64,000 nt of DNA from Halobacterium hubeiense (GTDB taxonomy: Archaea > Halobacteriota > Halobacteria > Halobacteriales > Halobacteriaceae), in NCBI RefSeq assembly GCF_001488575.1, contig NZ_LN831303.1, positions 186,001 through 250,000 of the forward strand, given 5' to 3'. A program made the position numbers and the translations under genes. A model generated the notes under the pieces. That model was given only the letters and a program-made list of their open reading frames with translations, did not search any database and had not been told where the DNA came from. Position 1 is the first letter of the stretch, and every line of letters begins with the position of its first letter. Positions 1-64,000 of the stretch are shown here, in pieces.

Positions 1-1
1 C

Positions 2-2926
2 GCTTCAACCGCACTAGCGTTCTGCTGTAACGCTCCTCGAGTTCATTCAATGCGCGGTAAAGGGTAGCTTCAACCGCACTAGCGTTCTGCTGTAACGCCA
101 CGACCGAGCCCCTTAGTCCTACCTTCGGAGAAGCTTCAACCGCACTAGCGTTCTGCTGTAACACGCCGATGGTTTCCGGCTTCGCAGGCAGGTACTTGCT
201 TCAACCGCACTAGCGTTCTGCTGTAACGGCTGATTATAGCCGGATGTTTTTAGTCGGTACAGGCTTCAACCGCACTAGCGTTCTGCTGTAACTGCGGTTC
301 TCCTGGGCGTCGCTCGACCGTAGCCATGCTTCAACCGCACTAGCGTTCTGCTGTAACCTTCGATTTCGTTTTCCCCATCGTCTGCCGTAACGCGCTTCAA
401 CCGCACTAGCGTTCTGCTGTAACACGCGCCGGACTGAGGACGGCGCGCATCATCGCGGCGCTTCAACCGCACTAGCGTTCTGCTGTAACACCGCCATCGA
501 GCCTGCCCTTGAGCGCGTATACCTCGCTTCAACCGCACTAGCGTTCTGCTGTAACGAGGCGAGGCAGTGGTTCTCGGACTTCAACCTCATCCCGCTTCAA
601 CCGCACTAGCGTTCTGCTGTAACCGCCGGACGTCCAGATCGCGCCGGATGGCGTCCTCCCGCTTCAACCGCACTAGCGTTCTGCTGTAACGCGATGGCCT
701 TCGAGACGGTCGGCCCCGACCTCCCGCTTCAACCGCACTAGCGTTCTGCTGTAACCGCGGACACGCCGCAATATACCTCCGACGTCATCGCTTCAACCGC
801 ACTAGCGTTCTGCTGTAACTCGACGCGCCCCAGCTCCGCGCGTCGGGCGAGGGCTACGCTTCAACCGCACTAGCGTTCTGCTGTAACAAGGGGTGTCCGC
901 GTATACGGTTAGGTAGAGGTTGCTTCAACCGCACTAGCGTTCTGCTGTAACGAGTTGCTGGTACTCCGATTTCACCTGTTGCTTCCGGCTTCAACCGCAC
1001 TAGCGTTCTGCTGTAACTACAGTCCGTTTCACCGATACCATTCACGTTCGACCGCTTCAACCGCACTAGCGTTCTGCTGTAACGACGTCGAGCAGCGCAT
1101 GAGCCAGCTCGGCGACGCGCTTCAACCGCACTAGCGTTCTGCTGTAACTGATTTGGGAACTCCAATACTCTGAGAGCGTTGGGTTGCTTCAACCGCACTA
1201 GCGTTCTGCTGTAACCTCTGGTAGAGCGCCGAGTGGATATTCGAGGAGTCGCTTCAACCGCACTAGCGTTCTGCTGTAACGCCCACGGAACTCAACACGC
1301 GTCCCACGCATCTCCTGCTTCAACCGCACTAGCGTTCTGCTGTAACAGGGGCCGCTGCGCGTGTCCAGCGGGCAGGTCCTGCTTCAACCGCACTAGCGTT
1401 CTGCTGTAACGAGTCTCCCTCCCACGCCTCGCGAGCCGCCCGGAGCGTCCCCGGGCCGCTTCAACCGCACTAGCGTTCTGCTGTAACCTCGCGGTCGACA
1501 TCGAGGACGGCGTGATTCCCGCTTCAACCGCACTAGCGTTCTGCTGTAACTACCCTCGTCAGTGTCCACAACACCCGACCAGCCGTTGCTTCAACCGCAC
1601 TAGCGTTCTGCTGTAACGTGGGCACGGTGACGTCGACGTCGCCCCGGCCGAACCGCTTCAACCGCACTAGCGTTCTGCTGTAACTTCGCCGCGACCCATT
1701 CGGCTTGTAGTAGGTCGCGGCTTCAACCGCACTAGCGTTCTGCTGTAACCGGGCGTCGTCTCCTACGCGCTCAGTCACACGGGCTTCAACCGCACTAGCG
1801 TTCTGCTGTAACAGTTCAAGCGACGGTTGCCCGGAGTCGTTCGGTTCCGTGCTTCAACCGCACTAGCGTTCTGCTGTAACGAGACGGTCTTCGTCACCGC
1901 GTCACCGCCCGCGCGCTGCTTCAACCGCACTAGCGTTCTGCTGTAACCACAACGACTCCCTCACGAACGCCAGCCTCGGATAGGCTTCAACCGCACTAGC
2001 GTTCTGCTGTAACTGCGGAGGCGTCCGCGTCGGATACCGCCAGCGTTGCTTCAACCGCACTAGCGTTCTGCTGTAACGCCAGCGAAACGGCTAGCCACTA
2101 CTGGACTGCCGTGCTTCAACCGCACTAGCGTTCTGCTGTAACGGCCGGCGAAGCCATCCTGATGCCGCCGAATCACGTCGCTTCAACCGCACTAGCGTTC
2201 TGCTGTAACGCGTGGATTCGGCGAGGTCCTCGTCGAGGATGTCGCTTCAACCGCACTAGCGTTCTGCTGTAACTCGAGTTCGTCGCCCGCGACGACGACG
2301 GCGACGAGCTTCAACCGCACTAGCGTTCTGCTGTAACAATCCCCACCGCTCTTCGAGTTCTTCGCGCGCCTCGCGCTTCAACCGCACTAGCGTTCTGCTG
2401 TAACTCCATGAACTCGTCGACGGCCTCGCTGTTGTTCGTGCTTCAACCGCACTAGCGTTCTGCTGTAACTACGCACGGTACATCAACCGGAACCGCGTTG
2501 AGCGGCTTCAACCGCACTAGCGTTCTGCTGTAACGTGTCCAGCGACTTCCGAATCTCCTTCGTCGTATCCTGCTTCAACCGCACTAGCGTTCTGCTGTAA
2601 CCCGCATCTGCCGCGTCGTCTCCGACATTCCCGGCGTGCTTCAACCGCACTAGCGTTCTGCTGTAACACACGCACTCGACGACCGCTTCCTCGGAGTGCG
2701 GCTGGCTTCAACCGCACTAGCGTTCTGCTGTAACTTCTCACACGTCTCTGCGACGTTCAAGCGTTGGCCGCTTCAACCGCACTAGCGTTCTGCTGTAACC
2801 ACCCAGTTCACTGGGTTGTCCGACCCGTCGCGGGCTTCAACCGCACTAGCGTTCTGCTGTAACCTCCAACAAACCACTATGGTGCGGGAGCGGGTAGCTT
2901 CAACCGCACTAGCGTTCTGCTGTAAC
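2..2926 (-). CRISPR. CRISPR array, 45 repeats / 44 spacers in view, type I-B-like
   Basis: A 30-bp repeat (on the + strand it begins GCTTCAACCGCACTAG and ends TGCTGTAAC) recurs 45 times with no mismatch that I could see, separated by unique spacers mostly 34-39 bp. Read on the minus strand the repeat ends GGTTGAAGC, like the 8-nt crRNA 5' handle of haloarchaeal type I-B repeats, so the array is transcribed leftward with its leader at the right-hand end. One spacer (1411-1457) is 47 bp, clearly longer than the rest. The array continues off the left edge, so the total number is unknown. No cas gene lies in the window; the machinery must be to the left or elsewhere in the genome. Confidence 0.98.
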
Positions 2927-3000
2927 CATGCCCGATTAGGGGCATTCAGCGGTGCTACAGCCCAGATATACTTCGGTGTTTCCGTCGACCCTCAATACTC
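2927..3000 (-). promoter_or_regulatory. CRISPR leader and promoter
   Basis: Inferred from repeat orientation. On the minus strand a TATA-like AGTATATC (2972-2965) lies about 40 nt upstream of the first repeat, giving a start about 15-20 nt before it. A small inverted repeat (GCCCgattaGGGGC, near 2931-2944) abuts the first repeat. The rest of the gap up to tnpB (to 3241) carries an orphan tnpB-type end. Confidence 0.6.
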
Positions 3001-3079
3001 CCTGAACCCCCGGGGGTCGATGAAGAATCGTCGTGTCTCCGCGTCGCTGGGAATACGCTCTCCCGAGTCAGTGTGGCCA

Positions 3080-3165
3080 GCGGGACGATGCTGTTCCGTG
3101 GCTAATCACTCGTAGTGGTACAGCGCGGAAACCCACCCCTTTAGGGGTGGGAGGAAGCGCGTACG
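3080..3165 (+). mobile_element. orphan tnpB-type 3' end (hairpin) beside the CRISPR leader
   Basis: The stretch holds the hairpin CCACCCCTTTAGGGGTGG (3136-3153), preceded by AGTGGTACAGCGCGGAA and followed by GGGAGGAAGCGCGTA. The same flanks occur on the minus strand at 48990-49080 around a different hairpin, which marks this as the right end of an IS1341-type element rather than part of the tnpB that follows. It may be a remnant guide-RNA scaffold. No transposase reading frame precedes it. Confidence 0.55.
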
Positions 3166-3241
3166 CTCCGTGTATCCAACCACCGACTACGGCAGGGCCG
3201 ACTCCCCAATACTTTTTAATCACCAAGATTACATATGATGT

Positions 3242-4500
<1,259 letters not shown>

Positions 4501-4617
4501 GAAGCCCCTGAGACGATATGCGTCCACTGCGGACAGGTTACTGAGTGAACATCCCCGGGTGAACGAATGTGGTGAGTGCTTGGAACCAATGCTGGTGTTT
4601 CGTTCCATAGTATCAGT

Positions 4618-4720
4618 TGTTGCAAATACGATTTCTGTATTTGCCGTGGACGGCACCACATGCCGTTCCACGCCTACTTACCCGGAAATTACTGAATAAA
4701 AAATTCCGTGTTTTCAACTA
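4618..4720 (+). repeat. dispersed ~105-bp repeat, copy 1
   Basis: Runs from GCAAATACGATTTCTGTATT through ACGCCTACTTAC to CGTGTTTTCAACTACTG. A second copy at 49151-49256 is about 80% identical by eye, and the last 30 bp recur at 42876-42908. It has no coding potential and looks like a decayed IS end or MITE. It lies between tnpB and the ECF operon; nothing else was recognised in 4500-4790. Confidence 0.6.
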
Positions 4721-4793
4721 CTGGTATGATAATCTGGGTGACTAGTATATAGGCGTATATGCTGGCATGGGCTCCTCAGAGCGTCAAATATAT

Positions 4794-4803
4794 CTATTAT
4801 AAT
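4794..4803 (+). promoter_or_regulatory. TATA box of the ECF transporter operon
   Basis: TATTATAATA in an AT-rich run about 40 nt before the ATG at 4841. This places transcription start near 4825, leaving a very short leader. No riboswitch fold (for example a TPP-type box) is visible. Confidence 0.5.
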
Positions 4804-4840
4804 ATTTCAAATATGGGTTTGGTCTGCGTTCGGGTGTAAC

Positions 4841-5695
4841 ATGAGTACACTGTCGGCTGACACAGAGAGTCGATTCTCGTTCGGGAAACAGGACATGATG
4901 GTGTTCATCCTCGTCATGTCCCTCACTGGATTACAGAACGCGTTTACGGAGATCATGCCCGAGTTCACCGTCGGGCCGCTCGAACTGGGCGTGGGCGGGT
5001 TCATCTTCATCCCAATCGTGCTGGTGTTGCTCTTCCGGACTTACTGGGCGGCACTCGCAGTTCCTGTCGGTGAAATCGTATTCGGTGAAATCCTGCTTGG
5101 CGAGTTCGATGGGCTTGGCGCCATGGAGGGACTCCTGCTCATCCCCGTCTGTTACTACTTCGCCGCGAAACTCCTCCAAGACCCGGAAAACACCACGCAA
5201 CTCGCCATCGTTGTCTTCCTCGCTGAAGCGCTCGAAGAGTTCGCCGCCACGTTCATCGACATCGGGAAAGTCTACATCGGCGTCGAAGAACTGGAAGCCG
5301 TACCCGGCCTCCCGGAGAGCATCATCGTGCTCGAAGGCGTCGACTTCCTCACCCAGATGCTCATCACGGGCGTCATCTTCGGCGTGATTCCCGCGCTGTA
5401 CCTCTACCCCAAGCTCCACGGCAAAGTCGAGCCGCTGCTCGGCATGGAGCCGTTTGAGGGCGAGCGCGGCGCATCGATGCTGCGCGGCTTCTCGCTGAAG
5501 GCGCTCGCAGCGGTGCTGGTCGCGTTCCCGATTGCGTTCGCCGCTGAGGCGGCCAGCGAAGTCGGCGGCGCCGTCAACGTTGTCTGGGAGCCGGAGTTCC
5601 TCGGCGTGTACGGCCAGAGCTACATCGTGGTCCCAATTGTGGCGTCCGCGGTCGTCGCCGCCGCAATCTGGTACCGAGCGACCAAGACGGCGTGA
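4841..5695 (+). CDS. ECF transporter substrate-binding (S) component, substrate unknown
   Basis: 284-residue membrane protein with about seven hydrophobic segments. It begins with a short polar N-terminus followed by MVFILVMSLTGLQNAFTEI, typical of ECF S components of the ECF/CbiMNQO importer class. It is immediately followed (4-bp gap) by the fused ATPase gene and then the T component, so it supplies substrate specificity to that importer. The sequence does not match an S family whose ligand I can name (biotin, thiamine, riboflavin, cobalt). Acidic stretches (EALEEFAATF, EELEAVPGLPE) lie in loops, as expected for a halophile. Function as S component is inferred from topology and operon position. 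Confidence 0.75.
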   Translation: MSTLSADTESRFSFGKQDMMVFILVMSLTGLQNAFTEIMPEFTVGPLELGVGGFIFIPIVLVLLFRTYWAALAVPVGEIVFGEILLGEFDGLGAMEGLLLIPVCYYFAAKLLQDPENTTQLAIVVFLAEALEEFAATFIDIGKVYIGVEELEAVPGLPESIIVLEGVDFLTQMLITGVIFGVIPALYLYPKLHGKVEPLLGMEPFEGERGASMLRGFSLKALAAVLVAFPIAFAAEAASEVGGAVNVVWEPEFLGVYGQSYIVVPIVASAVVAAAIWYRATKTA

Positions 5696-5699
5696 GCCG

Positions 5700-7430
5700 A
5701 TGTCTGCCTCCCACACCTCCCGCATCGACGTCGACGGACTGCAGTTCCAGTACCCCGGCACCGACGACGCTGTGCTGGCCGGCGCGGACCTGACCATCGA
5801 ACCCGGTGAGTTCGTCGCCGTTATCGGCGGGAACGGCTCCGGCAAGACGACACTGTGCAAGTCGTTCAACGGCATCATCCCGCACTTCTACGAGGGCGAC
5901 ATGCAGGGAACCGTGACCGTCGCCGGGCACGACGTCGCAGCGAGTTCCGTCGCGGAGCTCTCCCAGCACGTCGGCTACGTGTTCCAGGAGTTCGACAACC
6001 AACTCGTCAGCCCGACCGTCTTCGAGGAAGTCGCGTTCGCGCCGATGAACTACGGCCACGAGGACTACCGCGAACGCGTCCACCGCACCCTCGACCTGCT
6101 CGACCTGGACGGACTGGAGGACCGGTTCGTCTGGGAGCTGTCCGGCGGACAGAAACACCTCGTCGCACTGGCGGCGGCACTGTCACTGGACCCCGATATC
6201 CTCGTCGTCGACGAACCGGCGGCCCAACTGGACCCCGTCAACGCCCGCGAGACCTACGACCAACTCGCCGCGCTCAACGAGGATTACGGGAAGACCATCG
6301 TGACGATAGAGCACCAGACGGAGTTCGTCGCCGACTACTGTGACAGCGTAGTGCTCGTCGAGGACGGCGTCGTCAGCTGGAAGTTGCCCGTCGAATCGGC
6401 GCTCAACCAGCTCGACGCGTTGCGCGCCCAGAACGTCCATCCGCCACAGGTCACTCGCATCGCCGATCACATCTTCGACGACGAAAGCCAACTCCCGGTG
6501 ACGCTCGTGGATGGCGTCGACCGATTCACCGATTACGACTTTGACGGGGTTCGAACTGACGGCGCGGCGGAGCCGGCCTCCTCTGGGGAGCCAGTCGTCT
6601 CCTTCGACGATGTCTCACACTCCTACGACACGCTCCGAAGCGGGACGAAAGACGTTCTTGATGGCCTCTCCTTGGACGTGTACGCCGACGAGCGAGTGGT
6701 GCTAGTCGGTAGCAACGGCGCCGGCAAGTCCACGTTGATGCAACTGGTGACCGGTCTCGAGACCCCTGACAACGGGACGGTGACCGTTGACGGCACGGAT
6801 ACGACGGGCGTACTCCCCGAGCAGCTGGCCGAGGAGGTCGTCTACGTCAAGCAGAACCCCGAGGAGATGTTCATCGACGACAGCGTCCGGGCCGACGTTG
6901 CCCACTACCTCGACGACAGGGAGTACTCAAACGTCGAGCAGCGCGTCGACGACGTCATCGAATTCCTCGACCTGGAACCGCTCCAGGACCGGGATGGCAG
7001 GCTGCTCAGCGTCGGCCAACAGCGACGGGCGTCGCTGGCAATCGGGCTGGCGACCGACCCGTCGATTGTCCTGCTCGACGAGCCGACAGGGAGCCTCGAC
7101 CTTGCCAGCCGCGAGGAGGTCGGCCGCACGATCGACCGGGCCGGGGAACGCGTGGAAACGGTCGTAATTGCGACGCACGGCCTTGAACTCGCGGCGTCGT
7201 GGGCGACTCGCGTTGTTGTGCTCGACGACGGCGCCGTTATCGCTGATGGCCCGCCAGCGGAGGTGTTTGCCGACCTCGATGTGCTCGAACGGGCGAACCT
7301 CCGCCCGCCGCAGGTAGTCCGGCTTGGGCGAGAACTCGGTCTTCACCCGGCGCCACTGACCGTCAAGGCGTTCGCGGACCGATTCGACACGACCGGGTCG
7401 TCGACGGAGTCAACTGTGGGGGAGCAGTGA
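5700..7430 (+). CDS. ECF/cobalt-type ABC transporter ATPase, two fused nucleotide-binding domains
   Basis: 576 residues from ATG 5700, four bases after the S gene stop; a longer reading frame upstream overlaps the S gene and is not credible. First domain: Walker A GGNGSGKTT (about residues 43-51), signature LSGGQKHLVAL, Walker B ILVVDEP. Second domain: Walker A GSNGAGKST (about residue 340), signature LSVGQQRRASL (the second Gly of the canonical LSGGQ is Val), Walker B IVLLDEP. It is equivalent to EcfA and EcfA' in one chain and powers uptake through the T and S components. Its stop overlaps the T gene start, so the genes are translationally coupled. Confidence 0.93.
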   Translation: MSASHTSRIDVDGLQFQYPGTDDAVLAGADLTIEPGEFVAVIGGNGSGKTTLCKSFNGIIPHFYEGDMQGTVTVAGHDVAASSVAELSQHVGYVFQEFDNQLVSPTVFEEVAFAPMNYGHEDYRERVHRTLDLLDLDGLEDRFVWELSGGQKHLVALAAALSLDPDILVVDEPAAQLDPVNARETYDQLAALNEDYGKTIVTIEHQTEFVADYCDSVVLVEDGVVSWKLPVESALNQLDALRAQNVHPPQVTRIADHIFDDESQLPVTLVDGVDRFTDYDFDGVRTDGAAEPASSGEPVVSFDDVSHSYDTLRSGTKDVLDGLSLDVYADERVVLVGSNGAGKSTLMQLVTGLETPDNGTVTVDGTDTTGVLPEQLAEEVVYVKQNPEEMFIDDSVRADVAHYLDDREYSNVEQRVDDVIEFLDLEPLQDRDGRLLSVGQQRRASLAIGLATDPSIVLLDEPTGSLDLASREEVGRTIDRAGERVETVVIATHGLELAASWATRVVVLDDGAVIADGPPAEVFADLDVLERANLRPPQVVRLGRELGLHPAPLTVKAFADRFDTTGSSTESTVGEQ

Positions 7431-8239
7431 TGGCGGCGCTCGACGCACTCCGCGATGCGACGTCCGTTGAGGCAATCAAAGCCGACCTACTGCGCACGGC
7501 CTACGAGAATGAGGGTTCGTTCCTTCACCGCCTTGACCCTCGAGTGCTGTTGCTGTGGTACGTCGTCTTCCTGTTCGTGCCGTGGCTGTTCTACGACACC
7601 ACGGTCCTCCTCGGCCTCCTGGCGTTCGTGTCGGTGCTGGCGGTGCTGTCGCGGGTCAGTCTCTTCCTCGTCGGCCTAATGGCGTTCACTGTAGCGTCGA
7701 CGCTGGCGTCCTACGCCGCCGTCACCGTCTTCACGGGTGACCCTGTTGCGGCAGTCCGAGCGCTGGTCCCGTTCACGCTGAAGCTGACAATCATCTCCGT
7801 GTCGAGTCTCGCCGTGTTCTCAAGCATGGGGCCGAAGACGCTCGCCCAAGGGTTGCGGAGTCTCGGGATTCCACGCCAGTTCACGTTCCTCATCACGTAC
7901 GGCTACCGGATGCTGCCAGTGCTGTTCGAGGAGTACCACGACCTCGTGAACTCGTTTCGGTTACGGAGTTCCGCCCCCGAGTCACCCGGCTGGTTCCGCT
8001 GGCGGCACTACGCCTACCTGCTGAAGTTGTCGATGCGTGCGTTCTACCCGATGATTTTCAACGTCGCCAAGCGCAGTCGCGTCACCGTTGAGGCGATGGA
8101 AGCCCGCGGATTCTCGCACTCGTTGCACGACGAGGCGAGCACCGAACTTCGACTTGCGGACATGCAGATCCGCCCCGTCGACGTGGGGTTTTTCGCCGGC
8201 TCGCTCGCCGTCGTCGCCGCACTCGCACTGCTGGGGTGA
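7430..8239 (+). CDS. ECF transporter transmembrane (T) component, CbiQ/EcfT family
   Basis: 269 residues from ATG 7430 (a GTG at 7427 is one codon earlier); TGATG overlaps the ATPase stop. Five or six hydrophobic segments (LLWYVVFLFVPWLFY, LLGLLAFVSVLAVL, LTIISVSSLAVFSS and others). The coupling-helix motif EAMEARGF near residue 224 contains the Ala-Arg-Gly type sequence that docks into the ATPases, and FRLRSS earlier is the probable first coupling motif. It is the last gene of the importer trio. A 181-bp gap without an ORF follows. Confidence 0.9.
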   Translation: MAALDALRDATSVEAIKADLLRTAYENEGSFLHRLDPRVLLLWYVVFLFVPWLFYDTTVLLGLLAFVSVLAVLSRVSLFLVGLMAFTVASTLASYAAVTVFTGDPVAAVRALVPFTLKLTIISVSSLAVFSSMGPKTLAQGLRSLGIPRQFTFLITYGYRMLPVLFEEYHDLVNSFRLRSSAPESPGWFRWRHYAYLLKLSMRAFYPMIFNVAKRSRVTVEAMEARGFSHSLHDEASTELRLADMQIRPVDVGFFAGSLAVVAALALLG

Positions 8240-8420
8240 CCATTCTTTCGAGGACGTGAACGAGCACCGTCCCGACGTGGCGACTCTCGTGTTCGCTTGT
8301 CGATTATTTCGGCCACGGTCTGTGTGACTACCGGGTGGACTATTGCGGACTACATATGTAAGAAGTCGACTGTATAGGGCTCTTAGCGGTCTTTTTGGGG
8401 TGCCGGAGTGAGGGCGTTAT

Positions 8421-9167
8421 ATGAGTCTGGTCACGGGCGACACGCTGGAGTCGACGCTGTTGGAGACGATGATTCCGGGGCGCGCGAGGATTCCCGACAA
8501 CCCCGAACCGGGGAACTACGTCGTCGTCGACGTTGCACAGTTTTCGACGACGGTGCCGGAACTGTTCGCGAACGGGACCGAGTACATCTACATCACCGAG
8601 CAGCGCGGGAACGAACCGGCGTTCAAGTCCGAGCACCCGGACGCGAAAATCGGCGGCAGCTCCGGCCCGAACTACGAGGGCGAGGAAGGCTACGACTTCT
8701 TCAACTCGCCGAGTTTCGTGCAGGACATCGACGTCGATGGGCGACCGACGGCGATGACGTCGACGAACGGCGGGAACGCGGTTACGGACCTTCGTCTGGC
8801 CGGCGGTGACGACGTTGATGTCTACGTCGGCGGACTAACCAACGGGAAAGCAGTTGCCGACCATCTAGCAGATGACGACCGCGAGACGTACTTCGTCGCG
8901 GCGGGGTCGAAGGGAAAGCCGTCCCCGGAAGACCTCGTCGGCGCACTGTATATCGCCCGCCACCTGCATGGGAAGCCGCTGACGCCGGAGCAACGCGATG
9001 TCTACCAGGAGGTCGTCAAGTTCGGCAAGGGACCGAAGTACGAGGACAAGCCACAGGTCAAGCGCACGGACCTCTACGAGTACGCGCTGGACTTCGATAG
9101 CCGCGACGTAGTGCCGAAACTGAAGGGCCAGCGGCTCTTCGACGTCAGTGACGGGGCGGAGACCTGA
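8421..9167 (+). CDS. ComB-like 2-phosphosulfolactate phosphatase family protein
   Basis: 248 residues. Family hallmarks are VVVDVAQFSTTVPELFANG near the N-terminus and TSTNGGNAV in the middle. ComB removes phosphate from 2-phosphosulfolactate in coenzyme M synthesis, but haloarchaea are not known to make coenzyme M, so the substrate here is probably another phosphorylated hydroxy-acid. It starts 181 bp after the ECF T gene with its own short AT-rich upstream, and its stop overlaps the start of the PHP gene by one base. That implies a two-phosphatase operon possibly linked to the importer. Family assignment is good; substrate is unknown. Confidence 0.8.
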   Translation: MSLVTGDTLESTLLETMIPGRARIPDNPEPGNYVVVDVAQFSTTVPELFANGTEYIYITEQRGNEPAFKSEHPDAKIGGSSGPNYEGEEGYDFFNSPSFVQDIDVDGRPTAMTSTNGGNAVTDLRLAGGDDVDVYVGGLTNGKAVADHLADDDRETYFVAAGSKGKPSPEDLVGALYIARHLHGKPLTPEQRDVYQEVVKFGKGPKYEDKPQVKRTDLYEYALDFDSRDVVPKLKGQRLFDVSDGAET

Positions 9168-9955
9168 TGCAGACTGACGTCCACACGCACACCACTTACT
9201 CGGACGGGTCGCCCCTCGAGGAGATGATTACGGCGGCTGAAGACGCAGGTCTGAGTGCCTTGGGCCTGACCGATCACTGCATCGTCACTGACGACGAATT
9301 CGGCCGCCGTGCGAAGTACGATCTCGTGGAGACCTATCAGCAGCGCCGTGAGGACATCGACGCCGCCCGCGACGCGACCGACATTCGACTATACGACGCG
9401 GCCGAGGTGAGCTACGTCGAAGGAACCGAATCGGAGATTGCGGCCTTTTTGGAGACTGCGGACTTCGCGTACACGATTGGGAGCGTCCACTTTGCTGGCC
9501 AGTACAACTACACCAGCGCGACGCAGTACGCGGCCGCGGACGCACAACAATGCCGGGCCGCAGCCGAACGCTACTATGATGCAGTCGTTGCGCTCATCGA
9601 ATCTGAGCTGTTCGATGTCGTGGGGCATCTCGACCTTCCCGAACGAATTCCCGCGTTACGACGACACACCACGCGCGGGGATTACGAGCGTGTCGTGCGA
9701 GCGCTCACCGATTCCGAGACGATTCCCGAAGTGAATGCCGGCCGCGTCCACCGCTCACTCGGCCGCGTCCATCCAGACCCGGGGATGCTTGATCTGTTCA
9801 CCGAATACGGTATCCAGTTTGTGTTCGGGTCGGACAGTCACACGCCAGCCGAACTCGGCGAACGGGTTCCGGTCCTCCGAACACTAGCTGACACGCACGA
9901 CCTATCATCAGTTGCTGGTGAACTACGTGCCAGCCAGTCCCAACGGCTGCCGTAA
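9167..9955 (+). CDS. PHP-domain phosphoesterase (histidinol-phosphatase-like)
   Basis: 262 residues. The N-terminal metal motif DVHTHTTYSDGSP, LGLTDHC, then GSVHFAG, DVVGHLDL and FGSDSHTPAEL supply the His/Asp ligands of a trinuclear-metal PHP hydrolase. The stop of the ComB-like gene and this start share one base. A separate 28-codon piece of a paralogue of its C-terminus lies at 17644-17727. Acts on an unidentified phosphate ester, perhaps in series with the upstream phosphatase. Confidence 0.88.
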   Translation: MQTDVHTHTTYSDGSPLEEMITAAEDAGLSALGLTDHCIVTDDEFGRRAKYDLVETYQQRREDIDAARDATDIRLYDAAEVSYVEGTESEIAAFLETADFAYTIGSVHFAGQYNYTSATQYAAADAQQCRAAAERYYDAVVALIESELFDVVGHLDLPERIPALRRHTTRGDYERVVRALTDSETIPEVNAGRVHRSLGRVHPDPGMLDLFTEYGIQFVFGSDSHTPAELGERVPVLRTLADTHDLSSVAGELRASQSQRLP

Positions 9956-10059
9956 GTACAGCAACCGACTGAGTGGACAGCATCAGAATCTACGGTTTTG
10001 AAGGAGCGAAAGTCGGTCTTCGTCCTAACGTGCGTCCAGACTGTCCGTCCCAACTTACC

Positions 10060-11433
10060 CTAAGACGGAACACGGTATAATTCGATTTGTAGGCGCGCCT
10101 CATCTGCGTTCGAGTCTGGGAAGTCGATCGATCCGTGCGCGTTCTCGACGATCCATTTGATGAGCCAGAGGCCAAGCCCACTCGAATGCGCTAACGGGGT
10201 CTCCGCTCCCTTCTCCAACGTGGACTGTTCCAAGTCCGGAATCGAGCCTTCATTCCGAATCTCGATCTCGACCGTGTCCTCGTTCGGCGTCGAAACAGAG
10301 ACGATAACCGTCGGAGAATCCGTTTCCTGGTGGATAATCCCATTCTCGATGGCTTCACGTAACGCCACGTCGAGATTCTCATCAGCTAGCACCGTCACGC
10401 CGTCAGCCCCGGAAAACTGGATGTCGGCACTATCATAGTCGGCTGTCGCCTCTTCGATAGCCGTCTTGAGAAGTGGGGCAAGCTGCTGTGGTTCGACCGT
10501 TGTATCGCCGGTCGTTTGTTGAACGTAGCGGGCTTTTTCCGCCATCTCGATGACCGACTCAGCATGCTCAATGGCAATCGCCAGTCGTTGGTGGCTTTCG
10601 GCGGATAACGACTCCGTTTCGTCGACCAGCTCGAGCGTTCCCTTCACGAGGTTCAGGTCGTTGCGGATGTTGTGCCGGAGCACGCGGTTGACGATACCTA
10701 GCCGCTGTTCGCGTTTGTCGATGTCGCGGCGGGCGTTCGTCAGCGAATACGCTTGCTCCAGCATCAGTTGCGCATTCAACTCCGAGCTATCGGTCGAACG
10801 ATAGTCCTCGGGTGGGATGTAGAAGGGGTTCTTGCAGAGTTGATTGCGGTAGATGATCTGTTCGTGGGTGCGGAGGGCTTTCGCTGCCGACGTCCCGTTG
10901 AAGCGGTCGAGGTCGTACTGGCAGAGTGCGGTGACCGGGAGGTCCGGGCAGGCGGCATCGAAGTCCGCTTCGAAGTCAACGATGTGGTCGAACGACTGGT
11001 CGGTGTGGAAGCACCACGAGTTCTCGCCGGCGAGCCACAACCCGTCGTAGCCGTCCGCAACACTAGCGTTGGCCTCGGTCTCGAGCGTCGTAATCATCTC
11101 GCTAGGGTCGAAGCCAGATTCGAGGTAAACCTCTTCAGCGTCTCGGATGACGAGGTCGCCAGCGTCGATACGTTGCTTGACGTCGATATTGGCTCGCCGG
11201 AGTGCCGATTTGATGTCGCCAGCAGTATTGACATCAAGGAGGTAGACACAACGGTGGCCAGACTGCAGGCCCTCAACGAGGAAGGCTGTGGTGGCAGCTA
11301 ACTGGGCTTCGTTCGACCGGTAGAAGAGCGCGAGATGACGTGGCAGATCATGCGACCCGAGTTCTGCCCGAAGGTCTGCGGCAGTCGCTTGGCGCGTCGT
11401 CTCCGGAACGGACTGCGCCTCGAGTCGTTCCAT
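10060..11433 (-). CDS. MEDS-domain sensor histidine kinase
   Basis: 457 residues from ATG 11433 (a GTG one codon upstream is also possible). The N-terminal ~190 residues form a MEDS/DcmR-like sensory domain (HLALFYRSNEAQ, FLVEGLQSGHRCVYLLD, DGLWLAGENSW). Next comes a short helical linker with the phospho-acceptor box RVLRHNIRNDLNL (His near residue 250), and a C-terminal HATPase with N box REAIENGIIH and G2 box SGLGLWLIKWIVE. No transmembrane segment, so it is cytosolic. No response-regulator gene is adjacent, as is common for haloarchaeal kinases. The 104-bp gap to the convergent PHP gene shows nothing notable. Confidence 0.92.
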   Translation of the reverse strand: MERLEAQSVPETTRQATAADLRAELGSHDLPRHLALFYRSNEAQLAATTAFLVEGLQSGHRCVYLLDVNTAGDIKSALRRANIDVKQRIDAGDLVIRDAEEVYLESGFDPSEMITTLETEANASVADGYDGLWLAGENSWCFHTDQSFDHIVDFEADFDAACPDLPVTALCQYDLDRFNGTSAAKALRTHEQIIYRNQLCKNPFYIPPEDYRSTDSSELNAQLMLEQAYSLTNARRDIDKREQRLGIVNRVLRHNIRNDLNLVKGTLELVDETESLSAESHQRLAIAIEHAESVIEMAEKARYVQQTTGDTTVEPQQLAPLLKTAIEEATADYDSADIQFSGADGVTVLADENLDVALREAIENGIIHQETDSPTVIVSVSTPNEDTVEIEIRNEGSIPDLEQSTLEKGAETPLAHSSGLGLWLIKWIVENAHGSIDFPDSNADEARLQIELYRVPS

Positions 11434-11516
11434 CACTATCTCTCTGTTGAGATGACCCTATAAAACTGTGCGACTAGATAAGAGAAAAGTCAGATACCGA
11501 GAGTGCTCTTGATGCC

Positions 11517-11542
11517 TTTGCACACCTACTAAGCGGCTGTTC
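11517..11542 (+). repeat. short dispersed repeat beginning TTTGCACACCTACT
   Basis: TTTGCACACCTACTAAGCGG followed by CTGTTC. A 25/26 match sits at 30309-30334 and a decayed copy near 31118-31143. Its role is unknown; it may be an IS or REP-like fragment. Confidence 0.5.
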
Positions 11543-11679
11543 CGCCAGAAACGTCGATGAAGAGAAAGCGCGCCAGAAGTTAATCGGCGGTACACGATAC
11601 ATCCAGTATTTCGCCAATAAGCCCCGGTGATACGGTGGATATCGTTCTCTGGGAGTCTACTAGTAGTCACGTCGCAATT

Positions 11680-12240
11680 CTACGTACTGGCTGTTGTCTG
11701 ATTCCGGGGTGGGTCAGCTGAAGCGCTTCCCCCAGCACTGGCAGACCCACCAAACAAGGTGGAAGACGAATTCCCGTAAATTGTGGTTTCAGTTCTGTTG
11801 TTGTGCTTGATGATGATGTTCCACGGGTCCTCACCGGCGGGGATTTGCACTGTCGCAGTATACCGAACGACTCCGGGACAGTCACGAGTACTGTTGGCCT
11901 GCTCCTCAACCGGGACTGCAAGTGTGTACGTGGATTCGTTGACGCGTTCGAACGATGCGTTCCCCACCCCATAGGCAGGACCAGGGAGCGAGACGTTCCG
12001 AGCGTACGTAATCTCGGTATTTGCGTCACCGACCATGATTGATGTCGAGCTATTCGAGATGGGGTCATCGATGCACTGCACAGCCGCCGTGTCAAATGAC
12101 AGTAACTCCGGAGGTTCACTATCCTCACCGAAGAAACCGTCAACGCCGCTAACGGCACCAGTCGCAAAAACGGCTCCCACGCCGAGCGCGAGTACAACAC
12201 CGAATACGGCAACAACGGTCACCGACGAGTAGTCGCCCAT
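11680..12240 (-). CDS. membrane-anchored extracellular hypothetical protein
   Basis: 186 residues. One N-terminal hydrophobic helix (VTVVAVFGVVLALGVGAVFA) with a short polar head is followed by an acidic, Thr/Ser/Asn-rich ectodomain with several N-glycosylation sequons (NSS, NVS, NAS, NES, NNR). A Cys pair is present (AVQC and STRDC). The tail is low-complexity Gly/Ser/Ala. Typical of haloarchaeal surface proteins; family not recognised. It is encoded alone, 240 bp from the kinase. Confidence 0.75.
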   Translation of the reverse strand: MGDYSSVTVVAVFGVVLALGVGAVFATGAVSGVDGFFGEDSEPPELLSFDTAAVQCIDDPISNSSTSIMVGDANTEITYARNVSLPGPAYGVGNASFERVNESTYTLAVPVEEQANSTRDCPGVVRYTATVQIPAGEDPWNIIIKHNNRTETTIYGNSSSTLFGGSASAGGSASADPPRNQTTAST

Positions 12241-12384
12241 ACCTACCCGTGTATTAGGATATGCATAAAGTGGCGCTGGGGTGAAATGCGTATTTTATCC
12301 ATCGTTCCCAAGCAGGTCGTCGACGGCCAGCGTCGCGACGTTGTCGTTGAGTGCGAGCATACGGATACGTTTGGGCGGCTAGTT

Positions 12385-12407
12385 GTCCAGAAACTCTATT
12401 TCTGGAC
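12385..12407. other. perfect 9-bp hairpin
   Basis: GTCCAGAAA - CTCTA - TTTCTGGAC. It lies in the 295-bp gap between the surface protein and vapB, about 130 bp before the vapB start. It could be an operator or a transcript hairpin. No gene was recognised in this gap. Confidence 0.4.
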
Positions 12408-12535
12408 AGCGCCCACGTTCAGATCGATCACTACCGATTCACATGCCAGCAGCAACAGCTGTGTCCAGAACGGGCGTGCCGGACTAGGGAACGGGCGCCG
12501 TCAGTTTCATCTGTCAACGGCGTCAACAGCGTACC

Positions 12536-12772
12536 ATGGGGACGAAGCAAGTTCGGGTGAGTGAACGGCTCTATGCCCGCGTCGAGGATGAGAAACGCGA
12601 GGGGGAGACATTCAGTGACGCGCTCGAACGGATGATTGACGGATACGGGCTGCTCGACTTCGCAGAAGATGTCGAGGGCGCGAGCGACGCGTGGGACACC
12701 GAAGCCCTCGAAGCCGACTTCGAGACCGACGACGAAGCAAACCGCAAGGAACTCGATGAGGAACTCCCGTGA
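12536..12772 (+). CDS. vapB: VapB-type antitoxin
   Basis: 78 residues. The N-terminal ribbon-helix-helix-like part (TKQVRVSERLYARVEDEKRE, then FSDALERMIDG) is followed by a very acidic C-terminal tail that would neutralise the toxin. The gene overlaps the PIN-domain toxin by 4 bp (GTGA), the classic vapBC layout. Proteins of this kind repress their own promoter. The pair sits about 400 bp from the replication origin repeats, suggesting a role in replicon maintenance. Confidence 0.88.
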   Translation: MGTKQVRVSERLYARVEDEKREGETFSDALERMIDGYGLLDFAEDVEGASDAWDTEALEADFETDDEANRKELDEELP

Positions 12773-13170
12773 TTCTGGATACGGAATTTCTCGGGAATCT
12801 CATCGAGCAAAAGCCGGCAGCCAAGCAGAAAGCAGGCGAGCTGGACGCGACCAGTGCCCCGACGCGTGTTCCAGCGATGGTCACGTGGGAACTGTACTAC
12901 GGCGTCTCGAAAGCTCCTGAGCCGAAACGGCACACACTCAAAGACGGGTACGAGAAACTGCTTCAGTCGTTCCCCGTTGTCGAAATGGACGCCAAACTCG
13001 CTCGGAAAGCGGGGACACTTCGAGGAAGGCACGCTCGCTCGGATTCACTTACAAATCTCGACGGTGCGGACTCAATGGTTGCGGCGACGGCGCTCTCCGT
13101 TGATGAGCCAGTCGTCAGCAACGACGAGGATTTTGCGGACGTGGACGGGCTACCTGTCGAGACCTACTGA
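12769..13170 (+). CDS. vapC: VapC-type PIN-domain ribonuclease toxin
   Basis: 133 residues, GTG start overlapping the vapB stop. PIN acidic residues are present: D4 in MILDTEF, the Glu of TWELYYG, the Asp of LDGADSMVAATAL and the Asp of VSNDEDFADV. Expected to cleave tRNA or rRNA when antitoxin is degraded. It looks intact. Confidence 0.93.
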   Translation: MILDTEFLGNLIEQKPAAKQKAGELDATSAPTRVPAMVTWELYYGVSKAPEPKRHTLKDGYEKLLQSFPVVEMDAKLARKAGTLRGRHARSDSLTNLDGADSMVAATALSVDEPVVSNDEDFADVDGLPVETY

Positions 13171-13475
13171 TTCAGAGCCACGAGGCGTTTCCTGAATGAG
13201 GGATATCCGCTGCCGATTTGTAGAGCTTGCCGGATTACCGGCGGTCCAACATCACCGTCCAGTCGAAGAGGTGTTGGTAGTGCCACGGACCCGTTTGCTG
13301 CTTTGAGGGGTGTCTCTGGCTACGCTTGCTCTTCGACGAGCGTGTGGAGATGATGACGTCGGTGTCGATGCCCAACTTCAGTTAGGCGTTAGAAGCCGAG
13401 TTGTGAGAGCAAGTCACGGCTGCTTAACCAACGGAGGAACGAGGCCACAGATTCACTCCTTGCTGCGAGCTCGTG

Positions 13476-13516
13476 TTAACCAACAGAATCACGATATCGC
13501 CGACGTTGTTGGTTAA
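13476..13516. promoter_or_regulatory. 41-bp palindrome TTAACCAACA-N21-TGTTGGTTAA, copy 1
   Basis: Perfect 10-bp arms separated by 21 bp. A lone half-site TTAACCAAC lies at 13424-13432. Matching copies are at 23060-23100, 46565-46605 and (39 bp, imperfect) 50749-50787. Here it lies between vapC and the first origin repeat, with no obvious target gene. Confidence 0.75.
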
Positions 13517-13557
13517 GACTTGGTGGGTCAGTATGATTCGTCGAGAGATGGATGGAG

Positions 13558-14245
13558 ACCCCTCTATCGATGTGTTCCTCGAAGGAGTCCAAGCAGAGAA
13601 AGGGCGAGCAATAATGAGAGGATGTGGGGAGTGGTCTGGCTCCAGGAAACAGACTGAGGATAGACAGACACCCCTCTATCGATGTGTTCAGTTCAGGGTG
13701 GTGCGAGCGAGAATCCGAGCGGAAACGAGCAATTAGCCAGTACGAGAAGTGGTTGGGGCAGTTCAGCCGGTCCAAAGGACGACGGATAACGGAATCACCG
13801 ACGCGAGTTGATTGACGATTGTGTGTAGTAGAAGAGGACAGATGACAGCAGTTGCTGAATACTTCGAACACTTCGATAGAGGTGTGTGTGTGTGTTTGTT
13901 CTAGAAAGCTAGAAGAGAAGAAGAGAAGATCAACCACTTGCCGCAATCTTAGGCTTTCTGTTCCAGCTCTTCTCGCTACAAAATCCCGGGAAATTGGTGT
14001 CCACGAACTGTCTTAGCTCTGGTTTCAATTCGGTTGAGTCGCCTCGAATCGTCCCCACGCCGGAATGCTCGAACACATCGATAGAGGGGTGTGTCTCTCC
14101 AACGACTTCTCGATGCGCCTGTCAACGGTCCTTCCCGAAACACTTCGTTAGGCGCGTCCGGAAATACTCGTCGTAACGAACGATACTCACACTATACCCG
14201 TGAATAAACACCTTACTACCCGAATCACACTTCGATAGGGGTGGG
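13558..14245. other. replication origin, left ORB cluster
   Basis: Five ORB-like repeats with core ACACCYCTCTATCGATGTGT. Two are in + orientation (13558-13577, 13668-13689) and three in - orientation (13865-13886, 14071-14094, 14226-14245), so the two sets face each other across 13690-13865. They lie directly upstream of orc/cdc6; this is the usual haloarchaeal origin arrangement. The 1.1-kb gap 13171-14280 otherwise holds no credible gene. Confidence 0.88.
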
Positions 14246-14280
14246 GAACATTTTTACTCCTGCTCTGTATGGGCCCGTAC

Positions 14281-15717
14281 ATGGGTATCGACGACTCCGA
14301 CGGCTCCCCTCCCGACCCGGAGCCCGGAGACGAATCTACACAGACGGATCTCTCCACGGGGTCTCCTGCTTCCGAAGGCGCATCCGACACCGCCACCGAA
14401 ACCGACGCGGAGAGCGGCGCTCCCTCGCAGTCTATCGAGGACATGCTGCTGGAGTTCGACGAACAGGAAGGCCTCATCCGCGACCGCTCGCTGCTAGACC
14501 CGAACTACGTCGTCGAGGAAGACCGCATCGTCGGCCGCGACGAACAGCTCCAGGAAGTCACGAAGATGCTTCGCGTCGCACTCGGCGACAACCGCCCGCC
14601 GAACCTCTTCCTCTACGGCCCCTCCGGCACGGGCAAATCCCTCATCACGAAAGCCGTCTGCAAGAACATCAGCCGCATCTGCGACTCCCGGGACATCCAG
14701 TTCGGCACCGTCGAAGTCAACTGCCAGGATCTGGACACGCTCGGCGTCGCCGTCTACGAACTCGCCCAACAGGCCGCCGACGAGGCCGGCGTCGAGGTCG
14801 AAGTGCCGAAACACGGCGTCGCGACCAAGGAGAAGTGGGACGAACTCTACCGCATCGTCAACGAGAACTTCGACTCCGTCGTCTTCGTTCTCGACGAACT
14901 GGACATGCTCGTCGGCCGCCGCGACAAACAGGACCCCGCGTTCTCGCGGCTGCTCTACCAGCTCTCGCGGGCCGGCGCCAGCGACGACCTCACCGCCTAC
15001 ATCTCCGTGGTCGCCATCTCCAACGACACGAAGATGATGGAGTCCGTTGGCAGTCGCGCGCTGAGTTCGTTCACGCCCGAGGACGTCCACTTCGACGACT
15101 ACGACGCCAACCAGCTTCAGTCGATTCTCCGCCGGCGGCAGGACGCGTTCCACGACGGCGTCGTCAAAGAGGAGGTAATTCCGCTGGCGGCGGCGTTCGC
15201 CGCGCAGACACACGGGGACGCGCGAAAAGCGATCGACCTAATGCGGGTTGCCGGTGAGCTCGCGGAACGCGAGGGCGACGCGGAGGTCCGCGAGAAACAC
15301 GTTCGGATGGCCCAGGACAAAGTCGAGAAGAACCGCGTCCTCGAGGTGGTCCGGGGCATCAGCACCCAGAAGAAGCTCTGTTTGTACGCGACGGCGTCCG
15401 TCGCCGCACAGACGGACGGCGGCACCGCTCGGAGTACGACCGGCTATCAGGTGTATCAGTATCTCACGGAGTCCATCGACGCCGACCAGTACCATCAGGA
15501 GACGTACGTGAACAAGATGAAGGAGCTGACCACGTACTCGCTGGTGGACTTCGAGCGCCGCAGCCACGGCCCGAGTTCGGGGATGTTCCTTGAGTTCCAG
15601 TTCGGGGAGCGCCCGGAGACGATTCTGGAGACGCTGCGCGAGGACTCCCGCATCGAGATGGTCTCGACGGAGGAAGTCCAGTCGGTCGTGAAAGCACAGG
15701 TCCGCCACGAAGCCTAG
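14281..15717 (+). CDS. orc: Orc1/Cdc6 replication initiator
   Basis: 478 residues from ATG 14281; an in-frame ATG at 14269 is only ~17 nt from the TATA-like ATTTTTAC, whereas 14281 fits a leaderless start. An acidic, Thr/Ser-rich N-terminal tail of ~60 residues precedes the AAA+ core: Walker A YGPSGTGKS, Walker B VFVLDELD, sensor 1 VVAISND and sensor 2 HGDARKAIDLMR. The C-terminal winged helix (STQKKLCLYATASVAAQ) binds the ORBs. Flanked on both sides by ORB-like repeats, so it almost certainly serves this origin. Confidence 0.95.
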   Translation: MGIDDSDGSPPDPEPGDESTQTDLSTGSPASEGASDTATETDAESGAPSQSIEDMLLEFDEQEGLIRDRSLLDPNYVVEEDRIVGRDEQLQEVTKMLRVALGDNRPPNLFLYGPSGTGKSLITKAVCKNISRICDSRDIQFGTVEVNCQDLDTLGVAVYELAQQAADEAGVEVEVPKHGVATKEKWDELYRIVNENFDSVVFVLDELDMLVGRRDKQDPAFSRLLYQLSRAGASDDLTAYISVVAISNDTKMMESVGSRALSSFTPEDVHFDDYDANQLQSILRRRQDAFHDGVVKEEVIPLAAAFAAQTHGDARKAIDLMRVAGELAEREGDAEVREKHVRMAQDKVEKNRVLEVVRGISTQKKLCLYATASVAAQTDGGTARSTTGYQVYQYLTESIDADQYHQETYVNKMKELTTYSLVDFERRSHGPSSGMFLEFQFGERPETILETLREDSRIEMVSTEEVQSVVKAQVRHEA

Positions 15718-15811
15718 CGGACCCGGGGAGCATCGGTTTCGTCTCAGCACTTCGTATTCTGCATCCGACTGTTCGCGGCTTCCACTGAGGGGTGGAACGC
15801 AATTTCTGCAT

Positions 15812-16160
15812 ACACCCCTCTATCGATGTGTATTGGATTGTTCGAACGTAACACGGCTGCAGCGGGGTCAGTACAGGGTCGAACCTCGACGAGTCGACTT
15901 CTCGCTGTCTTTCGACCTCACACACCTCTATCGAAGTGTGACTTCCGAGTAGAGCTTGCCTAACCGGCGAAAACGAGACTGCACGCCGGTTCAGGTTTGC
16001 CGGCTCGACCGGCGTAATCGAGTGGTTCCCGCCGAATCGTTGTGAGTAGTCTGTCAATACGACCGTTCGCGAAGACACGCCTCTATCGAAGTGTTCCGAC
16101 CCCGCCACACACCTCTATCGATGTGTTTCTGCGACCGATTCACACCCCTCTCCATCGACG
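15812..16160 (+). other. replication origin, right ORB cluster
   Basis: ORB-like repeats downstream of orc, all in + orientation: 15812-15831, 15920-15940, 16075-16096, 16107-16128 and a degenerate one at 16142-16160. Variants carry CGAAG or CGATG before TGT. Together with the left cluster this gives ten sites around one initiator gene. The rest of 15718-16427 contains no credible gene; AT-rich ATTCATAG repeats just before fic (about 16373-16400) may be its operator. Confidence 0.85.
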
Positions 16161-16427
16161 AGGATTCACGTGTGATATAGATGCCCGGTTTCGTCCGCAC
16201 CGGCACTTCCAGGAGCGTCACTGCGGAGTCGGACGTTCTCATCTCGGAAACCCAGTACGACCACGAACTCGCTGTCTTTGAGGCGCAATCCTCCTGTTCA
16301 GTCGGTCAATTCAGCCTGGTGGTATGCACGTGAATCTTCTATATGTATTCTACAAGCCGGATCTGGCAATACCATTCATAGAATAGCCATAGATTCATAG
16401 TACTCGGGTTCTAGCGGTCATATATAC

Positions 16428-17603
16428 ATGCGGTCGACTGAGTTGGATACCGATGCTCCCGGGGACCTCATTTCATACGGCCGCGAGTCGTACTACAAAC
16501 CAGACCCACTCCCGCCGTCCCGGGACCTCGCGCTCGACGACGACTTCTACGAGACGCTCGCCGACGCGACCTTCTGGCTAGGCAAACTCAGCGGCGTCAG
16601 CCTCGAACTCGACTTCCCGCCAGTCCTCTACACTTCCTTACTCCGCAAGGAGGCCATGGAGTCCGCCGAAATCGAGGGCGCCGACGTCGACTACGACGCG
16701 CTGTACAGCCTCGAAACGCGCACGTTCGACGAAGGCCGGGACGAACCGAGCGAATCTATTGCAGCTGGCGAAACCAAAGACACCCGCGAGGTCCTCAACT
16801 ACGAGACCGCAGTCCAGGAGGGCATCGGGGCCGTCGATGACGGCGAGGAGTTGACCGTCGAGTTGCTCCACGACCTCCACGAAACCCTCCTCACTGGCGT
16901 TCCCGGCGACCGCGTCGACACGGACACGATCGGCGCGTACAAGATGAAACCGAACTACCTCGGGGACTTCCTCCCACCTGTTCCGGGCGCGGTCGATGAC
17001 CTGATGGACGGGCTGTTCACCTACTATCGGACTGGTGGCAGCTACCACCCGCTCGTGGACATCGCGTTGTTCCACTACCAGTTCGAAACGATTCACCCGT
17101 ACGGCGACGGCAATGGTCGACTCGGCCGGCTCCTCATCACCCTCCAGTTGTACGACGCCGACTTCCTCGAACGGCCCAACCTCTACCTCAGCGAGTACTT
17201 CAACCGCAACAAGACCGCGTATGTCGAGCGTATGGAGGGCGTCCGGTTCCACGGTGAGTGGGAGGCCTGGCTCTCGTTCTTCGTCGAAGGAATCGCACGC
17301 CAGGCGCACGAATCGGTAGAACGGACGCTCGCGCTCGCGGACCTTCGCCGCGAATACGAGCAAGCGTACGGGGGGAAGTCGTACACCAAGAACCAGCTCG
17401 CAGTGACGCTTTTCGAGCAGCCCTACGTCACGAGCAAGACCGTCCAACGGTTATTCGACGTCGAACAATCCACGGCTTCGCGGGCAATCAACGAGCTCGT
17501 CGACGAAGGCGTCCTCGAGGAGGTGCCCCGGCACGGCCGCAACAAGGAGTATCGCGCTCGCGAAATCTTCGAAATTCTCGAACAACCACCCCAGACGTAC
17601 TAA
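16428..17603 (+). CDS. Fic-family protein adenylyltransferase with C-terminal wHTH
   Basis: 391 residues. Fic catalytic loop HPYGDGNGRLGR at residues 223-234. N-terminal inhibitory motif SAEIEG (S79 to G84, pattern S/TxxxEG), so activity is likely self-inhibited by the Glu finger (class II). The C-terminal ~80 residues form a winged helix (TSKTVQRLFDVEQSTASRAINELVDEGVLEE). Fic enzymes transfer AMP to Ser/Thr/Tyr of target proteins; the target is unknown. A TATA-like TATATAC abuts the ATG, so the true promoter may lie further upstream among the ATTCATAG repeats. Confidence 0.93.
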   Translation: MRSTELDTDAPGDLISYGRESYYKPDPLPPSRDLALDDDFYETLADATFWLGKLSGVSLELDFPPVLYTSLLRKEAMESAEIEGADVDYDALYSLETRTFDEGRDEPSESIAAGETKDTREVLNYETAVQEGIGAVDDGEELTVELLHDLHETLLTGVPGDRVDTDTIGAYKMKPNYLGDFLPPVPGAVDDLMDGLFTYYRTGGSYHPLVDIALFHYQFETIHPYGDGNGRLGRLLITLQLYDADFLERPNLYLSEYFNRNKTAYVERMEGVRFHGEWEAWLSFFVEGIARQAHESVERTLALADLRREYEQAYGGKSYTKNQLAVTLFEQPYVTSKTVQRLFDVEQSTASRAINELVDEGVLEEVPRHGRNKEYRAREIFEILEQPPQTY

Positions 17604-17643
17604 TAGCTAGAACTGGGATTAGCGGTTTTGATACCTTCTACCA

Positions 17644-17727
17644 GTGAGTGCTGGCCGCGTCCACCGTTCACTCGGTCGCATTCAACCAGACCCGGGGATG
17701 CTCAGTCTGTTCTCAAAACACGGCTGA
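17644..17727 (+). pseudogene. C-terminal fragment of a second PHP phosphoesterase
   Basis: 28 codons beginning VSAGRVHRSLGRIQPDPGM and ending LFSKHG then stop. They match the PHP protein at 9167-9955 (VNAGRVHRSLGRVHPDPGM), with synonymous and non-synonymous differences. A remnant of a lost paralogue in the gap between fic and the DUF2249 gene. Confidence 0.7.
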
Positions 17728-17814
17728 TAAAAGGTCTCTCGGAACACCTTTTCAGTAACTCGGCAAATCCCTTCGGCCGAGCCGTTTTACCCCAGAACAC
17801 CCACGTTCGAGTTG

Positions 17815-18879
17815 ATGACTGACACGGTTGATTTACGCGGGGAGCCGATAGATGGGTCTCGAACTCGGCTATTCCAAGCTATCGAGGACGCTGCTGCCGG
17901 TGACACACTCGAAATTCTCAGCGACAGAGACGTCGACCCCCAATTGGTCCGCTACCAACTCGACCGTGACCGCGCTATCGACTGGGAGTACGCGCATCCG
18001 GATGCGACCCCCCGGGAACTACAGTTGACTGTCAACGGCCACCTCGACAGTGCCTATCCCGCGATTGACGTCCGCGACCTGAAACCCCAGCGTCGACACG
18101 AAGCCCTCTTAGAGATTTTCCGCGACCTCGAGACCGACGAAGGGTTCGTGCTGGTGAACGACCACGACCCGAAACCGCTGTACCACGAGCTCAAGTCGAT
18201 GCACGGCAACGTGGTCGGCTGGGAGTACCTGAGCCGCGGCGAGGATGGGTGGCGCGTCGAAGTGGTCCGGACCGGCGAATCGGAGGGCAACGAGGACGAC
18301 GACGTCGTGACGCGCTACGACGTTCGCGAGATTCCCCAGCCGGAACGCCACCCGACGATTCATCACCGGTACGGGATGCTCCCCGAAGGCGGGACGATGG
18401 AACTCATCGCGCCGCACGAACCGCAGCCGCTCCATCAGGAGTTCCGCAAGCAGTACGGCGACGCGTTCACGTGGGAGGTCGTCGAGTCGGAACCGGGCCG
18501 CTGTCGCGTCCAAATCACCAAATCGACCTCGGCAGATTCGGCAGGAGGTGACGCGTCGGAGGCGACTGACGCCGACGGAGTGGTGTCGTCGTCTGAAGCC
18601 GACGCGCCGGCGATCGCCACCGAGCTGGACGTCCGAGACCGGCCGCCTGCGGAACGCCACGAGCGCATCTACGACGCGTACGCCGACCTCGAACGCGGTG
18701 AGGGATTCGTGCTCGTCAACGACCACGACCCGAAACCGCTCTACCACCAGTTCGAGGCGGAAGCGGGACCAGAGTTTTACTGGGAGTACTTGTCGAAAGA
18801 CCCCGGCGAGTTCAGGGTCCTCATCGGGAAAACTGACGCAACCGCCACGAACGGCGGCGAAGCGGACTCCTCGGTGTGA
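17815..18879 (+). CDS. multi-domain DUF2249 protein
   Basis: 354 residues from ATG 17815. At least three tandem DUF2249 units are clear (starting near AIDVRDLKP, YDVREIPQP and LDVRDRPPA), each with the core FVLVNDHDPKPLYH or the variant MELIAPHEPQPLHQEF. The N-terminal ~80 residues look like a fourth, diverged unit. DUF2249 proteins are TusA/SirA-like small folds often found in haloarchaeal nitrogen-oxide and electron-transport gene sets; no enzymatic role is established. The first and third repeats share nearly identical DNA over the core, pointing to internal duplication. A Ser/Ala/Asp-rich linker precedes the last unit. Confidence 0.85.
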   Translation: MTDTVDLRGEPIDGSRTRLFQAIEDAAAGDTLEILSDRDVDPQLVRYQLDRDRAIDWEYAHPDATPRELQLTVNGHLDSAYPAIDVRDLKPQRRHEALLEIFRDLETDEGFVLVNDHDPKPLYHELKSMHGNVVGWEYLSRGEDGWRVEVVRTGESEGNEDDDVVTRYDVREIPQPERHPTIHHRYGMLPEGGTMELIAPHEPQPLHQEFRKQYGDAFTWEVVESEPGRCRVQITKSTSADSAGGDASEATDADGVVSSSEADAPAIATELDVRDRPPAERHERIYDAYADLERGEGFVLVNDHDPKPLYHQFEAEAGPEFYWEYLSKDPGEFRVLIGKTDATATNGGEADSSV

Positions 18880-18881
18880 CG

Positions 18882-19163
18882 ATGTCGGATTCGACTCCGG
18901 ACGACAAGGTTAGCGTGACGTTCCACCCGCAGGAGTGGGTGGACTCGCCGGGCGAGGCACACGACTGGGACCGCAAGCAATTGACCTCGGCCAGCGACCG
19001 GGAGCCCGTGACGTTCACCGTCCCCCGAGAGGATGCAACGGACGACGATGGCGACGTGTTCGAGGACGAGTCCTACGAGGCGAACCTGTTGCAGGCTCAC
19101 GCTGCTGCCCCGGACTGGGTCAACGACTGGGACGGTCCGTACTACGTCCGAACACAGACGTAG
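18882..19163 (+). CDS. small acidic hypothetical protein next to DUF2249
   Basis: 93 residues from ATG 18882, two bases after the DUF2249 stop (a GTG at 18876 would overlap it). Contains VSVTFHPQEWVDSPGEAHDW and ends PDWVNDWDGPYYVRTQT. No known fold was recognised. Coupling implies a shared role with the DUF2249 protein. Confidence 0.65.
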   Translation: MSDSTPDDKVSVTFHPQEWVDSPGEAHDWDRKQLTSASDREPVTFTVPREDATDDDGDVFEDESYEANLLQAHAAAPDWVNDWDGPYYVRTQT

Positions 19164-19290
19164 TCCCCGAACCGTGAACCCCTCGTGGCTGGACCGATTC
19201 AGCGGGTCGTAGTTGACGGCGATGTTCCGCACTTCCTTCCGGCGGCATTATCTCAAGGAGGGGGCCCCTCCCGGCTGTCGGGATTGCTGG

Positions 19291-19641
19291 TCACACCGTG
19301 TGGAGTTCGTATCCGTCTTCGACGAGCGCGGCGACGTCGGGCGCGTGCTCGGTCCCCTCGACCTCGAAGCCCGCGGCCTCGACGGCGTCCGCGACGCCCT
19401 TGAACGTCGCGCAGTGGTCGCAGACGCCCGCAATCAGGCCGCGCTCTTTGGCCTGCTCGTAGGCCTCGACCGCCGGCGCGGGATGGTCGTCGATGCCGTC
19501 GAACCAGTAGGTCGCCGCGCCGTCGAAGTAGACCGCGACCTCGTGGTCGGCTTCGTCCAGCTGGCGAGCGTACTCGAGCGGATTCGCAATCTTCCCCGGC
19601 GTCTCCGGCGGTGAGAGCAACAGGAACGCGTGTTTGGACAT
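19291..19641 (-). CDS. DsrE-family sulfur-relay-like protein
   Basis: 116 residues from ATG 19641. DsrE/TusD-like alpha/beta pattern: KHAFLLLSPPETPGKI, HEVAVYFDGAATYWFDG, then KERGLIAGVCDHCATFKGV. A CxxC-like pair (VCDHC) is at the position of the reactive Cys in this family. Predicted soluble thiol protein. The neighbouring DUF2249 and CopD genes suggest a redox or metal context, which is an inference. Confidence 0.75.
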   Translation of the reverse strand: MSKHAFLLLSPPETPGKIANPLEYARQLDEADHEVAVYFDGAATYWFDGIDDHPAPAVEAYEQAKERGLIAGVCDHCATFKGVADAVEAAGFEVEGTEHAPDVAALVEDGYELHTV

Positions 19642-19788
19642 TGCATTCGTGCCTGACGCGCACGCCGGGAGACGCTGTTCGCGAACACCTTCCCCCGAAG
19701 CTTTGCCATCGCACCGCGAGCCGGACGACGCCACGCGAGGGCGGCGGCTCGTGGCTCCGTCGCGGTCATCCGCGATGCACCCGGTGTG

Positions 19789-20805
19789 TCACGCCTCGTA
19801 CCGGAAGACGTAGAGGTCGAGTGGAGACCCCGCTCGGAGGGGCGCAGGCACCTCGTCAGCTGGTGGAAGGGCCGTACGCCGGCTGTCGTCCCGTGCGTCG
19901 GTACGTTCCGACCTCGAAGACGGGACCTCGGAATCACGGGATTCGACCGTGTCTATCCGCGGCGAGGCTCCGTCCCACTCGGCAGGCACTACGGCGACGA
20001 GGTCGACCCCATCCAACCGCGAGACGTGGCGGGCCGATTCGAGGTGGTCGTTGGCGACGACCCACCCGCCGCGTCGCAGGTTCGTCGCGACGACGGCCTC
20101 CTCGAACAGGCCTGCGTTCCGGAACACGATTAGGTCGGCGCGCTCGTCGAGCTCGTAACCGACGGCGTCGGCACCGTGGGCGTCGTAGCTGGCCCGCCGT
20201 AGCTCCGCCATCGCGGCCGCGTCGACGTCGGTGTAGACGACTCGACTGTCCGGGAAGGCCTCCGACGGGCTGACGTCGTGACCCGAGCCGGGGTGGTAGA
20301 CGACATCGGGCGAGATGCTGAACCGGTCGGTGACCGCCCGGTACTGGGCGACCCGGTCCTCGTAGACGACCGGCGAGGAACCGGCGTTCATCGACACGCG
20401 ACGCGCCGGACACAGCTCCGCTGGCAGCAGGTAGCCGGGGTCGCCGGTCTCGCGGTCGATTCCATAGCCCGCCGCGTGCACCCGCTGGGCGGCCTGCCGG
20501 ACTGGCGCCGTTTCCGCGACGATTCGCGTCCAATCCGTCCGCCCGCGCGCTCTCGTCTGCTGGACGTACGCGCTCTCCAGCTCGCGGGCGCGGTAGTACT
20601 GTTCCACGACGTCGGCCGCGAGCGCGGCGCCAACGTCGGTCGGCGACTCCACCCGACCCGCGTCCCGTCCGGAGCGGTACGCCTCGACGCGATGCGGCAG
20701 GGGGCTGTGGTCGTAGGGCCAGCCGTCGACGAACTGCTCGTAGGCGCCTAGCAGGTCTCGGAGCCGGCTAGCCGCGTCTCGGAGGTCGTCGACGGTCACG
20801 TTCAT
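19789..20805 (-). CDS. SAM-dependent methyltransferase-like protein
   Basis: 338 residues. The N-terminal ~130 residues are helical. A Rossmann-like core follows: VVYHPGSGHDVSPSEAF (motif I position), RVVYTDVDAAAMAELRRA (motif II acidic residue), ADLIVFRNAG and GGWVVANDHL. Fits a class I methyltransferase fold, but glycine-rich motif I is weak and the substrate is unknown. A Ser/Arg/Asp-rich linker precedes the C-terminal strand LDLYVFRYE. Confidence 0.6.
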   Translation of the reverse strand: MNVTVDDLRDAASRLRDLLGAYEQFVDGWPYDHSPLPHRVEAYRSGRDAGRVESPTDVGAALAADVVEQYYRARELESAYVQQTRARGRTDWTRIVAETAPVRQAAQRVHAAGYGIDRETGDPGYLLPAELCPARRVSMNAGSSPVVYEDRVAQYRAVTDRFSISPDVVYHPGSGHDVSPSEAFPDSRVVYTDVDAAAMAELRRASYDAHGADAVGYELDERADLIVFRNAGLFEEAVVATNLRRGGWVVANDHLESARHVSRLDGVDLVAVVPAEWDGASPRIDTVESRDSEVPSSRSERTDARDDSRRTALPPADEVPAPLRAGSPLDLYVFRYEA

Positions 20806-20870
20806 GGTGGTGCGTTCCGTGGGCCCGAAGGGCGCAGTTATCGGCTGTTCGATACACTCGAACGCGGCGG

Positions 20871-21743
20871 CTACGGGTTCTTCTTGACGTTGATGGCGAC
20901 CAATCCGGTCAGCGCAGCGAGGACGACGAGTTTCCCGGTGACGACGTGGCCCACCGTCGTCCCCGTCAATGCCGTCATCGAGTAGCCGACGAGGCGGCCG
21001 GTCTGGTAGACGCCAGTCGCAAACAGGACGACGATGACGACGGGGAGGTGACGGCGGAACGCGTGTGCCTGCGACTTCACCGCGGCAGCGGCATCCGGGT
21101 GCGCTCGAATCGTCGGAAGGACGACGAAGTTATGCCAGACGGCGCCCCCGAGCCAGACCGCGAGCGCCGCCACGTGCCCGAGCCGGACCACCCAGTCGAG
21201 TGTGGTCGTCGCAGTTTCCAGCCACGCGAATCCCGCGATGACCGCGACAGACCCGGTGAAGACGCCGGCTCGCAGCGCTCTCTTCCGGTGGTTCGTTCTC
21301 GCATCACCAAACCGGCGGTGACCGTACCAGCAGGCGACCACCGCGACCGTCCCCGCGACGACTACCGGCCGGCCGAACCCGGGGACGGGAGCAGTCGTCC
21401 CCGCGACGAGGTACGCCCCACTGGACAGGGTGACGGCCCAGACGAGCGCGGTTTCGAGTCGCCGCCACCGCGCTCGTACCGCTCGCCGGTGCTCCGCCCG
21501 GTCGAATGCGTCCGCGTCGAACAGCACCAGCCGCCAGTACACGCCCCCCGCGAGGGCGCCGGTAGTGACGGCGGTCGCCCACGGCAGTAGCTTCGTGGCG
21601 AGCGGTTGGCCGCGGTGAGTGAGCCACGCGCCTCCGAGCGCCGCGACGAGGACGAGTGCGAGCACGACCCGCGGCTGCAGGCCTCGCGGAGTGGCCCCGT
21701 TCTCCGATTGTCCGTCTGTGTCAGCGGCGTTGCGGCCGGACAT
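20871..21743 (-). CDS. CopD-domain membrane protein
   Basis: 290 residues with about eight transmembrane helices. The C-terminal half carries the CopD pattern WVVRLGHVAALAVWLGGAVW and later HLPVVIVVLFATGVYQTGRL with TGKLVVLAALTGLVAIN. CopD proteins are associated with copper uptake or haem/copper handling at the membrane. The promoter overlaps an AGCTAAACCTAAACTAAG element (21756-21775) resembling a DtxR/SirR metal-regulator site. Confidence 0.82.
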   Translation of the reverse strand: MSGRNAADTDGQSENGATPRGLQPRVVLALVLVAALGGAWLTHRGQPLATKLLPWATAVTTGALAGGVYWRLVLFDADAFDRAEHRRAVRARWRRLETALVWAVTLSSGAYLVAGTTAPVPGFGRPVVVAGTVAVVACWYGHRRFGDARTNHRKRALRAGVFTGSVAVIAGFAWLETATTTLDWVVRLGHVAALAVWLGGAVWHNFVVLPTIRAHPDAAAAVKSQAHAFRRHLPVVIVVLFATGVYQTGRLVGYSMTALTGTTVGHVVTGKLVVLAALTGLVAINVKKNP

Positions 21744-21750
21744 CCTCGTT

Positions 21751-21869
21751 CGATTTTAGCTAAACCTAAACTAAGCCGTGTGGGCGGAGATGTTCGTCCG
21801 CCGAGCGCTCTATGGGACACTTCAACAGCCGTCGAAGATGTTCACACGAACGACTTTTAGGTTAGGCCA
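21751..21869. promoter_or_regulatory. two DtxR/SirR-like metal-regulator elements in a divergent promoter region
   Basis: Element 1 (21752-21775) reads on the minus strand TTAGTTTAGGTTTAGCTAAA and overlaps the expected TATA position of the copD-like gene. Element 2 (about 21853-21870) is TTTTAGGTTAGGCCAAAA, about 65-80 bp before the HTH-10 regulator. Both resemble the archaeal DtxR-family consensus TTAGGTTAGCCTAA. Assignment is by motif similarity only. Confidence 0.45.
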
Positions 21870-21934
21870 AAATGTACGATTTAGGCAGACAAAGCCACCC
21901 GTACGCGTGAATTAGATTGCCCACGGTTTCCGCC

Positions 21935-22597
21935 ATGCCATACGCAAAACTCACCATCACGATTCCCGACGCGGTCTGGATCAGCGAGGTATCGCGAGCG
22001 CATCCGAACACGCGATTCCGCGTGCTAGCGGCCACCGCAAACGAGGACAGCGGCGTCGCAAGAGTCGAACTCCGCGGAAACGACCCTGCAGCGGTCTGTG
22101 CGGAGATTCGAGCGTACGAGACGGTCACCGACGTCACCGTTCTCGAATCCACCGACGGAATGACCGAGATGCAAGTCGAGACGACGGTTCCGCTACTGCT
22201 GAACTCGCTCCAGGACTCCGGCGTTCCGCTCGAAATGCCGTTCGAGATAATCGACGGCGAGATGACGCTGGAAGCCACCATCCCCTCGGAGACGCTGTCG
22301 AACCTCGGTCACACCTTAGACGATGTCGGCATTGAGTACGATGTCGACCGGATTCAGCAGAGCGTCGAGTCGGAATCCCTACTGACCGACCGACAGGAGT
22401 GGCTAGTCGACGAGGCCATCGACCGCGGGTACTACGACACCCCTCGACGGACCACGCTCGTCGCCTTGGCCGACGCGCTCGACATCTCGAAGTCCACCTG
22501 TAGTGAAATCCTCCACCGGGCGGAGGAACGCGTGATGAAAGACTACCGGAGCGACGACCACCCTTCTAGTCCGAAGGCGGCCGTTACGTCCAACTAA
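21935..22597 (+). CDS. HTH-10 (Bat-type) transcriptional regulator
   Basis: 220 residues from ATG 21935. An alpha/beta N-terminal sensory part (YAKLTITIPDAVWISEVSRA) precedes a C-terminal HTH-10 domain with the signature LTDRQEWLVDEAIDRGYYDTP, LADALDISKSTCSEILHRAEERV. Divergent from the copD-like gene, with a candidate metal-regulator site between them; it may control that gene or the DUF2249/DsrE set. Confidence 0.9.
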   Translation: MPYAKLTITIPDAVWISEVSRAHPNTRFRVLAATANEDSGVARVELRGNDPAAVCAEIRAYETVTDVTVLESTDGMTEMQVETTVPLLLNSLQDSGVPLEMPFEIIDGEMTLEATIPSETLSNLGHTLDDVGIEYDVDRIQQSVESESLLTDRQEWLVDEAIDRGYYDTPRRTTLVALADALDISKSTCSEILHRAEERVMKDYRSDDHPSSPKAAVTSN

Positions 22598-22721
22598 TCG
22601 GCCCTGTCTTCTCCCCAAGCCCGAGCGGGTCTCGATTCTGCGTCGCTGTAGCTCTCCTCGTCGGCTCCCTTCCGTCGTGGGGAAACGACGGAAACGTGGG
22701 GTGGGTGTCCTGCGCCGGGGG

Positions 22722-23045
22722 TTACTCGTCCGGGTTAACCGGGCCCTTGTACTGAGAACGAATCTTCTCTCCCTCCCGCCACTGCCAGTAGTAGTAGCGA
22801 TTGTCGTTGATTTCCTTAATCGTGACTGTCGCTTTGGCAGGGATGTCGTCCGGGCGGTCGTCTGGCCGCTCCGCCACCTCGCCGCTGTTAGCGTCCGCCT
22901 CGACACGACCCTCTCGCTCTCTGTGCTCGGCCAGCGCCTCGGCGTAGCGAGCAGCGTCTCGAAGATGTTCCGCCGTGGCTTCGTCGAGCGCGTCGACGAT
23001 TTCCGTCGGCAGGCTCGCTGGCGGGGTTGGAGGTTCGTCAGACAT
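22722..23045 (-). CDS. conserved haloarchaeal small protein with YYYWQWREG C-terminus
   Basis: 107 residues. The N-terminal half is acidic and helical (DEATAEHLRDAARYAEALAE). The conserved C-terminal block is VTIKEINDNRYYYWQWREG, KIRSQYKGPVNPDE. Proteins with this tail are frequent on haloarchaeal plasmids; I know no function, and the basic, aromatic tail suggests nucleic-acid binding (inference). A TTAACCAACA palindrome begins 15 bp upstream of its start and is the likely operator. Confidence 0.75.
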   Translation of the reverse strand: MSDEPPTPPASLPTEIVDALDEATAEHLRDAARYAEALAEHREREGRVEADANSGEVAERPDDRPDDIPAKATVTIKEINDNRYYYWQWREGEKIRSQYKGPVNPDE

Positions 23046-23059
23046 CGAGTATTCTCGTG

Positions 23060-23100
23060 TTAACCAACACGACCCGCGACTCCGTAGTTTTGTTGGTTAA
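23060..23100. promoter_or_regulatory. 41-bp palindrome TTAACCAACA-N21-TGTTGGTTAA, copy 2
   Basis: Perfect arms at 23060-23069 and 23091-23100 with a 21-bp unconserved spacer. Located 15 bp upstream of the minus-strand gene starting at 23045, spanning its promoter region. Confidence 0.8.
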
Positions 23101-23214
23101 GATGGCTGTTGACCGTCTCTACACTAGTCGGGGCCTTCGTCGCGGGACGATCGTTACGGCCTATTCCGGAGTCGGTACCGGACTGCATGAACTCGGCGAG
23201 AATTCGGCCGCGAT

Positions 23215-23275
23215 TACGGAGAATCGAGGAGAAAGCCTCGCGCTTCAGCGCGGGGAGGATGTCAACTCGGCGGTC
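23215..23275 (+). mobile_element. orphan tnpB-type 3' end
   Basis: ATTACGGAGAATCGAGGAG, AAAGCC, a hairpin with arms CTCGCGCT/AGCGCGGG, then GAGGATGTCAA. The same framework occurs at 36860-36915, 37200-37245 and on the minus strand at 46677-46725. No tnpB frame remains. This and copy 2 of the palindrome are all I see in 23046-23460. Confidence 0.6.
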
Positions 23276-23462
23276 CACATTGCTTCCTCGCCGACAGCGT
23301 CTTCGGTTCGGTCACCACCGAAAAAGTACGGTTTCCTTCGTCAACCATCCACGCTCGCTCCGCGAAATCAGCGGGATTGTCTTCGCCCATAACCACCACG
23401 AAAATCGGACTTTCAGCGATTCGAATTCGTCGCTGATGTCGAAACACGAACCATCACCGGCG

Positions 23463-23476
23463 GTTGAATAGTAAAC
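23463..23476 (+). promoter_or_regulatory. GTTGAATAGTAAAC motif before the large HTH-10 regulator
   Basis: 14 bp, 93 bp upstream of the ATG at 23569. The identical 14-mer is at 26506-26519, 109 bp upstream of the zinc protein/glutamate dehydrogenase operon. Candidate shared regulator site. Confidence 0.5.
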
Positions 23477-23568
23477 ACTGGGGGTTTTGCGTGTATAGTC
23501 ACAGGTAATAGTATCGCCGCCTCACGCGCGTGAAATCCCGTTCCGTAATCGGGGCCGAGTTCGCACAC

Positions 23569-26442
23569 ATGAATCCAGAATCCCGGAGTATTCTCGGCAC
23601 GTCGACGATCGTCGCTGTGGGCGACACAGCGTGGCTAGCTTCGTACGTTGACGCCCTCCGCGAACAGTTCGACGCGGCTGTTCATTACGTCTCGACGGCA
23701 GCCGCCACCCGAGAAACGCTGCAACGGACGGCAGTCGACTGCGTCGTAACTGACTACCGCCTCCCCGAGGCGACGGCGATCGAACTCGTTCGCAGCATTC
23801 GAGAAACGACCGCTACGCTTCCCATCATCTTAGGGACGGCCGACGGGAGCGAGTCGATCGCCAGCACGGCGATCGAAGCCGGTGTTACCGACTACATTGC
23901 GGTCACTGGCCCGCTGGACGATACTGTCACCGACGCCCTGCGGCGAACCGAGCAGGCACTGCGGGACGCCCAACGGGCGGAGACACAGCGCGAGCGGGCG
24001 CGACAGTTCGACGCCGCATTCCACGACCCTCGGTCAGCGACGTGGGTACTTGACCCCGAGGGGGCGCTCGAGCGCGTCGACCAGACGGCACGCGACATGA
24101 TCGACGTAGACGCCGACGTCGTCGTTGGCGACCCATTTTGGACACTGCCTTGGTGGCCTGACGAGGGTCAGACGAGCGCTGACATCCGTCGGCTCGTCGA
24201 GACAGCCAACCGCGGCGAGTTCGGGCACGCTGTGGTCACTCAGCGCGGTGTCTCTGGAGAGCGAGTACTGGAGCTCTCCGTCCAACCAGTCACCGACGAA
24301 CGCGGCGACCTCGTCTCGATCATTGTCGACGGTGTCGACATCACCGAGCGTGTTGACCTCGAGCGGGAACTCCGCCAGTCAGAGGAACTCCACCGCGTCA
24401 CGCTCAACAACATGACTGACACCGTCCTCATGACCGACGAGGACGGCGAGTACACGTACGTCTGCCCCAACGTCCACTTCATCTTCGGGTACACGGCCGA
24501 AGAGATCCGGGAGCTGGGTACGATCGAGGCCTTGCTCGGCGAGGACTTGTTCGACCGCGAGGACCTCGCCGAGGACGGCGTCCTGAAGAACATTGAGACG
24601 ACGGCCACGGACAAGGCCGGCCGCGAACACACGTTGCTGGTGAACGTTCGCGAGGTCTCGATTCAGGACGGCACGCTGCTGTATAGCTGCCGTGACATCA
24701 CGAAGCGCAAGCAGCGCGAGCGAGCCCTCGCAACCCTCCAGGAGACCGCGCGGGACTTCTTGTACGCCGAAACGCACCACGAAATTTCCCAACACGTCGT
24801 CGACGATGCCCCCGACGTTCTCAACCTCGACGCGAGCGCCGTCTACCTCTTCGATGCCGATGACAACCACCTCCAGCCGACCGCGTACTCACAGGCGATG
24901 CGGAACGCCCACGGCCCCCTTGCGGACGTCCACGCGGACGGCCGCGATCTCACCAGTAACAGCTTCGTCGAGAATGAGGCCCGGTTCTTCGACGACGTCC
25001 ACGACGCCGACCTCCTCGCCAATCCCGTGACTGACCTCCGGAGCATCGCGTACATTCCACTCGGAAACCACGGCGTGTTCGTCGCCGGATCAACCGACGT
25101 CGGCGCCTTCGACGACGTGACGCGGGAACTTGCGGACTTGCTCGCGGCGACGGCGGAAGCAGCGTTGGACCGCGTCGACCGGGAATCCCAGCTTCGCGAG
25201 CAGGACCGGGAACTTCAGCGACAGAACGACCAACTTACCACGCTCAACCAGATCAACGGGACGATCCGCGAGATTGACCAGGCGCTCGTGCAGTCGGAGA
25301 CCCGCGAGGAAATCGACCACACGGTCTGTGAACGACTTACTGCGGATGGACGCTTTCAGTTTGCCTGGATCGGCACCCTCGATAGCACGAATGACGTCGT
25401 GACCCCCCAAGCGTGGGCCGGGGCTGATCAGGGCTATCTTGATACGCAGTCGTTCCCGGTCGCCGCTGAGGCCGTTGAGCCGGCCGGTCGGACTGCGGCG
25501 ACTGGTGAGGTGACGCTAGTCTCGAACGTTGCGGCTGATCTCCGGGCGGCTTCATGGCGCAAGGACGCGATTTCACGCGACCTTTTGTCCGTGCTGAGTA
25601 TTCCGCTGGTGTACAACGACCTCTCGTATGGCGTTCTGACGGTGTACGCGGAGACACCGGACGCCTTCGATGAAACAATCCAGACTGTGCTCGCGGAGCT
25701 CGGTGAGACGATCGCCTCCGCAATTAGTGCAAGTGAGCGCAAGCGCGCGCTGCTCACCACATCGATGACTCGCGTCGAGTACACGGTTACTGATCCGTCG
25801 TTCGTGCTCGCGCAACTGGCGCGGGCTGCCAACTGTACGATCACGTACGAAGGCGGCGTCCAGCAGACTGCTAGTGGAAACTACGTGTTCGTCACGGTCC
25901 AAGACGCACCGCTTGACATGGTCGTCGACGTGGCAACTGGCCTCCACGTGATTGAGGACGTCCAGCGGATTCGTGGTGGTGAGACTGGGGGCGTGTTGCG
26001 GCTCCGGTTGGCGGAGCCGTTCCTGGCGACGGAACTGGCCGACCACGGTGCTGTCCTGCAGACCGCGACGGCATCACAGGCCGGAACGGAGTTCGTCATC
26101 GACGTCCCTGGGAACGCTGAGGCCAGAAACGTCACGCAGTTCGTCACCCAGCGCTTCGAGGACGTTGAGCTGACGTCGAAGCAGACGCGCGAGCAGGCGT
26201 CCGAACACGGCTTTTACGCGTCAGTGCTGGACAGCCTGACTGACAGGCAACTGGAGGTCCTGGAGACGGCGTACTACAGCGGGTTCTTCGAGTCGCCGCG
26301 GTCGGTGACTGGTGAAGCCGTCGCGGAGTCGCTGGACATCTCGCCGCAGGCGTTCTATCAGCACATCCGGACCGTTCAGCGGAAACTCTTCGCGGCGTTG
26401 ATCGACGGGCACGTACCGGTGGTCTCTCAACGTGCGGACTAA
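23569..26442 (+). CDS. receiver-PAS-PAS-GAF-GAF-HTH-10 regulator (Bat family)
   Basis: 957 residues from ATG 23569 (a GTG at 23530 adds 13). The order is: a receiver-like domain with VDCVVTDYRLP as the phospho-Asp site; a PAS near residues 150-275 ending IIVDGVDITERV; a second PAS (MTDTVLMTDEDGEYTYV to SCRDITKRK); a GAF domain (EISQHVVDDAPDVLNLDASAVYLF); a bacterio-opsin-activator-type GAF (IREIDQALVQSETREEIDHTV); and a Bat-associated region. It ends in HTH-10 (LTDRQLEVLETAYYSGFFESP, ESLDISPQAFYQHIRTV). A multi-input cytosolic regulator, probably sensing redox, light or ligand via PAS/GAF. It shares an upstream 14-bp motif with the adjacent gdh operon, a likely target. Confidence 0.93.
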   Translation: MNPESRSILGTSTIVAVGDTAWLASYVDALREQFDAAVHYVSTAAATRETLQRTAVDCVVTDYRLPEATAIELVRSIRETTATLPIILGTADGSESIASTAIEAGVTDYIAVTGPLDDTVTDALRRTEQALRDAQRAETQRERARQFDAAFHDPRSATWVLDPEGALERVDQTARDMIDVDADVVVGDPFWTLPWWPDEGQTSADIRRLVETANRGEFGHAVVTQRGVSGERVLELSVQPVTDERGDLVSIIVDGVDITERVDLERELRQSEELHRVTLNNMTDTVLMTDEDGEYTYVCPNVHFIFGYTAEEIRELGTIEALLGEDLFDREDLAEDGVLKNIETTATDKAGREHTLLVNVREVSIQDGTLLYSCRDITKRKQRERALATLQETARDFLYAETHHEISQHVVDDAPDVLNLDASAVYLFDADDNHLQPTAYSQAMRNAHGPLADVHADGRDLTSNSFVENEARFFDDVHDADLLANPVTDLRSIAYIPLGNHGVFVAGSTDVGAFDDVTRELADLLAATAEAALDRVDRESQLREQDRELQRQNDQLTTLNQINGTIREIDQALVQSETREEIDHTVCERLTADGRFQFAWIGTLDSTNDVVTPQAWAGADQGYLDTQSFPVAAEAVEPAGRTAATGEVTLVSNVAADLRAASWRKDAISRDLLSVLSIPLVYNDLSYGVLTVYAETPDAFDETIQTVLAELGETIASAISASERKRALLTTSMTRVEYTVTDPSFVLAQLARAANCTITYEGGVQQTASGNYVFVTVQDAPLDMVVDVATGLHVIEDVQRIRGGETGGVLRLRLAEPFLATELADHGAVLQTATASQAGTEFVIDVPGNAEARNVTQFVTQRFEDVELTSKQTREQASEHGFYASVLDSLTDRQLEVLETAYYSGFFESPRSVTGEAVAESLDISPQAFYQHIRTVQRKLFAALIDGHVPVVSQRAD

Positions 26443-26505
26443 TCTCCACCGCTCGCCCTGAGTGATTGCCCACCAGCAGCGCTTCCCGGTTCAGCTCCAC
26501 GAGAC

Positions 26506-26519
26506 GTTGAATAGTAAAC
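26506..26519 (+). promoter_or_regulatory. GTTGAATAGTAAAC motif before the zinc protein/gdh operon
   Basis: Exact match to 23463-23476. It lies in the 185-bp gap between the HTH-10 regulator stop and the operon; CCTTATACACTCATTATCCATAT downstream contains the probable TATA region. Confidence 0.5.
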
Positions 26520-26627
26520 GATACTCGACGGCCGGTGGTTCGGTGCTCAACTACCGCGTATTCCCTTATACACTCATTATCCATATGTAGAGCACCCCGC
26601 AGCCACCGACGGGACGCTCACTCATCC

Positions 26628-26771
26628 ATGAGGGACGTCAACCAGAATTCAGCCGAGGAATCGCCGTACGAGTGCTTCGATTGCGGGAACGTCGTATTCG
26701 CGGAGGACAACCCGGGGCAGTGCCCCGACTGCGCTGGCAACATGCGGAACCGACGGACACCTCTCGAATAA
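26628..26771 (+). CDS. rubrerythrin/rubredoxin-like small zinc protein
   Basis: 47 residues from ATG 26628. Two CxxC knuckles: [11 protein letters not shown] and [10 protein letters not shown], binding zinc or iron. The stop overlaps the ATG of glutamate dehydrogenase by one base, so the two are co-translated. This pairing recurs in haloarchaea. Its role relative to the dehydrogenase is unknown. Confidence 0.85.
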
Positions 26772-28063
26772 TGCCATCGACATCGACCCACCACGACGAG
26801 ACAGCCGACGACCCGAGCGAACCGGAGTCGGCGCTACAGACGGCGCGTCGACAGCTCCAGCACGCCGCCGACCATCTCGACATCGACCCGAGCGTCGTCG
26901 AGCGACTCAAACACCCCAAGAAAGTCCACGAAGTCACAGTTCCAATCGAGCGCGAGAACGGCGACGTAGAGGTCTACACTGGGTATCGCGCACAGCACGA
27001 CAGCGTCCGTGGCCCATTCAAGGGTGGCCTCCGCTATCATCCCGAGGTGACACGCGAGGAATGCGTCGGGCTCGGGATGTGGATGACGTGGAAGTGCGCC
27101 GTGATGGACATCCCCTTCGGGGGCGCGAAAGGCGGCATCGCCGTCAACCCCAAGGACCTTACCGAAGACGAGAAAGAACAGCTGACGCGTCGCTTCACCG
27201 ACGAAATCCGGTCCGTCATCGGCCCGACGACGGACATCCCGGCACCCGACATGGGGACGGATCCGCAGACGATGGCGTGGCTGATGGACGCCTACTCGAT
27301 GCAGGAAGACGAAACGATTCCCGGCGTCGTCACCGGGAAACCCCCGATCGTCGGCGGGAGCAAGGGCCGCGATGCAGCGCCCGGGCGGAGCGTCGCGATC
27401 ATCACTCGCGAAGCGATCGACTACTACGACAAGGACATCAAAGAGACCTCGGTCGCGGTCCAGGGTTTCGGGAGCGTCGGCTCGAATGCAGCTAAATTAC
27501 TCGACAGCTGGGGCGCGAATGTCGTCGCAGTGAGTGACGTCAACGGCGGCGTCTACGACGCCAACGGTCTCGACACGCACGCGATTCCCTCCCACCACGA
27601 GGAGCCGGAGGCCGTGATGACCCACGAGGCGCCGGAGACGCTGACTAACGATGAGCTACTCGAACTGGATGTTGACGTGGTCATTCCGGCGGCAATCGGC
27701 AACGTCCTGACGGAAGCGAACGCCGACGATGTGATGGCCGACATCATCATCGAGGGTGCCAACGGACCGACGACGAGTACCGCGAGCGCGATTTTCGCCG
27801 AGCGTGATGTCCCCGTCATCCCGGATATCTTGGCCAACGCCGGCGGCGTCACCGTGAGCTACTTCGAGTGGCTTCAGGACATTAATCGTCGCGCGTGGTC
27901 GCTCGAACGCGTCAACGACGAACTGGAAACGGAGATGCTGGAAGCGTGGCAGGACGTTCGAAACGAATTCGAGACACGGGACGTGACGTGGCGCGACGCA
28001 GCGTACATCGTCGCGCTCTCGCGAATCGCGGAAGCCCACGAGACGCGCGGGCTCTGGCCCTAA
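26771..28063 (+). CDS. gdh: NAD(P)-dependent glutamate dehydrogenase
   Basis: 430 residues, normal family length. Conserved blocks: [20 protein letters not shown] (substrate binding), PFGGAKGGI with the catalytic Lys, [18 protein letters not shown], and the Rossmann motif [15 protein letters not shown]. Interconverts glutamate with 2-oxoglutarate plus ammonium in the cytosol. The acidic N-terminal ~30 residues are a halophilic extension. Second gene of an operon with the small zinc protein. Coenzyme preference cannot be called from what I see. Confidence 0.96.
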
Positions 28064-28080
28064 ATCACCCGGAGATTCGG

Positions 28081-28737
28081 TTACTCTCGGGGACGGCCTA
28101 ACCGCTGGACGGTCGGGAGATGCCAATCGTACGTGACCGCGACCAATCGTGTTCCGACAGTCACCACTGCACACGCGACAGCAGCCGTGCTGCCATTTGC
28201 GCCGATCGTGCCGGTCAGCCAGTATGCCGCGCCACCGAGGACGGCACAACTCGCGTAGAAGTCCTCGAAGAGGATGAACGGGGCTCGGTCGAGCAGGATG
28301 TCCGCGAACGCACCGCCGCCGACGGCGTTGATTGTCGCAATCGCAACGACGCCGAACGCTGAGACGCCCACGTCGGTGGCGACGATAGCGCCCGTCGTAG
28401 CGAAGGCGGCGAGGCCGATCGCGTCCGCGACGAGCACGACTGGGTGAGTATCCGGGGACTCCAAGCCGACGCTCAGCGTGATCGCTAACCCGACGCCGAG
28501 TAGGCCCAGCGTGATCTCGATCGGGGACTGGAGAACTAATGGCACTCGCGTGACGAGCAAGTCTCGAGTCGCGCCACCGACAAACGCCATCGCTAACCCG
28601 ACGATGGCGATTCCGAACACGTCGAACTCCTCGCGAATCGCCTTCGATGACCCGACGAGGGCGAACGCAACCAGCCCGATTGTATTCATCACCGCGAATG
28701 GGTCGCCGAAGAGAGCGGTAATAACGTCCTGACTCAC
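28081..28737 (-). CDS. TRIC-type cation channel (UPF0126) membrane protein
   Basis: 218 residues, apparently GTG start at 28737. Two repeats of three helices each: DPFAVMNTIGLVAFALVGS, AFVGGATRDLLVTRVP, then ADAIGLAAFATTGAIVA and INAVGGGAFADILLDRAP. The glycine-rich GG(A/G)xxRD and GGGxxxDIL loops are the family signature. A trimeric membrane channel, probably for K+ or other cations. Convergent with gdh, with a 17-bp gap. Confidence 0.92.
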   Translation of the reverse strand: MSQDVITALFGDPFAVMNTIGLVAFALVGSSKAIREEFDVFGIAIVGLAMAFVGGATRDLLVTRVPLVLQSPIEITLGLLGVGLAITLSVGLESPDTHPVVLVADAIGLAAFATTGAIVATDVGVSAFGVVAIATINAVGGGAFADILLDRAPFILFEDFYASCAVLGGAAYWLTGTIGANGSTAAVACAVVTVGTRLVAVTYDWHLPTVQRLGRPRE

Positions 28738-28804
28738 TGCATTCCCTTATGATAGTGACTCTGTTGAGTGCTACGTATCAATCACGCTTTGTGGCGAACC
28801 TTTT

Positions 28805-28885
28805 CCAACTGTCCCGTCTACAGAATCGCGGCCCGACGGGTACTCCCAACCGCCCGTGAACCGCCTCGGGGTCAAGCCCGGCCGT
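28805..28885 (+). mobile_element. decayed tnpB-type 3' end
   Basis: Contains CCGTGAACCGCCTCGGGG followed by TCAAGCCC, where the second hairpin arm is lost. The intact version of this hairpin is at 50628-50650. Remnant only. Confidence 0.4.
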
Positions 28886-28964
28886 TCAATCGACAGCACG
28901 AGAATGTGCAGTATATATTTTGGTTAGAAGAAGAAATATGTGTGCTTAGTCCGTTGGTCGAAGT

Positions 28965-29483
28965 ATGACCGACGACACTCGTCGTGACGGCCCACCGTCA
29001 TTCGACCGGCCATTCGAAGGCCAGGACACGAAACAGCGCGTGTACGGCGCGGTCCTCCATGCGCGGGAGCCGATGACAGCCGCCGAGATTGCCGAGCGTG
29101 CAGACTGCTCCGAAGAGTCTGCACGGACGCACCTGTCTTTCTACGCTGATCTCGGCATCGTCATCCACCACGACGGCCGTCCAGCGCGATACGAGCGCAA
29201 CAACGACTACTTCGAGTGGCGGCGAATGAACGAACTGGCGAACGAACACACCGTCGACGAACTACAGGCTCGGGTTTCGGACCTCACCGACCAAATTGAG
29301 GCATACCGCGAGGAGTACGACGCTGACTCGCCCGCTGACGTTGATGTCCTCGACTACGACGCCGAGAACGTTGACGACGTGTATGCGGACCTCGGTGACT
29401 GGGCAACCGTGATTGAGGAACGACAATTGCACGAGCGCGCGCGCCAGAAGGCGACTAGCTCGACAGCGCCGTCGCACGGCTGA
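28965..29483 (+). CDS. winged-helix regulator, probable antitoxin
   Basis: 172 residues. wHTH near residues 20-75 (KQRVYGAVLHAREPMTAAEIAERADCSEESARTHLSFYADLG) with R-rich contact ARYERNNDYFEWRR, then a coiled coil (VDELQARVSDLTDQIEAYREEYD) and an acidic region. TATA-like GTATATATTTTGG about 45 bp upstream. It precedes the next gene by 2 bp. This pairing of a wHTH gene with a small basic/aromatic partner resembles haloarchaeal toxin-antitoxin pairs, an inference from layout and size. Confidence 0.75.
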   Translation: MTDDTRRDGPPSFDRPFEGQDTKQRVYGAVLHAREPMTAAEIAERADCSEESARTHLSFYADLGIVIHHDGRPARYERNNDYFEWRRMNELANEHTVDELQARVSDLTDQIEAYREEYDADSPADVDVLDYDAENVDDVYADLGDWATVIEERQLHERARQKATSSTAPSHG

Positions 29484-29485
29484 CG

Positions 29486-29917
29486 ATGGTGCCGGCCGAC
29501 GACCCCGCGAGTCCCGCGCCACTAGACCGGGCGGTGTTAGAGCGGATACAGTCTCGATTCGCTGGCCGTCGGATGTTCGAATCAGTGGCCCTCGTCGAGG
29601 AGGGGAAGCTGTATCTCCGTGTCGAACTCGCCGATGATTACTACCCGGGCGATGCGTCTGCTCGATTTGAGATTCGGTGGTATCGCAACGACGATTTCAC
29701 CGTCCACTATCAAGAAGAGCGCCAAGAGAGCGTGTGGAAGCGTCGCTGGGACCGCCACCCCAGCAGCCACAACGCACGCGATCACTTCCATCCGCCGCCG
29801 GATGCAAGTCGTGCCGACGCAGAGGACGCACAGTGGCCCCCAGACCATCGTGACGTCTGTCAGCTCGTCCTCGATTACGTCGAAGAGCGAATCGAGACAC
29901 TGTGGGAACGAGAATAG
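29486..29917 (+). CDS. TumE-like (DUF6516-like) protein, possible toxin
   Basis: 143 residues starting 2 bp after the wHTH gene. Core ARFEIRWYRNDDFTVHYQEE followed by WKRRWDRHPSSHNARDHFHP, DHRDVCQLVLDYVEERI. The layout (beta-rich body, RWDRHP-HN-DHFHPPP block, C-terminal helix) resembles the TumE toxin group. Similarity judged by eye. If correct, the upstream wHTH is its antitoxin. Confidence 0.55.
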   Translation: MVPADDPASPAPLDRAVLERIQSRFAGRRMFESVALVEEGKLYLRVELADDYYPGDASARFEIRWYRNDDFTVHYQEERQESVWKRRWDRHPSSHNARDHFHPPPDASRADAEDAQWPPDHRDVCQLVLDYVEERIETLWERE

Positions 29918-30075
29918 ACGAGTGGCCTCGGCCCTCTATCGGGGGAGAGTCGGGATGGTGAGTTCGTGGGCTGTCGCTGTAGGTCTGGCTGTGGTTCTTG
30001 ATGACGCGTGGTGCCAACAACTGCAGGCGGTCACAAAATCTATGTTTATGTTGTTGTGAACTCCTTGTAAGGAAA

Positions 30076-30291
30076 ATGGGTGAAGCGATAGAGCAATCCC
30101 GGGAGACTATATTCCACGGATACATCAGCTGGCAAGTCAGAGCAATCATCTGGACAGTTCAGGTCATTATTATCGGGGTCATCCTTCAATTCGCATTAGG
30201 CAGAATTGGTACTCTACTCACATTCCCGATATCTGCTCTGCTGTTGTTCCGCCAGTTCCACCACCACATCATTAACGAAACAACTGAATAA
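30076..30291 (+). CDS. small membrane protein
   Basis: 71 residues from ATG 30076, preceded by GTAAGGAAA. Two hydrophobic segments (IIWTVQVIIIGVILQFAL and LLTFPISALLLF), a polar N-terminus and HHHIINETTE tail. No family recognised. Confidence 0.55.
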   Translation: MGEAIEQSRETIFHGYISWQVRAIIWTVQVIIIGVILQFALGRIGTLLTFPISALLLFRQFHHHIINETTE

Positions 30292-30308
30292 GTCCCCCAA
30301 CTTCGCGG

Positions 30309-30334
30309 TTTGCACACCTACTGAGCGGCTGTTC
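30309..30334 (+). repeat. short dispersed repeat beginning TTTGCACACCTACT, copy 2
   Basis: TTTGCACACCTACTGAGCGG followed by CTGTTC; differs from 11517-11542 at one position. A decayed relative (TTCGCACACTCACTTACGGG) is near 31118. Confidence 0.5.
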
Positions 30335-30429
30335 CCCTACGAATTACCGGATTAAAATCTGCCTTGATGTCGTGATCGATTCGGTAAGTACAGACAAGAC
30401 ATTTATCTCCTCCTCCAGACGCCCAACCC

Positions 30430-31062
30430 ATGAACCGTCGAGTGATTCTCTCCCTTTTCGCCCTACTAGTCGCGTTCTCACTTGTCGGTGCCCCCATCAC
30501 GATGGCGGACTGGGGCGAGCAAGCTACCTTCTCGTCTGAGCGTATCGAGAAATCCGACATCCAGGGAGACACTCCGCTACTCCAGTACGACAGTCTCTCG
30601 AACTCCGCGCAAGATGCTGTTCGACGGACGATCGAATCGCCGGACGGACACTACACGGTCTTTGGGAACGAAGACCGGCCAGACCGATTCTTCTACAGTG
30701 ACTACGCTGCGCCCGGCCAAGGCCTGTATGCGATTGCCTACGAAGGACAGTACTATCGCTTCACTACGTATGCGAGCGGCGGATTCCCCTTCGTGTACTG
30801 GCTCTACCAACTGCCGTTCATCATCTATGGGCTAATCCTCGGCGGGGTTTCGTATACGTCGTTGCAGGGTCGGACCACAGCTCGAACTGCGGCACTCACT
30901 GCTGTTCCCGGAATCGCGTTCCACCGCCTCGGGCCCGAATTTGACTTTCCACTGCTCACCCCCATGCAATTCGTCGGATTTGGAGTACTCGCCGTTATCC
31001 TCGTCCTGATAGGGCTGCTCTGGGCATCCCTGAGAGAGACGACCATCATGGCCCCAAACTAA
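30430..31062 (+). CDS. secreted/membrane protein with N-terminal signal and three C-terminal helices
   Basis: 210 residues. N-terminal hydrophobic signal (VILSLFALLVAFSLVGAPI), an exposed region with many Asp/Tyr, then helices at PFVYWLYQLPFIIYGLILGG and FGVLAVILVLIGLLWASL, with a probable helix between. Short external domain plus membrane anchors; a haloarchaea-restricted family of unknown function. TATA-like AAGACATTTATC ~25 bp before the ATG supports the start. Confidence 0.7.
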   Translation: MNRRVILSLFALLVAFSLVGAPITMADWGEQATFSSERIEKSDIQGDTPLLQYDSLSNSAQDAVRRTIESPDGHYTVFGNEDRPDRFFYSDYAAPGQGLYAIAYEGQYYRFTTYASGGFPFVYWLYQLPFIIYGLILGGVSYTSLQGRTTARTAALTAVPGIAFHRLGPEFDFPLLTPMQFVGFGVLAVILVLIGLLWASLRETTIMAPN

Positions 31063-31344
31063 CAGCGTCCGGGGTGCTGACTACTCTGTAGCGGAACTCA
31101 CCCCTTCGTATTGGAGGTTCGCACACTCACTTACGGGTTGTTTCACCGTACATAATACCTGATCAATAGGATTTCAACAGTAGCAAATTGGTCACTCCAT
31201 GGCCAGGCGATCTATGCGACAAGTATTGATTTGTGATGTTCCCGAGACTGAGTCTGAAGCGATCACGGACGCCGTTTACTATCTCTACTCGTTCGTGTCG
31301 TCGCTGTCAGAAAGCCTATGGTCGATGGTCTGGCTGCTACTGGT

Positions 31345-31491
31345 ATGGCGGAATGCCAGAACTGCGGCGGCCATGTCACGGAGGTCTACGTTCGTGTATT
31401 CACGCCGGATTCGGTCGACGAACCGCAGGTGTGTCTGAACTGTGAGGATATGACTCGTGGGCGTGAAGGCGTCCGTGAGAAACGAACGTAG
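31345..31491 (+). CDS. DUF7563-type small zinc-ribbon protein
   Basis: 48 residues, starting MAECQNCGGHVTEVYVRVF and containing VCLNCEDMTRG. Two CxxC knuckles typical of the small haloarchaeal zinc proteins that are often encoded alone near mobile elements. The upstream 31078-31344 holds only the decayed TTCGCACAC repeat and no credible ORF. Confidence 0.8.
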   Translation: MAECQNCGGHVTEVYVRVFTPDSVDEPQVCLNCEDMTRGREGVREKRT

Positions 31492-31603
31492 CTCAATCGT
31501 GGTGAAGCGAGGGATCGTCGCATTGCCTGATGTACTATCCTGACGGAATTAGCGGATTGGCCAGCTCTACTGTCGGCACATCTCTGAGGATCCTGCCTAT
31601 CGC

Positions 31604-32531
31604 TCAGGCGACCTGTTCCTCCAACGTATCCCGGTGTGCCCGAACAGTCGCCTTCGAGGCGTTGGCCACGTCCGCGGCCTCGGATTGCGTCAGCCATCGC
31701 CCCTCTTCACGACCGGCCTTGTAGAGGCAGGCCGCGGCGAACCCGGTCGGATGGACGCCCGTCGTGACGCCCCGCTCCTCGGCTTGCTCCGCGAGGGTTC
31801 GGGCACGCTGTCGGATCTCGTCCGGACACTCGAGGTCCGAGGCGAGGCGCGGCACGAACATGCTGGGGGAGACGGGCTCAGCGGGGAGGCACAGCTCTTC
31901 GTTCAGCGTTTTGTACGTGTCTCGTGACCCGTGACTCTGCGACGCGGGCCATCTCGCTGACGTCGTCCACTAACCGCGAGAGGCTGTTGCACCGGCAGGC
32001 CCCGTAGACGCTGGCCGCGACGATGGCCTCGATGGATCTGCCACGAAGCAGATCCTCGTTTTGGGCGCTCCGGAAGAGCTGACACGCCTGGTCGCGGACC
32101 GAATTGGAGAGTTCGAGGGCACTCGCCAACCGACGCACTTCGCCCAGGCCGTGGGCGAGATTCCGTTCCGCTTTCGACCGCCAGCGGCCACGGGTCTGCT
32201 CACGGCGCATCCGCGCGAGTCGCCGTCGCTTCTGCCCGGAGATCTCGTTCCCCTTCGCGTCGGTGCCGCGACCGATTTCCGTCGACAGGCCGCGATCGTG
32301 GCGGGCCGCAGTAAGTGGGGCGCCCGTTCGCTCGCGCTCCTCGTCGTCGTACGCCCGCCACTCCGGCCCGTGATCGATGCGCTGTTCGTCGATGACTAGC
32401 CCACAGTCCTCGCAGACCGTCTCGACCGCGTTCGTGGTGACCCGACCGTCGCATTCGGGACACTGGTTCGCACTCGATTCCGTTCGGACGTCTTCGTCGA
32501 AGCCCGTCTCGTAGATGTCTCTGGTTGCCAT
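31604..32531 (-). pseudogene. tfb: transcription initiation factor TFB, frameshifted
   Basis: From ATG 32531: zinc ribbon (CPECDGRVTTNAVETVCEDCG), B-reader linker with DHGPEWRAYDDEE, and the first cyclin repeat (LELSNSVRDQACQLFRSAQN). The frame breaks at about 31907 after AESRVTR. The next frame continues exactly as TFB should (YKTLNEELCLPAEPVSPSM, then FVPRLASDLECPDEIRQRA and an HTH ending ATVRAHRDTLEEQV). One extra base in ACGAGACACGTAC explains the break. Either a sequencing error, a recent pseudogene or, less likely, a programmed shift. The second cyclin fold is required for TBP-DNA binding, so the truncated product should be inactive. Confidence 0.85.
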
Positions 32532-32661
32532 CGTTCTCACCGTCTTCAGGGAACCCGCCAGTACAGCGAGCCCCTCACCCATCGAGGGGGCAATAGAACC
32601 CTCCGAAATATGGGTTAGCCATCAGCGACTTTCAAGATGTGAGAGAGGGGAGTTTGTGATA

Positions 32662-33630
32662 ATGGGCTGTACTGATGGAGTCGTTTGCGTTTCAGGTATC
32701 CCGCCGACCGTTCTCTGGGTAATACCTCTTCTTTCTATTGGGGTGATTCTCGGTCTCGGATATCGTTTGTACCAAGACCGGATCATCCTTCTGGACGGTG
32801 GTGCGGAATTTTCAATATCGCCTTGGTGGCGATGGCGACGAGGAACCCTCCGACGCATGTACCGTCAATTCAAGAGCGCCTTGTTGGTGGGGAAGATCTC
32901 GTCACACACCTTCCTCATTAAATCACTAATCGCGCTTGGACTGATTGCTGTACTCGTAATATCGATGCGCAAATCGTCATCTCCATCGTCACCTACCGGA
33001 CTTGACCAGCAAATTCTCGTCGCCGCCACGGTGTTCTATGCGACAATGATTTACTTTGAAGGACGGTTCGAATATGCTGCTCTCCGACCTGAGGACGTGA
33101 ATGTCACTCTCTTCAAAGAGGAGGAGGCTATGCCCACCACAAACACGTCACTCGTAGTATCCAATAGTGGTGAAGTCACGGCAACCGACATTACGGCTGA
33201 AATGAAGATTATTGATCTCGCCAGAAATACAAGCACGTTCACTCATGTTGCTTACACTCATCCAGCAGCCGACACGGATGCCGAAGCAAGTGACCCATTA
33301 GAAAGTGGAAGGCGACGAGAGATTACGTTCCTATTCAATTCTCCAAAGAACGAGTTTGAACGTACTAAAATGGAGGACGAGTACGGAATTGACCCATGGG
33401 TTCAAATTGAGATCGACTCGCCAGACCAGCGAACGAGCACTTGGGTCTACAGATCCCTGAAGGACGTGGATCCAGTAGATGTGGAGAGAGTAGTGGAGGG
33501 TGCCAAGGCAACGGCTGAATTATATCGCGTACAACGGGACAAGGTTTTAGACGATGAAAATGCCGGGATCGTCGGCTTTGAAGAGGTCAAAGATGACGAT
33601 GAGGATGTCCCTCCACGGGGAATCCGTTGA
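32662..33630 (+). CDS. membrane protein with large cytoplasmic beta-domain, unknown
   Basis: 322 residues from ATG 32662 (upstream in-frame codons overlap the tfb promoter). Hydrophobic segments at VLWVIPLLSIGVILGLGYRL, LIKSLIALGLIAVLVISM and ILVAATVFYATMIYF. A soluble C-terminal half follows (VTLFKEEEAMPTTNTSLVVS, then NSGEVTATDITAEMKI), immunoglobulin-like in pattern. Lower GC than its neighbours. No known family; divergent from tfb with about 130 bp between starts. Confidence 0.6.
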   Translation: MGCTDGVVCVSGIPPTVLWVIPLLSIGVILGLGYRLYQDRIILLDGGAEFSISPWWRWRRGTLRRMYRQFKSALLVGKISSHTFLIKSLIALGLIAVLVISMRKSSSPSSPTGLDQQILVAATVFYATMIYFEGRFEYAALRPEDVNVTLFKEEEAMPTTNTSLVVSNSGEVTATDITAEMKIIDLARNTSTFTHVAYTHPAADTDAEASDPLESGRRREITFLFNSPKNEFERTKMEDEYGIDPWVQIEIDSPDQRTSTWVYRSLKDVDPVDVERVVEGAKATAELYRVQRDKVLDDENAGIVGFEEVKDDDEDVPPRGIR

Positions 33631-33797
33631 GATATTAGCCCCTGTGATCTCGAACTATGTCCTCCAAATTGTTATCTCCTGTATCTCTATCTTCAAGCAA
33701 CAGAGGCAAGTTGCGAGTTCCGTCTCCCTTAGCCAACTCCAACAGTGACGTGCCAGATCTGAACTTCGATTGACAGACATCCGGCCTTCAATTCCTG

Positions 33798-34700
33798 TTA
33801 CGTAAAGGCTCGATAGATGTCCTCGACGGTAGGCTCATCAACCACAGCGTCGGTGACTTCACCACCATTTGCTTCCAGTGCCCGAACGACATCCAAATGA
33901 GAGTTGTCGCTGTCGTACGTGAGCGTGGCTTCACCGTCCGAAGTAGAGACCACCTCCGCGAAGGAGATGTTTGAAGCGGCCTCCGCCACCTTCTGCTGTC
34001 CCCCGTCGATACTGACGTGTATCTTACTACGGAGACCTGCCTCTCGTTGCAGGTCCCCAGGTTCTCCTCGAGTGAGGAGCTGCCCCTCAGAGAGGATTCC
34101 GATGTGGTCGCAAAGAACCTGAACCTCGCCGAGAATGTGGCTGGAGAAGAGGATCGTTGTCCCCCGCTCTCGTTCCTGTTCGACGACTTCACGCACGATC
34201 TGTGAGCCATCCGGGTCGAGGCCGGCGAACGGTTCGTCAAGTATCAACACTGCTGGGTTCCCAATAAGCGCAGTCGCCAGCCCCAACCGCTGGGTCATTC
34301 CCTTTGAATATCCGCTTGCTTGACGGTCCTTTGCTTCCGTAAGGCCCACTCGGGCGAGCGCATCATCAGCATCGACAGTTGCGCCACGGAGTTCGGCAAC
34401 GTGTTTCAGGTGGTCTCGTCCAGTTAGTGTGGGGTACGGTGTGAACCCCTCCGGAAGGACTCCAGTTTGGGACCGAACGGAAACGGGGTCTGATTCGGGG
34501 TTGATCCCTGCGACTGTTGCCTCTCCTCTGGTCGGCTGGATGAGGCCCATCAGCATCCCAATCGTTGTCGACTTTCCGCTGCCGTTCGGCCCTAAAAACC
34601 CAAACACACTTCCTTCCTCAACGGCGAGGTTCAGGTTGTCTACCGCCAGCGTATTGCTGTATTGCTTTTCGAGGTTCGTGGTTGTAATAACGTCTGTCAT
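33798..34700 (-). CDS. ABC transporter ATP-binding protein (ABC-2/Nos/Ccm type)
   Basis: 300 residues. Walker A FLGPNGSGKST, Q loop TGVLPEGFTPYPTLTG, signature YSKGMTQRLGLA, Walker B AVLILDEPFAGLDP and H loop FSSHI are all intact. It overlaps the upstream permease gene by 4 bp, so it is translated with it. Exporter-type subunit; given its neighbours it may move a Tat-exported product's partner or provide immunity, an inference. Confidence 0.94.
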   Translation of the reverse strand: MTDVITTTNLEKQYSNTLAVDNLNLAVEEGSVFGFLGPNGSGKSTTIGMLMGLIQPTRGEATVAGINPESDPVSVRSQTGVLPEGFTPYPTLTGRDHLKHVAELRGATVDADDALARVGLTEAKDRQASGYSKGMTQRLGLATALIGNPAVLILDEPFAGLDPDGSQIVREVVEQERERGTTILFSSHILGEVQVLCDHIGILSEGQLLTRGEPGDLQREAGLRSKIHVSIDGGQQKVAEAASNISFAEVVSTSDGEATLTYDSDNSHLDVVRALEANGGEVTDAVVDEPTVEDIYRAFT

Positions 34701-35647
34701 AGTTGCTGGAGGTCGGATCTCTTGAACACAGCATACCCTACTGCGAACACGACCAGCGAGATGCTGACCAGCGTTACCACGCTGGCCATCGGGTGTAGAT
34801 ACAGTGGGACCCCTGAGTCACCGAACAACGGACCGAGGGGTGTTACGCCAAGGGATACGCTATCCGGGCGTAGGTTAAACACGATGAGTAGGGAGAGCGC
34901 GTCAGCGTTGGGGAGGCCTAATGCCCAGTTCGAGAATGCGTAGTACGCGTTGGTAGGTGGGAGCCGACTAACGAGGGCTAAGAGACCAAGTGGGGCATCA
35001 GGTTGTGTACTAGCCAGGACAGTGCCGTCCGTTCCAGCGGGAGAGCCACCACTGGCGGACCCGTAGAGTAGCTTCAACGGGGCTGCGACGATAGATTCGT
35101 AGAAGAGGAACGAGGTAGCCCCCCCGACAAACGCGACGCTCGCGGGGACAATAGCTCGCTGAAAGAGCGCAGAGAGGCCAATCATCCCAATCGTGAGTGC
35201 TCCAGCGTACACCCCACTAAGAATTTCAAAGCCCAGCGTCCGCGGAATCGGCGGGCGGAAACCTGAAACTGTCCCGTAGAGATATCCGACGAACACGACA
35301 GCGGAGATCGCGAGTAGTAGAGCCGCGGTTTGACCAAGCGCTTTGCCCACCAGCACGTCGAGACGCGATACCGGCTGTAGCACTGTCGTCTGGAGCTGGC
35401 CGGCCCCTCGAGCGCCAGCAATGGCGCGAGCCCCAAAGAAGATACACGCGAAGGGGATGCAGATAGCAATTCCCCGCTGGAACGAGGCGATGTATCGGAG
35501 ATTGCCGAGGTACTGCATAGCTGTCTGCGTTGTTGTGACGTTTACTATCCCATCCAGTAGAATTGGTAGACTAAGGAGCCAGAGCACCCGGCTTCGCACA
35601 ATTCTATTGAAATGATACTCCGCAACCGCTGTTACGTTCTGTGGCAT
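34697..35647 (-). CDS. ABC-2-type permease
   Basis: 316 residues, six hydrophobic segments (IVRSRVLWLLSLPILLDGI, GIAICIPFACIFFGARAIAG, AALLLAISAVVFVGYLYG, IGMIGLSALFQRAIVPASV and two more). The GARGAGQLQTTVLQPVSR block after the second helix is typical of NosY/ABC-2 permeases. Forms the channel for the coupled ATPase. Confidence 0.88.
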   Translation of the reverse strand: MPQNVTAVAEYHFNRIVRSRVLWLLSLPILLDGIVNVTTTQTAMQYLGNLRYIASFQRGIAICIPFACIFFGARAIAGARGAGQLQTTVLQPVSRLDVLVGKALGQTAALLLAISAVVFVGYLYGTVSGFRPPIPRTLGFEILSGVYAGALTIGMIGLSALFQRAIVPASVAFVGGATSFLFYESIVAAPLKLLYGSASGGSPAGTDGTVLASTQPDAPLGLLALVSRLPPTNAYYAFSNWALGLPNADALSLLIVFNLRPDSVSLGVTPLGPLFGDSGVPLYLHPMASVVTLVSISLVVFAVGYAVFKRSDLQQL

Positions 35648-35713
35648 ATAGTTACTCTGTCTTGTATCTTCTCTGAGGAAAATGTTTCTGAGGCCGTAGG
35701 GCCGTTTAGACGG

Positions 35714-36382
35714 CTATAGCGGTGCGTTAGAGAGGAGAGTCTCGCCGTTGCCCAACGCGTCTCCACTGACATCTACCTCAGATGTGACGGTCTTACCGGC
35801 GCCCCGGAGTCTGAACTGGGCCTTTGCGCGCTGGATGAACGAAGCTGGGTCGCGTACTTTCTCGTCCACTTCCTTGCTTCCACTCACGTACGCCGCGAGC
35901 AGACCGCTGGCATTAGGGTCGAGAGTGGAGTTCACGCCTTGGTAGTCGCTGTTGTTGTAGGACCAGTCGATTCGGTGGGTGAAGGTGTACTCCGTTGTCG
36001 TCCCACCGACGCTCCCAGTAGCGGTAGCCTCGTAGTCTTCGGGTATGTAGGCGTCCGGAGTCGCCTTGATCTCAGAGGTCGATGGCATGGCGTTGGTCGT
36101 TCCCTCCTCGATACTCCAGGTGACATCCGTCATGACGCCTACGACTGCGTCCGTTCGTGCCTCGTTCAGTTCCCGTAGGTGCTTGGGCGGGTTGTCCTGC
36201 GCGTCAACCCATTCGAGATACTCAATGACTGCATCTCGATTCGAGGGGTCGAACGATGCTGAACTGCCGCTTTCCGCGGCCGTTGCACCTGGGACTGCGA
36301 CGGCGGTTGCTAGTGCTGCACCAGAGGCTTTGAGGAACCTTCGGCGGTTCTGCGATGTTGAGTTGCTATTTTTGCGGTCCAT
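35714..36382 (-). CDS. Tat-exported protein of unknown function
   Basis: 222 residues from ATG 36382. Twin-arginine signal QNRRRFLKASGAALATAVAV, with likely cleavage after ATAAES. The mature part (about 180 residues) has no Cys and contains NRDAVIEYLEWVDAQDNPP and a C-terminal DVSGDALGNGETLLSNAPL. It lies 66 bp upstream of the ABC permease on the same strand, so the three likely form an operon. The secreted product plus exporter resembles halocin-type clusters in layout, but the sequence does not match a halocin I know. Confidence 0.75.
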   Translation of the reverse strand: MDRKNSNSTSQNRRRFLKASGAALATAVAVPGATAAESGSSASFDPSNRDAVIEYLEWVDAQDNPPKHLRELNEARTDAVVGVMTDVTWSIEEGTTNAMPSTSEIKATPDAYIPEDYEATATGSVGGTTTEYTFTHRIDWSYNNSDYQGVNSTLDPNASGLLAAYVSGSKEVDEKVRDPASFIQRAKAQFRLRGAGKTVTSEVDVSGDALGNGETLLSNAPL

Positions 36383-36595
36383 GACTTCATTGATTACTAA
36401 GACCATTATCGCATTAGCCTATGCATTAACAATATACCGATTTGTGGGGAGATATCACCGCTCAAATCTTTTGGATTATATGCTAGTTTTCATAATGTGC
36501 GTAAGTTATTATTACAAGCTATAGGAAAAGGATATGATGAACTCCCAACTTTTGAGGGGTCGTCATTTCACGGGATTTTTGCAATCCATGGAGTG

Positions 36596-36832
36596 ATGAT
36601 AAGACAACCATATTCTCCGGTGCGACTCATAGCAAACAAAGATACCGGCCGCGGACGGGATTCGGTTCGGCGCACCTTCCTCAAAGGTGCGGCTGCAACT
36701 ACGTTCAGCATTGCTGGGCTTTCCGTGACGAGTGGCGGTGCCGCAGAAGCAAGTGCGTCGCAGCCGATCGAACTCCCAGCTATAATTGCGACGTTGGTAT
36801 ACCTCTCAAGCCAACAGAGCCATAGAACCTGA
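36596..36832 (+). pseudogene. truncated Tat-signal protein
   Basis: About 79 codons containing the twin-arginine signal SVRRTFLKGAAATTFSIAGL and a GGAAEA cleavage region. The frame then runs into sequence that does not continue a protein and stops just before a tnpB-type end (36860). Probably an exported protein gene cut off by insertion of the element. The AT-rich upstream 36383-36595 has no gene. Confidence 0.55.
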
Positions 36833-36859
36833 GTACCCCACCAAGTAACGATAATCCGG

Positions 36860-37245
36860 AGGGACTTACGGAAGTATGAGGAGAAAGCCTCGTGCTTTAG
36901 CGCGGGGATGAATCCGACACCTCTCCCCAAATACCGTCCGAACTACCCAAACCGATGTTTTAAGTAACTCATCACCCTACTAACAGCCAACCGAGGCGGC
37001 CTGCCCGCCCGCTTAATCGGACAGTATCGGGATTCCCTGATTCCAAGTGGAAGACACCCTCTTCCGTACCGGAACTCGGGGTGTAAGCACTAAGAAGTAT
37101 CTCCGAATCCCATGCCGGGATAGGAGTAACGGCTGGTTGGCACAGCCAGTAGCTGTCCTTCGGGGTGGCTACAAACCTTAAACATCCCAACCCAGCGGTG
37201 CGGTACCGTGGGAATCCTCGCCCTTTCAGGGCGGGGAGGATGTCA
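36860..37245 (+). mobile_element. two tandem tnpB-type 3' ends without tnpB
   Basis: First end at 36860-36915: CTTACGGAAGTATGAGGAG, AAAGCC, hairpin arms CTCGTGCT/AGCGCGGG, GATGAATCC. Second at about 37130-37245: TGGCACAGCCAGTAGCTG, then GGTACCGTGGGAATCC with hairpin CGCCCTTTCAGGGCG and GGGGAGGATGTCAA. The 200 bp between them resemble element interior but no TnpB residues are readable. Both may be guide-RNA scaffolds. Confidence 0.55.
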
Positions 37246-37254
37246 ATGGGGAAA

Positions 37255-38232
37255 TCAGTCGGACAACAGCTTCACAGTTCTCCCACAGGCGTACCCTACT
37301 GTCCCTACGATTGCCCCGCCTGCGACTGACCCAAGCAGAATATAGGCTACCCAGACACCTAACTGTGGGCCGATGAACCCGCGAAAGACGACAGCCATCT
37401 GGTGCCCAATCATACCCAGATACCCTGCTGTCGCAATAGTCCAGCCCGCTTGGATTGGGGATTGCTTGTAACTGGCCCATGCCACTACAAATATCAGCAG
37501 AACCGATACTACGGACAGAGCTTCGGTTATGCTGACTGTCTGAGTGAAGCCGAGAGCTTGCCGAAGAACCCAACCAATCGTGGCGACAGTGAACACAGCA
37601 CTCGAGAGGTACGCAAGGTTGACGCCCTGTGAGTCACCACGACGTCTGGGTGGTCCAGCCAGCCTTGTAGATGCCCTCACATAGGCGTGAACGGCGAGCG
37701 TAGTGGCGAAAAGGAGGGCCCCAAGAAACGCAGCGAGCACGTATGCTGGTGCCTCTGAGCCACCACCAGTAAGATTGGATACGGACGGAAGTCTGTGCGT
37801 GAGCACGGTGTGTACGATTACACTAACCCCCACCAGCACAGTACTGACCGTTGCGAAGTTCTTGATGAACCCAAACAAGCTCTGCTGCCGGTCATCAGTA
37901 CCAATGAATACGACGTGAGGGTTGTCGCCAGGCGCATAGACCGTCATCTCCTTTCCTCGGTCCGAATACCTGGTCCCGGCAACCTGGATCAAATCGGCGT
38001 CGCCGAGTCTGTCTAAATGGTGGGTGACGTTCTCTACGGAGACATCAACTTGATTTGCCACCTCAGATGGCGTTGAAGGCTCTCGATGAATTTGGTTGAG
38101 AATCGCTCTCGCACCCTCGCTTGCAAGAACGCTAAAGATCTCGTCCGCTTGCTCCCCGACCAACCCGTGTACTCGAACGGCTCCTCCTTGAGAGGAGTCG
38201 AAATCAAACACATCGGGGGGCAATAGCGACAT
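37255..38232 (-). CDS. membrane-bound winged-helix regulator
   Basis: 325 residues from ATG 38232; a longer frame upstream overlaps the protease gene's 3' end and is unlikely. The N-terminal wHTH (about residues 35-95: LASEGARAILNQIHREPSTPSEVANQVDVSVENVTHHLDRLGDADLI is the core region) is followed by a beta hairpin with DRGKEMTVYAPG and six or seven transmembrane helices. A one-component membrane sensor that could bind DNA while sensing the envelope. It is 52 bp downstream of the Tat protease gene, so likely co-transcribed; neighbours suggest it reports on the exported products. Confidence 0.82.
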   Translation of the reverse strand: MSLLPPDVFDFDSSQGGAVRVHGLVGEQADEIFSVLASEGARAILNQIHREPSTPSEVANQVDVSVENVTHHLDRLGDADLIQVAGTRYSDRGKEMTVYAPGDNPHVVFIGTDDRQQSLFGFIKNFATVSTVLVGVSVIVHTVLTHRLPSVSNLTGGGSEAPAYVLAAFLGALLFATTLAVHAYVRASTRLAGPPRRRGDSQGVNLAYLSSAVFTVATIGWVLRQALGFTQTVSITEALSVVSVLLIFVVAWASYKQSPIQAGWTIATAGYLGMIGHQMAVVFRGFIGPQLGVWVAYILLGSVAGGAIVGTVGYACGRTVKLLSD

Positions 38233-38284
38233 CAGTATATTGGTGGCGTGGTTCTCGTTTACTTTTTTCGGTGCGTTGTCATTC

Positions 38285-39415
38285 TCACCATCCGTATCCG
38301 TACTCCTGGTTGATATGGTAGGCCCCGGTCCCGAATGCGTACCGGCCCCCGAGGTTGTACGGGCTAGTGACGCCCCCACACATCGCGACGGCGAGGACCT
38401 TATCGTCCTGATGGTGGCGGTAAGCAACGGCCCCACTATCGCCGTCCTCTAGAGTAGACGAGCTTCCCCACCGGACCTGTTCGTGTCTTGTCGTCGACCC
38501 ATCGAACACGTTGGTCCCAACGCCTCGAACCTCCCCACTAGTTTCACAGGTTCCGACGCCCTGCTTCGTGATCGACTTGTTGTCGGCAGCGAGTGCTTGC
38601 ACGCCAGACTTCGTGTAATTGCCCCATATTTTGTAGTTCGTTCCATAGAGTTCCCGAGTGGGAGTATGGCCATTCGCTGGCTCACAAGCGACGAAATCAT
38701 CAGTTGAATCGCCGTCGGTTACCTTGCCGATGGTATTCCCGTCACTTTGGGAGAGTTCTGCCGAGTCATCAACGGGACTTGAGCCGAAGATGTGCCAGCA
38801 AGTCGCGAAGTACATCGTCCCGTCCTTCACGAGAGGAGAGCTAAGCGTTCCAGGACTACTGCCACTACACTCAACCCCTCCGGGAGGCGTAGAACCGTAG
38901 TCCCCAGTGCCGCAAGCGGACTGAATTGACGGGGTAATCGAAGGATCCGACGTCTCTTCGACTTTCTTCTTTTCAACTGGGACGCCCCCGATGGAGTCCG
39001 GAAGTGAACGCTCGTCTCCGGGACTGATCGAGTCTCTACTAGACGAACCACTCTCCTTGACCTCTACTTCGATTGAAGGCTCGGCGTTGTCGAAGGTGTC
39101 CGGGTTGACAAGGGTAGCTACCACATCGTCACGCTGGTAGAACTTCTCCCGGTCGTGAACCTCAGTCGCGTGAGTAACGGCTTCGTGCCAGTCCTTGGGG
39201 ACATCTTTTTCCACCACTTCGTACTCTGCGTCTGCCCCACTCTCCATCGGAACCCGGGCTTCCGTGATTGTGACTTCCTCGTCAGTTGCTGCACTGACGT
39301 GGCCCGCACCGAATGCTATACTGCTCCCGATTGCAACTGTCTTCAGAAATGTTCGCCGACCGGAGCGCGTGCTTTTCCCTTTCTCTACCTTATCTTCACT
39401 TCTGTCATCGGACAT
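38285..39415 (-). CDS. Tat-exported chymotrypsin-like serine protease
   Basis: 376 residues. Tat signal RSGRRTFLKTVAIGSSIAFG, then a ~120-residue pro-region (YEVVEKDVPKDWHEAVTHAT) and a trypsin/chymotrypsin-fold domain: catalytic His in ATCWHIFGS, probable Asp in DSTDDFVACEPAN, and nucleophile Ser in EDGDSGAVAYRH. Cys residues in ACGTGDYG, VECSG, GTCETSG and AMCGG may form disulfides. Predicted secreted protease, perhaps processing the exported protein encoded nearby. Confidence 0.85.
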   Translation of the reverse strand: MSDDRSEDKVEKGKSTRSGRRTFLKTVAIGSSIAFGAGHVSAATDEEVTITEARVPMESGADAEYEVVEKDVPKDWHEAVTHATEVHDREKFYQRDDVVATLVNPDTFDNAEPSIEVEVKESGSSSRDSISPGDERSLPDSIGGVPVEKKKVEETSDPSITPSIQSACGTGDYGSTPPGGVECSGSSPGTLSSPLVKDGTMYFATCWHIFGSSPVDDSAELSQSDGNTIGKVTDGDSTDDFVACEPANGHTPTRELYGTNYKIWGNYTKSGVQALAADNKSITKQGVGTCETSGEVRGVGTNVFDGSTTRHEQVRWGSSSTLEDGDSGAVAYRHHQDDKVLAVAMCGGVTSPYNLGGRYAFGTGAYHINQEYGYGW

Positions 39416-39618
39416 GACTCACTGATCTGTAATTCACCAACCTCAGCCCATGGACCGATTAATTAGAAGGAAGCGAGTCCCTCTCTACAAATAAAAATTC
39501 TATCATAGTTGAGGGGCTCTCCGATAGTGGGCTAGTAATCAGTCATAAAACTATCGCTAGCCAAAATCGAATTTCGGTGTGGCAATAAATCAATAGGACC
39601 GAGTATTAGTTGTTTAAC

Positions 39619-40389
39619 ATGAAATTGGGCTCGGAACTTCCGTCGCTAGAGGTCATCGTGTCCCGGTATGAGATACTTGAACAGGTGGATATGGGAGTAG
39701 TAGAGAAGAGAAAAATGAATGATAACTTGGAGGCCTCACGGACCACGATAGACAGGTCGGTGCGAGAATTGGAGGCAGCCAATGTCCTAGAGCGGCGCAA
39801 CGGCAGCTGTGAGTTCACCAGATATGGGAGAATCGTGTATGAAGAGTTCCGCGAGACCGTCAAGGCGGCAGAGAAGGTTAAGCCAGCGTCTGAACTCCTA
39901 GCTATGCTACCGCCCAATTCGCCAATTGGGGCGACTATCGCAAACGCTGATGCAGTTGAGATGGCCCCTGAGCGTGCTCCAGTTACGGCTCTAGAGGATT
40001 TGGGGATCCCACCGGACTGCAATACCATTCGTGCCTCGCTCCCCGTCGTCTTCTCCCAACAACTCCAAGCGATTCGTGATTATGCTAAGGGGGGTACAAC
40101 TCTTGAAATTCTCACGCATCCAGATTTAGTGAGCCTAATTCAGCGAAGGTATCCCGAAGTTTGCGAGTTACTCGACAGAAGTAGTAGTGGTATTCATTCC
40201 GCTTCAGAACTCCCAGAGTTCGGGCTCATCGTATACGGCTCCGAGGAAGTCCGCGTGTGCGTGTACGAGGGAATGAGCCAACTGTCGGGAGTGTTGCAGA
40301 ATCAAGATGCTGACGCGGTCAGCGAGGCCATCTCGATTTTCGAGGAAAACAAGCGAGTTGCTGAACCCGCGTTTGAAGTTGAGGCATAG
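39619..40389 (+). CDS. winged-helix transcriptional regulator with C-terminal ligand domain
   Basis: 256 residues from ATG 39619. N-terminal wHTH (SRYEILEQVDMGVVEKRKMN, TTIDRSVRELEAANVLERRN) and a C-terminal alpha/beta region (IRASLPVVFSQQLQAIRDYA, LTHPDLVSLI, ELPEFGLIVYGSEEVRVCVY) that matches the layout of archaeal DUF1724-type regulators. Divergent from the protease gene; the 203-bp region between (39416-39618) contains the probable promoters. Candidate regulator of the export cluster. Confidence 0.82.
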   Translation: MKLGSELPSLEVIVSRYEILEQVDMGVVEKRKMNDNLEASRTTIDRSVRELEAANVLERRNGSCEFTRYGRIVYEEFRETVKAAEKVKPASELLAMLPPNSPIGATIANADAVEMAPERAPVTALEDLGIPPDCNTIRASLPVVFSQQLQAIRDYAKGGTTLEILTHPDLVSLIQRRYPEVCELLDRSSSGIHSASELPEFGLIVYGSEEVRVCVYEGMSQLSGVLQNQDADAVSEAISIFEENKRVAEPAFEVEA

Positions 40390-40514
40390 TAGCTGGCTTT
40401 CCCATTGGCTTTCTGTGTATCGGGGAGGAAGCCACAACAAACAGGGGTAGTAACTAGCGCGGTGTTGAGGGAAGTAGCCACCACACGCAAGATAAGTTCG
40501 TCAAGGAGCGTCCG

Positions 40515-40731
40515 GTACGTCGTATTCTTCCGAACCTTGAGACAGAGGAGGACGATGTGTTGATGAAGTGTGTACCGCCATTTCGAGAACTTCGAGGAGG
40601 AATGAGCGACAGCTCGCTGAGCCAATTGCATCGCTTGCTCAACGAACCGGAGTAACTGCGACTTCGGCAGGGCATCCATCCGATCAGACTACCGGGCGAA
40701 CCTGTAACTCTCTAAGGATTTCAACAGAGCC
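40515..40731 (-). pseudogene. IS5-family transposase remnant with one IS end
   Basis: The first ~55 codons of an IS5-type haloarchaeal transposase (MDALPKSQLLRFVEQAMQLA, SKFSKWRYTLHQHIVLLCLK, TYRTLLDEL) end abruptly. The IS terminus GGCTCTGTTGAAATCCTTAG is at 40731-40712 on the minus strand. The rest of the element is missing; 40390-40514 has no gene. Confidence 0.75.
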
Positions 40732-40764
40732 GATATCGACTATGAATTTGGTTTGAAGAAGAAT

Positions 40765-41040
40765 CTAAGCAGTTTTTCTCGCAGGATTCGCATTCTGAGC
40801 GACTAGCAAAAAGAGAATTGGGGTGATAACCGCTAAGACTGCAAATATATTCACTGCAAATGGGGCTAGGAACCCTGCGATAATGGCAAAGAATCCGAAA
40901 ATGAAAACGGAGACGACAGCAAGTATTTGGAAATTTCGGCGGGGGTTGTAGCCGCAATGAGGGCACTCCTTTGCGTCAACACTAATCGGTTCGTAACATT
41001 CTCGGCACGTTACCCGAATGTCAGAACTTGAATTAGCCAT
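40765..41040 (-). CDS. zinc-ribbon membrane protein
   Basis: 91 residues. N-terminal zinc ribbon (VTCRECYEPISVDAKECPHCGY) followed by two hydrophobic helices (ILAVVSVFIFGFFAIIAGFL and NIFAVLAVITPILFLLVA). Membrane protein with a cytosolic zinc knuckle; function unknown. AT-rich flanks and lower GC suggest foreign origin. Confidence 0.75.
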   Translation of the reverse strand: MANSSSDIRVTCRECYEPISVDAKECPHCGYNPRRNFQILAVVSVFIFGFFAIIAGFLAPFAVNIFAVLAVITPILFLLVAQNANPARKTA

Positions 41041-41165
41041 TATGTGTGGATTGGCGTCAGTGACCTAAAATCCACCACATAACTGAGAACCAACACATCG
41101 GAATATTCCACTTGATATAAAGTCAGTAAGGTATAAATATTGTTTTCCCTTAGTGAGTCATTGAG

Positions 41166-41339
41166 ATGACATTCCTTAGTAACCAGAGTTATCGAAAGCA
41201 GATAATCGGAGCTCCAATCATTGTTGCTGGCTGTTATATCCTAGCCAGGCTTTTTGAACTTGATTTAACTGGTTTCCTGCTGCTATCCTTAGTTTCCATA
41301 ATTGTATACTTTGCCGCCTTTCGAATGAATAGGGGATAA
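41166..41339 (+). CDS. 57-residue membrane protein
   Basis: MTFLSNQSYRKQIIGAPIIV then two hydrophobic stretches (APIIVAGCYILARLF and FLLLSLVSIIVYFAAF) ending RMNRG. Found by direct reading. AT-rich gene; unknown function. 41340-41538 has nothing else. Confidence 0.5.
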   Translation: MTFLSNQSYRKQIIGAPIIVAGCYILARLFELDLTGFLLLSLVSIIVYFAAFRMNRG

Positions 41340-41538
41340 TATTTTTTCGAGTTAACCGGTATGGATTTCTGAGATTGTTTGTTCAGCCCATTTTTAGCTG
41401 AGGTACTGGAAGATATAATTGCTGCTTGAGGAATCCTCGATTGCGGCGAGAAGCCGATCCAAACTGTAGAAGAATCGAATATGAAAATATAAACTCTTGA
41501 ATTAAATAAATCACTTATGTAATTAATACCATAAATAT

Positions 41539-42281
41539 GGCACTGTCTAGTTGAGTTAGTTTGAGAAGTGAGCAGATCGTTGAGTTAATCGACCAAGATG
41601 CTCGCAGACCTGCTCAGCGAGAGCTATGAACCGGATTTAGAAGAAACTTGGGAGAACGAGCGGACGGCGACGCCCGTCAGGACGTTCGCCGTCCGTCTCC
41701 ACCAAACCGGTTGTTCACTCAGAGAAACAACAACGATCTTAGCGGAATTAGGCGTTCAACGCTCTCATGGCGCGGTTTAAACTGGGTACATCGGCTATCT
41801 GACAGCGGACGCGACCCGCCTGAGGCGCAGCCGAAGCGGGTCGCCGTCGACGAGACTGCTGTCAAGATTAACGGTGAGTGGTCTTGGTTGTATGCTGCAA
41901 TAGACATCGACACGAAGCTAATTCTCGATGTCGCGTTGTTCGGACGACATGGCACTGATCCGGCGGCTGCGTTCCTCGCTGGACTCCGTGAGAAACACGA
42001 TCTCTCAGAGGCGGAGTTTCTCGTCGATCAATTCGGCTATCAAACTGCCCTTGCCCGATTAGGATTGAGCGGTCGGGTCAACTATACCGACCGAAGCCTC
42101 ATCGAAAAGTGGTTTCACACGCTCAAAATGCGGGTCGACCGCTTCCATAACTCGTGGGTGGACAGTCGGTCCAGCGTTCGAGAGTGGCTTGAACAGTTTA
42201 TGCATTACTACAACCGCCACAGACCTCATCAAGCTCTCGATGGAAAAACGCCGGTTGAGAACCTCAGAACTAGACAGTCCC
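41539..42281 (+). mobile_element. IS6-family (ISH14/15-like) insertion sequence, 743 bp
   Basis: Terminal repeats GGCACTGTCTAGTT (41539-41552) and AACTAGACAGTCCC (42268-42281) match at 13 of 14 positions as inverted repeats. Encodes one transposase, which is frameshifted. No perfect 8-bp target duplication remains (ATAAATAT against ATTAGAAT), consistent with an old insertion. Confidence 0.88.
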
Positions 42282-42286
42282 ATTAG
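41598..42286 (+). pseudogene. IS6-family DDE transposase, frameshifted
   Basis: N-terminal HTH part (TFAVRLHQTGCSLRETTTIL, VQRSHGAV) stops at 41778. The +1 frame then resumes as NWVHRLSDSGRDPPEAQP and carries the catalytic region: D in RVAVDETAVKING, D in EFLVDQFGYQ and E in IEKWFHTLKMRVDRF. A one-base deletion in GTTTAAACTGG (expected GTTTGGAACTGG) explains the break, so the element cannot transpose by itself. Confidence 0.85.
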
Positions 42287-42300
42287 AATTGTAGCCCCCA

Positions 42301-42456
42301 TCAAGTTGATAACTGCCAAGCAATTAGACCAACCACGCCTAGTATCGTGAATATGACTGCTCCAAAACCGCGAACGTAAGGGCCTATTCTTAGAAAGCCC
42401 ATCGCTGCAGCAATAAATGCGAGTATTGCGGACCCAAGGTATATTCTTGAAGTCAT
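42301..42456 (-). CDS. 51-residue membrane protein
   Basis: MTSRIYLGSAILAFIAAAMG, then RGFGAVIFTILGVVGLIAWQ. Two hydrophobic helices, no other marks. Its 3' end is 20 bp from the IS6 element. Unknown function. Confidence 0.5.
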   Translation of the reverse strand: MTSRIYLGSAILAFIAAAMGFLRIGPYVRGFGAVIFTILGVVGLIAWQLST

Positions 42457-42520
42457 GTATGGAAATTGTGTCGGGATATTTATAAAATTGTGCCTTGGTT
42501 GCCTTTCTTATTCTATTATA

Positions 42521-42670
42521 TTAGAATACGATATCCCACCCCTCTTCAGCGAGGCTTCCGACTCCATCTGCGAGCTGATCGGCGATGTCGTTTGCGGTGC
42601 TCCAAGCATCATCGGCCGTGTTCTCGAGATCATCAACCAAGTCGTCATCAAATAGAGTGCCTTCGCACAT
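42521..42670 (-). CDS. 49-residue acidic protein
   Basis: MCEGTLFDDDLVDDLENTAD, then ANDIADQLADGVGSLAEEGW. Very acidic, with an amphipathic helical pattern, as in small haloarchaeal proteins. An IS-type end (42714-42766) sits just upstream, so the gene may have lost its promoter. Modest confidence as it is short. Confidence 0.45.
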   Translation of the reverse strand: MCEGTLFDDDLVDDLENTADDAWSTANDIADQLADGVGSLAEEGWDIVF

Positions 42671-42713
42671 AGGAACCATGAATACTGTAGGATTTGTCTC
42701 ATACGAGACAAAT

Positions 42714-42766
42714 ACTCTGTATCTCGCACACCGGCTATATCAGTTTCACAGGGTTTCAACGGAGCC
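42714..42766 (-). repeat. 53-bp solo IS end, copy 1
   Basis: CTCTGTATCTCGCAC, 10 variable bases, TATCAGTTTC and a terminus that reads on the minus strand GGCTCCGTTGAAACCC. Same length and layout as 62578-62630. Related to the terminus of the IS5 remnant at 40731. No transposase attached. Confidence 0.65.
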
Positions 42767-42875
42767 TAATATATGAGTCTGAAGGCCTAATTGATTGAAA
42801 TTCTTATGTGTGCGGGCGACGGGATTCCTCTTGCTCTGAACCCTCTTCTAATACCGACCAGAGCTTGGAAGCACT

Positions 42876-42908
42876 ACTGAATAGAATAGGCGTGTTTTCA
42901 ATTACTGG
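42876..42908 (+). repeat. dispersed repeat, 3'-terminal fragment
   Basis: TACTGAATAGAATAGGCGTG followed by TTTTCAATTACTGG. Matches the last ~30 bp of the repeats at 4618-4720 and 49151-49256. Confidence 0.45.
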
Positions 42909-42958
42909 TAAAGGTAGGATATGGTTGAGGCTGGACGAGCGAGTATCTAGAATCGGAG

Positions 42959-43408
42959 TTAGGGTGCAGCAGTGGCCGTGTCGCCAGTCTCTGGATCGAA
43001 CGGGAGATTGATGACGAGTTCGTCGAACCAGACGACTGGGCGCTTCCGCTGGCCGTCTTCCTCGAAGAAGATGATGCCCAGTTGGGCGAGGCGGCTAAGT
43101 TCCTCGTGGACGTTCTTCACGTCCCGGTCAACGACCCGAGCGGCTTCGTTGATGCTGTCTGGTTGTTCCTGCCGGATTGCTTCGATGAGATCGAGGACAC
43201 GCGGCGTCAGGGTCTCCATCAAGTCGTCGTAGCTGGTGAACGAGAGCGTCGGCGTAGAGTCCACCGTGTCCCCCTGTTCGAGAGCCGTGATGTTGTCGGT
43301 AACATCGTCGTGGAACTCGCTGGACGGTGTCACGGTCACAACAAGGGTTGATTCGGCAAGGAGCTGTTCGCGCTCCATCGGGTGCAGCGGCGGCGTGGAA
43401 TCATTCAT
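42959..43408 (-). CDS. HVO_A0114-type wHTH antitoxin/regulator
   Basis: 149 residues from ATG 43408 (a GTG at 43417 is also in frame). Helical N-terminus, then wHTH: PRVLDLIEAIRQEQPDSINE, AARVVDRDVKNVHEELSRLA, with wing FFEEDGQRKRPVVWF. Proteins of this family pair with TumE toxins; here the toxin gene lies directly upstream (stop at 43433). Likely autoregulates through the ATTGGT palindromes upstream of the operon. Confidence 0.85.
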   Translation of the reverse strand: MNDSTPPLHPMEREQLLAESTLVVTVTPSSEFHDDVTDNITALEQGDTVDSTPTLSFTSYDDLMETLTPRVLDLIEAIRQEQPDSINEAARVVDRDVKNVHEELSRLAQLGIIFFEEDGQRKRPVVWFDELVINLPFDPETGDTATAAP

Positions 43409-43432
43409 TGGTATCACCGTTGTCTGATGGCC

Positions 43433-43771
43433 TCATTTGACCTCGAACTCGGATTTCGGAATCTCGCTCCAGAATTGTTCCCAGAGCTCGACCATTCCAG
43501 GGAACTCGATGATGTCTGGGTTAGGGTCTGGTGCAACGTGTAGTTCGTGTCCTTTCGTGTCTTCGTGCGAGTTGTCGTACCGGCGAATCGTTCCATCGTC
43601 AAGCGTGCGGGCCGGGTCCGGCTCTGTCGCGCCGTAGTGGAGTTTGTAGGCCTACCCGGACGGGTATGCGTCGCGGTCGGTCTGCATGCAGAACACACGG
43701 ACCACGGTCTCGTCTGGGTACTTCCGCGCCTTGTTCACGCCGTCCAAGTCGTCGCCGGTCAGTGAGGCCAT
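43433..43771 (-). pseudogene. TumE-family toxin with in-frame stop codon
   Basis: Full-length frame of 112 codons: MASLTGDDLDGVNKARKYPD, TVVRVFCMQTDRDAYPSG, then TAG at codon 40 (43654-43652), continuing AYKLHYGATEPDPARTLDDG, IRRYDNSHEDTKGHELHVAP and ending WSEIPKSEFEVK. The position of the stop fits a Trp codon (TGG to TAG). The toxin is thus inactivated while its antitoxin next door is intact, the expected way for such a pair to decay. Confidence 0.85.
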
Positions 43772-43779
43772 CCTCAACT

Positions 43780-43826
43780 ATTGGTACACAGACCAATCTA
43801 ATAACTCTATTGGTCCACAAACCAAT
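43780..43826. promoter_or_regulatory. two ATTGGT-N6-ACCAAT operators flanking a TATA box
   Basis: Palindromes at 43780-43797 and 43809-43826, centres 29 bp apart. On the minus strand GTTATTAGA between them is the probable TATA, ~25 nt before the toxin ATG at 43771. This suits repression by a dimeric wHTH antitoxin that covers the promoter from both sides. Confidence 0.7.
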
Positions 43827-43926
43827 AGACTGAAAACTGGCAAGCTAGAACCGCGTCGACACCCTCAAAGAAGCACCACCACCGTGGAAAACACTACGCT
43901 CACCGATTTCACCCACCGTCGGGCTT

Positions 43927-45585
43927 CTAGCCGTCGCTGGTCTCGTCTGCGTCCGGACTTGAGTGGTCCTCCGTCCGAGTGTTGAACTCGGCGGTATCGG
44001 CGTTTGACCGACTCCACTCCTCGGCGGACTCCGTGAGGTCGCTGCTGTCCATCCGGGCGTCGTCGGGCTGGTTGTCCATAGCTCGTTCGTCCGTCGACAG
44101 ATCGCTATCTTCACCACGACTGCCGCTCGCTGTCTCCCCACTACTCACAGACTCCGACGACTCTTCCCCCAAACCTGCATCTGCATCTGTATCTACGTCC
44201 GTTTCCGTATCTGTCTCGGCATCGGTCTGCGAGCCCGCGTAGTCATCCAGCGACGACTGCCCCCGGGACGGTGGCCCATCGCCGCCCGGCGTGAACTTCT
44301 CTCGAACCTCCTCACTCCGAATCGCCATCCGCTCGTTAATCCGCTGGCGGTAGCTATCCACCTTACTCGCGGTTGCTTTCCCAGCGTCACCCGCCATCCC
44401 AACGGGAGTGAAGCTGTCGCCCCGGTAGTTACGGATTGCACTCTGTGAGACGCGCGCCGGCGCATTCACGGCCTTCGACCCCATTTTCTCGCCGGCTTTC
44501 TCCGCGCGCTCCCGGCGACGACGGCGCCGCGACCGCCGCTGGCGCTGCGAGGAGAAATCTAAATCCGGCTCGTGTCGATGCTCGTCGCTCGTCTCCGCCG
44601 TCGACGACGACCCACGCCGCGACCCACGAGCTGGGCGAGCCGACTGGCGCTCCCGGGGATTCCCAGCAAGCGCAGTATCTGCACCCGCGTACGCTCCCCC
44701 AGCAGCACGGCGAGCAACCGGCGTCCCCTTCCGCACCGCCCGCGACACCTGCGAGGAAAACGAAAACACGTACTTCGGAACTAAGCCCGCCCCCGCAATC
44801 GTCGCGAGCCCGAAAATCGTCGACACTAGATCTGTGCTGAGGTCGCCGCTGCTTGTTGCCGCTGCGGCTGGATTCTGGCCGCCGGTCAGGAATAGTGAGC
44901 CAATCCGTAGGAGGAACGCTGTGGGGAGCGTCATCAACACTAGCGGCACGAACTTCCCCATCATGGACTTCGCCCACCCCTGCACGGGCTGAATAGGAAC
45001 AATCCAGAACATCAGGAGAATCGGCATTGCGGCCATGTACGCGTAGATAGCGAGCTGGCGGAGGAGGTAGATGCCGATGATGACGAGGATGATTGTCGCG
45101 CCGAAAATATAGATGAGGACGCTGACCGCGACAGCACCGAGAGACGACCCAAGGTTAGTACCTAAACTGCCTTTGACGGCCGCATCAGCGACGATTAAGC
45201 CAGCGAGATCGTTGATGAATTTGAGGAACCACCCACCGAACCACCACCACGAGAGAGCAAGCGGGTACGCGAAAACCGCACGTCGAATACTCACTCGCTT
45301 TTGTTTCTCGGAGAAGATATTGAAGAACATCGCAAGCCCGAGTGCTAACGCGAACAGCGACGGCAACAGCACAATCACCAATTCGTCGTAGAGATTGTGG
45401 TACAGTTTAGGCCAGAGGCCTTTCGTTGGCGGGTTGAACGAGGAGAGATTATCTGGGTAGGGCGTGCTTGTGAGGTAGTTTTTGGCGATTTGGAACAGGA
45501 AGTCGATAATCCCCGCTAACCCCCCGACGAGATCCTTAATCAGCCCGATGATTGCATTTTTGACGGCTGCTTTAATTCCCGGCAT
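43927..45585 (-). CDS. VirB6/TrbL-like conjugation membrane protein
   Basis: 552 residues. Residues ~1-290 contain six or more hydrophobic helices (ELVIVLLPSLFALALGLAMF, FAYPLALSWWWFGGWFLKFI, LIYIFGATIILVIIGIYLL, AYMAAMPILLMFWIVPIQPV). The cytoplasmic C-terminus is long and disordered, first Arg-rich (RQRRSRRRRRRERAEK) then Asp/Glu/Thr/Ser-rich. Matches the layout of inner-membrane channel proteins of type IV secretion in haloarchaeal conjugative elements. The adjacent lipoprotein gene (11 bp gap) is the usual partner. No VirB4 or coupling ATPase is in the window, so the transfer set is partial. Confidence 0.75.
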   Translation of the reverse strand: MPGIKAAVKNAIIGLIKDLVGGLAGIIDFLFQIAKNYLTSTPYPDNLSSFNPPTKGLWPKLYHNLYDELVIVLLPSLFALALGLAMFFNIFSEKQKRVSIRRAVFAYPLALSWWWFGGWFLKFINDLAGLIVADAAVKGSLGTNLGSSLGAVAVSVLIYIFGATIILVIIGIYLLRQLAIYAYMAAMPILLMFWIVPIQPVQGWAKSMMGKFVPLVLMTLPTAFLLRIGSLFLTGGQNPAAAATSSGDLSTDLVSTIFGLATIAGAGLVPKYVFSFSSQVSRAVRKGTPVARRAAGGAYAGADTALAGNPRERQSARPARGSRRGSSSTAETSDEHRHEPDLDFSSQRQRRSRRRRRRERAEKAGEKMGSKAVNAPARVSQSAIRNYRGDSFTPVGMAGDAGKATASKVDSYRQRINERMAIRSEEVREKFTPGGDGPPSRGQSSLDDYAGSQTDAETDTETDVDTDADAGLGEESSESVSSGETASGSRGEDSDLSTDERAMDNQPDDARMDSSDLTESAEEWSRSNADTAEFNTRTEDHSSPDADETSDG

Positions 45586-45596
45586 AAGCAGGCCTC

Positions 45597-46484
45597 TTAC
45601 TCGCTCTCAGCCACGTTCCATGAGTGGATTTCTGACTCGGTACAACTGTTCAGCACCCCAACCTTGATTTTCTCACCAGACAGACTGTACTCAAGGTTAA
45701 TCGTCGTCTTCTGGCCGGATTTCGTCTCGAACGTAATCTTGCCAGTTTTCTGCTCTCCTCCGCAACTATAATAATAATCTACCGCAGCTAGCGGGCTCGT
45801 TTGGCTGGTGAGGGTCTGTGATTCTCCGGGCGGCACCATCGGTTTCGTGTCATCCTCTGAATCTCCGATTGGTGCGCGACTCCCCGCCCTTGCTGGCTTT
45901 GGCCCGTCACCATGCACGTTGTAATAGGGGATTGTCACCGGGAGGTTCCCCGTGTTCGTGATTGTCGTCTTCACCTCCGTGTACCCCATTTTGTCCGAGT
46001 CTGTTCCTTCCTCCGTGACGAAGGCGACGTCGTCGACGGTGTACGTCCGCTCGAAGGTTTTCGAGCGTTCGTCGACGATAGAGCCGTCTTGGATAGCGAG
46101 GATGTCGTAGGTGCCGGCAGCGCGCTCTGTGAGTGGGAAATCGGTGGTTGTGGATGTGCCGAGACGGTTTCGCACTACTTCTTTGCCGTCGCTGTTGCGG
46201 AGCGCAATCGCGTCAACTGAGGCGTCCGTAACGGATACTCGAAGGGCGGTGATCGTCTGCTCTTGTCCGAGAGTTGTGGTCGTCTGCGTGGTAACCGTCT
46301 CGGCTGTCTCGATGACACCACTACTTCCGCTGTTCGTTTGCGCCGGAGTGGACCCTGAGGCTGATGTCGCTGACCTACCGGAGTTTGTATTGTCACTGGA
46401 AGCGGAGCTGCAGCCGGAGAGGGCGGTTGCAGCGGCGGTGCCGAGGGATGCGAGGACAGTTCGGCGGTACCGGCGGTCTGACAT
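45597..46484 (-). CDS. Tat-type lipoprotein next to the VirB6-like gene
   Basis: 295 residues. N-terminus RRYRRTVLASLGTAAATALSGC with twin-Arg and lipobox LSGC, so it is a membrane-anchored exported lipoprotein. A Ser/Thr/Asn-rich linker precedes two beta-sandwich-like regions (VTIPYYNVHGDGPKP; KTTINLEYSLSGEKIKVGVL). A palindrome TTAACCAACA-N21 lies 81 bp upstream of its start and may control it and the VirB6-like gene together. Confidence 0.8.
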   Translation of the reverse strand: MSDRRYRRTVLASLGTAAATALSGCSSASSDNTNSGRSATSASGSTPAQTNSGSSGVIETAETVTTQTTTTLGQEQTITALRVSVTDASVDAIALRNSDGKEVVRNRLGTSTTTDFPLTERAAGTYDILAIQDGSIVDERSKTFERTYTVDDVAFVTEEGTDSDKMGYTEVKTTITNTGNLPVTIPYYNVHGDGPKPARAGSRAPIGDSEDDTKPMVPPGESQTLTSQTSPLAAVDYYYSCGGEQKTGKITFETKSGQKTTINLEYSLSGEKIKVGVLNSCTESEIHSWNVAESE

Positions 46485-46564
46485 ATCGAATAGGGTTGCA
46501 CTCCTTTGGTGTATTAGTTCCGGCGTAGCTTCTGGCAGAGAGAAGATGGAACCAGGCGCAGATC

Positions 46565-46605
46565 TTAACCAACAATTGGTGGTGGCCTCCGTACGTGTTG
46601 GTTAA
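46565..46605. promoter_or_regulatory. 41-bp palindrome TTAACCAACA-N21-TGTTGGTTAA, copy 3
   Basis: Perfect arms at 46565-46574 and 46596-46605. Upstream of the lipoprotein/VirB6-like operon on the minus strand. Confidence 0.8.
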
Positions 46606-46676
46606 GACGATGATCGATGAACTACTCACAGCCAAAAATAATGTGAACACGCACATACTCACGCCACAATACCGCC

Positions 46677-46725
46677 TTGACATCCTCCCCGCCCTGAAGG
46701 GCGGGGCTTTCTCCTTGACTTTCCA
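46677..46725 (-). mobile_element. orphan tnpB-type 3' end
   Basis: On the minus strand GGAGAAAGCC, hairpin CCGCCCTTCAGGGCGG, then GGAGGATGTCAAGGCGG. Same framework as 23215-23275. The whole 46485-46887 gap has only this and the palindrome. Confidence 0.6.
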
Positions 46726-46887
46726 TAAACTACCATCCCAGAAATTAAGGAACTGAATCTTTCCAACGTCTTGTTTACACGGAATCGCCAATCTCGTGTG
46801 CTCATCTCGGAAACCGGTCCTTTTGACGGCGAACCCGATGCTGTTTTACTGTACCTAGAGTAATAGGTTATCACGGCCGAATCGGGA

Positions 46888-47652
46888 ATGTCGGAGAACG
46901 TGATTACACTATCAGGACCGTACAAAGGCATTGAAACTTCAATTGAAGCCTGCGCCAGCGAATTCAGAGAAACGTCGCCACAGCTCCACGAAGCATGCAG
47001 TGACCATACGGAATCCGTCGTTTCCAAAATCTCGTCCGATGACACTGTCGTGCCGGGGAGTGAACTTGCCGACGACGCAGAGTTAACCGCATTTCAGCAG
47101 TTCATCGAAAAACAGCATACGGAGTACTGGTTCGCCGATCTCAACGGACGCGGGAGCGACCTCGATTTAGAATGGAGTTCGTTCAAGACTGCTATCCGTC
47201 TCCACGCAGAACATACGTACCTCAACGCGTTTAATGCCTACATGACTGCAAGCGAGACGTTCTCGCGAATAGAGCAAAGCCGCCAAGAGACGAAAAGCCT
47301 CCTCGAAGACACCAAGAGTCGCCTTCAACAGGGCCGTCTAGAACCGGAGTCTGAGGAGCAAGAATCTATCCAATCGCTGTTTGCAGACCTCAAAGAGTTG
47401 GTATCAGAGACCACCGAGGATTTAGAAGCCGCGAAAACTGCAGTCGTTCGCGCTCACGCATACTATACAATCGCGGATTGCTATCGGGACGAATACGACT
47501 TAGACCCGGCACAGTTCTCATACGTCTCACTCGGGGATGACGCGGACTGGTTCTTAGAGGATCTTCGACACCGCCGAAGCCGGTCAGAAACGCGAGTTCG
47601 ATGGATTCGCAAAGACTATTCGAAGCTTGCAAACACCCTGCAAGACGAGTAG
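46888..47652 (+). CDS. coiled-coil hypothetical protein
   Basis: 254 residues, almost all alpha-helical (FSRIEQSRQETKSLLEDTKS, QSLFADLKELVSETTEDLEA) with an aromatic central segment (EKQHTEYWFADLNGRGSDLD). No transmembrane helix or signal peptide. No family recognised. Convergent with the DUF7260 gene; the 112-bp gap is featureless. Confidence 0.65.
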   Translation: MSENVITLSGPYKGIETSIEACASEFRETSPQLHEACSDHTESVVSKISSDDTVVPGSELADDAELTAFQQFIEKQHTEYWFADLNGRGSDLDLEWSSFKTAIRLHAEHTYLNAFNAYMTASETFSRIEQSRQETKSLLEDTKSRLQQGRLEPESEEQESIQSLFADLKELVSETTEDLEAAKTAVVRAHAYYTIADCYRDEYDLDPAQFSYVSLGDDADWFLEDLRHRRSRSETRVRWIRKDYSKLANTLQDE

Positions 47653-47764
47653 CCTGCACCCCGAACAGAAATCCCAATCACGAGGGATACGGGCCGGCAT
47701 CGTACCGCCGTCCACACTGAATACCGAAGTCGGATTCCCTGAGCTGGGTTAAATCGAGTGGAAC

Positions 47765-48598
47765 CTAGCGGCTACTGGGGCGTTCATTGAGGATGGTGGT
47801 GAGACGTTGATTGGTTGTTGCAATACGGGAGCTGAGAGTAGCGACTACGTCAAGGACCGGGTAGGTGACAGAAAGCGAGTCATAGCAGTAGTCGGGCACC
47901 CGAAGATTAGTTTTGAGGCTGCTCGCTGATTGCGGTTCCAACTCACCATTCTGGCGGCGGTCCGCGAGGTCCTGGCAGCGTGTCGAAAGCTCGTCGAGGT
48001 CAGTCTGCAATTGCTGTAGCTCGTTGATTGGACAGTCGTAGAATGGCCGTGATTGGATGACATTGACCTCTTCAGCGATTGCCTGCAGCTCCGCGTTCGC
48101 GTCCTGAAGATTGGATGCTTCCTGGTTGAGTGCCGAGATGAGGCGTTTTCGTTGTGTTTTCGCCTGTTGCGCTGCGGTCAACACTTGCTGTTTTAACTCG
48201 GGAGTGATGACTGTGGCTTGCTTTAGGAGTGTCGCGAATTCGTTCCCGAACTCTGCGGCGAGACTCTCCCAAAAGGAATCCCCGTATTCGTCGTCGTAGT
48301 GTGGCGTGTTCATCACCGTCTCAACGTACGCATCACGAATGGGCGTATCGCCGTGCTGGTTGACTGAGGTGGTCTGGCCGGCGATTGTCTCGTGAGTGGT
48401 CGCTGTTGGACTTGCTGACTCACTAGGGTTACGCTCGCAAGAGATCTGGTCGAGACGCGCGCAGAAGTCGCTGAAGGCGTCCGCCTCCGTTTGGAGCACC
48501 TCGCGTTCCTCGACAACTGCTTGATGTGCGGCTTGGAGGAGGGTAATACGGTAGCGTGATTCCAGTGTTCCAGTGGTTAGCGTGATGGGTTGAAGCAT
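47765..48598 (-). CDS. DUF7260-family protein
   Basis: 277 residues, mostly helical with coiled coils (QAAHQAVVEEREVLQTEADA; LSTRCQDLADRRQNGELEPQ). Conserved elements are CARLDQISCERNPS early, RDAYVETVMNTPHYDDEYGD in the centre and PDYCYDSLSVTYPVLDVVAT near the end. The family is common on haloarchaeal genomes and plasmids; function unknown. AT-rich TATATATAGG ~40 bp upstream is the probable promoter. Confidence 0.75.
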   Translation of the reverse strand: MLQPITLTTGTLESRYRITLLQAAHQAVVEEREVLQTEADAFSDFCARLDQISCERNPSESASPTATTHETIAGQTTSVNQHGDTPIRDAYVETVMNTPHYDDEYGDSFWESLAAEFGNEFATLLKQATVITPELKQQVLTAAQQAKTQRKRLISALNQEASNLQDANAELQAIAEEVNVIQSRPFYDCPINELQQLQTDLDELSTRCQDLADRRQNGELEPQSASSLKTNLRVPDYCYDSLSVTYPVLDVVATLSSRIATTNQRLTTILNERPSSR

Positions 48599-48989
48599 AT
48601 GCCCGAGTGGATCGGTGGTTGGCTAAAATATTACTAGTCGCCATATATAGGCGTATTGTGGGTTTTCAAAAACTTGCAACACACAGGACAACCGAATCAC
48701 TCACCACCGGCCCCTGAGGAAGAGAGCTCTTCTTATTGTAAGTGAACTATTTGTTGGCCGTCTTTTAGGGTGTTCATCCATAAAGACTACAATAAACGCA
48801 AATACACGTTGGATTGTCGTCGGAGTCACTTGGCATACACACGTGCGTTTGGTTGAAGGCTTATCGAGCCTGTCAGCTATCGCTCTCCCCGGCGACACCT
48901 AATCCTCGAATCAGTAGCACAACGTGGAAGCAAGGGACTACATTGGCGAGACACGTCTCGTTCGTACACTAGAACAGGCTGCGTTCTGA

Positions 48990-49105
48990 GGCAGCCGTGT
49001 CGTGACACCACACTTACGCGCTTCCTCCCACGGCTAAAGCCGTAGGATTCCGCGCTGTTACCACTGTGGACGGAAGCCTATCCCTTCAGGGATGGTAGGA
49101 TGTCA
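48990..49105. mobile_element. two opposed tnpB-type 3' ends
   Basis: Minus strand: CAGCGCGGAATCCTACGGCT with hairpin CTACGGCTTTAGCCGTGG, then GAGGAAGCGCGTAAGTG, matching 3080-3165. Plus strand (49070-49105): GGAAGCC with hairpin TATCCCTTCAGGGATG, then GTAGGATGTCA. They sit head to head inside the gene-free stretch 48599-49272. Confidence 0.55.
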
Positions 49106-49150
49106 GGGGCTATTCGGGCCGGCAGAATTGTATCTCCCCCGCTGACAGTC

Positions 49151-49256
49151 TCCGCAAATACGATTTCTGTATTCCACGTGGACAGCGTCACATCCCGTTC
49201 TACGCCTACTTACTCGGTAATTCCTGAATAGGAAATCCCGTGTTTTCAATTACTGC
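49151..49256 (+). repeat. dispersed ~105-bp repeat, copy 2
   Basis: CGCAAATACGATTTCTGTAT through ACGCCTACTTACTCGG to CGTGTTTTCAATTACTG. About 80% identical to 4618-4720. Directly follows the opposed tnpB-type ends, and ends near the formamidase stop. At 4618 it likewise lies just downstream of tnpB. Confidence 0.6.
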
Positions 49257-49272
49257 TGAACTCGATATTGCA

Positions 49273-50580
49273 TCAGATTCCGTACTGTTCGCTGACGAAG
49301 TTGTCGAGCCCACGCTCCTCAAGAAGATCCATCGGAACGAGCATATCAAGTTGGACGACGCCTGGAAGCCGCCCGATTTGGACGCCGCCAGTGAACGTGC
49401 ATCGGCCACGGATCTCTCCCTCGCTCATGTTGAGCAGTTCTGATGCCCGATCAAACGCGTTCTGTGTGGCATCGTTGACGGTCGCGCCCGACCCAACTAC
49501 CTGAATCGGCCCCATGTCTGTGTTCACGTCGACGTCGTGTTCCGCGCCGAGTTCCTGCCCGGCGTCGCGTTCATCGTCGCTGTAGGGCTGACTAATGAAC
49601 GGGAGATCCTCCTCGTTGGGCAGCAGGACCGGGCCGTCGAGTTCGAGATCCTTGATGACTTCAACGTCCATTGTGACGGTTCCGCTCACGTCGGTCGTGT
49701 GCAAGGAGAGTTCGCCGTCGCCTTGATTTGCGTGGAGGTCGCCAACATAGATTCCTGCGCCGTCGACGTCGACCGGACAGATCAGTGTCGCGCCCGCTCG
49801 AACTTCGGGGATGTCCATGTGGCCGTCGGTGCGTTTCTCCAAGTCTTCCTCGGTTTCGACACCGTAGTCGTGGTCGGCGCCAATTAGGTTTTGTCCGAAG
49901 TCCCCGGCATTGTGGGAGTCAGGCATAGTGACCGACGGCGTCGTCCCGATATTTCCGATGAATGGCCGGAGTCGCCCAAGAGTTCCGGGCATTCCGTCTG
50001 GTTCGTAGAGCAGGATCGGGTGCTGGCGAGCATTCTCCGGAATATCCATCACCTCCTCGGCATTCATCGCGAGTTCGTGAGCGCCGTCCTTGTCGAGGGT
50101 GATCCCGACCGCGTTCTCATGGTCGAACGCGACGGTATAGCCGTACTCGAAGCCGAACGAAGACGCATTGGCGCCACATTCCGCACAGCGAATGGCGTCC
50201 TCACCGGTTCCCTCGACGATTGAGTCGGGCCAGGTAGTGCCACACTCTGGGCAGCGATGATCGACGAACGGGTCGTCACTGAACGCGCCCTCGCGTTCGG
50301 CCATCGACCCCGTACTCGTGGCCATGCTCGTCACCTCCACGTCGCGGATATGAATTGCAACGGCGTCGCCGACTTCGGCGCCGTCGACGCGAATCGGTCG
50401 CGTAACCTCGTGGCCCCCGCGGAACGAGGGCGTGATCATCGGCCCCCAGCAGCCCGGTGGCGTGTAGGTGGTGATCGTGCCCCCGTCAGCGACGGTTCCG
50501 GCCCACTCTTGATCCGGCCCGACGAGCCCGAGCGTGTACTGATCGACGTACAGCTCTTGCTTCACTTCTTGCTGTGACAT
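49273..50580 (-). CDS. fmdA: acetamidase/formamidase (FmdA/AmdA family)
   Basis: 435 residues from ATG 50580. Family blocks are WAGTVADGGTITTYTPPGCW, VTRPIRVDGAEVGDAVAIHI, IGNIGTTPSVTMPDSHNAGD, AGIYVGDLHANQGDGEL and a VQLDMLVPM C-terminus. Hydrolyses formamide or short amides to ammonia plus acid. An internal zinc-ribbon-like insert CPECGTTWPDS and RCAECGANASS (~40 residues, near 110-150) is present. Cytosolic. A diverged TTAACCAA palindrome lies ~170-200 bp upstream. Ammonia release fits a nitrogen-assimilation role with gdh, an inference. Confidence 0.92.
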   Translation of the reverse strand: MSQQEVKQELYVDQYTLGLVGPDQEWAGTVADGGTITTYTPPGCWGPMITPSFRGGHEVTRPIRVDGAEVGDAVAIHIRDVEVTSMATSTGSMAEREGAFSDDPFVDHRCPECGTTWPDSIVEGTGEDAIRCAECGANASSFGFEYGYTVAFDHENAVGITLDKDGAHELAMNAEEVMDIPENARQHPILLYEPDGMPGTLGRLRPFIGNIGTTPSVTMPDSHNAGDFGQNLIGADHDYGVETEEDLEKRTDGHMDIPEVRAGATLICPVDVDGAGIYVGDLHANQGDGELSLHTTDVSGTVTMDVEVIKDLELDGPVLLPNEEDLPFISQPYSDDERDAGQELGAEHDVDVNTDMGPIQVVGSGATVNDATQNAFDRASELLNMSEGEIRGRCTFTGGVQIGRLPGVVQLDMLVPMDLLEERGLDNFVSEQYGI

Positions 50581-50627
50581 ACCACCCCAAACTACGACTT
50601 GAGTCAGTATAACCGTTGCTGTAAATC

Positions 50628-50650
50628 GCCTCGGGGTCGAGCCCCGAGGC
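50628..50650 (+). mobile_element. tnpB-type end hairpin
   Basis: GCCTCGGGG-TCGAG-CCCCGAGGC, a near-perfect hairpin following AAATC. The same sequence, with a lost second arm, is at 28857-28885. Lies upstream of the formamidase start. Confidence 0.5.
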
Positions 50651-50748
50651 ACTCGTCCTGCTACGCCTGTAGAGATACGACACACGGCATCCTGTACAAC
50701 TCTCGGTTCAACTTCGCGAGTTGCGGACGCCATCCCGGTTGATTCTCC

Positions 50749-50787
50749 TTAACCAAATTCGGTAGCGAGATTCGAGTTGTTGGTTAA
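50749..50787. promoter_or_regulatory. diverged palindrome TTAACCAAAT-N19-TGTTGGTTAA, copy 4
   Basis: Right arm perfect; left arm TTAACCAAAT; spacer 2 bp shorter than in the other copies. Upstream of the formamidase gene. Confidence 0.6.
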
Positions 50788-50810
50788 CTCAGGCTGGAGT
50801 CTGCGGGACT

Positions 50811-51048
50811 GCCGGCGTCACAGTGTTGTGACGCCAGGGAAGTGTGTGGGTGTGACGCTCGACGAGAAGATTCCAGGCGAGAACGAAGCCAAAACTAGGG
50901 CTGTTTGACCGGGCTGTTGAGACACCGACGGCTACTGGAACGCAATTTACAGCACGTCACTCGGTGGAACTCGCAGCCGCCGATTCCCGGCGGCTGGTCG
51001 TCATCACACCCGGCCTGTTATCCGCCGTCACAACACTGTGACGCCGGC
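50811..51048. repeat. 23-bp inverted repeat pair, each arm itself palindromic
   Basis: 50811-50833 and 51026-51048 are exact reverse complements over 23 bp, built on GGCGTCAC-AGTGTT-GTGACGCC. They bracket 192 bp without a gene. Could be an iteron/transfer-origin-like structure, or transcription terminators for the flanking leftward genes. 50581-51077 otherwise holds a tnpB-type hairpin and palindrome copy 4. Confidence 0.55.
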
Positions 51049-51077
51049 GGCGGCTTCACACATTCTCGCCCCATCAT

Positions 51078-51923
51078 CTACTCTTGGCCCTCCTCTAACT
51101 CCGCGTAATACTCGCGATACTCGTCGATGTCCGCAACTAACTCTAACTCTCCACTCCGCCCCTGCCGTAGTGTCAGCAGGTTCTCGTCGTCACGCGCGTC
51201 CCACTCACGTTTCTCATCGCGACAAGAGGTAAGCTTCGCTGTCCACGTCATCGCTCGCTTAATCGTCTCGTTGGGCCACTCACTCCGATCCGTCGTCTCT
51301 CGAAGGATTGCGCGGACGTCTCCGGAGGATAACACCAGCTGTGATCCGCCCCGGGTTTCGGCGTGGCCGCCAAACTTCGGGAAGATGAGTGTCGCACGGG
51401 CTTTGTTCGCGGAGAGGTCACCACCGGCCTTTCGCTCGGCAATCTTGCGCTCGATGGGGAGCTCGTTGCCGTTGAACTCACCGCGGACCACAACGTCGGC
51501 CTCACCATCCTCAAGGCGCTGCACGCGCTCTTCGAGCAGCTCGTGTGTGTCAGTCTCGACGCGATCCCGGATTGCACGATAGGGCTTGACCGTATTCCCC
51601 GCCTCTGTGGACGTGATTGCGAGGTCTTTGGGGTCCGGGCCAGCCCACTCAATATCCGGGCGGTCCTCCAACTCCTGTTCGAGGTCGGTGACGCGTTCGC
51701 GGAGGTGGTGGTTTTCTGTTTCGAGTGCGTTGATTGTGGCGGCCTGATCGTCGCGTTCAGCTTCGAGGTCGTCGACGCGGTCCTGGAGGGTTTGCGTTTC
51801 CGCGCGGAGACGCTGGACTTCTTCGGTGAGTAGTTCAACCGCGTCGGTCACAGCACTGTTATCCAGTTGTGTGACGGCCGCATCAACCGCCGTCTCTATC
51901 GTCGTATTGTCGGTGGTGCTCAT
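51078..51923 (-). CDS. coiled-coil protein of plasmid/virus type
   Basis: 281 residues. An N-terminal coiled coil spans residues ~30-90 (VELLTEEVQRLRAETQTLQD, RVDDLEAERDDQAATINALE). A conserved C-terminal half follows (NTVKPYRAIRDRVETDTHEL, KARATLIFPKFGGHAETRGG, ETIKRAMTWTAKLTSCRDEK), possibly with a wHTH. Overlaps the upstream zinc-ribbon gene by 4 bp (TCAT), so co-translated. Function unknown; proteins of this look occur in haloarchaeal plasmids and proviruses. Confidence 0.7.
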   Translation of the reverse strand: MSTTDNTTIETAVDAAVTQLDNSAVTDAVELLTEEVQRLRAETQTLQDRVDDLEAERDDQAATINALETENHHLRERVTDLEQELEDRPDIEWAGPDPKDLAITSTEAGNTVKPYRAIRDRVETDTHELLEERVQRLEDGEADVVVRGEFNGNELPIERKIAERKAGGDLSANKARATLIFPKFGGHAETRGGSQLVLSSGDVRAILRETTDRSEWPNETIKRAMTWTAKLTSCRDEKREWDARDDENLLTLRQGRSGELELVADIDEYREYYAELEEGQE

Positions 51924-52510
51924 GCGAAATCACCCAGCGTCGTCGAGTCTGCTGACGGGTCTGTTTCTGTGTCCTCTGGGAATTGGGGTGGTTGGCAGTC
52001 CTTGCAAGGGCGTTTGCCGTGGCGGTGAGCTTCGTCGAGAGAGTGTTCGTCGACAATGGGCATGACTTCGGGACAGGCGGGGATGCCGCCAGCATCAGCG
52101 TGGTAGACATCACCCGTTTGACTGTACCAGACAGTCGTGGAGGAGGCGGCGTGCTGAGGGCGCTCTTTCGTGGCTGGGGTAGTTGTGGTGCATCGCTTGC
52201 ACCGCGTGTATTTCTCGGAGAGCCGCTCCTGTGTGGTTGGCCGGTAGACCGCAGTGTCGCGGTAGGCGCTCTGGCAGCGCGGTGCGACGGGGTTCTCTTG
52301 GTCGGGATAGTGGTAGATATGCGTGTTACTCCGGTTCGTGCCAAGCCGGAGGACGTACGCGCTGGGGTCGGTGAGATCGATGCCGGTGTAGGTTTCGATG
52401 ACGCGGCCACACCCCGGACAGACGAGATATCCGTCGACAGTTGGTGTGAGGTCCCGGCGACGGCTCGTCAGCCTGCAGTCTTCGCACGTCCGCGTAACGG
52501 CGTCGGTCAC
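51920..52510 (-). CDS. multi-zinc-ribbon protein
   Basis: 196 residues with four CxxC sites: RTCEDCRLTSR, LVCPGCGRVIET, TRCKRCTTTTP and RPCKDCQPPQF. The central part has HIYHYPDQENPVAPRC and VYHADAGGIPACPE. Probably a DNA/RNA-binding zinc protein; first gene of a leftward pair with the coiled-coil protein. Family not recognised. Confidence 0.7.
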   Translation of the reverse strand: MTDAVTRTCEDCRLTSRRRDLTPTVDGYLVCPGCGRVIETYTGIDLTDPSAYVLRLGTNRSNTHIYHYPDQENPVAPRCQSAYRDTAVYRPTTQERLSEKYTRCKRCTTTTPATKERPQHAASSTTVWYSQTGDVYHADAGGIPACPEVMPIVDEHSLDEAHRHGKRPCKDCQPPQFPEDTETDPSADSTTLGDFA

Positions 52511-53137
52511 GGTGACTCACCCCGGCTAGTGTTGTTGACTGCTTGTTCAGGGCGTTCGCGGAGACTACGGCGGGATAGCCCGATATTGTTATGAACCCCG
52601 GTGAAAGAATTAGACACGCCAATCACCCCCGTTGCCGTGGGATGGCAGGGGGTCTTCGCCGTTGACTGGTGAGCTTACACGGCCCGCCTGTGAATGGAGG
52701 CCTGCAGTCCTGGATTGCAGGTGGCCGGCGACTTGCAGTCCCACCTTCAGACATGATGGGACACGCTGAGAGGCGGATTGTCGCCGGGATTCCGCGCTGT
52801 GGGTGTGATTGGTGTGGGCGCTCGCACCGTGGGATTGTGGAAGGTTGCGCGGTGCGGGCGCTTTCATCGTTGAGCTAGTATCCTGTGCGTCGTTCACGCC
52901 GGGTGATTTAACCCGGATGAGAGGGTGTATTTGCATGCGTCGGTGCCAAAAGCTGGGCGTCTGCTGGTGGCAGGCGTCCAGCCGGATTTTCACTCCGGGG
53001 AGACGCATCAGTCCGCCCAGCTTCTGGCTTAGATAGCCCATAACCCTCCTAGGACTTAATGTCTTTGCAGAAATTCGAATGTCATACTCGATGATTCCTT
53101 GAAAAATCATTTTCGCACCGACACATAATTGGTGCGT
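52511..53137. other. 627-bp divergent control region with a long inverted repeat
   Basis: No credible gene. 52946-52959 (CCAAAAGCTGGGCG) and 53014-53027 (CGCCCAGCTTCTGG) are inverted repeats (13/14) around a GC-rich 54-bp loop with shorter internal repeats. Another hairpin-like run, GGGTGATTTAACCCGG, lies near 52903-52918. Placed between a leftward operon and the PhiH1-repressor-like gene, it may hold a plasmid/virus origin or a structured RNA. Confidence 0.4.
53114..53136. promoter_or_regulatory. operator CGCACC-N11-GGTGCG
   Basis: Palindrome ending two bases before the ATG of the repressor-like gene; the AT-rich centre (ACATAATT) is at the expected position of the start site. Likely autoregulatory site. 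Confidence 0.6.
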
Positions 53138-53452
53138 ATGCCCGATGACTTCCGTGAAGAAATGGCTGAGCGAGTCCCATGGCTGCGACCAGTCGACTAC
53201 GATATCCTCGAATGGCTCAGCCGCCACGACGACGTCGAGGAGGGTTTCCGCGTCACCCCGTCGACGATCTCTGCAAATCTGGACTACCACAGCCGGTACA
53301 TCTCCGAGCGCACGAAGAAACTCGCAAAGGCCGGGTTTCTCTACCGACTGGACGGTCCGAAATACCGATTGACGGACCTCGGACGCAAACTCTTGGATAG
53401 CAACCTTAGTGAGGACGATGTTCCTCCTGAGCCGTCTCCAGACAGCGAGTAA
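53138..53452 (+). CDS. PhiH1-repressor-like winged-helix regulator
   Basis: 104 residues from ATG 53138. wHTH: RPVDYDILEWLSRHDDVEEG, TPSTISANLDYHSRYISERT, then wing KAGFLYRLDGPKYRLTDLGR. Acidic C-terminal tail. Resembles the repressor of halovirus PhiH1, a marker of proviral or plasmid regions. A palindromic operator overlaps its start. Confidence 0.88.
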   Translation: MPDDFREEMAERVPWLRPVDYDILEWLSRHDDVEEGFRVTPSTISANLDYHSRYISERTKKLAKAGFLYRLDGPKYRLTDLGRKLLDSNLSEDDVPPEPSPDSE

Positions 53453-53455
53453 CGC

Positions 53456-53608
53456 TTCGCTGCGTACGTCAATCGGCTGGTTTTGCCTGATGATGGTCTC
53501 GGAGGTATGAAGCTGGTAGACGAAGAAAAGTCGCTCTACCAACTTTCCGACCGCGGTCGCGCGTGACTCGAAGGCGAGCTGCCGACTGAATACCTCGAAG
53601 ACGACTGA
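53456..53608 (+). pseudogene. C-terminal remnant of a second PhiH1-repressor-like gene
   Basis: In the same frame as the preceding gene: FAAYVNRLVLPDDGLGGMKL, VDEEKSLYQLSDRGRA, stop, LEGELPTEYLEDD, stop. It matches the wing and tail of this regulator family (expected DRGRAYLEGEL). One nonsense codon, and the N-terminal half is missing. Confidence 0.7.
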
Positions 53609-53703
53609 CTACCGAGCTATGACTCGCTCGTGAGGTCCTCGCCTCTATTTGGTCGCTTTCGTTCACAGACAACGGCAGGTCCTGGTTAGGGATAAGGAGA
53701 GAG
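53603..53703 (+). repeat. direct repeat flanking the nuclease module, left copy
   Basis: Begins GACTGACTACCGAGC and ends with the core GTTCACAGACAACGGCAGG, TCCTGGTTAGGGATAAG. The right copy at 55961-56062 has the same ends at the same spacing (58 versus 59 bp); the middle is diverged. The stop codon of the repressor remnant lies in it. The rest of 53704-53934 is non-coding, with an inverted repeat CCAGTGT/ACACT..CTGG (53881-53904) before the next gene. Confidence 0.75.
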
Positions 53704-53934
53704 CGGAGGTGAACGGAAAATTCTGAACGAGCTATTTCGGCTTTTTCAGGCAGGTGAAAGGGACAAAAAGGCGATCTCGGAAAACGAGCGGAAGTCATTC
53801 TTCCAGCTTCGTCGCCTCCTTTCCCGACGACGTCTTTTAATCCTCAGACAGGATTTAGGCGGGTACTTTCGGTTTTGTCACCAGTGTGGATAAACACTAA
53901 CTGGGTGCCTCACTGAACTATTAACAACCGAACC

Positions 53935-55035
53935 ATGGCCGTCAGTCAACCAATCAACAGTAGGCGAGATATGCTCTCTATCTTCGATGCTCGTCTCCAG
54001 AACACGCAGTCCGACTTGTTGGAAGACACTCGTCTAGAATTCGGCCGGAACATGCTCAAGACGGCCATCATCGAAAGTAATATCTCTCCGAATCAAGCCC
54101 TGCAGAGTGAGATTATCGACGAGGTTCACGAGGTCGAGGAAGACCTCTGGATGACTAAGACTGAGACCACCGAGGGCGAGGGCTGGCTGTTTCTCGACTG
54201 CTACCACGAGCGGCTCTGGAGTGTGTACTCGCTCGCAGAATCTACGATTTTCAATAGCGCGATTGACTCTCTATTGAAGAGTGAAGGCGGAGGATTAGAC
54301 CGCCTCTGGCTCCCAACCAACGAGGTCGAACAAATCGGCGACATGGGTGACTTCGAGGGCATCAAAATCGGCTTTGCAGCCGACGAAGTGTTCCCGCAAA
54401 CATTCGTCGAGGAGAACTTCGAGTTCACGGATCTCTCGATTGATGGGTCCGGCCCGAACTCGAACCATCTCTACAAGATTCTGAAATCCACAGACGAGAT
54501 TCAGGACTTCATCTCCCTGTCCAGCATCAAAATCAGACGAGAGGAAGAAGACGAATTCGTACGCGAGCGAATTACGAACGAGGGGGCGTTCACGACGAGA
54601 GGAGGGACCGATATTCGTCTCCATCTCTCTACGGTCGGGCGGATTAAGGACCAATATGAACGCCTTCTCGGTGCCGTCGAGCAAAATCACCTCATCGGAG
54701 CTGACGACCAAGAGAACGGAGGGCGTGCACGCGGCTCGCCAGTCGTTATTCGGTTCAGTAAACCAGTCCCGGATATCGAGGAATTCCTTTCTCACGTCGT
54801 GAATGCTCAAGACCCGTTCCGGCTGTGGGGCCACGTGAGACAGACCAGCGAAGAGGGATACAAAGTCGATGGCGTCGACGCTCACAACGGAGATAAGATA
54901 GCCATCGAGATGTCTCCCGAGTGGCTTCGTCTATACCTATACGGGGACGCGTGCGGCAATACCGCCCTCCGTCTATTTACTAATATCCAACACTATTACG
55001 ACCCTGCGGCTGAATTGGTTATTGACGATGTATGA
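53935..55035 (+). CDS. unknown protein, first gene of a candidate defence pair
   Basis: 366 residues; no recognised family, signal peptide or transmembrane helix. The N-terminal ~80 residues are helical (SIFDARLQNTQSDLLEDTRL). The middle is alpha/beta (TETTEGEGWLFLDCYHERLW, SLAESTIFNSAIDSLLKSEG). Later come VVIRFSKPVPDIEEFLSHVV and DKIAIEMSPEWLRLYLYGDA. Its end overlaps the PD-(D/E)XK-like gene by 8 bp (ATGTATGA), implying a fixed partnership. The pair lies between direct repeats, next to repressor, membrane and restriction-like genes. Lower GC than housekeeping genes in the window. Confidence 0.7.
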   Translation: MAVSQPINSRRDMLSIFDARLQNTQSDLLEDTRLEFGRNMLKTAIIESNISPNQALQSEIIDEVHEVEEDLWMTKTETTEGEGWLFLDCYHERLWSVYSLAESTIFNSAIDSLLKSEGGGLDRLWLPTNEVEQIGDMGDFEGIKIGFAADEVFPQTFVEENFEFTDLSIDGSGPNSNHLYKILKSTDEIQDFISLSSIKIRREEEDEFVRERITNEGAFTTRGGTDIRLHLSTVGRIKDQYERLLGAVEQNHLIGADDQENGGRARGSPVVIRFSKPVPDIEEFLSHVVNAQDPFRLWGHVRQTSEEGYKVDGVDAHNGDKIAIEMSPEWLRLYLYGDACGNTALRLFTNIQHYYDPAAELVIDDV

Positions 55036-55966
55036 GGTCTCGTGGCACACACATCAAATCAATCTCTGGATTGCGTTAACCAAATTCCAGCCCACCTTCT
55101 CAGCCAGTCTTGAACAGCTCGGGTACGAGTGCGACGTCATCGAGGACCACCTATACCTCCACAACGAGGAGGGAGAGGACGTAATCCATCCGGATGTTGT
55201 TCTGACTTCAGAAGAAGACGAACACTCGCTCATCGTGGACTGCAAGTCTGAGGAAGTAAGTCAGGACCAGATTCGGCGCTATCTCCGAATGGATGGCAAT
55301 GAGGACCAACTCGTTATTCAGGGTCTCGTAAGTGGTGTTGATCCGGCAATTTCAGCGGAGACAGCACTCTCCTCATTTTCTGATTTGACGAGCGAGGACA
55401 TCCCGAGCGAAATCGCGTTGGTTCATTTCGATGTGGACCCGACGAGCGGGATGGCAATCTGGAATCTGGACGGGCACGAATTCGATAATTCTGCCGTCGA
55501 GAATCTCTTCCCGATTAACGCCCAGCCGAGCGAACCTCTTCCTACTGGGCACTATCCGTTCGACATCTACGAAGGGGATAAGGTGGCCATGGTCGCCGGT
55601 GTATTCAGCGCGGTGGTCTCGCTTGCAATGAAACAAGGCGAATACTCAATTGAAGATATTCTCGACCGCGCGCATCCGTATTGGGACAAACTGGGTGACC
55701 AGAAACAGGAGGCACTCTGGGAACGAACGAAGATCATCCACCTTGAACTGCGTGATGCAGGCCTCGACCAGTATATAGAGAGAATCGCAGGAACTCAAGG
55801 TAGGGAGTGGCGGCGGACGTCGGCAACTATTCAGGCGATTCATCGCGAGACCGAATACTACGTTGACCACGTGCTTGACGATTTACCTCAATCCCGTCTG
55901 GACCATCAAGAATGGGCCGCAGACTCCTCTAAAATAGATGGGGAATCAGGAACGGTTGATGACTGA
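55028..55966 (+). CDS. PD-(D/E)XK-like nuclease, second gene of a candidate defence pair
   Basis: 312 residues from ATG 55028, overlapping the upstream gene by 8 bp (a TTG at 55022 is an alternative). Nuclease-type core IHPDVVLTSEEDEHSLIVDC followed by KSEEVSQDQIRRYLRMDGNE: D, then D-x-K, and a downstream Gln helix, as in Holliday-resolvase-like and restriction-endonuclease folds. The C-terminal ~130 residues include a helical domain (EYSIEDILDRAHPYWDKLGD). Its stop lies inside the right-hand direct repeat. DNA cleavage as effector is an inference from the motif. Confidence 0.72.
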   Translation: MYEVSWHTHQINLWIALTKFQPTFSASLEQLGYECDVIEDHLYLHNEEGEDVIHPDVVLTSEEDEHSLIVDCKSEEVSQDQIRRYLRMDGNEDQLVIQGLVSGVDPAISAETALSSFSDLTSEDIPSEIALVHFDVDPTSGMAIWNLDGHEFDNSAVENLFPINAQPSEPLPTGHYPFDIYEGDKVAMVAGVFSAVVSLAMKQGEYSIEDILDRAHPYWDKLGDQKQEALWERTKIIHLELRDAGLDQYIERIAGTQGREWRRTSATIQAIHRETEYYVDHVLDDLPQSRLDHQEWAADSSKIDGESGTVDD

Positions 55967-56062
55967 CTACCGAGCGGGGAGTTCCGCCGAAGTCCTCCAT
56001 CGCTGGTTCAGTTGCTACCGTTCACGGATAACGGCAGGGCCTGGTTAGGGATAAGTAGAGAG
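55961..56062 (+). repeat. direct repeat flanking the nuclease module, right copy
   Basis: Begins GACTGACTACCGAGC and ends with the core GTTCACGGATAACGGCAGG, GCCTGGTTAGGGATAAG, TAGAGAG. See the left copy at 53603. The following 190 bp up to the next gene are AT-rich and non-coding. Confidence 0.75.
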
Positions 56063-56253
56063 CCGCGAGGAGCGGAAACTCTTTGAACGATGAATTCCCA
56101 TTCTCAGGCATATAAGCGGTCGAAATAGGAGGATAGAGGAGACAACGGAAAAACGAACGGATATGGAGAGTGCTACTTCCCATACCTCGTAACAAGGGGA
56201 AGATGACGCGGATACTTGTCAGGTAATAAATAGGGTCAGTGATATGCTTAACT

Positions 56254-57912
56254 ATGGAATACGATAAACTAACGCGAGAGAGATTAGCATTCGATTTCTC
56301 TCTGTTACTCCTGGCATTTGTTATCGCGGTCTCGCTTGCCTGCATTTTCAAATATTCTCCCGGCGATGAAGCCACCGCACTCGCACAAACCCTTGCCACT
56401 GCTCAAGCAACCATCTTCGCGATTGTATTCTCGGTCATAATCCTTGCTGCGCAGCTGTCGACAGGACAGTACGCACCCCGTATGGCATATCTCATCCGGT
56501 CAGACGGAGCCTTCTTGAAAACATCCGGGCTCTTTATCGGCTCTATTGGCACTGACGTTTTCATGATTTACTCGATTGGTGGCTTTGGTGACTTTGCGTC
56601 CCGAGCGCTCATGTACTTCGCTGGTATCTTAGCTGGATTATCCGTATACGGCCTGATTTTACACACTGATTATATATTGAGACAGACGACACCAGAGGGT
56701 GTTTGGGACAGGCTTAGTCGTAGTTTAGAACCTGAATCCGTTACAATCGCAGCCCGAGAGGCAGACAATAACCCTTCGAATCCGGACCCGTATACAACGC
56801 CGGTCTCCGTTTTGCGTTCGCTGATCTCAGAGCGGGATGAGCCTGCTATTGAACTCGGATTTAACGTCATAACCGACCAAACTACAAAACTCATCCAATC
56901 TACACCACCCTCGGATCTTGACGAAGGTACGCCGATTAGTAGGACTATTTCCACCCTCTTGGAACAACGTCTGCCGCATCTCACAGTCATGTCGACAGAT
57001 GAAGATCAACCGACTGTAGCGAAGAAATCATTAAAATCTATCCGGCTAATCAGTATTGAGGCAGCTCACACATCACTTGGTGCTCCGACTCTGTCTGGTA
57101 TTCATGGAACCACGAGCCCTATATCAGATATTAGAGCAGATGATACAGGGTATCAAGTAAGATCCAACTGCGAGAGGAATAGCCGGGAGATTGTAGAAGT
57201 CGCTGCTGAAGAGGGGCTTCACAAGTCTGCTGGGGAGGGATCTCTTCTAACCAGTTGGCGCATCGCTTCCTCGATAGAAAAATACCGGAATATCAAACAG
57301 GTCGACGCTGCTGCGACAAACTATCTTTTGGGATTGTCTTCTCGAATCCAAGCTACCCAGGACAACACTAATGCAACAAGTCTGAATGGCATATCTTGGT
57401 CATCACCACAGCCACGAAATTCTCCGAATAAATATTCGTCCGTGAAAGCGTTGCGAGACTATTATGTATCGTTCACCGAGGTTGCCGGAGAAGCACTCCG
57501 AGTAGAAGTGAATGTCCAGGATACCATTATAAATTGGAATTCTATTTCGGCGGGGCTGGGTAGCATCTTATCGCGTACTGAAAAGTGCCCATTTCCAGGA
57601 TACCATCATCAGTGGGTTGCAGTCGCAATCTACCTTCAATATATTAGAGCCCAAACTTCGAATTCGGTGATGGATGGGTATTCGTTTAATGGGCGGAATT
57701 TTGTCCAGAAGAAGGACCACGACAAGACCATCGGGAAACTACTGAACGGGGATATACCGATTGAAGATTATTTCTCGTTTGTTCGACTTCAGGACCCTAC
57801 CGTGATTCGAAAGACGGGCACTCATCAACAAGTTCTCCAAAATCCCTCAGAAGAGTTTTCTGAGTGGCTTAAAATCCGAGCGCGATCAGCGAGAATTGGA
57901 TACATAATATAG
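56254..57912 (+). CDS. DUF2254-like membrane protein
   Basis: 552 residues from ATG 56254. Four hydrophobic helices in the first ~140 residues (FDFSLLLLAFVIAVSLACIF, TIFAIVFSVIILAAQLSTGQ, LKTSGLFIGSIGTDVFMIYS, FAGILAGLSVYGLILHTDYI) include the AQLSTGQYAPRMAYLIRSD block typical of DUF2254. A ~400-residue soluble C-terminal part follows. Unlike most genes here its codon use is AT-leaning. May be a membrane effector of the neighbouring nuclease module or independent. Confidence 0.75.
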   Translation: MEYDKLTRERLAFDFSLLLLAFVIAVSLACIFKYSPGDEATALAQTLATAQATIFAIVFSVIILAAQLSTGQYAPRMAYLIRSDGAFLKTSGLFIGSIGTDVFMIYSIGGFGDFASRALMYFAGILAGLSVYGLILHTDYILRQTTPEGVWDRLSRSLEPESVTIAAREADNNPSNPDPYTTPVSVLRSLISERDEPAIELGFNVITDQTTKLIQSTPPSDLDEGTPISRTISTLLEQRLPHLTVMSTDEDQPTVAKKSLKSIRLISIEAAHTSLGAPTLSGIHGTTSPISDIRADDTGYQVRSNCERNSREIVEVAAEEGLHKSAGEGSLLTSWRIASSIEKYRNIKQVDAAATNYLLGLSSRIQATQDNTNATSLNGISWSSPQPRNSPNKYSSVKALRDYYVSFTEVAGEALRVEVNVQDTIINWNSISAGLGSILSRTEKCPFPGYHHQWVAVAIYLQYIRAQTSNSVMDGYSFNGRNFVQKKDHDKTIGKLLNGDIPIEDYFSFVRLQDPTVIRKTGTHQQVLQNPSEEFSEWLKIRARSARIGYII

Positions 57913-57946
57913 TGGTTCCACTGCGGCAGTTGGTTGAGCGCTTGAC

Positions 57947-58171
57947 AAGATCGGCGTTGATGCTGGGCCTCGCAACTGCTACACGAAACAAGATTGCATC
58001 GAAGCGCTGCAGGAAGGTGAGGAAGAACTCGGCGAAGAGCCCACCCAGCACTCGTACCAGCGGCTCGATATCCTTCCATCCGCGGCTACGATTCAGTCGC
58101 GATTCAGCTCTTGGAAAGCAGCGAAAGCCGAAACGGACGTTATCGCGCGGAGCGTTCGGAATTGGATATAG
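57947..58171 (+). pseudogene. homing-endonuclease-associated repeat remnant
   Basis: One repeat unit is readable: NCYTKQDCIEALQEGEEELG, then PTQHSYQRLDILPSAATIQS, RFSSWKAAKAE. This follows the pattern of homing-endonuclease-associated repeats found beside HNH domains. The frame has no start and ends after NWI, so only a fragment survives. Confidence 0.6.
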
Positions 58172-58221
58172 AAGACCCGCTATTCAATTTCGTTCCTCGC
58201 CCTTGGAGCAAGGTTGATGGA

Positions 58222-58569
58222 CTACAGTACGTCGTGGTCATCGGAGGCTTCGATGTCGCCGTCCCACTGGTCGGCGGCACGAAGAATTCCGTAACGCCGC
58301 TCCGCAATTCCAGTCATCCGACTATCGAGGGTATCTACGTAGTCAGCCAGCTGTTCCTCTGACTCAATCACATAATAGCCGTTGGTGTTGGAGGCAATCG
58401 GGATTCCCTCCATTAGGAGTTCGCGGACAATCTCCCGAGTTTGCGGGAACGAACCAACCGAATCAACGTCTACCTGCTCGTTGATTTCTCGGGATGAAAT
58501 TGCGTTGCTTGGTCCCTTGGCTTCTAAGATGAGTTGTTTAATTTCCTCCCTCGCGGGATCAGACGACAT
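58222..58569 (-). CDS. phage-type winged-helix protein
   Basis: 115 residues. IKQLILEAKGPSNAISSREI, then VGSFPQTREIVRELLMEGIP, IASNTNGYYVIESEEQLADY, then LDSRMTGIAERRYGILRAAD. The order (helix, wHTH, SNxxGYY strand, C-terminal helix with RxxGIxxR) is typical of phage-encoded wHTH regulators or helicase-loader-like proteins. Leftward, with the next small gene 70 bp upstream. Confidence 0.65.
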   Translation of the reverse strand: MSSDPAREEIKQLILEAKGPSNAISSREINEQVDVDSVGSFPQTREIVRELLMEGIPIASNTNGYYVIESEEQLADYVDTLDSRMTGIAERRYGILRAADQWDGDIEASDDHDVL

Positions 58570-58639
58570 ATAGAGGTGTACTGACGATTATCCTATAAAT
58601 CTAGGTCCGGAAGCGAAAGTAAATAGAACAGAAAACGGA

Positions 58640-58861
58640 CTACAGGTCGAACTTCTGCTCGTAGTAATGAGACCCCAGCTCGCACTTCAACCTTCGTGCC
58701 AGCGTGAGATTACCGGCCTTCTCGGCTGCCTGAATTGCGGATTCGAGAGCAGCATCTAACTCCGCATTTTCCTCATCATCGTACTCTCGATCTTCCGGCA
58801 GCTCAAGGTCACTCGCGTCCTCAATGGATTCCGGGAGCGAGCTGGTGTCTACCGTAGCCAT
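58640..58861 (-). CDS. small acidic hypothetical protein
   Basis: 73 residues from ATG 58861. Acidic N-terminal half (ESIEDASDLELPEDREYDDE) and a helical C-terminus (LESAIQAAEKAGNLTLARRL, KCELGSHYYEQKF). Unknown. Likely in one leftward unit with the phage-type wHTH gene. Confidence 0.55.
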   Translation of the reverse strand: MATVDTSSLPESIEDASDLELPEDREYDDEENAELDAALESAIQAAEKAGNLTLARRLKCELGSHYYEQKFDL

Positions 58862-58994
58862 ATCTATAGTGTATAATCTCACCGTGATAATTGTTCGGAT
58901 TTACTAGACTAGTTGAGGAGGAATGTCTGTCTCGCTGTAGCGAAATCACTTTGATCTCTGGCTTGCCACATAGGGGTTACATCGGTAAATCCAC

Positions 58995-59723
58995 ATGTAT
59001 CAGTATGAGGCGGTCGCGAAGGTGATGGAGGACAACGGCGGGTACGCGACGCTCAAACACCTCTACGAGCACGCGCCGCACGTCGAGGGGAGCGAGTGGG
59101 GAACGAAGACGCCGAACGCGAGCATCCGCCGCATCGTCCAGCGCCGGGACGAATTCTTCAAACTCAAGCCCGGTCTCTGGGCACTCGAAGCCCACCGTGA
59201 GGACCTACCCGACCACTTGACCACGGAGGACGTTGACGACGATCAGCAAGCCGAGTATAATCACTCGTACTTCCAAGGATTGCTCGCGGAGGTCGGGAAT
59301 ATGCGCGTGGCCGACACGTGGATTCCCGCCCAAGACAAGAACCAGAAGTTCCTCGACCGGACGCTCGGCGACGTCCGCACGTTCGACGAGATACCCGAGT
59401 TCAGCTACGAGCGAATGGTGCGCCGAGCTCGGACCGTCGACGTCGTCTGGTTCAACGACCGCCAGATGCCACACAGCCTCCTGGAAGTCGAGTTCTCGAC
59501 GGACTTCCAGAACTCTCTCCACAAGTTCCTCGACCTGCAGGACTACTACGCAAACTTCGTCATCGTCGCGGACGAGACGCGGAAAGACCAGTTCGAGAAG
59601 CGCCTCGACCAGACCGGGTTCGCGCCGATTCGCGACCGCGTTGACTTCCTGAACTTCGAGGAAGTATCGACACTCCACTCCGCGACCAACGACGCGAATC
59701 CAGTGGTCCAGCGTATTACCTGA
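58995..59723 (+). CDS. wHTH plus PD-(D/E)XK-like restriction-endonuclease-type protein
   Basis: 242 residues. The N-terminal ~75 residues form an HTH of the kind fused to restriction enzymes (YQYEAVAKVMEDNGGYATLK, TPNASIRRIVQRRDEFFKLK, PGLWAL). The C-terminal half has RRARTVDVVWFNDRQMPHSL followed by LEVEFSTDFQNSLHKFLDLQ: Asp, then E-x-E in place of D/E-x-K, and FVIVADE. It faces the truncated type IIG methylase gene, 17 bp between stops. Probably a DNA-targeting defence enzyme; the usual Lys is absent, so activity is uncertain. Confidence 0.72.
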   Translation: MYQYEAVAKVMEDNGGYATLKHLYEHAPHVEGSEWGTKTPNASIRRIVQRRDEFFKLKPGLWALEAHREDLPDHLTTEDVDDDQQAEYNHSYFQGLLAEVGNMRVADTWIPAQDKNQKFLDRTLGDVRTFDEIPEFSYERMVRRARTVDVVWFNDRQMPHSLLEVEFSTDFQNSLHKFLDLQDYYANFVIVADETRKDQFEKRLDQTGFAPIRDRVDFLNFEEVSTLHSATNDANPVVQRIT

Positions 59724-59740
59724 GTTTTCGCGCCGCGCGC

Positions 59741-60334
59741 TCACTCGGCGACGGTCTCCTCGACGATTCCGATTTCCTCCTCAGTGAGCCCGTAGAGTTC
59801 GTAGACGATTTCGTCAATGAGGTCGTCCGTTCGCTCGATTTCCTCCTCCAGTTCTTCGGCGCGTTCTTTCGTCTCGATGTAGCTCTCCAGGCCTTCGCGA
59901 ACGTCGTCGACGGCGGGGAGCGTGAGCCCCCGCAGGCGATCAACCAGCGAGTTAGTCTTCGTGGCGTAGTCCTGGAACTCTGCGAACCCGTCGGCTTCGT
60001 TGACGGCGACCGGGACGAATGCCTCGATGAGGTCGGCTTCGGTCTTGGTGAGGTCCGTGATGCGAAGCGCAGGAAGCGGGTCCGTTTCTGTGTACCCCCA
60101 TTGGTCGGTCTCGTAGGCGTCTTCGTCGTCGGGCTTGTAGCGGGCGGTCAGTCGTATCTCGACGGTGTTCTGGGATTCGCGCTTGACGGACGCCTCGCCG
60201 ACGCGGAGGTTCGGCTTCTCCTCGGTGGTTTGCTGTAGAATAGAGTCTGCAGAGCCCTCTGGGGGTTGAGTGAGGCCGATTTCTGAGATAAGTGAATTTT
60301 CGGAATACGAGCCAAAGTAATCTAAAACCGACAT
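59741..60334 (-). pseudogene. 3' remnant of a type IIG restriction-modification (Eco57I/PglX-like) gene
   Basis: 197 codons from ATG 60334. The body matches the C-terminal part of haloarchaeal type IIG methylases: EIRLTARYKPDDEDAYETDQ, WGYTETDPLPALRITDLTKT, EADLIEAFVPVAVNEADGFA, ERTDDLIDEIVYELYGLTEE. Methylase and nuclease domains are missing. Upstream sequence (60335-60620) is AT-rich, the frame stays open but non-homologous, and an IS end begins at 60625. Alternatively a small free-standing protein, which I consider less likely. Confidence 0.6.
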
Positions 60335-61101
60335 ATTTAGTTCCGACTGTGACTTGAGTAGATTGGTTATCCGACCAGCGAGAGTGGAGAGTATATTATA
60401 ATATGTTAATTTCTGTCTTTTCCGCCGGTTCTCTATTTGAACTCCCTTATATCAGTTGTTGTGAATACGGTTTATTTATTCAGTGACGTCGGTAAACCAG
60501 CAGGGTAAATTACATATCTAGTGTTCATCAAATTAATCTCGCTCGGGAATTAACTAGATTATGACTATTGCAATATCCTGATATAGATTTCATACCATTC
60601 AGTATCGTCCATTTTCACGCAAGCGGCTTTGTTGAAATCCTCAACCGGTGATATGTTCTTGGAGCCGTGCTGAATACAGCGCGCATATCTCGCAATCTGA
60701 CTCAGGCCGAATAATCTGCGGAGAAGGTATGCGAATATTGTAACTACTGTTCTTATTCATCAAAATTCAGGCGGAAAAATACCAGCTGAATAGCAATGTC
60801 GACACCAGAAGCGCCAGCTGGACAGTGATCCAAACTTGTCCCGCAAATACGTCATACTAGCCGAAGGTGATGGGAACCTGGGGCCCTCAACGTAGCCGAC
60901 CAAGAACTCGAAAGCAAACGGTATCGACTGGCGATTGGGGCCTTCTTCGCGCTCCTGATCAGAGGTCTCGACTAAAGCGTGATCTCGTTTCTGGTTGCCG
61001 AAGCTCCTGATCCTGCTGGTGCCGGCTCTACGGATATATCAAACTCCATCTCCCTAGATGATTGCTGGAAGGAGACGTAGAACAGGTCCTATTATTCAGT
61101 A
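60335..61101 (+). mobile_element. IS debris with an IS5-type end
   Basis: GGCTTTGTTGAAATCCTCAA at 60625-60644 matches the IS terminus of 40731 and 62630, in the opposite orientation. ACAGCGCGCATATCTCGCAA follows. Downstream, short broken frames (for example VADQELESKRYRLAIGAFFA) are seen but no intact gene. 60335-60620 is AT-rich and empty. Confidence 0.5.
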
Positions 61102-62397
61102 CTACTCCCCGGAGTCTTCTTCTGCTTCTTCTGCAAGCGTGTTTTTCCACATTTCCGGCTCCTCGGTTGGGTCGGTGAAGCGCCGGACCCACACCCGCTG
61201 AATGTCGTGATGCCCGTACTCATTCATCTCGAATACCGGGTCTTCCGACCGATGCCAGTACGCCTCGAGGAACGTACCGGCATTGTCCGAGTTGATCTCA
61301 ACCAGATCGACAACTGGCCAAACGTCCCAGTCACGTTTCGTCAGAAACTGTCCCATCGCATGTTCAAGATGCTCAACCGAGCCATCATAGTTCGCGAGGC
61401 CCGCCAGCTCCGCCGTGTACTCGTACTTGTCTTGGAGTGTGGTTCCCGAGTCCGTCGACTCGATCACCTCTAAATCCGAATCGGGCCCACTACCGACTGC
61501 CACCCCAAACTCGTTAAGCCACGATTCGACCTTGTCGCGCTCTTTTTCTGTGGCATTCGGAGCCAGTATGAGGCGGTTGGTCATCCATTCGGTCGCTGCC
61601 GGTAGCTTCCGAAATGGATCCTCCTCGAGGTCAGGCCGGAACGCGACTGGGGTTCCGTCTGCCGCTGACTCAATGAACCCGTTGTTCGTAAATGGATTAA
61701 CCAGGATTCGGAACTCGATTTCGTCATCGAAGTCTTCGCCTTTGAAGAAGGTGATAGCCGCGTTCCAGCCCGCTGGTTGGTCCTGAGTAGGGTTTTCCTC
61801 CTGCTGATATCTGCAAGTTCCAAACCGGATGTCGCACGTGTCCGTGGTGAACGAGAGGTTCCATTCAGAGGTCTCCGTGATGTTGTCCGGATCGAACCCA
61901 CCGACTTCGTCTTGAATCGCCGGCCGGGACGGCAGGGCGGCAACCAGCTGGCCGACGGTGGTCTCGACCGCACACCCGGATTTCATCTCGTCGTCCTGAG
62001 TGTAGCATTTCCATATGTCGTCTTTCTCTTCGGTGCCGAGTCGCCAGCAGTTGGCGAAGTGCTGGCGGCGGGAGTCACGATGGTACTGGTCGAGCGCCTC
62101 CTGGAATTCTTCGTCGGATGCTACGTCAATGTCTTCGTCCATGCGCTGTCGTTTTCGCATGGAGTCTGCTGCAAGAGCGCCTTTGAGAGAATTGTATCCG
62201 CCAGGATGCTGGAGGATTCCTTCATTCTTGTCGTCGAAGTTCGTGAGGTGGTTGCAGAACAACCCCTCGGTGAAGTACGTCTCAAGCTGCCGTTTTTCGC
62301 TCAGTGAGCGGTAGCGGCGGACAATCATCTGTTGGGAGGGGATGGGTGTGTACTCGGAGGCAGGTTTGCGAGAGGGGTTGAGAAAGATCATACGCAT
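61102..62397 (-). CDS. DUF2971-like protein
   Basis: 431 residues from ATG 62397 (alternatives at 62391 and upstream). Pattern of DUF2971: RRYRSLSEKRQLETYFTEGL, FCNHLTNFDDKNEG, then HFANCWRLGTEEKDDIWKCY, TQDDEMKSGCAVETT. The rest has several alpha/beta blocks (FRPDLEEDPFRKLPAATEWM, TNRLILAPNATEKERDK). DUF2971 proteins are scattered in defence islands; role not established. The gene lies between inverted IS ends (60625 and 62630). Confidence 0.65.
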   Translation of the reverse strand: MRMIFLNPSRKPASEYTPIPSQQMIVRRYRSLSEKRQLETYFTEGLFCNHLTNFDDKNEGILQHPGGYNSLKGALAADSMRKRQRMDEDIDVASDEEFQEALDQYHRDSRRQHFANCWRLGTEEKDDIWKCYTQDDEMKSGCAVETTVGQLVAALPSRPAIQDEVGGFDPDNITETSEWNLSFTTDTCDIRFGTCRYQQEENPTQDQPAGWNAAITFFKGEDFDDEIEFRILVNPFTNNGFIESAADGTPVAFRPDLEEDPFRKLPAATEWMTNRLILAPNATEKERDKVESWLNEFGVAVGSGPDSDLEVIESTDSGTTLQDKYEYTAELAGLANYDGSVEHLEHAMGQFLTKRDWDVWPVVDLVEINSDNAGTFLEAYWHRSEDPVFEMNEYGHHDIQRVWVRRFTDPTEEPEMWKNTLAEEAEEDSGE

Positions 62398-62577
62398 ACC
62401 TCTATAGGAGACCATAATAACAATTTGTTTCCAGATAATCGGAGAGCGTCGGTCGTCCGCAGGTCACGCGGTTATTTAGAAGCGATTTTCCATAGCGGAC
62501 TAGTTGCCTACCCCTGTTGACATCTGTCCCAGAGGCCAAGTAATCTCACATCCCAGAAAGCGCCTTGATGCATACAC

Positions 62578-62630
62578 GCTCTGTATCTCGCACGCAATTT
62601 GTATCAGTTTCTAAGGATTTTAACAGAGCC
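62578..62630 (-). repeat. 53-bp solo IS end, copy 2
   Basis: CTCTGTATCTCGCAC, 10 variable bases, TATCAGTTTC and on the minus strand a terminus GGCTCTGTTAAAATCC. Same length as 42714-42766. Forms the right boundary of the interval that starts with the opposed end at 60625. Confidence 0.65.
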
Positions 62631-62691
62631 ACGAAAGCAAAGTTGATATAGAGGATAATTTTGGAAAAGCACTCAGTCCTGTCAGACGGTT

Positions 62692-64000
62692 CTAAGAGCT
62701 ATTTTCGCCTAGTGAGTTATCTACCACATACAGTTCATATGAGGGAAGGTCGAATGAAGCTGTATTCTGTCCGTCTTTGCTTCTAAATTTTATTTCAGTC
62801 CACACCTCACCACCGGTTGGATCGAATCCATCTAACCGATACTTGTTCTCACCATCCATCAGATGGATCACTTGCTCATGATCTGGCTTACCATCCCCTG
62901 TTACGTCTTGTTTCACTGTTGCTTCTAACGCTGTATTCTTCGGGATATCTGCCCCCAGATTAATCGCAACCGGACGTGATGAGACACTTTGTTTCTTTGT
63001 CTCAACGGAGAGGTTTTGAGGATATTTGGGGATTTCTATATTTGCACCTTTGTACTCTTCGGGATTTATCGACCGAGCAATTGACAAATGCCTTTCTCCC
63101 TCTTCTGCTTGGTTTAGTTCTTCTTTAAGAAAGGTGCCGTACTCATAGTGAATATCGGCATTCTGCGGCTCCAATTGCAGTGCCGATTCAAAGTGTTGTT
63201 TGGCTTCCTGAGACTCCGAAAATTCGTCATTTAGAAGGTTTGCATAATTCAAATGTGCCAACGTATGGCTGGGGTCAATTGATAATGACCTCTCAAAGTG
63301 TTGCTTTGCTTCTGTAGGCCGATTAAGATCTTCCTTCAGCAGAACACCGTAATTATTGTGTGCCGGTGCATGATTAGAATGCTCTTTCAGCGTTTTCTTA
63401 TAGTATTCTTCAGCTTCTTCTGGCCTATCAAGGTCCCTGTGTAACACTAATCCAAGATTGTAAAGTGCTTCCACAAATTCAGAATCAAGTTCTAAAGCTC
63501 GTCGGTAGTAATCTGCAGCAGCTTCTGGACGGCCTAATGACTGTTGAAGTAATAGGGCATAGCTATAGTATGCCTCCAGAAATTCTGGATCGTACTCAAT
63601 TGCTTTACGTAAATGGATCTCAGCTTCTGTTGGATTGCCCTGATGCTTTGCGAGCAATAGTCCATAGTTGAAGTGAACCTCGGGAAATGTGGGATCCAGA
63701 TCTAATGCCGCTTTCCATTGATCTATCGCTAATGAGATACGGCCCCATTTCGAGAACGCAGCCCCGGCATTCAGGTGAGCTATCGGCTGTGTATATGTAG
63801 GCAACGACTCCTCCTCTGATAGAAGCACATCAGACAATTCTGAAGCATCGTCACGAGCACGGACCTGAATTGCTTCAAGTTGTATGTCGTGGATATAATA
63901 CTGTGTTTGGCGAGAAACGAGATCCTTTCCCCGAATATCTATCCATTGTCTTTTTTCTTTAAGTTTCTCAACAGACTTACGAAATCGTCCTCGGTCACCA
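62692..64000 (-). CDS. tetratricopeptide-repeat protein (partial, 5' end outside window)
   Basis: The reading frame is open from the window edge (63999) to the stop at 62692. A TTG at 63837 is not needed as a start because in-frame coding continues upstream (FRKSVEKLKEKRQWIDIRGK, DLVSRQTQYYIHDIQLEAIQ). At least six TPRs follow (AIDQWKAALDLDPTFPEVHF; AADYYRRALELDSEFVEALY; AKQHFERSLSIDPSHTLAHL and others). A beta-rich C-terminal domain follows, with DVTGDGKPDHEQ, a calcium-site-like DxDGD variant. Scaffold or sensor role; N-terminal domain not visible. Confidence 0.8.
   Translation of the reverse strand, partial: GDRGRFRKSVEKLKEKRQWIDIRGKDLVSRQTQYYIHDIQLEAIQVRARDDASELSDVLLSEEESLPTYTQPIAHLNAGAAFSKWGRISLAIDQWKAALDLDPTFPEVHFNYGLLLAKHQGNPTEAEIHLRKAIEYDPEFLEAYYSYALLLQQSLGRPEAAADYYRRALELDSEFVEALYNLGLVLHRDLDRPEEAEEYYKKTLKEHSNHAPAHNNYGVLLKEDLNRPTEAKQHFERSLSIDPSHTLAHLNYANLLNDEFSESQEAKQHFESALQLEPQNADIHYEYGTFLKEELNQAEEGERHLSIARSINPEEYKGANIEIPKYPQNLSVETKKQSVSSRPVAINLGADIPKNTALEATVKQDVTGDGKPDHEQVIHLMDGENKYRLDGFDPTGGEVWTEIKFRSKDGQNTASFDLPSYELYVVDNSLGENSS

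Follow-up and report, generated by a model that had tools for sequence, protein, structure and literature searches.

A Tat-exported haloarchaeal protein family recurrently paired with ABC-2 exporters: a possible antagonism cassette

Antagonism among archaea is known from few molecules. Halocins carry Tat signals, halocin C8 has a cysteine-rich end and its production and immunity reportedly share one gene; a dedicated immunity transporter for a halocin was not found in the literature that we searched. The available text on HmHapP and HlyR4 (Haloferax mediterranei) describes how the serine protease HlyR4, a halolysin, cuts two secreted precursors, HmHapP and HalH4, into parts that kill haloarchaea, and presents halocins H4 and C8 as secreted haloarchaeal precursors from which proteolysis frees a bioactive fragment (PMC12893001). 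Since HlyR4 activates secreted antagonistic precursors, the mechanism with a processing protease that a first-pass annotation had proposed for the locus described here has an experimental haloarchaeal precedent (PMC12893001).

This locus lies on a 350-kb haloarchaeal contig, in a window of 64,000 nucleotides that is the whole stretch of DNA analysed, and encodes a secreted protein, P0002, of a size similar to the HmHapP precursor (705 bp without the signal). The active part of HmHapP is its helical N-terminus, and a helical N-terminus is predicted for P0002; HmHapP is cut by an extracellular serine protease, and here a serine protease, P0001, is co-encoded with P0002 (PMC12893001). However, HlyR4 is a halolysin that the available text does not describe as a neighbouring gene, whereas P0001 is of the chymotrypsin type and belongs to the same gene set (PMC12893001); halolysin is subtilisin-like according to the portion consulted of a further source (PMC6085418). 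The term 'ABC transporter' is absent from the main text on HmHapP/HlyR4 (PMC12893001), and a primer-sequence search for the HFX_0892 genome among 170 genomes, the family of G006, gave no match. The halocin H4/C8 group has a built-in immunity segment where the P0002 locus has a separate ABC exporter, and P0002, unlike C8, contains no cysteine; no halocin model of Pfam or NCBIfam matched it.

Lactococcin 972 has about 66 residues and differs from P0002, which is archaeal, uses Tat rather than Sec, has 182 residues and matches no bacteriocin model of Pfam or NCBIfam. Gram-positive loci of the lactococcin 972 type offer a parallel: they are three-gene operons in which a Sec-exported beta-sandwich bacteriocin is accompanied by proteins presumed to serve immunity and transport (PMC11796350). 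Listeria Zea (Lmo2686), the top though not significant structural match of the P0002 models, is a secreted, ring-forming protein of about 150 residues, for which the available text describes no ABC partner (PMC6907008); its alignment excludes the helical N-terminus of P0002. The NosDFY copper-delivery exporter resembles the P0002 locus in that a homologous ATPase and a permease of the NosY type accompany a secreted protein. That protein, NosD, forms a beta-helix, whereas P0002 is modelled as helices plus an eight-strand meander and has no Pfam match to NosD, so that no beta-helix partner of the NosDFY kind was found; the Pfam family ABC2_membrane_2, to which the permease belongs, is linked to NosY.

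Gene content of the locus

Five leftward genes and a divergent regulator lie where the first-pass annotation had placed them. The ATPase P0006 (33798..34700, minus strand; Pfam ABC_tran, 1.6e-28) and the 316-residue ABC-2 permease P0003 (34697..35647, minus; Pfam ABC2_membrane_2, 58.1 bits against a cut-off of 27.2; six hydrophobic segments) are encoded by genes overlapping by 4 nt. They are joined by the Tat-exported protein P0002 (35714..36382, minus; 222 aa), the winged-helix membrane protein P0004 (37255..38232, minus), the Tat-exported protease P0001 (38285..39415, minus) and, in the opposite direction, the regulator P0005 (39610..40389, plus). Among the PDB relatives of P0006 are ABCA, NosF (3.5e-54) and Rv1218c. 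Membership of the DrrAB/daunorubicin or lantibiotic exporters was rejected, as the ATPase scored below both curated NCBIfam cut-offs (drrA, 229.9 against 312.45 bits; lantibiotic-protection ATPase, 181 against 309.75 bits). An anti-phage defence function was likewise rejected, PADLOC having given generic wHTH and ATPase matches only. Nor was a phage origin borne out: in a PHROGs scan of all products but P0006, P0004 had two weak matches and P0001, P0002, P0003 and P0005 none, and a scan of viral contigs that reaches only close relatives found no relative of P0002.

The description of P0002 as a secreted protein of some 180 residues without a known family holds: 182 residues were modelled as the mature form, and no Pfam match above cut-off extends beyond the Tat signal. 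As in protein halocins, the precursor starts with an N-terminal export signal, which scores 19.5 bits in NCBIfam (Tat cut-off 16.7) and 19.4 bits in Pfam (cut-off 22.7), and the twin arginines are found in 24 of the 32 family members. P0002 has neither cysteine nor lipobox, and no lipobox was found in the 32 family sequences, three of which are fragments. Outside the signal, P0002 and 12 family members gave no Pfam match above cut-off; the stray matches in the 12 each occur in a single member (best E 0.0007). No halocin or bacteriocin model in Pfam or NCBIfam matched P0002, and none in Pfam matched the 12 members. For lactococcin 972 in particular, of which both collections presumably hold the family model, there was no match to P0002 in NCBIfam or to the 12 members in Pfam. 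The family is patchily distributed (27 of 391 genomes), and in the six of seven gene pairs for which it could be computed dN/dS is 0.09-0.29, indicative of purifying selection; these pairs bear no sign of positive selection or of an arms race.

Two AlphaFold models of P0002 concur in a helical N-terminus followed by an eight-stranded beta domain, so that, as in precursors of the HmHapP type, a helical segment is predicted to precede the remainder of the protein. The first (pLDDT 78.5, pTM 0.72) has three helices, at 9-20, 25-30 and 34-45, and eight strands; the second places the helices at 9-20, 24-32 and 36-47. The top structural match of both is Zea (PDB 4k15), with Z 7.9 over 94 residues (rmsd 3.5) for the first model and Z 7.0 over 97 residues (rmsd 3.4) for the second; with Z under 8 and 4-13% identity these matches are not significant alone and lie under the level at which a common arrangement is excluded. 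Foldseek returned no significant PDB match for either model, and nothing significant for P0002 among viral models. The best 50 matches listed for the second and better model include nine leukocidins/hemolysins by title (Z 3.1-5.0) and two more entries, 6u3y and 6u3t, that are probably of the same kind; the best 50 for the first model hold no leukocidin/hemolysin, but do hold other pore proteins, RCD-1 and the membrane attack complex, at Z 3.7-4.3.

That P0001 is a secreted chymotrypsin-type protease with a pro-region was borne out by its catalytic residues, GDSG motif and pro-region. The triad His208, Asp240 and Ser327 (the GDSG serine), assigned from residue positions, is invariant in 12 of 12 relatives. 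The signal contains the motif SGRRTFLK and has no Tat match above cut-off, and profile matches in the PDB are to NARROW LEAF 1 (7.9e-05) and a Glu-specific protease (0.028). None of 12 family members has a Pfam match, whether to the S8 peptidase domain of the subtilisin-type halolysins or to any other. Present in 100 of 292 genomes, the protease family is far commoner than the Tat family.

P0004 is an ArsR-like winged-helix regulator (Pfam HTH_20, 9.2e-08) with a C-terminal membrane domain; instead of the seven helices first proposed it has four to six hydrophobic segments, depending on the threshold. It matches 57 plasmid records, of which the best 20 listed are 41-48% identical over the wHTH part only, and no listed match spans 80% of the protein. 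P0005 combines an HVO_A0261-type wHTH domain with a FilR1 middle domain (Pfam, 51.4 bits against a cut-off of 35 and 36.5 bits against 27). Regulators of the P0005 type are found at six of the 32 Tat loci and those of the wHTH type at four; both types also adjoin proteases in places without a Tat gene.

The Tat gene, the exporter and the protease in relatives

The pairing of the Tat gene with the ABC genes clearly exceeds chance. At 15 of the 32 Tat loci, or 14 of 31 if the window is set aside, an ABC pair lies within 5 kb of the Tat gene; for 258 control genes, taken from 18 loci, the number is zero. The family models derive for the most part from the loci to which they were then applied, and they were also used to score the control genes. 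The control loci surround protease relatives; the one exception is a stretch on the contig of the window, and it overlaps with the window itself. Among the loci whose Tat protein matches the model with E up to 4e-50 the pair is present at 11 of 17, and it is absent within 5 kb from 17 of the 32, including 11 of the 15 weaker members. These counts leave out two weak or partial members (G342:C1 and G033) of the 34 places found, matches confined to the signal region (G258, G249 and G274) and L083, a duplicate of L117; two of the loci, L079 and L080, are at the ends of their contigs. Gene order and orientation vary among the Tat and ABC loci. The divergence of the Tat proteins correlates with that of the ATPases (r 0.72, p 0.003; 10 non-redundant loci) in an analysis that drew on 13 of the 15 ABC-linked loci and omitted the broken L080 and L120.

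At three loci (L080, L120 and L083/L117) a damaged Tat gene accompanies open ABC genes, as would be expected if immunity outlives its effector. L077 displays the opposite, an open Tat gene with a permease split across two frames, though another ABC pair sits 4 kb away. A different small partner gene lies close to the Tat gene in five of the six strong members without ABC genes: c57 in L069 (1.5 kb off), L072 and L118, c58 in L069 and L072, and c76 in L079 and L081, L069/L072 and L079/L081 being close pairs. The idea that c57 and c76 are distant copies of the Tat protein was rejected, their profile comparison being not significant.

The protease occurs at only two of the 32 Tat loci, the window and L073. 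In L073, from the same genus, it lies on the strand of the Tat gene, 179 nt upstream, and a regulator and a wHTH protein (200 aa, two hydrophobic segments) are also present. Thus the gene set of the first-pass annotation, with Tat protein, ABC exporter, protease and both regulator types, does recur in a relative, but at one locus, rearranged and diverged, with proteins 21-24% identical to those of the window. Had these genes failed to co-occur elsewhere, the annotation would have counted its proposal as refuted; for the Tat and ABC genes co-occurrence is strong (the 14 of 31 other loci), for the protease it is weak (L073 alone). That one or more of the 31 loci other than the window would have a protease within 5 kb by chance has a probability of about 3%, and less at 179 nt, as estimated from the protease frequency in 292 genomes at an assumed 3.7 Mb per genome. 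The value of 6e-4 computed for at least two protease loci has rough inputs and includes the window, itself chosen for its arrangement.

Antagonism and its alternatives

Our preferred reading, tentative though possible, is a halocin-like antagonism cassette comprising a secreted precursor, a self-protection exporter and proteolytic processing. P0002 carries the signal of a precursor exported by Tat, and it would be released from the cell because it has no lipobox. Extracellular proteases, here the co-encoded P0001, may then process it so that an active portion is set free, either the 45 residues of the helical N-terminus or the beta domain perhaps, while the exporter P0006/P0003 would remove the active form from the producer's membrane and so protect the cell; the FilR1-like P0005 and the membrane-bound P0004 could switch the genes on. 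Counted for antagonism were the Tat and ABC pairing, the correlated divergence, the alternative small partners, the broken Tat genes, the missing lipobox, the patchy spread, L073 and the HmHapP/HalH4 precedent, as well as the occurrence of Tat-linked ATPases in several clades. Counted against it were the protease, common and yet at 2/32 loci, the unspecific regulators, the Tat-free ABC pairs, L077, purifying selection, the lack of a halocin model match and the 17/32 loci without ABC genes. A bolder version, which we regard as improbable, would make P0002 the founder of a group of haloarchaeal secreted toxins with a Zea- or leukocidin-like beta-sandwich, forming rings or membrane pores once proteolysis has taken off the helical cap at its N-terminus, while the ABC-2 exporter would confer immunity. 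In its favour are the first rank of the ring-forming Zea with both models and the leukocidin/hemolysin matches of the better one.

The alternative that the protein is secreted but not antagonistic is almost equally likely. P0002 may be a binding or envelope protein whose ABC-2 partner exports its ligand or clears a bound toxic compound, like NosFY with periplasmic NosD, in an envelope-stress or detoxification unit. The homology of P0006 to NosF, the ABC2_membrane_2 permease and the purifying selection on P0002 are in keeping with it, the co-divergence of Tat and ABC proteins is as compatible with physical partners as with immunity, and the closest fold of both models, Zea, is described in the available text as a secreted RNA-binding ring protein (PMC6907008). 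It accords poorly with the absence of a lipobox that would tether P0002 to the exporter, the three loci where the ABC genes are open but the Tat gene is broken, the patchy distribution and the Tat members that have another small partner in place of ABC genes. Slightly less likely is that two unrelated modules adjoin, protease plus divergent regulator and Tat plus ABC, with the protease unconnected to the Tat protein. At L051 and L059, in the arrangement of a Halorubrum plasmid, the protease and a divergent P0005-family regulator do stand together, and the five genes displayed on each side include no relative of Tat or ABC; the protease is widespread, and in the window the MITE and relic ORF described below come between the two modules. 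Against this, L073 has the protease close upstream of its Tat gene with wHTH protein and regulator alongside, albeit at low identity, and one such locus among 31 would seldom arise by chance. As for the exporter, the first-pass annotation had called it dedicated, and although the ABC pair is indeed beside the Tat gene, the same type occurs without a Tat relative at 8/8 plasmid loci hand-picked from the 57 plasmid records, another of which, from Natribaculum breve, is the Tat-linked locus L075. In a tree of 22 chosen ATPases, the Tat-linked ones are scattered over several clades, with six label changes (at least three forced by supported branches) against a shuffled mean of 7.3, and 114 of 500 shuffles were as low. 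Both observations would fit an ordinary haloarchaeal exporter hitch-hiking with many genes, the Tat protein being an accidental neighbour, but given the absence of the pair from every control gene and the correlated divergence of Tat protein and ATPase, such an accident is very improbable. A secreted family that repeatedly accompanies ABC-2 exporters, some of its members being broken next to exporter genes that are open, offers a directly testable effector-immunity candidate.

A short reading frame and a MITE-like element

The further Tat-signal gene fragment and the two tnpB-type ends that the first-pass annotation had noted as interrupting the cluster correspond to features between P0002 and P0004. 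The Tat motif is present in a short ORF (36596..36832, plus strand; identified by reading the sequence), followed by about 28 residues; its last 39 residues match only their own genome among 292, and it is either a relic or a very short secreted product. Kinship with c59 or P0002 was rejected, since tblastn against the fetched loci found similarity in the signal peptide only. The two supposed tnpB ends are a single element of 385 nt (36862..37246, plus) containing neither tnpA nor tnpB, and with no transposase or TnpB gene it is termed a MITE. The sot RNAs belong to IS200/IS605 elements, and the right part of the element is similar to one of them, the sense-overlapping transcript sot0042 of Rfam, with 77.3 bits under a gathering score of 88. 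A second copy in the same genome is 88% identical, and copies on Halobacterium salinarum plasmids are 84% identical.

Gene layout and an inserted element

The window (G000:C2:186001-250000) belongs to a contig of 349,522 bases in a haloarchaeal genome of 3.13 Mb. At the DNA level it matches Halobacterium plasmids (8 of 16 records, over 8-9% of the query), which makes Halobacterium the probable genus. Read leftward, the gene order is the divergent regulator P0005, the protease P0001, the membrane protein P0004, a 385-nt mobile element, a short Tat-motif ORF, the Tat protein P0002, the permease P0003 and the ATPase P0006. P0005 (39610-40389, + strand) combines an HVO_A0261-type winged helix-turn-helix (wHTH) with a FilR1 middle domain, and divergent from it lies P0001 (38285-39415), where a pro-region and a chymotrypsin-type triad accompany the Tat motif. 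P0004 (37255-38232) is an ArsR-like wHTH protein with a membrane domain; the first-pass annotation took it for a seven-helix DNA-binding sensor, of which the wHTH and the membrane domain stand, while a simple hydropathy scan finds 4 to 6 hydrophobic segments rather than seven. P0002 (35714-36382) is followed by P0003 and P0006, whose genes overlap by 4 nt. The short ORF (36596-36829) has a tail of about 28 residues, and its last 39 residues are without a match in the other 291 of 292 genomes; it may be the relic of a gene, or else encode a very short secreted protein. The 212-residue ORF at 41648-42286, which we take to resemble a DDE transposase, has a relative in the second cassette of this genome (L077, below) and no match in PADLOC, the sole family search applied to it.

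What had been described as two tnpB-type ends proved to be both ends of one element (36862-37246) that recurs with matching borders elsewhere, namely at G000:C2:78779-79163 (88%, identical borders) and on Halobacterium salinarum plasmids (84%, borders at most 4 nt off). It is a MITE without tnpA or tnpB, and its sot-RNA-like right part matches the Rfam sense-overlapping transcript sot0042 at 77.3 bits, short of the gathering score (88). Since the element ends 8 nt from the P0004 stop codon, a guide read from it would fall on the end of that gene. The stretch 36780-37260 matches 931 plasmid records, 826 of them from Klebsiella; most of the records match at 90-95% identity, and the part in common is presumably short.

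Recurrence of the Tat protein with an ABC exporter

Relatives of P0002 occur in 17 of 292 genomes by sequence search and in 27 of 391 by alignment search (3 of 13 within the genus). The flanks of 31 other Tat-family loci were fetched and their genes called by a simple script. An ABC ATPase and permease lie within 5 kb of the Tat gene in 15 of the 32 loci, the window counted: 11 of the 17 whose model E-value is at most 4e-50, and 4 of 15 weaker ones. By contrast, the 18 control loci, with 258 other genes, showed no such pair near any of them (Fisher p ~1e-16, with loci treated as independent despite kinship and near-identical loci). The permease builds vary (single, 279-316 residues; double, 623-648; one ATPase between two permeases in L132), as does the orientation of the pair. 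The titles and abstract openings listed by searches of an open-licence library contain no description of the pairing.

Tat protein and ATPase diverge together, their distances correlating at r 0.77 over 13 loci and r 0.72 (p 0.003) over 10 non-redundant ones. In a tree of 13 Tat-linked and 9 other ATPases, the Tat-linked rows require 6 label changes (shuffled mean 7.3), at least 3 of them forced by supported branches; the link has thus either arisen several times or been retained by some lineages and lost from others. No Tat relative occurs in eight plasmid loci chosen for their close ATPases. Damaged Tat genes stand beside open ATPase and permease genes in L080 (frameshift and stop), L120 (only the last 79 residues) and the duplicate loci L083/L117 (first 82 missing). 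In L077 (G000:C2:326000-344999), a second Tat/ABC cassette on the window's own contig, the Tat gene is open, the double permease is broken across two frames, and another ABC pair lies about 4 kb away. Single cases of broken genes could be explained by sequencing errors.

The ABC, Tat-protein and protease genes, whose co-occurrence in relatives the first-pass annotation had made decisive, do co-occur elsewhere. In L073, which stems from a genome within the same genus, a stretch of about 7 kb carries wHTH protein, protease, Tat protein, both ABC genes and regulator, in an order different from the window's. Its wHTH protein has 200 residues and 2 hydrophobic segments, and identity to the window is 21-23% for the Tat protein and 24% for the protease. 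L131, whose Tat protein is a weak family member, lacks the protease but carries the other five genes (Tat, permease, ATPase, regulator and wHTH). In L068, which has the closest Tat relative (about 50%), a regulator accompanies the ABC pair and the Tat gene. The protease is the weakest link of the set, present in 2 of 32 Tat loci; the chance of the sole protease-bearing locus besides the window, calculated from protease frequency in genomes, is about 3%. The regulator families are unspecific (P0005 type in 6 of 32 Tat loci, wHTH type in 4 of 32). A 1410-residue protein with a sub-threshold AAA_16/STAND match adjoins the Tat gene of L068 (L068:9591-13823), and small Tat-motif lipoprotein-like and membrane genes (clusters c59, c60 and c61) are common to L077 and L073.

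Readings of the cassette

An ABC exporter is a usual place to seek self-protection. In Haloferax mediterranei, the halolysin HlyR4 cleaves the secreted HmHapP, whose 45-residue helical N-terminus kills haloarchaea, and HalH4 is activated by HlyR4 too (PMC12893001). The layout of P0002 is comparable, a protease gene belongs to the same gene set, and the locus adds a recurrent ABC exporter. We therefore tentatively rank first a halocin-like precursor with exporter immunity, although even this reading is doubtful. Gene content, Tat signals, recurrence, joint divergence and damaged Tat genes next to open ABC genes are what the data show; on this reading P0002 would be released after export and cleaved, other cells would be killed, and immunity and regulation of the gene set would complete the scheme; the cassette would represent a variant of the protease-activated halocin systems.

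Reading P0002 as a secreted, non-antagonistic partner of the exporter is nearly as probable, and adjacent independent modules follow only slightly behind.

Predicted fold, protease family and other partners

Two AlphaFold models, built from the same five sequences for members 23% identical, both show three helices within residues 1-47 and then an eight-stranded beta meander (window P0002: pLDDT 78.5, pTM 0.72; Natribaculum breve member: 88.3, 0.80). VIA-align puts the secreted Listeria ring protein Zea (4k15) top for both, at Z 7.9 over 94 residues (rmsd 3.5) for P0002, with the row after it at Z 4.3 and no leukocidin listed, and at Z 7.0 over 97 residues (rmsd 3.4) for the Natribaculum member. 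The latter list continues with 3c5p (Z 5.3), and among its 50 rows 9 bear a leukocidin or hemolysin title (Z 3.1-5.0), and two more probably belong with them. Foldseek gave nothing significant for either model, and the structure searches scarcely covered the helical part. Because such Z scores can stem from a common arrangement, the putative Zea-like fold is treated as a lead.

Members of the P0001 family occur in 100 of the 292 haloarchaeal genomes and, always below 60% identity, on 13 plasmid records; no Pfam family covers the protease. All 12 aligned members keep the twin arginine as well as the His, Asp and Ser residues assigned as the triad. Among solved structures its profile matches plant NARROW LEAF 1 (7.9e-05) and gives a weak match to a Streptomyces Glu-specific protease (0.028), consistent with a chymotrypsin type. 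L051 and L059 also have a P0005-family divergent regulator close to the protease. In four protease loci a small cluster-c8 protein of 70-101 residues, with one or two hydrophobic segments, follows the protease gene (L054:7401-7613, L062:7182-7406, L063:5920-6225, L066:7648-7887), possibly as an inhibitor or anchor.

Five of the six strong Tat-family members without ABC genes have another small gene nearby. The c57 protein, of about 150 residues, has a twin arginine in L072, lies 2 nt off in L118, and in L069 is a truncated copy at a distance of 1.5 kb; c76, of similar length and with a Tat motif, overlaps in L079 and L081; and c58, a 109-residue membrane protein, occurs in L069 and L072. Where the Tat-family member is closely followed by c76 (L079:13147-14294, L081:8098-9254) or c57 (L072:7051-8472, L118:7387-8512), and no ABC pair stands closer than 5 kb, the two could form a two-protein system. 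An M48 peptidase gene lies near the Tat-family member in L118 (L118:6059-7303).
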